Positions 1-27,129 of a stretch of 27,129 nucleotides of DNA are shown piece by piece. This DNA is from a virus. The notes under the pieces were generated by a model. The model saw only the letters and a list, made by a program, of their open reading frames with translations, did not search any database and was not told where the DNA came from. Where the stretch lies: IMG/VR virus record IMGVR_UViG_3300046777_001756, positions 1 through 27,129 of that record, one strand, 5' to 3'. Every line of letters begins with the position of its first letter. Position 1 is the stretch's first letter. A program made the translations under genes and the position numbers.

Positions 1-473
1 ATTTCTTCCGGTATTTGACATGGGTGTGCTGTTTTTTCCTTTGATACATTTTTAACCTGATTTATCTCCCACCAATCATACAACTTCGCTCCTGTATTTC
101 CTTTTTCAATTAACTTTTGTACTCGCTTGTCGTTAGGATTTTTGTAAGGCTGAGTAACTTTTCTAAAGTCAGGCCTGCATCCCCACCATGAAATTAATCT
201 TGATTGTTTACCGGTGTTAGAATTATACACCCATGTAACCACTTGTTCACAATGCGATTTTAATGCTTTAGGCAGTAGGTTTATTGTCTCTTCCGGATAG
301 TGTATAATTACGCAAGGCTTTGGAATATGTGAAAGTAAATCAATGTACTCATCAATTTTAAGGTTATCTGAATACCCTTTGTAATGATAGTTTTGATTGT
401 ATGGCGGGTCTGTAATTGTTAAGCCTTGCGGTAAATCAAAATCTCTAAAGTCTCCGTTTATTATTGTTACCAT
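1..473 (-). CDS. DNA methyltransferase, beta-class (partial, C-terminus beyond the left edge)
   Basis: Transfers a methyl group from S-adenosylmethionine to an adenine N6 or cytosine N4 in DNA. About 157 residues are present, starting MVTIINGDF. Catalytic motif IV appears early, as TDPPYN at about residues 20-25, and a later TAHPCQIPEE stretch matches the segment that precedes the SAM-binding FxGxG motif in phage enzymes. Motif IV before motif I is the beta-class order; the FxGxG motif itself must lie left of base 1. The start lies 17 bases after the stop of the PAPS-reductase-like gene, so the two are probably one transcript. Likely role: marking phage DNA against host restriction. The family is sure from DPPYN and its surroundings; the target base and sequence cannot be read here. 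Confidence 0.9.
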   Translation of the reverse strand, partial: MVTIINGDFRDFDLPQGLTITDPPYNQNYHYKGYSDNLKIDEYIDLLSHIPKPCVIIHYPEETINLLPKALKSHCEQVVTWVYNSNTGKQSRLISWWGCRPDFRKVTQPYKNPNDKRVQKLIEKGNTGAKLYDWWEINQVKNVSKEKTAHPCQIPEE

Positions 474-489
474 ATCATCCTATTTTAAA

Positions 490-1350
490 TTAAATTGCAC
501 AATATCCTGAATCACAATCGCTAAAATCGTCATCTTCAAATAACATGCCTTGCTGATTGAATTTGAGTATTTCGCTGAATGATACATCTGATAAAAATCT
601 GTTTCCTGTTAAAATCTCTTGGCGCTCAAACCACTCAATTTTATCACGGTCTTTTGATGCCATGTGAGAAATCATTAAAGGCTGCCTATTAACACATCCT
701 ACGCAATTATTTCGATACGCAAATCGCACAGGCTTGTCTTTCCAAAAATTGTAAATAACATCTTTTGTAACTGCGTTTTGAATTAAAGGGAACTTCACAA
801 AACGATAAGGAACCCCTCCCCATTTGTTGCGATTTCCGCTTTTTGATTTTCCTATAACGGTTCTGTAATATTCCAAACCATCTGCATTTGCATTCTCTAG
901 CATGTTTTCTGACCTCCTAATGTCATTAGCTTCATATCTGTAGCCTATTCTCATTTCAACAGGCATTGCGCAATTATTTTTAATGAATTGGAAAATAGGT
1001 TCAATCTTCATTTTTACCGTACAAAATCGCTTTGTTTGATTTGGTAAATAATTGCTTGCCTCTCTGATAATTTGCTCAAATGTGGGCCCAGTTATCCATT
1101 TTATTTCTGAGCCCATGTACTGTTCCAAATCAAGAATGGTATAAACTATTTCATCCATCTCGGCAGTTCCAATAAATTCAGCACCTATCTTATCTGATAT
1201 AATTTTTCGTGTCAATTCGTCTTTTCCTTTCATCCATAAATTGCGCTTGTCCTCAATTCGAACAAGTGAAAAAACATTTACATCAGCAGGAAAATGAGCG
1301 GCCATGTAGCTTGATGTTTTGCCACCGCTTAATGAGTTAACTGTTACCAT
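490..1350 (-). CDS. PAPS-reductase-like PP-loop ATP pyrophosphatase
   Basis: A 286-residue member of the adenine nucleotide alpha-hydrolase / phosphoadenosine phosphosulfate reductase superfamily. The PP-loop is SGGKTS at residues 8-13. A KRFCTVKMKIEP block near the middle is typical of phage members, a CVGC pair sits in the C-terminal third, and the protein ends in CDSGYCAI, so it may bind a metal or Fe-S cluster or carry a reactive thiol. The start overlaps the end of the upstream gene by 7 bases and the gene leads into a DNA methyltransferase. Such pairs are common in phages, and relatives include DndC of DNA phosphorothioation, but no other dnd gene is visible. Sulfate assimilation is unlikely; nucleic-acid modification is my inference. 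Fold: high confidence. Function: open. Confidence 0.85.
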   Translation of the reverse strand: MVTVNSLSGGKTSSYMAAHFPADVNVFSLVRIEDKRNLWMKGKDELTRKIISDKIGAEFIGTAEMDEIVYTILDLEQYMGSEIKWITGPTFEQIIREASNYLPNQTKRFCTVKMKIEPIFQFIKNNCAMPVEMRIGYRYEANDIRRSENMLENANADGLEYYRTVIGKSKSGNRNKWGGVPYRFVKFPLIQNAVTKDVIYNFWKDKPVRFAYRNNCVGCVNRQPLMISHMASKDRDKIEWFERQEILTGNRFLSDVSFSEILKFNQQGMLFEDDDFSDCDSGYCAI

Positions 1351-1904
1351 TGCATCCCTTTTTTACAAGCGTGTTTAATCGCTTCATGTGCTAAATAGTG
1401 CTTTTTGCTCGCCATGATTTTAGGAATAAATCCCTCTTGATCATTGTAGGCCTTTTCTCGATAGTAAATATCCGCTGCATGAATTGTTAAGGCTTCGCGC
1501 TCGGCTTTGGTCATGGCTCGCCAAAACTTATCGGCTATCGCCTTTGCTTCAAACATGGTACCCATCCACTCATTGAACCCTAGGCTATCAATGTACTTTT
1601 GTTTGGCGCGCAGGAAAAATTGCTCCTCCGCTTCATCTTGAGCAACTTGCTTGGTGTTCTCGATGTGTTGTTGCAATACAACCTGCTTTAGCACTTGCTT
1701 GGTGGTTATGTATTGGCGAATGGGTGTCATGAACTCGTCAAGGGTCATCTTTTGCCCGGGAATTTTTTGCACAGGTGTGAACTCAAAGCAAGTCTTTAAG
1801 TCGTCAAGCGAAAGCGGTTCGCGAGAATTTGTAAGCGCCTGAACAATTGAAGCCAGCAAGCTATCACCTATTCGCTCAGGTTCCAATCCGTAGCGTATCT
1901 CCAT
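1344..1904 (-). CDS. unknown protein next to the DUF6291 gene, possibly replication-linked
   Basis: I place the start at the ATG at 1904, giving 186 residues (MEIRYGLEPERIG...). The same frame is open back to an ATG at 2105, but those 67 extra residues are Ser/Leu/Ile-rich, look like a shadow, and would overlap 230 bases of the upstream gene, whose C-terminus looks real in that stretch. With the 1904 start the overlap is 29 bases and a GGAG lies just before the ATG. The protein is helical and charged, with a basic end (KHACKKGMQW). The middle (about residues 30-65) faintly resembles accessory replication proteins that follow DUF6291 genes in Bacteroidota phages. I do not recognise a named domain. 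No catalytic motif is visible. Confidence 0.7.
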   Translation of the reverse strand: MEIRYGLEPERIGDSLLASIVQALTNSREPLSLDDLKTCFEFTPVQKIPGQKMTLDEFMTPIRQYITTKQVLKQVVLQQHIENTKQVAQDEAEEQFFLRAKQKYIDSLGFNEWMGTMFEAKAIADKFWRAMTKAEREALTIHAADIYYREKAYNDQEGFIPKIMASKKHYLAHEAIKHACKKGMQW

Positions 1905-2748
1905 TATCTCCAAAATCAGGCTCTGCGCCTCTACTATCGTACTTGACAAGTTTACCAATGAACTCCGTAGGATTGATTGAGCCTGTTGCGTGCTCAAGAT
2001 AACGTTTCGCGAGCGCAACTTGCTCAGGATTGAGGCTTCCGAGCCGTTCCAAATTTCGTATAGCTTTGTGGACGTGAGCGTATTTTCGTTCTTGTAATGT
2101 TCCATTTTGTGTAGTTATATGATTGTTATTTGATTGATGAGGTTTTGAGTATCCGTTTTTTTCCCAAGTGCGAACGTTGCTTTGATAGTGGTCGTAAAAC
2201 TGCTCGGCGTTTATTTCGTTTTGACGTTCTTGGCAGTAAGTTGAAATTTCTAAAATTGAAGGAATAAGAAATCTTTTTGACGTATGTATTACTTTTTCTT
2301 CTTTAGAAGGAAAAGTATTAATATCACTTACACTTACACTATCACTATCACTTACACTTACACTTACACTATCACTTACACTTACACTTACAGGTTTTTT
2401 TTCGGTAAAAAATAACCCACTGGGTTCTTCTGGGTTTTTTTGTAACCCAGTGGGTTTTGTTTGGTTTTCTTCTTCTTGAGGTTTTTCCTCTTCTTTTGGC
2501 CTGCCTCCCTTAAATCCGTTTTGCCTTGCTCGCTCTGCTCTTATCTCCCATTTTTGCAAGTCTCTTTTCAATGTAGACTTAAATGGCTCGAACAAAATTT
2601 CAATCATTCGATCGGGCGGCTCAGGGTTTAAATCGTTGACGTACCTAAAAAAATGTTTAATTAATCTACCTGCCTCTTCATCAGATAGCAGCTCGAACGT
2701 GTTTATCCAATCCGTATAAACGATTACGTTCTTTTTTCCTTGCGCCAT
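1876..2748 (-). CDS. DUF6291-like phage protein, probably replication-associated
   Basis: 290 residues. The N-terminal 90 residues (VIVYTDWINTFELLSDEEAG...FEPFKSTLKRDLQKWE, then NGFKGGRPK) match the layout I know for DUF6291 proteins, common in Bacteroidota phages and often near replication genes. A Lys/Glu/Pro linker follows, then a VS/DS repeat (about residues 118-142) encoded by hexanucleotide repeats. The C-terminal domain contains FYDHYQSN joined directly to VRTWEKN; relatives I remember have about 15 more residues (GWKVGKN...KDWKA) between these blocks, so an in-frame deletion is possible. The gene ends in TGA. A structured RNA precedes it and a terminator-like hairpin lies inside it. 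The replication role is inferred from context only. Confidence 0.75.
   Translation of the reverse strand: MAQGKKNVIVYTDWINTFELLSDEEAGRLIKHFFRYVNDLNPEPPDRMIEILFEPFKSTLKRDLQKWEIRAERARQNGFKGGRPKEEEKPQEEENQTKPTGLQKNPEEPSGLFFTEKKPVSVSVSDSVSVSVSDSDSVSVSDINTFPSKEEKVIHTSKRFLIPSILEISTYCQERQNEINAEQFYDHYQSNVRTWEKNGYSKPHQSNNNHITTQNGTLQERKYAHVHKAIRNLERLGSLNPEQVALAKRYLEHATGSINPTEFIGKLVKYDSRGAEPDFGDNGDTLRIGT
2324..2392 (-). repeat. hexanucleotide repeat inside the DUF6291 gene
   Basis: About eleven tandem 6-base units on the plus strand, mostly CACTTA with some CACTAT variants. They encode the Val-Ser / Asp-Ser linker on the minus strand. Six is a multiple of three, so gain or loss of units would change linker length without breaking the frame. 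Confidence 0.85.
2407..2456 (-). terminator. terminator-like hairpin inside the DUF6291 coding sequence
   Basis: Perfect 13-base inverted repeat: AACCCACTGGGTT at 2414-2426 and AACCCAGTGGGTT at 2444-2456, separated by 17 bases. On the minus-strand transcript the stem is followed by A and then six U's (2407-2412). This has the form of an intrinsic terminator, yet lies in the linker-coding part of a complete reading frame. Each arm is itself nearly self-complementary, so smaller hairpins could compete. Whether it terminates transcription is not known from sequence. Confidence 0.5.
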
Positions 2749-2769
2749 GTCATTTTTTCAATTTTATGT

Positions 2770-2865
2770 AAAACAAAAAGCCCCCGTAAATCCATAGGCT
2801 CTCACATCTATTTCATTACAGGGGCAAATAATTCCTTTGGTTCTATGGTGTGAGAGCGAACCGAT
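2770..2865 (-). ncRNA. candidate structured RNA with kissing loops or pseudoknot, ending in a terminator
   Basis: The 137-base gap before the DUF6291 gene holds two hairpins on the minus transcript. Hairpin 1 has stem GGUUC/GAACC (2858-2862 with 2839-2843) and a 14-base loop. Hairpin 2 has the 10-bp stem GCCCCUGUAA/UUACGGGGGC (2816-2825 with 2780-2789, one G-U pair) and a 26-base loop, followed by UUUUUGUUUU. Hairpin 1's loop contains GCUCUCACA (2849-2857), an exact complement of UGUGAGAGC (2798-2806) in hairpin 2's loop. A further pair, CCAUAG (2843-2848) with CUAUGG (2792-2797), also crosses. So the element can form loop-loop contacts or a pseudoknot over a terminator. A TATATTTG box sits just upstream. 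It could be an independent small RNA of about 90 bases or an attenuator for the DUF6291 operon. I do not recognise a known RNA family. Confidence 0.55.
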
Positions 2866-2869
2866 AGAG

Positions 2870-2877
2870 CAAATATA
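2870..2877 (-). promoter_or_regulatory. possible Bacteroidota -7 promoter box (TATATTTG)
   Basis: The minus strand reads TATATTTG, an exact fit to TAnnTTTG. It would start transcription near 2863-2866, right at the first base pairs of the structured RNA. I see no TTG or TTTG at the usual -33 distance, so support is partial. Confidence 0.35.
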
Positions 2878-2885
2878 CAAATAAT

Positions 2886-3146
2886 CTAAATCACACTTCG
2901 AACAAGCTCGCATTTTTTGCCGTCGACTAAAGCGATTATGTTTTCACGCTCGGTTGGATTTATAAACACCTGTTTAAATTCAAAATGTAAGTCGCGCTTA
3001 TTGTATGAATACCCTTCTTTACTGCTTTCAATGCCCTCTAAGAGCTCTTTGCGTAGTTTACTTAACGCGGTGTCTAAACTCGATGTGTTGTAGTATTCTA
3101 GCGTAATGTAAACGCGCTTTGTTTTGGGTCCTTTTTGCGTGCTCAT
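2886..3146 (-). CDS. unknown small protein (86 aa)
   Basis: 86 residues, starting MSTQKGPKTKRVYITLEYYN. The start codon overlaps the stop of the upstream gene by 4 bases, the usual coupling in this cluster. Beta-strand-like N-terminus, then a charged helix (LSKLRKELLEGIESSKEG), then strands; no signal peptide, membrane segment or Cys motif. It is the last gene before the structured RNA. I do not recognise the family. Confidence 0.7.
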   Translation of the reverse strand: MSTQKGPKTKRVYITLEYYNTSSLDTALSKLRKELLEGIESSKEGYSYNKRDLHFEFKQVFINPTERENIIALVDGKKCELVRSVI

Positions 3147-3436
3147 AACTTCACTTTTAAGATAAGTACTGTTTGTTTCTTATCTTTGTAACGCGTTCCG
3201 ACTACATGGATAAACTCACGATCATTCTTTGCGTTGCGGCTGCGGCTGATATAGTGCAGCTCATCGAAATGCTCTAGCGTAAGCCCTTCAATCATGTCGA
3301 CGCGTTCACCTGCTAAATAGCCGTGCAGCTCGTAGTTATCCGCTTTGAACCACTTGGGCCCGTAAGTGAATTGCGCGTCAACAATGCGGTAAGGTTCGAG
3401 GCGCTCGGCGCGCTTTCTAACGATGTGCTCTAACAT
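3143..3436 (-). CDS. unknown small protein (97 aa)
   Basis: I place the start at the ATG at 3436 (MLEHIVRKRAERLEPYRIV...), because the 64 residues before it in the same frame are Ser/Thr/Asn-rich and would overlap two other real small genes. The protein is soluble-looking, with a mixed charge and a beta-rich end (HVVGTRYKDKKQTVLILKVKL). The stop of the 29-residue peptide gene overlaps this start, so translation is probably coupled. No family recognised. Confidence 0.65.
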   Translation of the reverse strand: MLEHIVRKRAERLEPYRIVDAQFTYGPKWFKADNYELHGYLAGERVDMIEGLTLEHFDELHYISRSRNAKNDREFIHVVGTRYKDKKQTVLILKVKL

Positions 3437-3519
3437 GATAGCAGCTTTATGATTAGTAGTGTTGCGAGTAGCAGGATGCTGCCCCAAAACGTGAGGCGGT
3501 GGCGTTCGATTGGTTTCAT
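3430..3519 (-). CDS. tiny membrane peptide (29 aa)
   Basis: A 29-residue frame starting MKPIERHRLTFWG with one hydrophobic helix (SILLLATLLIIKLL) and a Cys as last residue. Its ATG overlaps the TGA of the upstream gene (ATGA) and its TAG overlaps the next start, so it fits exactly into the coupled chain. Basic N-terminus followed by a hydrophobic stretch suggests a single-pass inner-membrane peptide with the N-terminus inside. Function unknown; the coupling is the main argument that it is real. Confidence 0.5.
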   Translation of the reverse strand: MKPIERHRLTFWGSILLLATLLIIKLLSC

Positions 3520-3734
3520 GGCTTCCCGAATTTATCGTTATAAACGTGCTCCATGTACTTATCAAACGACGGCTTGAGTTGGTAGCTTTTTTTGTGGTAA
3601 ACCTGATAATCAATAGCGCTCGCATCAATTACAGGCGGCGTGTTGGTCGATTGTAGGTAAACAAGGAACGCAAGTCCTAGCGCCATGATTAGGCCGCCTG
3701 CTATGGTTTCTTGAGTTGTTGTTAGTTTTGACAT
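3516..3734 (-). CDS. small membrane-anchored protein (72 aa)
   Basis: Starts at the ATG at 3734 (MSKLTTTQETIAGG); the upstream in-frame ATG at 3788 would give a His/Asn-rich leader that overlaps another gene. One transmembrane helix at about residues 10-29 (IAGGLIMALGLAFLVYL), then about 40 polar residues rich in Tyr and Lys that probably face the periplasm. It is one of three small membrane proteins in a row. No family recognised; it may act at the host membrane during infection. Confidence 0.65.
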   Translation of the reverse strand: MSKLTTTQETIAGGLIMALGLAFLVYLQSTNTPPVIDASAIDYQVYHKKSYQLKPSFDKYMEHVYNDKFGKP

Positions 3735-3823
3735 AGCGAATAAATTAAAGTGATTATTACCATGATTATTAATGCGCCTGCGCTCCATGCGGCAAGCATT
3801 TCTTTGTCGTCTTGTTTACTCAT
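3722..3823 (-). CDS. tiny membrane peptide (33 aa)
   Basis: A 33-residue frame starting MSKQDDKEMLAAW, with a single hydrophobic helix (SAGALIIMVIITLIYSLC). The ATG overlaps the TGA of the upstream 91-residue gene (ATGA), and the TAA overlaps the start of the next gene. It fills the gap between two better-supported genes and is joined to both by overlap, which is why I call it real. Function unknown. Confidence 0.55.
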   Translation of the reverse strand: MSKQDDKEMLAAWSAGALIIMVIITLIYSLCQN

Positions 3824-4095
3824 AGCTCATTGATTACTTGGTTTAAACTTCTAAGATATTGCGTTTTTTGGCGCTGCCAATCACGAACCTCATCTTTCAT
3901 ACGCTCACGAAACAGCAAGGGCAATGCGTTGATTTTACTTATCTCATTGTCGCAAATTTCGACTTGTCTAATTAAGTAGCTTGCTGAATCAATTAGCGGC
4001 TTCACTCTCTTTACTGACGGAAGTTGCTCTAATCTTTCCTGTGTGTAGATTGATAGCTCTTTGAGCTCGTTCCACATGGTGTTGGCGTTAATCAT
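3820..4095 (-). CDS. unknown helical protein (91 aa)
   Basis: 91 residues starting MINANTMWNELKELSIYTQ. Nearly all predicted helix, with alternating hydrophobic and charged residues that suggest a helical hairpin or coiled coil (about residues 10-50 and 55-90). No membrane segment or metal motif. It lies 29 bases after the 63-residue gene and its TGA overlaps the next start. No family recognised. Confidence 0.7.
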   Translation of the reverse strand: MINANTMWNELKELSIYTQERLEQLPSVKRVKPLIDSASYLIRQVEICDNEISKINALPLLFRERMKDEVRDWQRQKTQYLRSLNQVINEL

Positions 4096-4124
4096 GTTGT
4101 TGTTGGTTTTAGGGGTTTAAATAT

Positions 4125-4316
4125 TCAGTACCATTTTAAAGATACGTTAATGATTCTTGTTTGAATTTTATTATTTGAATTGCAGAACCAAACCTTGTAA
4201 GAAAATAAAGTTTTACCTTCTTTGATTGTTTCTACGTTTGTGCGCTCACCTAAAGTAAGTTCTAATAAATCGGCTTTAATTGTCATCAATTTATATGCTT
4301 TGTCTAAAGTGTTCAT
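4125..4316 (-). CDS. unknown small protein (63 aa), first gene of the left operon
   Basis: 63 residues starting MNTLDKAYKLMTIKADLLEL. Helical first half, then short strands (TLFSYKVWFC, TRIINVSLKWY). It is the first frame after the 324-base gap with the palindrome, so it is probably the first gene of the operon reading toward base 1. No family recognised. Its small size makes it less certain than its neighbours, but no competing frame covers it. Confidence 0.6.
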   Translation of the reverse strand: MNTLDKAYKLMTIKADLLELTLGERTNVETIKEGKTLFSYKVWFCNSNNKIQTRIINVSLKWY

Positions 4317-4362
4317 CTTGTTGGTTTTTAGTGTTGTTGTGCCTCTTTGACTTTGCTAAATT

Positions 4363-4380
4363 ACTATAAATATTTATAGT
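4363..4380. promoter_or_regulatory. perfect 18-bp palindrome, candidate operator
   Basis: ACTATAAATATTTATAGT equals its own reverse complement over all 18 bases. A near-consensus AATATTTG box (4383-4390, minus strand; first base differs from TAnnTTTG) lies 2 bases upstream in the direction of transcription. The palindrome would therefore cover the start site of the left operon, where a dimeric repressor could block transcription. No repressor gene is visible in the window. Confidence 0.45.
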
Positions 4381-4447
4381 TGCAAATATTTATTTAAAAA
4401 AAAGTGAAAATATTTTTTGTAGTGTGGTTTATTTGACTTGTAGACAA

Positions 4448-4479
4448 ACAAAAAGCGGACCCGATTAAGAGCCCGCTTT
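4448..4479 (-). terminator. intrinsic terminator (second of two)
   Basis: On the minus transcript an 11-bp stem AAAGCGGGCUC/GGGUCCGCUUU with two G-U pairs closes a 6-base loop (4452-4462 and 4469-4479) and is followed by UUGUUUG. It is a backup to the terminator 50 bases earlier. Confidence 0.8.
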
Positions 4480-4527
4480 AAGAAAAAAAACTACATACAA
4501 TTGAAAGAATTGCATTGCAAATATAAT

Positions 4528-4557
4528 AAAAAAAGGCATCCTCGTTTGGATGCCTTT
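4528..4557 (-). terminator. intrinsic terminator of the late/lysis operon
   Basis: Perfect 10-bp stem AAAGGCATCC/GGATGCCTTT (4532-4541 and 4548-4557), 6-base loop, and on the minus strand a run of seven T's at the end of the stem and beyond. This is the first terminator after the endolysin gene. Confidence 0.9.
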
Positions 4558-4580
4558 CCTGCTAAAACCAATGCTTTGCT

Positions 4581-4639
4581 ATGAAGCGCGCCTGATGCTT
4601 TCACCTACCCGACGCGCTCATATACAACAACGGGGTGAA
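4581..4639 (-). ncRNA. H-type pseudoknot directly after the endolysin stop codon
   Basis: Two crossing helices on the minus transcript. Stem 1: UUCACC with GGUGAA plus CCG with CGG (4631-4639 against 4600-4611, 3-base bulge), 9 bp. Stem 2: AUGAGCGCG with CGCGCUUCAU (4613-4621 against 4581-4590, 1-base bulge), 9 bp. The order is 1-2-1'-2', and the connecting loops are 9, 1 and 9 bases, which suits coaxial stacking. It begins one base after the endolysin TAA and lies 23 bases before the terminator hairpin. It could protect the 3' end of the long late mRNA, bind a ligand or protein, or belong to a processed small RNA. No known family recognised. Confidence 0.6.
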
Positions 4640-4640
4640 T

Positions 4641-5219
4641 TTACTCAAATTCGTTGATTAAACAATAGCTCACTTTCTTTTGCGGCTTGCACATGGTTAT
4701 AATGCGCTTGTATGTATTTACGTCGTTGACAACCTGGCAACCAGCTGACCATCCATTAATAGCTGCGCCGCTTGCTTTGTTTAGGTTGTATGTGTTTGGA
4801 TGGAAATTGATCCCGAAATAACCTTTTTGAAGGGCGCCTTGCTCCTCGCTGTCGTCGTCTTTGTCGGCATCGCGGTAAACTTCGACCTCAGCGCCAAGCT
4901 GGAGCAAAGCCTCAACCTTGCCTTGGTGCTTTCCATAGTGCCAAACATTATAATACCATTTGTCAGCATTGAGCACGGCGGCTCCTGATTTATTGAATTT
5001 TTCATAGTTTGCGAGTACAGGTGTCCCGGGGTTGGTTGTGCCTGATGTTACCAAAACGAACTGCTCACCTAGAAATAAATAGAACTTGTCGTCAAATCGG
5101 TTGGCAATGTCCTCATTTGAGCGGACACCAAGTAACCAATATTCCTGCGGATAACCTTTGAATCCGTCGATTTCGCGCACTTTCTCCAAGAGCTGCGCCG
5201 TTGTGTAGTTTCTAACCAT
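4641..5219 (-). CDS. endolysin with L,D-transpeptidase-like (YkuD-fold) catalytic motif
   Basis: 192 residues. The C-terminal half has His140 in GYFGINFHPNT and SAGC at residues 158-161 (NGWSAGCQVV), the His ... Ser-x-Gly-Cys signature of YkuD-fold enzymes, in which the Cys is the nucleophile. In phages such proteins sit in lysis cassettes and are thought to cut peptidoglycan stem peptides. An acidic loop (YRDADKDDDSEEQG, 115-128) precedes the motif. No signal peptide, so export would depend on the holin. It is the last gene of the lysis cassette, overlapping the u-spanin-like gene by 8 bases. Peptidoglycan cleavage is inferred from motif and place; the bond cut is not known. Confidence 0.75.
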   Translation of the reverse strand: MVRNYTTAQLLEKVREIDGFKGYPQEYWLLGVRSNEDIANRFDDKFYLFLGEQFVLVTSGTTNPGTPVLANYEKFNKSGAAVLNADKWYYNVWHYGKHQGKVEALLQLGAEVEVYRDADKDDDSEEQGALQKGYFGINFHPNTYNLNKASGAAINGWSAGCQVVNDVNTYKRIITMCKPQKKVSYCLINEFE

Positions 5220-5739
5220 TAATTGCTATGTATTTGTGTATTTTGATGCTTATAAACCATGCAAAAAGAATGATTGCAAAGATTGCAAGCCATTTCATGC
5301 CGTCCGCGAAGCCGTTTTTATTCTCGCTTTGGGTTCTTTTGGTCTTATGTTTCTCTTTTTGCTTGGTTTGTTTCGCTTCGATTTTCTTTGATTTAAGCGC
5401 GTTTCTCAGTTGAGTCTCATACATTGCACTTATTTGCGCTAAACTATCCGCAAATCGCTTGTTATCGAACCGATAGCGCCATTTTGGGATGTACACGTAC
5501 TCAGTGCGAACAACTAAAGAATCTTTATACTTGATTACGGGGTATGGTTTACCATCTCTCCACATGGTGTCCACAGTGGCTACCTTGAAAGTGTCCACAT
5601 GGATGGCGTGAACGTAGCCTTTTTGCACCGCTTTGTCATGCAAGCGAGTTGCTGAGCATCCATACATTAAAAAACTCCACGGCATAACGAATGCTGCGTA
5701 AATAAAAAAGTAAACTAAAGCGCTTTTAATGGGTTTCAT
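5212..5739 (-). CDS. u-spanin-like lipoprotein with C-terminal membrane helix
   Basis: 175 residues. The N-terminus is a lipoprotein-type signal: basic MKPIK, hydrophobic core (residues 7-25) and LMYGC with Cys28. The C-terminus is a second membrane helix (about 149-168, WLAIFAIILFAWFISI). Between them are a beta-like part (about 30-85) and a long Lys/Glu-rich helical stretch (about 90-145). A lipid anchor at one end and a transmembrane helix at the other is the architecture of unimolecular spanins such as T1 gp11, which link outer and inner membrane and fuse them at lysis. It lies between holin and endolysin. The lipobox is not ideal (Met at -3). An ordinary lipoprotein is the alternative; a spanin role is likely but unproven. 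Confidence 0.6.
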   Translation of the reverse strand: MKPIKSALVYFFIYAAFVMPWSFLMYGCSATRLHDKAVQKGYVHAIHVDTFKVATVDTMWRDGKPYPVIKYKDSLVVRTEYVYIPKWRYRFDNKRFADSLAQISAMYETQLRNALKSKKIEAKQTKQKEKHKTKRTQSENKNGFADGMKWLAIFAIILFAWFISIKIHKYIAING

Positions 5740-5953
5740 CGCTTTTTATTGATTTGTTCCATACGGTTAAACCGATGGCGGTTGCTGAATAGGTAAGCAA
5801 GCCAACAAATACAAATTCATGTACTTCAAATTGCTTGCCGTACAAAGGTAATAAAGCGTAAGCAATAGCCGCCCAAAACGAAGTAAACGCGCCAAGTCTT
5901 TTTATGGACCATTTTCCGTTAGGCTTGAGTGTATCGGCTATAATCTTCTTCAT
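5726..5953 (-). CDS. holin, two membrane helices
   Basis: 75 residues from the ATG at 5953 (MKKIIADTLKPNGKWSIKRL). Two transmembrane helices, about residues 23-40 (SFWAAIAYALLPLY) and 47-67 (FVFVGLLTYSATAIGLTVW), and a charged C-terminus (NKSIKSDETH). Size and topology fit a class II holin, which makes lesions in the inner membrane that release the endolysin. It overlaps the upstream membrane protein by 35 bases and the spanin-like gene by 14. Sequence similarity to a named holin family was not recognised, so the call rests on topology and position. Confidence 0.65.
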   Translation of the reverse strand: MKKIIADTLKPNGKWSIKRLGAFTSFWAAIAYALLPLYGKQFEVHEFVFVGLLTYSATAIGLTVWNKSIKSDETH

Positions 5954-6143
5954 TGGGAATGATCGCAATTAATTTCTCAGGAATGTAAATGGAGTCTTTT
6001 GCGTTATCCGCTCGCAACTGAACCTCGTAGCAGTCTACTAACATGGCGCGCATCTCTTTGACTTCTTCTTGCAAGGTGTATACCCACACAACTAAAAGAC
6101 CCGTTACGCCGTACTTTTTTATGATGGTAACAAATTCGGTCAT
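5919..6143 (-). CDS. small membrane protein, UviB/BhlA-like (possible second holin)
   Basis: 74 residues. One membrane helix near the N-terminus (YGVTGLLVVWVYTL, about 11-24) followed directly by a charged helix (QEEVKEMRAMLVDCYEVQLR). This layout, with a G-x-x-x-L-V-V-W-V-Y type helix and an EE-rich continuation, resembles BhlA/UviB bacteriocin-type holins and phage XhlA-like helpers. Its start overlaps the previous stop (ATGA). It may act with the two-helix holin next door. Resemblance is from pattern only. Confidence 0.55.
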   Translation of the reverse strand: MTEFVTIIKKYGVTGLLVVWVYTLQEEVKEMRAMLVDCYEVQLRADNAKDSIYIPEKLIAIIPNEEDYSRYTQA

Positions 6144-6337
6144 TCAGCAGGTGTATATGTGATTTGTTCAAGCTCTAATAACTGCTCACGAATTTCGCTA
6201 AAGTTAGGATCATTCAATACCTCGATGCCTACGATAAAGCGGCTGCTGCCATCCTTTACAAATAGCAGCTCGCTTGCATTATTCTTATAGCCGTTCAATG
6301 CTTTGTATTGGTCTTCGTTTGGGTGTAGAACTATCAT
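6140..6337 (-). CDS. unknown small protein (65 aa) between tail fibre and lysis genes
   Basis: 65 residues starting MIVLHPNEDQYKALNGYKNN. Strand-rich first half (SELLFVKDGSSRFIVGIEVL) and a short helix (FSEIREQLLELEQI). It overlaps both neighbours by 4 bases (ATGA style). Small proteins after phage fibre genes are often fibre-assembly helpers, but nothing in the sequence shows this. No family recognised. Confidence 0.65.
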   Translation of the reverse strand: MIVLHPNEDQYKALNGYKNNASELLFVKDGSSRFIVGIEVLNDPNFSEIREQLLELEQITYTPAE

Positions 6338-7377
6338 AGTGAAGATTTATATGTATTCCAATCTGCAATAAATGCCGAGTGTTCTGAAATCATTGAAGCA
6401 CCCATTGCATACGCTGCGCAGGTGTGCGCTCCGTATAAAACACCACCTCTTAAAATCAATTGGTTGGCACTTATAATTGCAGTAGATGTTTGCGTTAATG
6501 TACTCGCAGTGGTACTGTTATAAAGCGTCACATTAGATGCTGATGTGCGGTGAATTGATTTCGTGTTGACATTTCCGTCATAATCAAAAAGCGCGCTTAA
6601 GTTGTTTGTACCAGCATTTATGCGTTGTGATAAACTCGCGCCTCCTGTAATTGTATTTGCGTTAGATGCCATAATTCCATCGAATCGACCTAATCCGCTA
6701 ATTGCGTGAGTAAAGAAGTAACGAGATGCGTTGTTCTGCGTGTACTGTACCCCTTGAGTTGCTGGGTTAAAGTTAGTATCAATGTAGCTGCTTGTTCCGT
6801 TGCCTGTGAATCCTCCATTGCTTACAAAAGTAGGTGAGTTTACAAGCGTGGATTGATTAGCGTTAGGATTTTTCCAGTTGAGTGTTCCAAATGCAGAGCC
6901 GCCATCTTGAGCAAACACGTAGAATACGTCAAGTTTTGCCCACACTCCATCAGCTTTCATTGACTTTAATAGCTTGTTTTGTTTTTGTTGAGTAGTTGTA
7001 GTTGGAAGCGTGTAGCTTAATGCTGTGCCTCTATCTAAAATTGCCTTATATTCAGTTGTAAATATGTACAAAGAATTTGAGTTAGCCGATGCTGCTCCAA
7101 TTGAGTTAGCTGCAGTCACCTTGCAAGTTACGCTCGTGTCAGCATCCGCCTCAACAAGAACGTAAGTTTGCGAAATAGCCCCCGAAATAGGTGAGCCGTT
7201 GCGCTGCCATTGGTAGGTGTATGTAAAAGGCAAAGTCCCCGACCAAGTGCCGTTGGTAGTCGTCAAGGTTTGACCTACTACACCCGTACCACTAACCACA
7301 GGTGCAATTGTATTTACAGGAGGTTCACCCCCAAGCAACAGCCATGTTTGCGGATTGTATAGGCTATAAAAATACAT
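6334..7377 (-). CDS. tail fibre / receptor-binding protein with Ig-like domain
   Basis: 347 residues. After a short N-terminus (MYFYSLYNPQTWLLLGG), residues about 20-105 form an Ig-like beta domain (APVVSGTGVVGQTLTTTNG, YTYQWQRNGSPI, TCKVTAANSIG), the fold bacteria and phages use in surface and tail adhesins. The rest is Ser/Thr/Asn/Gly-rich beta sequence with lectin- or LamG-like features (GTSSYIDTNFNP, RYFFTHAISGLGRFDGIM). Probable role: binding the host surface at the tail tip or on the virion. It lies after virion genes and before lysis genes. The Ig-like domain is clear; the C-terminal receptor role is inferred. No chaperone domain or enzyme motif is seen. Confidence 0.75.
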   Translation of the reverse strand: MYFYSLYNPQTWLLLGGEPPVNTIAPVVSGTGVVGQTLTTTNGTWSGTLPFTYTYQWQRNGSPISGAISQTYVLVEADADTSVTCKVTAANSIGAASANSNSLYIFTTEYKAILDRGTALSYTLPTTTTQQKQNKLLKSMKADGVWAKLDVFYVFAQDGGSAFGTLNWKNPNANQSTLVNSPTFVSNGGFTGNGTSSYIDTNFNPATQGVQYTQNNASRYFFTHAISGLGRFDGIMASNANTITGGASLSQRINAGTNNLSALFDYDGNVNTKSIHRTSASNVTLYNSTTASTLTQTSTAIISANQLILRGGVLYGAHTCAAYAMGASMISEHSAFIADWNTYKSSL

Positions 7378-7646
7378 TACCCAAGAACTAAAGCAACGGA
7401 ACCACTTGCGAGCTTAACACCTGTGAAATCTTCACCATCTTGCGGTGCGATTATAGCGCCCGCCTTTACGGCAGTTGCTGGCGTTGCAATGTAATTTGCT
7501 TTGACGTCTATGTTGTTTGATTTGATGCTTGTAAATACGGTGTTTTCCAAAACAACAATAGACGCAATTGGTCGCGTTACTTCAGTTGTGTTATTTACAA
7601 TGTAAGTGCCTTTTGCGGCTACTAATCGGAGTTGTGCTGGGGTCAT
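7377..7646 (-). CDS. small beta-rich virion-associated protein (89 aa)
   Basis: 89 residues starting MTPAQLRLVAAKGTYIVNNT. Almost all short strands with Thr, Val and Ala, ending VKLASGSVALVLG. Its stop shares a base with the start of the fibre gene (TAATG). Composition fits a small structural or decoration protein or a fibre accessory. No family recognised. Confidence 0.6.
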   Translation of the reverse strand: MTPAQLRLVAAKGTYIVNNTTEVTRPIASIVVLENTVFTSIKSNNIDVKANYIATPATAVKAGAIIAPQDGEDFTGVKLASGSVALVLG

Positions 7647-7679
7647 AATTCTCTTTTACTATTGTGCTTTGCTGTTTTA

Positions 7680-8141
7680 TCAGTTATCAAAGTCATAATT
7701 AGCGTAAGGAATTGCGCACCAATTTTGGTTATCGAATATGGATAAGGTAAAGGACATTGTCCAACCTGCGATTATGTCAGCTTGACGCTCAACAAATGGT
7801 TCGGTTGCAGGTGAGGTTGTGATTGTTAAATCCTCAAAACGTTCTTGGCGCAAAGTGATGTCAATATCGCGAAGTATTTGCAGGCAGTCGCTGTGTGTTT
7901 CTCGTACACTCCTATTGTCATCGGTTATGTATTTGTCGCAAATGGTGATTGCTGCCGATACGTTGACGGTCTTTTCTGAGATGCTGCCCGGAAGCAATGT
8001 AACAACCATGAGCGGGTAGCTCGCAGGCGCATCTTGGGCAAATGCTTGGAAAAACTCACCAAAGAAAAAGCCGTTAATTTGCTTGTGCTCGATTGCTATT
8101 ATCTCGAGCTCCTTTGCTAGTTGGTTTATTGTCATTTCCAT
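7680..8141 (-). CDS. probable tail/neck protein (153 aa)
   Basis: 153 residues starting MEMTINQLAKELEIIAIEHK; a second ATG two codons later is equally possible. Layout: N-terminal helix, then strands (SYPLMVVTLLPGSISEKTVN, AAITICDKYI), a helix with a conserved-looking HSDCLQILRDI, and a beta end (GWTMSFTLSIFDNQNWCAIP). This is like tail-terminator or neck-type proteins of siphoviruses, which bind where tail joins head. It follows portal and connector genes. Role inferred from context and fold impression. Confidence 0.6.
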   Translation of the reverse strand: MEMTINQLAKELEIIAIEHKQINGFFFGEFFQAFAQDAPASYPLMVVTLLPGSISEKTVNVSAAITICDKYITDDNRSVRETHSDCLQILRDIDITLRQERFEDLTITTSPATEPFVERQADIIAGWTMSFTLSIFDNQNWCAIPYANYDFDN

Positions 8142-8202
8142 GCAAATACTTCTTTAATTTTTCAATGTTACGCGGCGAGGCTTTAAATGGCTTTAGTGCC
8201 AA
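8074..8202 (-). CDS. candidate small ORF with TTG start (42 aa)
   Basis: The gap between two virion genes (8142-8192) is open in a frame reading LALKPFKASPRNIEKLKKYL and ending at TAA 8074. It looks protein-like (basic amphipathic helix). There is no ATG; the best start is TTG at 8202, with AAAGGAG about 12 bases upstream, rather far for a ribosome site. It would overlap the next gene by 68 bases. Low confidence. Confidence 0.3.
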   Translation of the reverse strand: MALKPFKASPRNIEKLKKYLHGNDNKPTSKGARDNSNRAQAN

Positions 8203-8693
8203 TTGGTGCGGTAGCTCCTTTTCTCCTGTGTTACGTTCTCGTCCTTGCATTCGCAGTTAGTGTACAATGGAAATTTAACGCCGTTGTCATCTTTCAAATA
8301 ACCAATCAAGCGCTCTTTGTAAAAGTAGGCATCTTTTCGCAAGCGGTCGCGTAGTGGGTTGCGCTCGGTGTCCGACATTGCATTAAAATTAGCATCTTGC
8401 AAAGTGCCTGTGCCGCGATTCATTACACGATCAGTTACCAAATCACACGCGCGATAGTCAACAAATGCAATAAGGCACGGCAACACGTACTCATCCATAA
8501 GCTCGCGATAGTTGGCATTCCAATCATTATCCTCAACACGGCGCAACAGCTCTTTGTAAAGGCACGTATTAAGTGCAGGTTGTACGTTGATGTCCTGCGC
8601 TCGCATGATTGCAATGCTGATTAGCTTTGTGTCTACATTTTGGTGAACAATACCTCGGCGCTTAACCTCATCGACTGATACTAAAAACTTCAT
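8193..8693 (-). CDS. DUF6712-like head-tail connector protein
   Basis: 166 residues starting MKFLVSVDEVKRRGIVHQNV. Mostly helical, with a core (LISIAIMRAQDINVQPAL..LYKELL, then LPCLIAFVDYRA) resembling head-tail connector proteins of siphoviruses; I associate it with DUF6712 of Bacteroidota phages. The C-terminal part has a CEC pair and ends YRTNWH. It starts 1 base after the portal gene ends, so the two are surely co-translated. Probable role: a ring below the portal. Family name moderately sure. Confidence 0.6.
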   Translation of the reverse strand: MKFLVSVDEVKRRGIVHQNVDTKLISIAIMRAQDINVQPALNTCLYKELLRRVEDNDWNANYRELMDEYVLPCLIAFVDYRACDLVTDRVMNRGTGTLQDANFNAMSDTERNPLRDRLRKDAYFYKERLIGYLKDDNGVKFPLYTNCECKDENVTQEKRSYRTNWH

Positions 8694-8694
8694 A

Positions 8695-10683
8695 CTATTT
8701 CTTTGTTACGATTGATTGAAACCAAAGGTGTCGGCACCATGGGGTAGTTACCTGCGTGTCAGGATTGGTATAAAAACCGCCGCGATATTTCCACACATCG
8801 CGGTCAACTCGCTCAGAAATGGTGTTTATTTCGTCGCGGGTATAGGCTTTGTTTAAAGCGATGAGCTGCGTGCAAAATTCACGGCTCCCACTTTTAGCTT
8901 CCGGAACATCCGAGCGCACCTGATAGCTGTATCTAATCTCAAATTCGGGTATTTCGCCGTCTGCTGAGTCAATTAAACGCTGTGCAAGCGCTGAAAGCTC
9001 GCCATTTTTAATCAATCCCCAGTCATTGAGGCGCGCAATAGACAAAGCAACGTCTTTAATTGTGCTGCCTGTGGCCTCGGCGATGGCGTTTGAGTCCTCT
9101 CCGTTGTTTAACAAGCTCAAAATTTGCTTGTCAATGTCTTTCATTTCTGCTGAAATCTCGCCAATTGTAGCAAAAACCTCATCATGCTTGGTAAATACGT
9201 CAGTCGCTAGGCTATCCCATTCGATTGGTAAGCGTGCAAACTCTTCAAAATCGTCGAAAGATTCGCCAAATTCGCCGAATATTTCAAGGTCTGCTTTACT
9301 AAATGTGTGCGAATGCTTGCAGCTTGAGAATGTTGCTGCCTCAATACCCACCATTTTTTTAGCTGTGGCCTCATCAATTGACGGGAATGAAGCTATAATA
9401 ATTTCGGCGGCGCTTTCTGCGCTCATCTTAGATTCTTTTACCTTTTCGCAAATGCTTATAAGGGTGCTTATTTGGTCGCCACTTAGCGCCACAGGCTCTA
9501 CATCTTTGCTTTGTGTGCTTTCGGTTGTATTTGGGTTGTTTACCACAACGGTTGGAGCTCCAACGGCTGCGTTTGTGGCATCTTCAATTGGCTGTATTTC
9601 AACTAACCTTACCTCCCCAACGTAGCCGCTCAATTCTGCCATGTAGTTAAGCATCCAATTTAAGCGCTCTTGGCGTTGCATTACGTAAGTCTTTTTAAAC
9701 ACCTCGAATAACTGCGCTGATTCAGCCGCGTTAAACGAGCCCTGCTGCATTACTCCAAACAAAGTGGGGCTAACTACCCCGTGAGCAATTAAAATGTTTT
9801 GTAGCGTCGTTTTGCCTGTTTGGTCGTAGCGCTTATCTAGGTCGTTGCCGTTGAGTTGCTGCACCAATGGCGCGCGCTCTTTGCTTTCGGCAAATGTTAC
9901 AATGATGTCGCCAGCATTATCAACGCCCGCGCTTTTTTCTTTAATTTGTGCGACTGCCTTATTAATTTCCTCTTGCGTTTCGGGTACGCCGTCGGTCATT
10001 GTGATTAAGGTGCCGCTTGAAAAGCTGTTTTGTACAAGTGAGTTGTTGTATCGGTTGAGCAAGTAGTCCGTTTCGATGGCATAAATGCCCGAGAAATACG
10101 GCGGCTTTGGATAGATGCCAAGCTCTTTTTTGTTCTTTTTAACGGGGTCTTTATAGAATAGGAAAAAAGAACCGCTTTTGTTTTCAGGGTTGTAAATCGG
10201 ATAATCGCGGTAACCTGTTTTCTCTAGGCTTTGATTTTGCGCGTTCCAATCATTCGACAAGTAAACACGATCAATCTTCTCAGAAAATCGGCAGCTATCA
10301 ATCGGTAAGGCTTCCCACTTTACCACCTTAGTTCCCTCCATGTCCCAAGTGCCTTTGACAATAAAACCGCCAAAGCCTTCGTAATCTTCAGTCATTGCAT
10401 CGGCAACCTCTTCGATTGTAAAGTCGCTGTTTGCGTTGTCAAGAAATTCCTGCAAGTTACCGCTAACGATTTCAATGCCACCGCCTGAAATGTAGCGAAT
10501 CTTATTCTTTATGATACCACCATGCACAGGTGAGCCCTCGCGAAGTTCGTTAATGAAAAAAGGCCAGTCGTTTTTTTTGCCCCATTTCACAAAGCCGCCC
10601 TTGTCTTTTTCTTCAACAGGCTTGGCCATTTGCTTGGCAAAATTGACCTTTTGTATCACATTCTTAATTGGTTTGCTCTCCAT
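8695..10683 (-). CDS. portal protein with C-terminal extra domains
   Basis: 662 residues. Residues about 1-350 look like a phage portal: N-terminal basic segment, the SPVHGGIIKNKIRYISGGG helix, strands, and the late helical part (YNNSLVQNSFSSGTLI, then GVVSPTLFGVMQQGSFNAAESAQLFEVF). The dodecameric portal is the DNA gate at one capsid vertex. Past residue 390 come a linker (ALSGDQISTLISICEKVKES), an acidic helical segment, a winged-helix-like stretch (about 515-560, SNAIAEATGSTIKDVALSIARL) and a Cys/His/Trp-rich end (SGSREFCTQLIAL... TPWCRHLW). The last block resembles the end of phage minor head proteins, so this may be a portal plus head-protein fusion. It overlaps the upstream gene by 20 bases. 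Confidence 0.85.
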   Translation of the reverse strand: MESKPIKNVIQKVNFAKQMAKPVEEKDKGGFVKWGKKNDWPFFINELREGSPVHGGIIKNKIRYISGGGIEIVSGNLQEFLDNANSDFTIEEVADAMTEDYEGFGGFIVKGTWDMEGTKVVKWEALPIDSCRFSEKIDRVYLSNDWNAQNQSLEKTGYRDYPIYNPENKSGSFFLFYKDPVKKNKKELGIYPKPPYFSGIYAIETDYLLNRYNNSLVQNSFSSGTLITMTDGVPETQEEINKAVAQIKEKSAGVDNAGDIIVTFAESKERAPLVQQLNGNDLDKRYDQTGKTTLQNILIAHGVVSPTLFGVMQQGSFNAAESAQLFEVFKKTYVMQRQERLNWMLNYMAELSGYVGEVRLVEIQPIEDATNAAVGAPTVVVNNPNTTESTQSKDVEPVALSGDQISTLISICEKVKESKMSAESAAEIIIASFPSIDEATAKKMVGIEAATFSSCKHSHTFSKADLEIFGEFGESFDDFEEFARLPIEWDSLATDVFTKHDEVFATIGEISAEMKDIDKQILSLLNNGEDSNAIAEATGSTIKDVALSIARLNDWGLIKNGELSALAQRLIDSADGEIPEFEIRYSYQVRSDVPEAKSGSREFCTQLIALNKAYTRDEINTISERVDRDVWKYRGGFYTNPDTQVTTPWCRHLWFQSIVTKK

Positions 10684-11023
10684 CGTATATGGTGCTGGTT
10701 ATGTCGTTTTGGTAAATGTCGTCGGCTGACTGTGCTGCTTTTACAATTAGCCTACCCACCTCTAATAATGTGCCTGACTGTTGTTCAATCACTCGATAAG
10801 TGTAATCGCCTGTGTAAGGAAACGTAACGTTTACGCCCTCATCAATGACAAACTCATCGTATCGCTCAGTTGAAAGGCTTTCATTGCTAAGCACAACGGG
10901 CCCGACTTGCTCGTTGCTTTGATGGTGAGTAAACTCAAAAACAAAAATCGGATTTGACTCAGTTGCCAGCTCCGTCGCTGTTACCACTATTTGGTTGGGT
11001 TCCCCCTTGTAAACTATCAGCAT
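10664..11023 (-). CDS. small beta-rich virion/neck protein (119 aa)
   Basis: Start placed at the ATG at 11023 (MLIVYKGEPNQIVVTATEL); an earlier in-frame ATG at 11059 would add Lys/Arg-rich residues overlapping the previous gene further. Alternating strands (NPIFVFEFTHHQ, NVTFPYTGDYTYRVIEQQ) with a beta-sandwich look. The pattern is one I know from Bacteroidota phages between capsid and portal genes, without an assigned function. It overlaps the upstream gene by 65 bases and the portal gene by 20. Confidence 0.65.
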   Translation of the reverse strand: MLIVYKGEPNQIVVTATELATESNPIFVFEFTHHQSNEQVGPVVLSNESLSTERYDEFVIDEGVNVTFPYTGDYTYRVIEQQSGTLLEVGRLIVKAAQSADDIYQNDITSTIYDGEQTN

Positions 11024-11168
11024 TTTTCGCGGGTTTTTTCTTGGTTTCGAATACGTCAAAGCCTAGCGCCTTATAGGTCGCTTCTTCACCTTCTTTGATT
11101 GTAAACCATTTGTTTACTAGGGGTGATTTCATTTGAATGCCTAAGCACTCTTTTTTAATTTTCGCCAT
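10959..11168 (-). CDS. unknown small protein (69 aa) after the tail-tube gene
   Basis: Start placed at the ATG at 11168 (MAKIKKECLGIQMKSPLVNK); upstream in-frame residues run into the terminator hairpin. A compact beta N-terminal part (residues 1-45) is followed by a Lys/Asn/Gly/Ser-rich tail. It follows a terminator and a TACCTTTG box at close range, so it may start a secondary transcript. The overlap with the next gene (65 bases) is large for this phage but both frames look coding. No family recognised. Confidence 0.6.
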   Translation of the reverse strand: MAKIKKECLGIQMKSPLVNKWFTIKEGEEATYKALGFDVFETKKKPAKNADSLQGGTQPNSGNSDGAGN

Positions 11169-11173
11169 GATTT

Positions 11174-11181
11174 CAAAGGTA
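11174..11181 (-). promoter_or_regulatory. possible -7 box (TACCTTTG) just before a start codon
   Basis: TACCTTTG fits TAnnTTTG. Only 5 bases separate it from the ATG at 11168, so a transcript from it would be almost leaderless. No -33 element seen. The same 8-mer occurs in the same setting at 24492-24499. Confidence 0.25.
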
Positions 11182-11182
11182 T

Positions 11183-11214
11183 AAAAAAAGGCAAAGCGTA
11201 ACACCTTGCCTTTT
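11183..11214 (-). terminator. intrinsic terminator after the capsid/tail-tube genes
   Basis: Minus-strand stem AAAAGGCAAGG/CTTTGCCTTTT (11 bp, one G-U pair), 7-base loop, seven T's at the end of the stem and beyond (11183-11189). It probably reduces expression of the portal and later genes relative to the major virion proteins. Confidence 0.8.
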
Positions 11215-11236
11215 AGAGATTAATGAATCAGATTGA

Positions 11237-11758
11237 TTAAGCTGCTTGAGCCAATAAAGTAGTGTAAACTGCTGTTGCAAGGTCAGGCACTTCGTTATCC
11301 TCCATTGAGGTGAATACCAAAGTGTGGCCGTTGCGGTCGCTTACCGCTACACCTGTGCCGCTTTCAGATGCTTCACGCATTTGCAAGCCTTGGTCTAAGC
11401 CAAGTACAACGATAGAGCCGTTGCGTTTTTCAACAACTGCCACAAGCTCGTTTTGGGCAAGTAAGTTGATTTCAGCGCGAAGCTCTTTAGTGTCGTTATT
11501 CAACACAATTGTGAGAGTTTCCTCATAATACAACGCGCCGTTGTCATTAACGCGCGGCGGGTAAGTTGCACTTGAAAGGTCGCGCTTCAATTTGTAGAGG
11601 TATGTATCACCTGTAACGGTCATCGCAGTAACCTCGTTGCCTACTTTTGTAGGGTTGCCAGAAATTTGGTCTTTGGTGAAAAATAAAACTGATTTGATAC
11701 CACCTTTTCCGTTGGTGCAAATCCTGTCATTCCAACCTGCTGTAAGTCCACAAGACAT
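11237..11758 (-). CDS. probable major tail (tube) protein
   Basis: 173 residues starting MSCGLTAGWNDRICTNGKGGI. Beta-rich. The segment LVAVVEKRNGSIVVLGLDQG followed by ASESGTGVAVSDRNGHTLVF and a final acidic EDNEVPDL has the pattern I know from tail-tube-like proteins of Bacteroidota phages. It stands alone between two hairpins (11781-11807 and 11183-11214), which fits a highly expressed structural gene. It follows the capsid gene rather than a tail block, so a capsid decoration protein is the alternative. Confidence 0.55.
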   Translation of the reverse strand: MSCGLTAGWNDRICTNGKGGIKSVLFFTKDQISGNPTKVGNEVTAMTVTGDTYLYKLKRDLSSATYPPRVNDNGALYYEETLTIVLNNDTKELRAEINLLAQNELVAVVEKRNGSIVVLGLDQGLQMREASESGTGVAVSDRNGHTLVFTSMEDNEVPDLATAVYTTLLAQAA

Positions 11759-11780
11759 AGTTATTTAATTTTTAAGTGAG

Positions 11781-11807
11781 TAAATAAAGGGGAGTTGCCT
11801 CCCCTTT
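11781..11807 (-). terminator. hairpin after the major capsid gene
   Basis: Perfect 9-bp stem AAAGGGGAG/CTCCCCTTT with the 4-base loop GCAA (a GNRA-type tetraloop) on the minus transcript. The tract after it (ATTTA) is only weakly U-rich, so it may be a partial terminator or an mRNA-stabilising hairpin. Confidence 0.65.
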
Positions 11808-11819
11808 GAATTTCAATGA

Positions 11820-12788
11820 TTACGCTGTGTGTAATTTGAAGACACCGATTTCGTTTGTGAACGGAACCTGAACACCACCGCGCATTTTAGAGCGGATGTA
11901 GAGCTTGTCGTCATCTTGTGAGTACCACAATTCGTATGATGCTGAATCAGTAGCTAAGTCAGTACCGAATACGAAATGCGAACGCTTCCCAACAAAGACT
12001 TCTGTTGCGCCTGCGAGACCTGGTGTTTTAACAACGGTCAAGTCAGTACCCGGAATGATTACTTCGTTCATTGCAGCGATAGCCGCAGGTGAGTAATGGA
12101 AGAAATTGAGGTCGACCAAATTTTTCATCAACTTGTCAAAGTTGCCACGTGAAGTAAACGCGATTTTCTCGTCGCTTTCCATGATAGCGTCAGACATGTT
12201 AGAGTAACAGCCGTAGAAGATGTCATAAGCGTTAGAGTTGGTAATTGACGTGATGTCAGAAGGGTTCAAATCAACACAACCATTGGCAACGGTAAGGATG
12301 GTTTTGAAGCCATTGAACCACTGAAGGTTGCCTGTACCTGTTGAGGTGTTACCTTGCCAAATCAATTTATCCAATTGAACCGCATTTAAGCGTAGCAAAT
12401 AGTCAGTGATAACCTGCTCGAAAGGGAGTTCTTTATCTTCAGCCATTGCACCCGGGCGAAGTGCTAATTGCGTCCAGAATCCGTCGAGGTCTTTGTTACA
12501 AAAGCCTTTTTTGAAACCGATTGCAACTGTTGTGATTTTGCGATCAGAAAAGACCGTATCACCTTGGTCAGTCATGTCGCAGTCAGCCGCCTGATAAATT
12601 ACTTCGTCGTTGAGTAATTTGATATCTTGCGAACCTTTAACGCCCTCTTGGGTGCGGATGTAGTTCAATGTTACCGCTTCGCTTACTGAGCGTGTAACTA
12701 GTTCAGCTTGTTGTTGGTCAACGTAAGCCGTTAAGTCTGATACATCGTAGTCAAACTTTGATTTAATGATGGATTTTAAAGAAGCCAT
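11820..12788 (-). CDS. major capsid protein
   Basis: 322 residues starting MASLKSIIKSKFDYDVSDL. An N-terminal helical arm is followed by mixed alpha/beta sequence with typical capsid traits: an E-loop-like stretch (about 75-95), a P-domain helix (ELPFEQVITDYLLRLNAVQLDKLIWQG) and an A-domain-like end (IPGTDLTVVKTPGLAGATEVFVGKRSHFVFGTDL). It lies directly after the scaffold gene and before a strong hairpin, as expected for the most abundant virion protein. An HK97-type fold is the expectation. No separate N-terminal delta domain is seen, in line with a separate scaffold. Confidence 0.8.
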   Translation of the reverse strand: MASLKSIIKSKFDYDVSDLTAYVDQQQAELVTRSVSEAVTLNYIRTQEGVKGSQDIKLLNDEVIYQAADCDMTDQGDTVFSDRKITTVAIGFKKGFCNKDLDGFWTQLALRPGAMAEDKELPFEQVITDYLLRLNAVQLDKLIWQGNTSTGTGNLQWFNGFKTILTVANGCVDLNPSDITSITNSNAYDIFYGCYSNMSDAIMESDEKIAFTSRGNFDKLMKNLVDLNFFHYSPAAIAAMNEVIIPGTDLTVVKTPGLAGATEVFVGKRSHFVFGTDLATDSASYELWYSQDDDKLYIRSKMRGGVQVPFTNEIGVFKLHTA

Positions 12789-12814
12789 TTTTGTTTGTTT
12801 TTGGGGTTTAAAAA

Positions 12815-13639
12815 TTATTTACGTTCTTGTTTTGCGGCATCAAGTAGCCTTTTTTGTTGAGCTGTAAACTTGCTCTCCTCACGCGTTATGCGCTGCGTTT
12901 CGCTGCCCTTATCAGACGGCTTGCTTGCAAGTGCATTGAAGCGAGTTGTAAGAGTGCTCAACTCCTCTTTAAGTGTTCCGTTTTCAGCGCTCATCAACTC
13001 AACAACGCTTTGCAATTCCTTGGCGGCTGCAAATAGGTTTGAGTTAGTCGCCTTAAGCTCTTCAATGGCCGCGCTCATTTGCTCGTCAGAGCTTTGAGCT
13101 TGTGCCCCTGTCGATGCTTCCAGGAACATTTGTACTACTCCCATGGCATCAACCAAGAAACGACGGCCGTTTGCGTCTTGGTATTCTCCAGCGGATAGTG
13201 TGTAAACATCGGTTGTTTCACCGTATGTATAAGAATAAGTAAGTTTGGTGCCGACCTCGATGCTTTCTTGGTCGACATTCATTGACCACATTGATACCTG
13301 TGAAATCTCCGCGAAATGCTCAACGGCTTTTTTACTGAATACTTCCGAGCCCTCGGCTGCGTTTTCTTCTTTGCTTTGCGCAACTGCTTCAATGATTTCA
13401 ATGACAACGCCATCAGCATCTAGTACAATGCTCATGTTGTCCATTTCTACAAGTACGTGCGTTCCCTCGGGTGCAGGCACTTCATTTTCGCCATCAACAA
13501 CAAACACAGGCGTGCCAACTGTAAGGTCACCTTCCCATTTAAGCAATGTGCCATCCTCTAAGGTGGTCTCAAAAAATTTGCCTATCATTTTGGTGATGGT
13601 GGCAAACAGGCTTTTAATCTTTTCGAATTTCTCTTTCAT
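12815..13639 (-). CDS. scaffolding protein
   Basis: 274 residues. The N-terminal half is acidic and beta-like (LEDGTLLKWEGDLTVGTPVF and APEGTHVLVEMDNMSIVLD). From about residue 190 there is a long coiled coil (AAIEELKATNSNLFAAAKEL... NGTLKEELSTLTTRFNALAS), and the C-terminus is basic (TREESKFTAQQKRLLDAAKQ). A coiled coil ending in a basic tail that docks on the capsid protein is the usual scaffold design. It sits between the protease and the capsid gene, 26 bases before the latter, and is probably removed by that protease during maturation. Confidence 0.75.
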   Translation of the reverse strand: MKEKFEKIKSLFATITKMIGKFFETTLEDGTLLKWEGDLTVGTPVFVVDGENEVPAPEGTHVLVEMDNMSIVLDADGVVIEIIEAVAQSKEENAAEGSEVFSKKAVEHFAEISQVSMWSMNVDQESIEVGTKLTYSYTYGETTDVYTLSAGEYQDANGRRFLVDAMGVVQMFLEASTGAQAQSSDEQMSAAIEELKATNSNLFAAAKELQSVVELMSAENGTLKEELSTLTTRFNALASKPSDKGSETQRITREESKFTAQQKRLLDAAKQERK

Positions 13640-13657
13640 AAAGTTTCTATTTACTTT

Positions 13658-14287
13658 CTATTTACCTATTGTGCTAAGCTGTTTTACAATTTGCTCTAAG
13701 CCGCTGATAAATGCATCTATTTCGGTTTCGTGATTGCTAAATCCATCCGAAGTTTTACCGCTATCATATAGGGCAAAAACGCCTTCAATTGAGAATCCTT
13801 TGAACTCACCATCTTTGGCACGCTCGTAAACATCTGCGTCAGTAATTTTATAACTACAAATTACGGTACCATCGGTCTCATCTTTGAACCTCTCAGGAGC
13901 CGTGAATCCTTTTGCTTCGTCGATAGTGTAAAGCATGGTCATGAAAATGCCCTCAACTACTTGCTTGCCGTCGTGCTCGATGTTCACGTTATTGAAATTG
14001 CCACGGCGCGCGTAGTCAAATACTATATCCTTTATGGCCTGCTTGCCAAATTGCACGTAATACTCTTCTTTGGTCTTTGAATCATAGCGATAAATCGGCG
14101 TGTCGGCTGCTATCATTACGCCCGTGATGCTTTGCTCATCATCATTGAACTGATAATGCTGCTTTGCGCTGAATGTCTCGAACTGCTTTTCATGTGCAGG
14201 CGACTTGACAAGGCTGTTAAATGATACCGTTGTTTCAGGGTCGTTTAGGTCGATGCCTATGTCGTATAAGGGTAGGTCTCTTTTCAT
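13658..14287 (-). CDS. prohead maturation protease, XkdF-like serine protease
   Basis: 209 residues. Three landmarks of XkdF-like phage proteases (S78-related) are visible: ITGVMIAADTPIYR at about 54-67, the probable catalytic His105 in NVNIEHD, and the probable catalytic Ser166 in GEFKGFSIEGVF. The strand between them (KQVVEGIFMTMLY) also fits. It would cut scaffold and capsid protein in the prohead. Next gene is the scaffold, 18 bases on. Upstream is the tape-measure gene rather than the portal, an unusual order. The fold is well supported; substrates are inferred. Confidence 0.8.
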   Translation of the reverse strand: MKRDLPLYDIGIDLNDPETTVSFNSLVKSPAHEKQFETFSAKQHYQFNDDEQSITGVMIAADTPIYRYDSKTKEEYYVQFGKQAIKDIVFDYARRGNFNNVNIEHDGKQVVEGIFMTMLYTIDEAKGFTAPERFKDETDGTVICSYKITDADVYERAKDGEFKGFSIEGVFALYDSGKTSDGFSNHETEIDAFISGLEQIVKQLSTIGK

Positions 14288-14309
14288 ACTTATTGTGTTT
14301 TAGTGGTGT

Positions 14310-14367
14310 TATCCTAACATTGATTTGTGGTTATTTTAGTTTGGGAATTTTATCCGAACATTGATTT
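14310..14367. repeat. short direct repeat around the end of the tape-measure gene
   Basis: TATCCTAACATTGATTT (14310-14326) and TATCCGAACATTGATTT (14351-14367) match at 16 of 17 bases. The second copy holds the last four codons and the stop of the tape-measure gene; the first lies in the 62-base gap after it. This looks like a small duplication of the gene's end. Confidence 0.6.
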
Positions 14368-16782
14368 AGCTTCTTGCACGGCTACTTTGTTAGCCACTTC
14401 ATTAAAGTCATTGACCTCGAGCACCACAACAGGCGTAACCGTTGGCGTCGTTTGCGTGTTGGTTTGCGTGTTGGTGGTTGTCGTTTGTGTATTGGTTCCA
14501 ACGCTAAAACTAGACGCGCCCGCTCCGACGCCACCTGATAAGTTAGGCATTTGAGGCATTGAGCCGCCTTGGTATTGTTGAGCCGCCACGGCTGCCGCTT
14601 GGGTTACTCCTAGAACCGCCGCAAATCCACTAAATGGCTGCCCAAATGTTGCAGGTGAAGTTGCCACCGCTTTAACGATTGCGCTTGCTGTGTCCATAGC
14701 GATTTGAGCAATACGCAGCGCCTTATCCCTTTGGAACTGCGAGCGCTTAATCTTGTCCTCTTCTTGAAATGCGCGCACATCGGTTTGGTATTTAAGACGT
14801 GCGTACTTGTCATTAATGGCTTGCTTTTGTTGCTCGGTCAAACCTTGACGCGCCAGCTCCTTTTGTTGCTGTTGGGCAAGCACCGCGTTTTGTTGCTCGG
14901 CCGTTTGCTTAATGTCATTCAATCGGTTTTCTTCGGCTACTTTGACAAGGTCATTCAAAGCGCCTAATTGGTCAAGTGCTTTTTGCGCTATGTCGAGCAT
15001 GTTTTGAATCGACGCTAGTTTTTCCTCTAAGGTCTTTTTGTCTTGGGCCTTAATAGCGTCGTTCTTTTTCTTGTTGATTTCCTCAACTTTTTTGGCATGC
15101 TGCGCCTCGAGGACCTCGATGCCTTTTTTGTGTTGGTCTTCGGTGATTAGCTTTTCTTGTAGTGCCTTGTCGAGCGCTTTGCGTTCTTCGGCTTGGGTGT
15201 CTTCGAAATTGCGTAACTCTAATTGGTATTCGTCCATTATCAGCTTTTCGTACTGCGCCACCAAAGCAAGGCGTTCTTTTTCGGTTTCTTCCGTTTCCTT
15301 TAGCTTCTTTTCGTCGGCCTCTTTTTGCTTGGCGTAAGCCTCGTTTTGGTATTTTAGATTGAGGTCATTCTCGGCGTTCATTTGCGCTATTTTAAGCGTT
15401 TGCACCTGTTCGGATTGCGCGCCATAGTGCTTAGTGGCTAAGGCGATTTCTGCGGTGTATTTATCCTGAATGGCTTTGAACTCTTTTTCTTCTGATGTCA
15501 TGGTAAGCGTTTGAGCATCGGCTAAGAAGCCTTTGATTTGCGCCAGCTCTTCGTCGCGTTTCTTTTTACGCTCAACCGCACGATCATTTGCTTTTTTAAC
15601 CGCTTCGGCATTTGACACCTCAATAGCGTTTAGATTGTCGACATTCGCTTTGTACTGGTCTTTAATGTCTTTATTGCCTTCTGCTATAAACTTTTTCAAG
15701 TCCTTTGCGCGCTTGCTGTCGGCATCACCTAATTTAATCAATAGGTCAAGTTCTGCCCGGTACGCGTCTTGTTTGACCTTTAGCTCTGCTAGGATGGCCC
15801 GACCTGTTTTTAGCATCTCGGTGCGTTTCTTTTGTTCAAGCGCTGTGGTGTCTTTTCCTGCGGCCTTAGCCATATTAATTTCATGGTCATAGCGCGCCGC
15901 AATTTTGCTTTGTTCGCGGCTCAGCTCATTCACACGTAAGTCAGTTTCCTTTTTGGTGTAGTTGCTGCGCGCTTGGCTGTTCTTTTTATTCTTAGCTGTT
16001 ACGTCGTCATCAACAACGCCAAAGAATTGCAGCACCTTGGTAACGCCTGAGAATTTACCAATTACAGATACTACCTTTTCAAAGTTGGCGATAAGCAAGC
16101 CAACGCCCGCAACTAACGCGCCGATGCCTGTGGACAACATAGCGATGCGAAGCAACTTTATGGCGCCTGTTGATTGACCGACCGCTATGGTGTATAGCCT
16201 TTCCCAAGCCGTACGTAATTGCAAGCCTAGCACGCTTTCTTTATTGAGTGCTACAGCGATGGTATTTATTGAGTTAGCAATACCCTGCACGGCTTGCAGC
16301 TTTACCATTGTTTTCATGAGGTTCTCATTCTCTATGCCGGTCAAGGCAATAGCACTTTGAACGCCCTCGAATACGGCAACACCTGTTTGCACGCCTTGAA
16401 CCGCGGTGTCCAAACCTACAAAATCAGAACTCAAAGCCGTTGTTTGGCTTCGAATGTCTCCCATTCTATCGGTAAGGGTAGCCGCTGCCCTAATAGCGCT
16501 TTGGCCAATTGGTGAGCTATCCCCTGCTGCGATGGCGATTGATTGGTATTCGCGTACCACTTTGCCGAGTTGACGCATGGAAAGACCTGCAGCTTCGACC
16601 TTTTTATTAAGCGCATCGAGCTGTTGGGCAAAATCGTCGTTTGCCTTGCTGTCGGATAGGTTGTTTTGCGTCTTATCCACCTCTTTATTGAGGTTGTTTA
16701 GCGCCTTATCAAAATTATTGATGTCGTTTATCGTGTTGCCCGTGTCTACTCGCACGGTGTAAACTGCTTGCTTATCTGCCAT
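14350..16782 (-). CDS. tape measure protein
   Basis: 810 residues. N-terminal part with helices typical of tape measures (TVRVDTGNTINDINNFDKAL, then long coiled coil), a hydrophobic stretch at about 205-235 (IAMLSTGIGALVAGVGLLIANF), then some 350 residues of Lys/Glu/Gln-rich coiled coil (about 265-650) and an Ala/Gly-rich end with a Thr/Gln/Asn linker (TQTTTTNTQTNTQTTPT). It sets tail length, coats the inner tail during assembly and helps DNA enter the cell. At the usual 0.15 nm per residue this suggests a tail of roughly 120 nm, so a siphovirus; no sheath protein is visible in the window. Confidence 0.9.
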   Translation of the reverse strand: MADKQAVYTVRVDTGNTINDINNFDKALNNLNKEVDKTQNNLSDSKANDDFAQQLDALNKKVEAAGLSMRQLGKVVREYQSIAIAAGDSSPIGQSAIRAAATLTDRMGDIRSQTTALSSDFVGLDTAVQGVQTGVAVFEGVQSAIALTGIENENLMKTMVKLQAVQGIANSINTIAVALNKESVLGLQLRTAWERLYTIAVGQSTGAIKLLRIAMLSTGIGALVAGVGLLIANFEKVVSVIGKFSGVTKVLQFFGVVDDDVTAKNKKNSQARSNYTKKETDLRVNELSREQSKIAARYDHEINMAKAAGKDTTALEQKKRTEMLKTGRAILAELKVKQDAYRAELDLLIKLGDADSKRAKDLKKFIAEGNKDIKDQYKANVDNLNAIEVSNAEAVKKANDRAVERKKKRDEELAQIKGFLADAQTLTMTSEEKEFKAIQDKYTAEIALATKHYGAQSEQVQTLKIAQMNAENDLNLKYQNEAYAKQKEADEKKLKETEETEKERLALVAQYEKLIMDEYQLELRNFEDTQAEERKALDKALQEKLITEDQHKKGIEVLEAQHAKKVEEINKKKNDAIKAQDKKTLEEKLASIQNMLDIAQKALDQLGALNDLVKVAEENRLNDIKQTAEQQNAVLAQQQQKELARQGLTEQQKQAINDKYARLKYQTDVRAFQEEDKIKRSQFQRDKALRIAQIAMDTASAIVKAVATSPATFGQPFSGFAAVLGVTQAAAVAAQQYQGGSMPQMPNLSGGVGAGASSFSVGTNTQTTTTNTQTNTQTTPTVTPVVVLEVNDFNEVANKVAVQEAKSMFG

Positions 16783-19055
16783 TATCCTATGTATTTTAAG
16801 AGTTCGGTTTTTGTTGAGTTGTCGTTTGTTGGATTGTAGTCCTGTATCTTTTGAAGGCGATAGATAACGCCGTCAATATTGAGTAAATAGCGGAAATCTA
16901 GCGCGTAAATATCCGACTCATTCCAGCGCATTGAGCATTTGACCAATCGGCCGTAACGCGAAACAAGTTCTTTGATAAATTGCTCATGGTATTCGTACAA
17001 ATTACGCTGAGTGTAACTTGGTGCCGAATAATAAACAATGTCAGGAACTCCAAAATTATCGTCAAAGGTTGGGTCGTCGATGTCGTCCAAATGCCCAACA
17101 TACGGGTAAGCGCTGTAATTGTGTGAAGTGCCTGCCTCGTCTTTGATTTTAAAGTGAACGTCTCGAAGCCTACCAACTTGAACAATGAAAGGTTTTCCCC
17201 TATACGGCTGCACGGTTGTTACTCCTAGTTCGTCGGTTGTAGCTGAGAATAAACGAGGCACAACCAATCCTGTATAGCTGGTTTCGTTTTCGGGAATGTC
17301 GGCAAGCGGCACTTGCTGAAATGGCAGTAAGTATTTTGTTTCGCTGTTAACTAACTGCGCTTCATTGACAAGTTCAAAAGCTCCATATTGGTCGCCTTGC
17401 TCGTTCTGATACTTTTGATTGTAGAAATCAGATGAAGGCGCAAAATTGAACAAGTAACGTTTTGACGCGAAGTTGACCGATGGCACGATTTCGATTTGCT
17501 CTTTTTCGTCGAGCTTATACGTAACGATTAGCGCCTCATTGCTTGGCTTGTAGTAATCGGTAAAAGGCTCAATCAGTAGCTTAGTAGGCTCGAACTTGTC
17601 AGGAGATACCAAAAGATTGTACATTTTACAAAGGCCATTAAAGAAGTCGGCGCCCGTCAAGTCGGGAAGCAACGCGGATAAATAGACCGTGCTTCCTGCT
17701 GTAAGTTCGGCGGCTTGCTTTTCAAAGTTGACTTGGGTGTCAATACTTGAAACTTGCACCGAGTAGCTGATGTTTTGCCCTGAATAGCTCGCGAGGTCCA
17801 TACCTGTAAACGCAATCACAAGGCGAAGCGATACACGAACTTCGTCGTTTATTTCCATGTTGAATTGACGCGCATAATCGAAGTCAATTGTAAATGATTG
17901 GCTTAATGAAGTCGAGGTAATAGGACCTGTATAAACGTCCTCAATCGCCAACACAGCGTTATTCTTGTAGATGACTGCGCGCAGCGTGTAGGTAGCGTTT
18001 ACGCCTATGACTGTGGCGCCTCCTAAATCAAAATTTAAGTCGATAACATGGCGGCCGACATAGTGGAAATTAAACAAGCCGCGAACCGCCGCGCGAAATA
18101 GCGCAGGCACTTGTCCGACCATTTGTGATCGCAAATCGGTTACTACAAATACGTCAATTGCATCTGCAAAAGTAGCTGTGCCAAAACTAGGAATGTACTC
18201 AGGTGTCCCGTTGTTATCTATAAGTGTAACGCTTCCGACTTGCTGCGCCTCAATAATGTAAGTACCTGCCGTTATCTCAGCATTTAGCGCGCTATCATTC
18301 AAAGCCTGCGCGGGTGTGATTGCTGGCTTTTGTCCACCTTGATAAGCTAATGCCCTGCGTTTAAAGAACGCGCTTTCTAAGAACGCGCTATCCCAAGTCA
18401 AGCCCGCTTTTATGAATAGCTTTTGCAGGATGCCGTATAAAAATACTTGGAGTGGCATTTGGTCGATGTCGAATTTCTCGGGTTGGTTGCGCGGAAATCC
18501 GTAATCAATAAGGCCGTAATAGTAGCCGATGCCACCCCAATCGCCGCCCGTGTTTATTGGTGTGGTTACCCCGTTTATGTAGTTGTAGCCGTCCCAAGTT
18601 TCAGTAACACGGCTCAACACCAAAGGATGGTCGAACTCACTAAAATCGAGCTCATTTACTTTGATTTGCTGTAAGCGTGAAATGTAGTCGATAACTTCGC
18701 TAACTAGCGACACCTCAAACGTCCAAAAACCGCCGTTGCGCTTACATGAGAGTAGCTGAGCCGTGCCGTTGAATTGCAGCAAGCCTTTTTGATACACCTG
18801 TGCGGGTGCTTTAATTGTAGGGTCAAAATCAATGAGCGTGCTTTGTTGTCCGTTCGGGTCGGCCGCCGAGGTCATTTGAAAGATGCTATTGAATAGCGCC
18901 TGATTGATTGCCGTGCCGGGTAGCGTAATTGTTTTGGAGCTCGCGCCGCTTCGCTTTGACAAGTCGGCTAGTTCGGTAACGCTAAAGGAAAACGGAAACG
19001 TCGGCCGCTCCGCTAATTGGACAAGCTGCCCATTTATGTAGAGTTCGGTGTCCAT
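16782..19055 (-). CDS. large tail / baseplate protein (757 aa), hub-like
   Basis: 757 residues starting MDTELYINGQLVQLAERPTF. Beta-rich with few charged helices. The first 150 residues (FPFSFSVTELADLSKRSGA, SKTITLPGTAIN, then GGFWTFEVSL) resemble a conserved tail protein of Bacteroidota siphoviruses, and the C-terminal part (FIKELVSRYGRLVKCSMRWNESDIYALDFR) is beta/alpha. Next to the tape measure, this is where baseplate hub or tail-tip genes sit in siphoviruses. No peptidase or glycosidase motif seen. Start and neighbouring genes overlap by one base on each side. Hub role is inferred from place and size. Confidence 0.65.
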   Translation of the reverse strand: MDTELYINGQLVQLAERPTFPFSFSVTELADLSKRSGASSKTITLPGTAINQALFNSIFQMTSAADPNGQQSTLIDFDPTIKAPAQVYQKGLLQFNGTAQLLSCKRNGGFWTFEVSLVSEVIDYISRLQQIKVNELDFSEFDHPLVLSRVTETWDGYNYINGVTTPINTGGDWGGIGYYYGLIDYGFPRNQPEKFDIDQMPLQVFLYGILQKLFIKAGLTWDSAFLESAFFKRRALAYQGGQKPAITPAQALNDSALNAEITAGTYIIEAQQVGSVTLIDNNGTPEYIPSFGTATFADAIDVFVVTDLRSQMVGQVPALFRAAVRGLFNFHYVGRHVIDLNFDLGGATVIGVNATYTLRAVIYKNNAVLAIEDVYTGPITSTSLSQSFTIDFDYARQFNMEINDEVRVSLRLVIAFTGMDLASYSGQNISYSVQVSSIDTQVNFEKQAAELTAGSTVYLSALLPDLTGADFFNGLCKMYNLLVSPDKFEPTKLLIEPFTDYYKPSNEALIVTYKLDEKEQIEIVPSVNFASKRYLFNFAPSSDFYNQKYQNEQGDQYGAFELVNEAQLVNSETKYLLPFQQVPLADIPENETSYTGLVVPRLFSATTDELGVTTVQPYRGKPFIVQVGRLRDVHFKIKDEAGTSHNYSAYPYVGHLDDIDDPTFDDNFGVPDIVYYSAPSYTQRNLYEYHEQFIKELVSRYGRLVKCSMRWNESDIYALDFRYLLNIDGVIYRLQKIQDYNPTNDNSTKTELLKYIG

Positions 19056-20260
19056 TAGTTCAATTGGCTTTGATAGGTGTATGTGCGCTCTAGAGTTACT
19101 TGCTCTTGAATCAATCCGTTTCGTTTACGCGTTTTGAGCTCATAGCTTGTATTGGTTACTTTGACGGGTTCGAATCCGCTTTCGGTTTCAAGATAGACCT
19201 TAGGGCTTTCAAATAATGAAGCAACTAACCATTGCTGCACCTCGGGCGCTATCCAGTCGCTATTAAGCACCATTTGCCCTGTTGATTGTTTTGAGGCCGT
19301 TACGTTTTGCCCCTGATAAATTGGGTATGTGTGCCCGCCCTCAATCCATGCGCCTTTGTTTCTTTCGTAATCCTGCGAGGTTATATCAGCGCTTTCAATG
19401 CTATCCATTTCAAAACTGAAAGAATCCCACACACCAAACTTATTGAGCCAATGCAGGCGCCTAATCGGGTACCGCTTGCAGTCGAAATCTAACCAAAAAG
19501 CAAACTCTTCGCTGAATCCTGTGTAAGTTCCTGCGCCAAGTCCTTTGGCTTGCACGGTGTAGTAAGCCGAGTTTTCAAAATCAGGCGTTGTGATGGTGGT
19601 ATTCGCCACAATTGTAGCAGGTGAGCAGTCGATTACTACAAGCTCATTTGTGAGGATATTGATTGTATCAGTTGCAACAACGCTATTTGCTAGGTTGTAA
19701 AGCGTGAATACGAAATCAATGTTTTTTGCTATGGAAAGCACACCTAAAAAGGCTCTTTGGTCTAATCCAACAAATGCCTTTTTGCTGCGCGGCCAATAAG
19801 TCAAGAAATCAACTGTATTTGGAAATGCTGTAAACGGATTGCTGCGCGATGCGTCGTAATTGCGGTAGTCCCAATTGATAAAATCAACGTGAGTAAGCGC
19901 GGCGTTTATAGCAACGTAAGCCGTTGCGGTCGCTGAATCCTCCAAAGCGGGCGGGGTGCCGTATTTCTCAAAGACCTCAATATACACCTTTGCAAAGGCA
20001 TTGACGTAATTTGTAAGCAATGAGCCGTCGGTTATCAAATCAGAGCTTAAATAGCTGCGCAATACACCCTCGGCATTGAACTTACCGCTATCCGTTGTCT
20101 CTAAAAATGTTTCATGCGTCGAATGATACACGCCGTTGATGTAGAGCTTAACAATGAAGCTAAAGTTAGGCTGCGCGGCTTCCGTGCTGCTAAATGTCCA
20201 TTCGTAAGGGTTGCATCCGGGCGCTACTCTTTGAGGGCCCTGCGTTAATGTTATTGCCAT
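19055..20260 (-). CDS. tail / distal-tail-like protein (401 aa)
   Basis: 401 residues starting MAITLTQGPQRVAPGCNPYE. Beta-sandwich-like throughout: an N-terminal Ig-like region (EWTFSSTEAAQPNFSFIVKLYIN), a middle with FDCKRYPIRRLHWLNKFGVWDSFSFEMDS, and an end (ETESGFEPVKVTNTSYELKTRK) that could be a jelly roll. It pairs with the 757-residue gene and overlaps it by one base, and overlaps the previous gene by 10. Probable role: ring at the tail tip to which hub and fibres attach. No named domain recognised with certainty. Confidence 0.6.
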   Translation of the reverse strand: MAITLTQGPQRVAPGCNPYEWTFSSTEAAQPNFSFIVKLYINGVYHSTHETFLETTDSGKFNAEGVLRSYLSSDLITDGSLLTNYVNAFAKVYIEVFEKYGTPPALEDSATATAYVAINAALTHVDFINWDYRNYDASRSNPFTAFPNTVDFLTYWPRSKKAFVGLDQRAFLGVLSIAKNIDFVFTLYNLANSVVATDTINILTNELVVIDCSPATIVANTTITTPDFENSAYYTVQAKGLGAGTYTGFSEEFAFWLDFDCKRYPIRRLHWLNKFGVWDSFSFEMDSIESADITSQDYERNKGAWIEGGHTYPIYQGQNVTASKQSTGQMVLNSDWIAPEVQQWLVASLFESPKVYLETESGFEPVKVTNTSYELKTRKRNGLIQEQVTLERTYTYQSQLN

Positions 20261-20787
20261 GTATTAGTGTTTCGTTCAAATTTAACGTCAAATTGTAAGC
20301 CCGTGAGCGCTGTGAGGTCCTCGCCTATGCTAGTCAATAGCTCATCAGTAAAAACCATTTCAGTAATACGCTTGGCCTGTAAGCCGTGCCGCTTTATGCT
20401 GTATGCTGTTGCGTATGCTTGGCGCATATCGCCACCTTTCCAACCTTGAATAGCTTTCGCCATTTTTTCACTTATTCCCTCATAACGGAAGGAATAAGGT
20501 GAGCCTTTCATTTGAGGCCTGCGATAGGTGTAACCCTCTTTGGTGGGTAGAGCATTGACACCCTCGTCAACAAAATTATAGTAGCTATCCGCTTGGATTT
20601 GAAAAGATAGCACGCCTGTTGGGAAGTAGGCAACCGATTGAGCGAGCGCACCTGAGTTGCTTGCTTTTGCTAGTATGGCCTCGCGTAGCTGTTGCGTTAC
20701 GTCGTTTGCAATTCCGAGTATCAGCTTTTCGTACTCGCTTTGTGGAGCTGCGTTGCCTGTTATACCTAAATCACTAAGATTGACCAT
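20251..20787 (-). CDS. tail-completion-like protein (HK97 gp10-like)
   Basis: 178 residues starting MVNLSDLGITGNAAPQSEYE. The order helix - VTQQLREAILAKASNSGALAQSV - strands - DSYYNFVDEGVNALPTKEG - helical end is like HK97 gp10 family neck proteins, with the Y-x-x-F-V-(D/E)-x-G block near the middle as the best marker. Such proteins close the tail top before head joining. The gene overlaps the -1 frameshift product by 14 bases. Moderate confidence. Confidence 0.6.
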   Translation of the reverse strand: MVNLSDLGITGNAAPQSEYEKLILGIANDVTQQLREAILAKASNSGALAQSVAYFPTGVLSFQIQADSYYNFVDEGVNALPTKEGYTYRRPQMKGSPYSFRYEGISEKMAKAIQGWKGGDMRQAYATAYSIKRHGLQAKRITEMVFTDELLTSIGEDLTALTGLQFDVKFERNTNTWQ

Positions 20788-21049
20788 TAATTATAGTGCT
20801 TCGCTGTTGTTTGACACGTAAGTAATTTTGCCAAAAAAGGAACTTTTGATAAGGCATGGCGCCGATTTCTGCGACGGGTATGTTTAGTTCTTTCGCCACC
20901 AAGACAAACGAAGTCGTGAAATGATACCACGCATCCTCGTTGCCTTTTGCCTCTTCTTTAGGAGCCTCTCCGTCGTCTTCGCTGCTATCCTCATCCTCGC
21001 TATCTGAATCCCCGAAATAGCGAGCTTCCAACTTTCGTAATTCGACAAA
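20774..21049 (-). CDS. -1 frameshift extension of the tail-assembly chaperone (gpGT-like)
   Basis: Open frame of 91 residues reached by a -1 shift on the nine T's at 21047-21055. It begins FVELRKLEARYFGDSDSEDE, has a very acidic stretch (DSDSEDEDSSEDDGEAPKEE) and ends in a compact helical domain (DAWYHFTTSFVLVAKELNIP, then YQKFLFWQNYLRVKQQ). It has no ATG (only a TTG at 21031), so it is expected only as part of a fusion of about 266 residues. Its composition looks far more protein-like than the Arg/Lys-rich tail made by frame 0, and acidic linker plus small helical domain is what T-type chaperone extensions look like. Confidence 0.7.
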   Translation of the reverse strand, partial: FVELRKLEARYFGDSDSEDEDSSEDDGEAPKEEAKGNEDAWYHFTTSFVLVAKELNIPVAEIGAMPYQKFLFWQNYLRVKQQRSTIINGQS

Positions 21050-21573
21050 AAAAAATTATAGAAGTTCCAAAATTCCTCGCCGTCAAAGTGCTCCGCAAAT
21101 AGCTTTTCACGCCTTTCGTTTGGATTTATGACCTGTTGGTGCGCATCCTCTTGGTGATAGCTCATGCCTTGCTCAACATACATAATAGCGACTAGCCGCT
21201 CGGGGTGTGCGTATAGGCTTTCGACATCGAGTAGCTTCGCGTCAATGATTTGACCCGTTGACCATGCGCCAAAGTTGGGTGTAAACTTGAACTTTTGGCC
21301 TTTTACCTCGATTAGCTCACGCGGCTCTTTGTATTTGTAGGTCGATAGGAGCGAAATATAATGATCCGAAATCTGCAAAACGTCGTCAACGTCAATACGC
21401 CGCGCTTGGTTCATTGGTATTTCAAGCATGATTGCAACAACTTGAGTGCGAAATTCTAGGTTTTGCAGCAATGCCGTAAACTTTCGGTCATCAAATCCCT
21501 CGAGCAATTTTAGCCACATCGCGACTTGTCCGATTTTGATTTGTGAAATTGATGTTTTGAATTGGTGTGTCAT
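20884..21573 (-). CDS. putative tail-assembly chaperone, frame-0 product (gpG-like)
   Basis: 229 residues if no frameshift happens. Residues 1-172 look real: helical N-terminus, VKGQKFKFTPNFGAWSTGQIID (strand plus helix), LYAHPERLVAIMYVEQG, and FWNFYNFF just before the T run. After the slip site frame 0 gives an Arg/Lys-rich end (MRIAAKTTERLLKKRQKATR), a shadow of the acidic sequence in the other frame. Together with the -1 product this resembles the G/GT pair of lambda, which loads the tape measure. It lies between terminase and tail genes; in lambda the pair lies next to the tape measure. It starts 4 bases before the terminase gene ends. Confidence 0.7.
   Translation of the reverse strand: MTHQFKTSISQIKIGQVAMWLKLLEGFDDRKFTALLQNLEFRTQVVAIMLEIPMNQARRIDVDDVLQISDHYISLLSTYKYKEPRELIEVKGQKFKFTPNFGAWSTGQIIDAKLLDVESLYAHPERLVAIMYVEQGMSYHQEDAHQQVINPNERREKLFAEHFDGEEFWNFYNFFLSNYESWKLAISGIQIARMRIAAKTTERLLKKRQKATRMRGIISRLRLSWWRKN
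21047..21057 (-). other. probable -1 ribosomal frameshift site (T9)
   Basis: Minus strand reads AAT TTT TTT TTG in frame 0 at codons 173-176, so the heptamer T TTT TTT is in the correct phase for tandem slippage by -1. After the slip the reading goes TTT GTC GAA TTA CGA into the acidic extension. I could not find a clear downstream stimulatory hairpin by eye. A sequencing or assembly error in the nine T's is possible and would make this one plain gene. Confidence 0.65.
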
Positions 21574-22736
21574 GCAAATACGTATTTGGCGCGGTTCTTT
21601 CGTTGGCTAAGATACCAATATCGAATGGCATCTATCATGTGGTTGTTAAAATCAATGGGTGAATTAAGTGCATTACCTTCTTTGTCTTGGGCCCATGTGT
21701 AACCACGTAGCTCTTTGATTAAGTTAGTGCTTTGTGCAGTTACTTGAAAGCGCTCACTTTGTATCTTTTGGATGCCGTAAAGGATTGAATCGGGTCCTTT
21801 GGTTGCAGGTTGCAGCCCTCTCATGCCCATTCGTTGCAGTTCGGCAATGCTTTTCGGGTCGGCGCTATCAGCGTAGCCCACAGCGTTGGCGCTCATGGTA
21901 TCTTTAACTCGGTTGTAAATGTCATTGTTGAGTAGCCCTGTGCTATAAATTACCTCGTGCCAAATCTTAATGCCGTTTAGTTCCCAAATCTGCCCAAGTG
22001 CGGTCGGGTCATTGGTAAAACCAAAATCAAGCCCATAACCTAAAAACTTGGCATCTTTTGGCAGCTCGGGTATTATATCGTAATTGTCAAATACAACTCC
22101 CTGCAACATTCCGATTTGCCCTTCGCCGTAAACTTTCCACCAATTTTCCCAATACTTTGAGGTCTTTGCCTTTTCTTTTTTAATTAGCATATCCTCTAAG
22201 GTCTCAGCGGGCAGCGCCTCATTGTCTAGGTAGGTGAGTAGTAGAAATTCGCTGTTCGGTTCGGGTAACACCTCCGTGTGTGCCCAGAACTCATTGTTCG
22301 GGTTAAAGTCAATGTACGTTTCTTTGGAACGAATCATGAGCGCATCGGCAATGATAAAAGGAATGTGATTCGCCTCATTGAGAAATAAGATTTCTCGCTT
22401 GCCCGCTGCCTTTGCTTTACCCTCTGTGTCAAATGCTTTGAATTGAATACGCGAGCCGTTGCCGAATTTATACTCCATCGGGTTGGCTATCCATTGCGCG
22501 TCAATCCAACGCCCCGTGTCAAACATGACCTGCTTGAAAATATCAACGGCTCCATCCCTAACCGCGGGAATGGTCTCGGCTACAACTGTGATTTTTAAGC
22601 GAGGTGTTTTGAGCGCTCGGTCGATAAGAATAGGGATAACCGCGTAAGTCTTTCCCGCTGATGTGCCGCCCTGAATGACCCGCTTACGAGCTTTCATTGC
22701 TAGGATTTTATTGATTGCCGTTGTCCTCTTGAACAT
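21570..22736 (-). CDS. terL: terminase large subunit
   Basis: 388 residues. ATPase: Walker A GGTSAGKT at 23-30, Walker B EILFLNE at about 115-121 with catalytic Glu121, and YIDFNPNNEFW at 141-151. Nuclease (RNase H-like): GLDFGFTNDPTALG with Asp237, ADSADP with Asp290/Asp293, and MIDAIRYW with Asp369. It pumps DNA into the prohead and cuts it. It overlaps the small subunit by 29 bases and the chaperone gene by 4. All catalytic positions are in place, so it should be active. Type of end (cos or pac) cannot be told from this window. Confidence 0.95.
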   Translation of the reverse strand: MFKRTTAINKILAMKARKRVIQGGTSAGKTYAVIPILIDRALKTPRLKITVVAETIPAVRDGAVDIFKQVMFDTGRWIDAQWIANPMEYKFGNGSRIQFKAFDTEGKAKAAGKREILFLNEANHIPFIIADALMIRSKETYIDFNPNNEFWAHTEVLPEPNSEFLLLTYLDNEALPAETLEDMLIKKEKAKTSKYWENWWKVYGEGQIGMLQGVVFDNYDIIPELPKDAKFLGYGLDFGFTNDPTALGQIWELNGIKIWHEVIYSTGLLNNDIYNRVKDTMSANAVGYADSADPKSIAELQRMGMRGLQPATKGPDSILYGIQKIQSERFQVTAQSTNLIKELRGYTWAQDKEGNALNSPIDFNNHMIDAIRYWYLSQRKNRAKYVFA

Positions 22737-23274
22737 CTGGGAATAGTGGTACTTCTACGTTTGTATTTATGTTTTCGGAACGCTCAGCTAATTGATTGAC
22801 GCGCGCCACAATGTTGCCGTTGTATTGGCCAATCATTGCGCCCTCGATTTGCTCGCCTCGAATTTGCATCCTTATATATGTTACAACTTCGTAAAAATCT
22901 GCGTAAGCGTCGCCGTTTCTTTGCTCCATATAATTGCAAATCGAAATGCCAAGCGTGTGGCAATACGTCTCAAAGCCCTCTAATGTAAGCGGTTTTTCAT
23001 GAGGAACTTGAACCAACTTACCTAAACTAGCGGTATAAATCAATTTCGGGTTTTGCTTGCAATACAGCTTGTAGTCCAAAAACAACTTCCAAAGGTCTTC
23101 AGCGTGTTTGATTTGTCGAGGCCTTCCCTGTGCTTTGTTGCCAACAAGCCATTGAAAGCTGCTAGGCTCTTCTTTTTTTGCAACGGGTTTTCCTACAGAC
23201 TTCCGAACCGCTCTTACTTTACTCGCTGGCTTGGTTGTTGCCTTCGCTTTCGTTGTTGTTTGCGCTTTGGCCAT
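22708..23274 (-). CDS. terS: terminase small subunit / DNA-packaging protein (P22 gp3-like)
   Basis: 188 residues. A long Lys/Ala/Thr-rich N-terminus (MAKAQTTTKAKATTKPASKV) likely binds DNA nonspecifically. Then QGRPRQIKHAEDLWKLFLDYKLYCKQNP and the GLxxTLEGFETYCHTLGIS segment have the layout of the P22 gp3-like DNA-packaging family, ending in an acidic tail. It recognises the packaging start site and passes DNA to the large subunit. Overlaps 56 bases with the SAP-like gene and 29 with the large subunit. Confidence 0.8.
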   Translation of the reverse strand: MAKAQTTTKAKATTKPASKVRAVRKSVGKPVAKKEEPSSFQWLVGNKAQGRPRQIKHAEDLWKLFLDYKLYCKQNPKLIYTASLGKLVQVPHEKPLTLEGFETYCHTLGISICNYMEQRNGDAYADFYEVVTYIRMQIRGEQIEGAMIGQYNGNIVARVNQLAERSENINTNVEVPLFPDVQEDNGNQ

Positions 23275-23638
23275 CCGTCAATATTTTGATTAACTCATCC
23301 TTTTTCGCGTCTTTCGCTAACTCAATGCCGAGCTCTTTTGCTTTGGCTTTTGCAAGGCTTTTGAGCTTCATGAAGTTCATGCCATCAAACTCGGTGTTTG
23401 TGATCATGTTGTCCGCTTTTTTCTTGGTAGCTTTTTTGGTTTTTGTAGCCGCGTTGACACGGTGCATTGCTTGAATGACACAGGTGCCGCAGTCAATGTT
23501 GAGTGTTGAGCCTGTGAGTTCTTTGTAATGGATTGCCAGCTCTTGTTTGAGAGGCCGAGACATATTTGCAGAACCAAACTTGCGGAAAAATTCGAGCTTT
23601 TCAAGTAGCTCAGGCGATAGGGATAGTGTTACGCTCAT
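23219..23638 (-). CDS. SAP/Rho-N-like small DNA-binding protein
   Basis: 139 residues. An N-terminal helical part with a single CGTC pair (DCGTCVIQAMHRVNA), a Lys-rich linker, and a C-terminal helix-extended-helix unit (MNFMKLKSLAKAKAKELGIE, LAKDAKKDELIKIL) that fits SAP/HeH/Rho-N domains, which bind nucleic acid. It ends in a Gln/Asn/Glu tail. It overlaps the small terminase by 56 bases, so it may act in packaging. Domain call is moderate; role inferred. Confidence 0.65.
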   Translation of the reverse strand: MSVTLSLSPELLEKLEFFRKFGSANMSRPLKQELAIHYKELTGSTLNIDCGTCVIQAMHRVNAATKTKKATKKKADNMITNTEFDGMNFMKLKSLAKAKAKELGIELAKDAKKDELIKILTDGQSANNNESEGNNQASE

Positions 23639-23640
23639 GG

Positions 23641-23829
23641 TTAAATGTACTTTTTAAGTTTTGTTTCAAGATTTGTGCCTCTTATTTTACGACGTAAGGC
23701 GCGGTCGTTTTTTAGCTCAATCATTAGGATTGCCCCAACTGATGACAAAATGCGGTCTTGGTCAGTCATGCGTCGATTGCGTCGCATCAACACGCGAAGC
23801 CCTTTAATTATTAAACGAAGTCTCTTCAT
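23641..23829 (-). CDS. unknown small basic protein (62 aa)
   Basis: 62 residues, strongly basic (KRLRLIIKGLRVLMRRNRR) with a hydrophobic helix in the middle (ILSSVGAILMIELKND). It starts inside the end of the previous membrane-protein gene (26-base overlap) and ends 2 bases before the SAP-like gene. It could be a nucleic-acid binder or membrane peptide. No family recognised. Moderate confidence that it is real. Confidence 0.55.
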   Translation of the reverse strand: MKRLRLIIKGLRVLMRRNRRMTDQDRILSSVGAILMIELKNDRALRRKIRGTNLETKLKKYI

Positions 23830-24052
23830 AAATTAAGTATAAAGCGGCACCAAAATAGGCGACGAATGCGTTAAAAAAAATCATTTCGTTGGCGTCAACA
23901 AAAAGATAGTAGCAAAGATAGTAAATCACAGCCATCCAAAACGAAAGGCACGGCAAGCAGGAAAAAGGCTTAAAATTCAGCTTCCCTGTTGTCCGGACCC
24001 AATTGAATATCGGTAACGCCGCTCCGATTGCTGCAAAAATCCCTAAAATCAT
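23804..24052 (-). CDS. small membrane protein with CLPC motif (82 aa)
   Basis: 82 residues with three hydrophobic stretches: MILGIFAAIGAALPIFNWV, LSFWMAVIYYLCYYLFV and FFNAFVAYFGAALYLI. Between the first two is PFSCLPCLSFW; this block is one I have seen in phage membrane proteins of the same kind. It overlaps the sigma-like gene by 83 bases, an unusually long overlap, but both frames look coding there. Inner-membrane location likely; function unknown. Confidence 0.65.
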   Translation of the reverse strand: MILGIFAAIGAALPIFNWVRTTGKLNFKPFSCLPCLSFWMAVIYYLCYYLFVDANEMIFFNAFVAYFGAALYLIYEETSFNN

Positions 24053-24494
24053 TCCTAAATTGCTTTATGGCATTGCACACAATGTCGTGTCGGATGCCTG
24101 TTAAACGTTCAATTTCGCGGTAACTCATTGATTGAAAGACAAGTTTAGCGATTTCTTTGCAAAAAAACTCGTTTTCCGTTGCGCTTTCTTGGTCAAAGTA
24201 TTCATCAATCAATCGGCCGTATTTGCTCTCTTGGTATTTTTCGTCGATTTTTTCGTAATCAATCGAATGAATATCAAGGTGATAATTCGCGTATTGCTTA
24301 TTAAACGCGCTATCTTTCCAATTGTATTGCTGATAAGCCCAGCGTGCAAATGTGGCGGGTAGCGATTGCGGCACTATTCCTTTGTCATGGAGCAAAATGT
24401 ACACAAAAGCTACGAGGTCGCGGTGAATGTCTCGGTCGCTTGTTATTTTCCGAGCTATCGTATAAGCCTCCCTGTTCCAAAATTCCACACTCAA
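23970..24494 (-). CDS. RNA polymerase sigma-factor-like protein
   Basis: 174 residues from TTG 24494, or 172 from GTG 24488 (VEFWNREAYTIARKIT); there is no ATG. The N-terminal part (FWNREAYTIARKITSDRDIH, then RDLVAFVYILLHDKG) is like region 2 of sigma-70 proteins, and the C-terminal KLVFQSMSYREIERLTGIRHDIVCNAIKQF (about 125-152) is a helix-turn-helix. Phages use such proteins to switch host RNA polymerase to late genes. It is the first gene after a terminator and in front of the whole late block, an apt place for a late regulator. It may instead be a plain DNA-binding protein. Confidence 0.6.
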   Translation of the reverse strand: MSVEFWNREAYTIARKITSDRDIHRDLVAFVYILLHDKGIVPQSLPATFARWAYQQYNWKDSAFNKQYANYHLDIHSIDYEKIDEKYQESKYGRLIDEYFDQESATENEFFCKEIAKLVFQSMSYREIERLTGIRHDIVCNAIKQFRNDFRDFCSNRSGVTDIQLGPDNREAEF

Positions 24495-24499
24495 AGGTA
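24492..24499 (-). promoter_or_regulatory. possible -7 box (TACCTTTG) at the start of the sigma-like gene
   Basis: TACCTTTG fits TAnnTTTG and lies directly between a terminator and the first codons; its last three bases are the possible TTG start. A transcript from here would be leaderless or start at the GTG at 24488. No -33 element seen. It is a candidate late promoter. Confidence 0.3.
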
Positions 24500-24502
24500 A
24501 AT

Positions 24503-24531
24503 AAAAAAGCCAACTGATTGAGTTGGCTTTT
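24503..24531 (-). terminator. intrinsic terminator of the rightmost block
   Basis: Perfect 11-bp stem AAAAGCCAACT/AGTTGGCTTTT (24521-24531 and 24505-24515), 5-base loop, with a run of six T's on the minus strand. It separates the right-hand genes from the late block. Confidence 0.85.
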
Positions 24532-24554
24532 AGATTGTTAGTTTTTGAATATGG

Positions 24555-24719
24555 TTAATCGAATATGCCTGCCCACCACACAAGCCAAAGTTCTAAGCAC
24601 ACGGCCACAAACATTCTGAAAAAGTTGTGATCATATTCTTTTGGCTTTCCGTGAAAATGCGCGGTGATTAATAATGAAATTGACCACAAAGTGAGTAAAA
24701 TAATTACAGGTGTTTTCAT
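24555..24719 (-). CDS. small membrane protein (54 aa)
   Basis: Start placed at the ATG at 24719 (MKTPVIILLTLWS), 1 base after the previous stop; an earlier in-frame ATG would overlap the upstream gene. Two hydrophobic segments (VIILLTLWSISLLITAHF and FVAVCLELWLVWWAGIF) separated by GKPKEYDHNF. Last gene before a terminator. Small two-helix protein; holin-like in shape, but far from the lysis genes. Function unknown. Confidence 0.6.
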   Translation of the reverse strand: MKTPVIILLTLWSISLLITAHFHGKPKEYDHNFFRMFVAVCLELWLVWWAGIFD

Positions 24720-24720
24720 G

Positions 24721-25143
24721 TTAGTCTTGTTTAGGATTACTGCAATGCTCAATTATTTCTCTGGCTTTATCAAAAGTGATTTTGCCAATAAGTTGATAGG
24801 CAACTGTCAACGTGAGCTCATGCGTTAATACATCCCATTCAATGATAAAGTTTTCAGCCTCGAAATTGACAAGAAAATACGGATAGCCGTATTTCTCTTC
24901 AAAAACGTCATCGCTAGCCTCTTCACGTTTGAAGCCTGCTGCGATTACTTGGTCGTAAGTTGGATTGTCGGTAAACAAGTCTTTGCGATTAAGTATCGGC
25001 TTTCCTGTACCCCAAATCATGTCTAAAAGTTTTTTGTTTTGGTTTTGCTGCTCTTCTAGTAAGCGCTGTTCAAATGATTTGCTTTGCTCTTCAAATATTT
25101 TACTTGCTTTTTTTCCTTCTTCTGATTCTGATAAATTACACAT
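24721..25143 (-). CDS. unknown acidic protein (140 aa)
   Basis: 140 residues starting MCNLSESEEGKKASKIFEEQ. A Glu/Gln/Lys-rich coiled coil (about 10-45) is followed by a compact alpha/beta part (YPYFLVNFEAENFIIEWDVL, HELTLTVAYQLIGKITFDKA). The end (REIIEHCSNPKQD) is polar. No catalytic motif or family recognised. It lies between a small HTH-like gene and a membrane protein gene. Confidence 0.65.
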   Translation of the reverse strand: MCNLSESEEGKKASKIFEEQSKSFEQRLLEEQQNQNKKLLDMIWGTGKPILNRKDLFTDNPTYDQVIAAGFKREEASDDVFEEKYGYPYFLVNFEAENFIIEWDVLTHELTLTVAYQLIGKITFDKAREIIEHCSNPKQD

Positions 25144-25161
25144 TTTGTTGTTGTTTTTAGG

Positions 25162-25437
25162 TTACTTATTCTTTTTCATGTACTCATCAATGAGCCCCAT
25201 AGTTTGCGCGCTAATAGTGCCCTCACCTGTTAAAAATCGGCCAATGGCTTGCATATTTGTGTAGCCAAATGAGCTGCAAATTATCCACGGGGTCGTTTGC
25301 TTTTGTAAACAATAGCGCTCCACTTTTTTAGCGAAGCGCTTTTCGAGTTTGGTTTGGGTAGGCCCTTTCTTTTTAATCATGATAAATTTACAATTCTCGA
25401 ATTTTTTATCATTACAGGTGTGTTTGTCAGGTCTCAT
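25162..25437 (-). CDS. small possibly DNA-binding protein
   Basis: 91 residues from the ATG at 25437, which overlaps the previous TGA (ATGA), or 72 from the ATG at 25380 (MIKKKGPTQTKLEKRFAKKV). The coupling favours the first, composition the second. The C-terminal half (WIICSSFGYTNMQAIGRFLTGEGTISAQTM, then LIDEYMKKN) looks like a Cro/C1-type helix-turn-helix with a basic approach helix. If so it is a small transcription regulator. Weak call. Confidence 0.55.
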   Translation of the reverse strand: MRPDKHTCNDKKFENCKFIMIKKKGPTQTKLEKRFAKKVERYCLQKQTTPWIICSSFGYTNMQAIGRFLTGEGTISAQTMGLIDEYMKKNK

Positions 25438-25868
25438 TCCTCAATTGTTTCTGCACTTTGGAAATAGTCCAAAATTTTGGTTTCTACTATGGATTTGATT
25501 TCGGGAAAGAAATGTTGCCATCTCTCATTTTGGGAAATCAAAACCTGCTTTGCGTCATCCATATATGAAGCAATTACCAATACTTTTTCTTTGATTAGCA
25601 CATCATCTTGGGATAGGTATTCTTGCTTGACTAGGTAAAATTTATCGTAGGCCGCTGAAATTTTTCCAACAATTGAATGAACGGAAAACCTATCCATCTT
25701 AATGATCGTGAACTCTCCACGTATGCGCTCCCCTAAATGTGTGTATACATTAGCCTCGCAGTCGGTGAAAGTGTGGCCATCGAAAAGGTATTGTTCAACA
25801 ACGCGCTTGAATGTGCCGTTATCGAATTGCTTGGTGTAGCTTACTTTGGTTAAAAATGTTTGTTTCAT
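25434..25868 (-). CDS. DUF4494 domain protein
   Basis: 144 residues starting MKQTFLTKVSYTKQFDNGTF. The order of blocks fits DUF4494: VSYTKQ..NGTFKRVVEQYLFDGHTFTDCEANVY, GEFTIIKMDRFSVHSIV, DKFYLVKQEYLSQD and IASYMDDAKQVLI. The family is widespread in Bacteroidota phages and elements and is often near recombination or replication genes; its function is not known. Start and stop overlap neighbouring genes by 4 bases each. Good marker for the host phylum. Confidence 0.75.
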   Translation of the reverse strand: MKQTFLTKVSYTKQFDNGTFKRVVEQYLFDGHTFTDCEANVYTHLGERIRGEFTIIKMDRFSVHSIVGKISAAYDKFYLVKQEYLSQDDVLIKEKVLVIASYMDDAKQVLISQNERWQHFFPEIKSIVETKILDYFQSAETIEE

Positions 25869-26245
25869 TTTGGTAGTTTTTGTATTGTTTCTTTTGCTTC
25901 TTTTAATAATTCATTTGCTTTATCAAAACCAATGATCTCTATTACTTTCCCGATAAATAATTGCTTTTCTAGCTTTTCAGCCTTAAGCCATTCAGTAAGT
26001 TTTTTAAAGTCATTTTTAATGCGGCAATCGCCTATCTCTCGCAGCTCTTGGTACGTCCTTCCTTTATACACGTCTTCCAATGCTCTCCATCGTATAAACT
26101 CGCGTATAGTCAGCCAGTAATCAGGATTGTTTGTGTTTGTGAAAAATTGAGCGGCTTTAAATTGGTGCAGTAAATGCCCTTTGTGTAAAGCTATCTTTCC
26201 GCGCTTTCCGTTAATGTCAATGCTTACAACTATAAACTCTTTCAT
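25865..26245 (-). CDS. unknown protein (126 aa)
   Basis: 126 residues starting MKEFIVVSIDINGKRGKIAL. Beta N-terminus, then long charged helices (WLTIREFIRWRALEDVYKGR, KNDFKKLTEWLKAEKLEKQL) and a Lys-rich end. It overlaps both neighbours by 4 bases (ATGA). No family recognised; position between MBL-fold and DUF4494 genes suggests DNA metabolism. Confidence 0.65.
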   Translation of the reverse strand: MKEFIVVSIDINGKRGKIALHKGHLLHQFKAAQFFTNTNNPDYWLTIREFIRWRALEDVYKGRTYQELREIGDCRIKNDFKKLTEWLKAEKLEKQLFIGKVIEIIGFDKANELLKEAKETIQKLPK

Positions 26246-26949
26246 AACTCAATTACTTGGTTTTTATCAGCGCAAATAGTCGGAATACCGAAAGCCTTTT
26301 CAGTGTCCTGAATGAAGCGTTTTTCATCCGTATATCCATCGCTAAGGTGAATTAAAATGATTTGTTTGCACTCGCTTAAGTCGAGCGTTTTTAGGGTTAA
26401 TAAAGCTGTTTGAAAGCTCATGTGCGAGCGAAAGCGTCTTTTGTTTACAAAGTCATCGGCTTTGCCTTTAATGAGCTCCTCGCAGTAGTTGGCTTCAATC
26501 ATTACGCAGGTGAGCTTGAACGATGACAAATCAAATTGTAGCTTATAGTTGTCAGTAATGAATAGCAAGCGGTTAATAATAAAGTTAAGCGGCTCTTTTG
26601 CGTCGTGGTTGGCTTTGAATGAACGTATTGTAAACCCCGTGTAATTACTTCTATGCGCATGATAAAGAGCTTTTTGCCTATCCTCAGCACCTACCTTGAG
26701 CGCATCGTAAGTGCCAGCGCTTGCATACATCGGAATACCTGCGCCAACTACTTGCTTCCATGCTTTCGAGTGGTCTTGTCACTGGTGCTCGTGAGACACG
26801 AGCACTGCTTTGATTTTTAAGAGGTTAAAACTTACCGCCTTTTGTATTTCCGAAAACTTAACACCGCACTCAACTAAGAGCGCGGCGTTGTTCTTTTCGA
26901 TAATGTAGGCGTTGCCCTTGCTGCCTGATGAAATAATGTTGATTCTCAT
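26242..26949 (-). pseudogene. MBL-fold hydrolase (YycJ-like) interrupted by an in-frame TGA
   Basis: One continuous frame of 236 codons with a TGA at 26779-26781. The N-terminal part is 56 residues (MRINIISSGSKGNAYIIEKN ... VLVSHEHQ) and the rest is 178 (QDHSKAWKQVVGAGIPMYAS ... HLSDGYTDEKRF ... IPTICADKNQ). Both halves match phage relatives of YycJ, with metal motif HxHxDH. Here that motif reads HEH-Q-stop-Q-DH: compared with HEHxDH there are 6 extra bases, one codon being TGA. A 9-bp hairpin lies directly before it. Either a mutation or assembly error broke the gene, or ribosomes skip 6 bases between the two Gln codons. If only the second part is made, it lacks the first two metal-binding His residues and cannot be a normal enzyme. 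Recoding of TGA is unlikely, as other genes end in TGA. Confidence 0.75.
26785..26805 (-). repeat. perfect 9-bp inverted repeat directly before the TGA in the MBL gene
   Basis: Arms GTGCTCGTG (26797-26805 as read on the minus strand) and CACGAGCAC (26785-26793) around a 3-base loop. It encodes VLVSHEH. The CAG codon and TGA follow without a gap. Confidence 0.85.
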
Positions 26950-27129
26950 TACTCAGGGAAGTCCGCAGGTTCGTCAACAGGGCGCGCTTTTTTCAAAGTA
27001 GGCTCAGGCGCTTCACTGATTTCAAATACAATCGGTTGACTTGCCGTGTCTTCAACAATTTCGTGCTTAATGTCAATCGTTGGTGCTTCGTCGTTTTCAT
27101 CGTCGTAGCCACCCACCAAGATAACATCG
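26949..27129 (-). CDS. C-terminal end of an unknown acidic protein (partial)
   Basis: Sixty residues, beginning beyond the right edge. Acidic (VGGYDDENDEAP, DIKHEIVEDT) and ending EPADFPE. The TAA shares a base with the ATG of the MBL gene. Acidic ends occur in single-strand DNA-binding and RecT-like recombination proteins, and MBL-fold genes often follow recT in phages, but too little is visible to name it. Confidence 0.7.
   Translation of the reverse strand, partial: DVILVGGYDDENDEAPTIDIKHEIVEDTASQPIVFEISEAPEPTLKKARPVDEPADFPE

Follow-up and report, generated by a model that had tools for sequence, protein, structure and literature searches.

A predicted terminator leader RNA with kissing loops ahead of replication genes in phages of Flavobacteriia

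The stretch of DNA analysed here (the window) is a virus record of 27 kb (27,129 nucleotides), which carries a Terminase_3-type large terminase and in which nearly all the genes lie on the minus strand. The element under study is intergenic, being located in the stretch 2885-2749 between an ORF of 86 aa and a gene of the DUF6291 family, whose relatives are annotated as "replication protein". Two genes downstream of DUF6291, at positions 490-1350, a phosphoadenosine phosphosulfate reductase-like gene (PHROG 424) is found. All the features of the leader are on the minus strand, at window positions 2877-2770 (coordinates are those of the plus strand), and are the following:

2877-2870, minus strand: -7 promoter box TATATTTG, of the Bacteroidota sigma-A type TAnnTTTG, recognised from the sequence and the published consensus
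2865, minus strand: predicted transcription start (+1), with the G of the box placed at -5 as in F. johnsoniae
2862-2839, minus strand: hairpin 1, with stem GGUUC/GAACC (2862-2858/2843-2839), in the opening bases of the predicted transcript
2857-2849, minus strand: kissing segment K, GCUCUCACA, in loop 1, read from the sequence; relatives keep the complementarity with other letters
2838-2826, minus strand: A/U-rich linker AAAGGAAUUAUUU; an AUUAUU-like run is also present in relatives L002, L005, L006, and L172
2825-2780, minus strand: hairpin 2, the terminator hairpin, from sequence, fold, and comparison
2825-2816/2789-2780, minus strand: outer stem of hairpin 2, GCCCCUGUAA/UUACGGGGGC
2815-2812/2793-2790, minus strand: internal loop of hairpin 2, UGAA/GGAU
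2811-2808/2797-2794, minus strand: inner stem of hairpin 2, AUAG/CUAU
2806-2798, minus strand: kissing segment K', UGUGAGAGC, in the apical loop of hairpin 2, the exact complement of K
2779-2770, minus strand: terminator U-tract UUUUUGUUUU, with a predicted RNA 3' end at about 2775
1876..2748, minus strand: DUF6291 gene (replication-protein family), the first behind the leader (Pfam PF19808, E=5e-24)

The -7 element TAHHTTTG has been mapped at positions -12 to -5, with its G at -5, in F. johnsoniae (PMC6847099), and at the same positions in F. psychrophilum (PMC9723704). Since the motif spans -12 to -5 in F. johnsoniae, the start of the transcript can be predicted at 2865, that is, 3 nt ahead of hairpin 1, and the RNA should be about 90 nt long. 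The outer stem GCCCCUGUAA/UUACGGGGGC followed by UUUUUGUUUU represents an intrinsic terminator, i.e., a G+C-rich hairpin with a U-tract, whose equivalents exist in all the relatives, and the promoter box is kept in nearly all of them. The original prediction of two hairpins, the second one a U-tailed terminator, with loops exactly complementary over 9 bases, is borne out by the sequence, and this arrangement is retained in relatives; the comparison also agrees with the proposal of a self-contained unit of about 90 bases that has its own promoter box and precedes the DUF6291 operon, although as a predicted RNA. A further crossing complement of 6 bases (CCAUAG/CUAUGG), which had been taken as part of the structure, is present in the letters of the window but has not been kept in L002, L005, and Flavobacterium phage 11b, and for this reason it was discarded; its CUAU half is instead the 3' arm of the covarying inner stem AUAG/CUAU. 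No tandem repeats of the kind found in type III toxin-antitoxin RNAs occur within the element, and the gene behind it is DUF6291. Opposite the intergenic element there is no ORF of 60 aa or more, so that it is not an antisense to a gene in the manner of lambda OOP.

The simplest explanation of such a locus would be an ordinary terminator whose loop complementarity is due to chance. The energy of the single sequence, when folded without pseudoknots, is indeed unremarkable (z = -1.8 only), and the case therefore stands on comparison rather than on folding energy. In the 27 kb of the window there is one sole high-scoring unit composed of promoter, hairpin, kissing loops, terminator, and ORF (score 30), all the shuffled copies remaining below 25. 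In order to avoid circularity, 22 non-redundant units upstream of DUF6291 genes were chosen by promoter box and terminator, ignoring complementarity. The longest complement between the leader and its own terminator loop has a mean of 7.5 nt in this unbiased set, reaching at least 6 nt in 21/22 units and at least 7 nt in 18/22; when the loops are swapped among the 22 units, the mean is 4.6 nt and only 5% of the combinations reach 7. None of 20,000 derangements attained the observed mean. This permutation result contradicts chance complementarity, as do the covariation shuffles described below (0/500) and the recurrence of the architecture in unrelated phages, leaving this explanation with a negligible probability.

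The closest relative found (L002), whose DUF6291 protein is 79% identical in the alignment, shows the same layout in the same place, with the loops GAGUCUC/GAGACUC; the corresponding loop pairs are CCUCUCAC/GUGAGAGG in L005 and CGGGCAGG/CCUGCCCG in Flavobacterium phage 11b. Hence, the letters of the loops vary among elements, and the complementarity within each pair is retained. IMG/VR contigs and cultured phages were scanned with a descriptor combining promoter box, hairpin 1, terminator hairpin, and complementary loops; both the score thresholds and the resulting catalogue of elements are partly hand-curated. (A first pattern used on IMG/VR, CGGGCAGG N30-60 CCTGCCCG, was swamped by chance GC-rich palindromes, and a tighter one succeeded.) The same architecture was disclosed in dozens of IMG/VR contigs and, upstream of the replication region, in the Flavobacterium phages 11b, elemoA, lillamy9-1, and FCL-2, as well as in Cellulophaga phages phi19:3 and phi10:1, Olleya phage Harreka_1, Polaribacter phage P12002L, and Croceibacter phage P2559S. 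The element is the single best match in 11b, elemoA (first 50 kb), lillamy9-1, Harreka_1, and P12002L, with scores of 28-30 and shuffles below 28, and in P12002L it lies 13 nt before a primosomal gene. It is the top match, with score 25, in FCL-2 and P2559S. In phi10:1 the score is only 23, behind two matches devoid of the consensus promoter box, and the element was identified by its near-consensus box and its location ahead of the primase/helicase operon. Judging by its name, elemoA is a podovirus, while FCL-2 has an annotated tail sheath. Some phages harbor two to four elements each, with differing kissing sequences.

The element was not found in the temperate phage 6H, in P12024L, in Bacteroides phage B40-8, or upstream of most DUF6291 loci of bacterial chromosomes; similarly, no unit with a promoter was seen ahead of an ATG ORF in 400 kb of the Flavobacterium fluvii chromosome. 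The absence from 6H and from the region before most chromosomal DUF6291 genes suggests that the element may be tied to a lytic lifestyle. In L008, the region upstream of DUF6291 (4672-4772) has a promoter box and a terminator stem around an interior of about 60 nt, without loop kissing, and is possibly a different leader RNA.

The 11b subfamily (17 sequences) allowed the pairing to be inspected position by position. In this alignment, 99.3% of the pair cells are paired and 10 pairs show two-sided changes, the covariation score being 0.240 versus 0.078 in shuffled alignments (0/500 shuffles). Covariation is seen in hairpin 1 and in both the outer and the inner stem, and the kissing letters are invariant. 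The elements of the window type were excluded from the pair counts, their MAFFT alignment misaligning hairpin 1. A covariance model of the 11b type recovers near relatives only, since neither the kissing letters nor those of the stems stay constant. The inner stem is possible in 39/39 catalogued terminator loops, with K' in or adjoining the apical loop, and two types of internal loop recur across unrelated kissing sequences: UGAN/NGAU (8 elements, the type of the window) and GUA/GAA (9 elements), the latter resembling a bulged-G module. The original prediction had named the lack of covariation across relatives as one part of its refutation; stems and, between phages, kissing loops were found to covary strongly. 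On the basis of sequence comparison, the relatives thus represent a real RNA family.

The element is always located directly ahead of an ORF having the same direction. As judged by sequence inspection and annotations, the genes behind it include those for replication proteins (DUF6291 or others), for a helicase of the DEAD type, for proteins resembling SSB or recombination proteins, for a protein resembling RNase H, and for HNH or GIY-YIG nucleases, as well as small ORFs. The distance from the terminator to the next start codon has a median of about 19 nt (8-46 nt among the elements followed by an ORF with an ATG start); in the window, the ATG of DUF6291 lies 31 nt past the terminator stem, with no promoter box in between. 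A TAHHTTTG box between terminator and next start codon was found in 0/32 elements, which implies that, as far as this promoter type is concerned, the gene behind can be expressed only via read-through of the terminator. The closeness of the element to the gene is not special in itself, since operons of the cultured phages (L223-L229) contain further simple intrinsic terminators, 15-43 nt ahead of the start codons that follow them; termination or attenuation inside operons may be a general habit of these phages.

The original prediction had left two possibilities side by side, a free small RNA and a switch acting in cis. According to the former, the element would be a trans-acting RNA of about 90 nt, with a target (RNA or protein) in the host or the phage, which by chance precedes replication genes that are served by read-through from upstream. 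Stable small RNAs typically have, as the element does, a promoter box of their own, a hairpin at the extreme 5' end, a strong terminator, and a compact kissing fold; moreover, one type of element precedes genes as different as DUF6291, helicase, HNH, and small ORFs, and the invariant loops of the 11b type, retained while the stems change, look as though the loop letters themselves count there. On the other hand, the kissing letters turn over fully between phages, and even between the copies of one phage, which fits poorly with a fixed base-paired target, and the position directly ahead of a same-direction ORF is constant. A purely free small RNA, the foremost rival reading, is therefore rather unlikely, and the absence of a box before the next start codon (0/32), together with the median distance of about 19 nt, favours the leader acting in cis.

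The reading that we prefer is that the unit is a promoter-proximal 5' cis leader (an attenuator) of a phage replication operon, locked by its own kissing loops, mostly terminating, and setting expression by read-through; we assign it a probability of about 0.52. Taken together, the comparison supports the promoter box, the hairpins, the terminator, the covarying loop pairing, the placement before replication or DNA-metabolism genes, and the lack of a second promoter box. Transcription would begin about 1-6 nt ahead of hairpin 1, so that the RNA would be structured from its 5' end, and loop 1 would pair, as a rule over 7-10 bp, with the loop at the tip of the terminator hairpin. The RNA, about 90 nt long, would thereby be self-kissing and pseudoknotted, the contact being presumably intramolecular. 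When the terminator's 3' arm is left out of the fold, the best structure is the K:K' helix, which is the first stable long-range helix; for this reason, kissing probably precedes the closure of the terminator stem. The contact, once formed early, might then either prop up or delay the terminator stem. A mutually exclusive antiterminator is not clearly visible, the same fold giving K:K' and no competitor of the terminator stem. Most transcripts would probably end at the terminator and be freed as a compact small RNA; termination is expected to be efficient yet regulated, the regulated quantity being the fraction of read-through, and DUF6291 and the further genes of the operon would be expressed from the polymerases reading through. 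In this way, the leader might set or time the entry into DNA-replication functions. The upstream operon could feed the downstream genes additionally.

As for known systems, no match at the gathering score of Rfam 15 was obtained in the window or at the element in 13 relatives (only DUF805b and tRNA were detected elsewhere; the DUF805b RNA, RF02914, 52 bits, is at 1315-1349 of lillamy9-1, L220). No leader with a kissing-loop terminator was found for phages in the open-access literature that was searched. The element belongs to a known kind, the terminator-bearing leader RNA, and its new feature is the loop-loop lock. Like lambda OOP RNA, it is a short, terminator-ended phage RNA beside replication genes, but OOP is antisense to cII, whereas the element is intergenic and in sense orientation. 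The phi29 pRNA likewise has loops that are complementary inside a single small phage RNA; those loops pair between molecules on the packaging motor, whereas the phage of the window has a Terminase_3-type large terminase and its element is placed before replication genes; intra- and intermolecular pairing look alike from the sequence of the element. Leaders of the purine riboswitch type share with it a cis location and two docking hairpin loops ahead of a terminator; the element differs in having no multibranch ligand pocket and no Rfam match, and in docking through a long Watson-Crick duplex whose sequence drifts freely, unlike the contacts of those leaders.

In phage HK022, nascent operon transcripts begin with the two hairpins of the put RNAs, which are not known to have a built-in terminator or loop-loop complementarity. 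Both put and the element are two-hairpin, promoter-proximal RNAs. By analogy, the nascent RNA might act as a put-like or protein-assisted antiterminator, with the internal-loop motif as a binding site, letting polymerase pass this and later terminators. The two promoter-proximal hairpins heading early-type operons, the recurrent internal-loop types as possible contacts of a protein or of polymerase, and the further terminators directly before genes in these phages are in line with this. However, a canonical terminator forms the end of the element, the promoter box is the sole sequence conserved across all the members, and no antitermination factor was identified, which makes such a function improbable.

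In the attenuation mechanism of plasmid pT181, an antisense RNA acts on a terminator that lies directly before the start codon of the replication initiator (PMC5703833). The attenuators of pT181 repC and pIP501 repR resemble the element in being leader RNA terminators in this very position, and an antisense RNA acting on the loops might likewise decide on terminator formation before the phage replication gene. Those plasmids, however, are switched by the antisense RNA and a pre-emptor, whereas the element bears no sign of an antisense promoter: such boxes over the leader number 4/34 versus 6 expected from shuffles, with no excess. In the fold lacking the 3' arm, which gives the K:K' helix, no pre-emptor pairing with the 5' arm of the terminator stands out, and the complementary loops of the element are in one RNA, each with its own sequence, which pT181 does not require. 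Control of the pT181 type is accordingly very unlikely.

Equally far from probable is a role as replication primer or origin RNA, in which phage DNA replication would be helped to start by the RNA ending at the terminator or by transcription through the initiator gene. The link of the element to replication operons across unrelated phages and the repeats inside the nearby DUF6291 gene speak for it, but several phages have two to four elements, some of which precede homing-endonuclease, helicase, or SSB-like genes.

More broadly, the elements might constitute an undescribed, widespread RNA family of Flavobacteriia phages, i.e., self-kissing terminator leaders with coevolving private loop locks that differ from phage to phage and among the copies of one phage, operating without metabolite or antisense RNA as a switch into replication and recombination operons; this broader proposal is tentative, and we rate it slightly short of even odds. 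Phages of Flavobacteriia abound in marine, lake, and soil habitats, and their transcription control is nearly unstudied. The element is a compact and recognisable predicted regulatory RNA, common to siphoviruses, podoviruses, and myoviruses of this group; its strong covariation is taken as proof of structure, and it occurs in cultured phages. If the proposal is true, a terminator would be linked to the hairpin ahead of it through a lock-and-key duplex whose sequence drifts, and such loop locks may be a source of orthogonal RNA parts.

Two further observations concern the region behind the leader. A second conserved hairpin, CGGTAATCTTAAAACCG, lies past the leader terminator and ahead of the ATG of a small ORF in L220 (2740-2790), L227 (10338-10383), L217 (3754-3797), and L207 (upstream of the first ORF); in lillamy9-1 it reads AGG/CCT, a compensatory change, and it is perhaps a translational operator. 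Lastly, 12-nt tandem repeats coding for SVSVSD are embedded in the DUF6291 gene of the window (2316-2393), and several relatives of DUF6291 share a VSVSV-like stretch; these in-gene repeats are possibly iterons, or an origin within the initiator gene.
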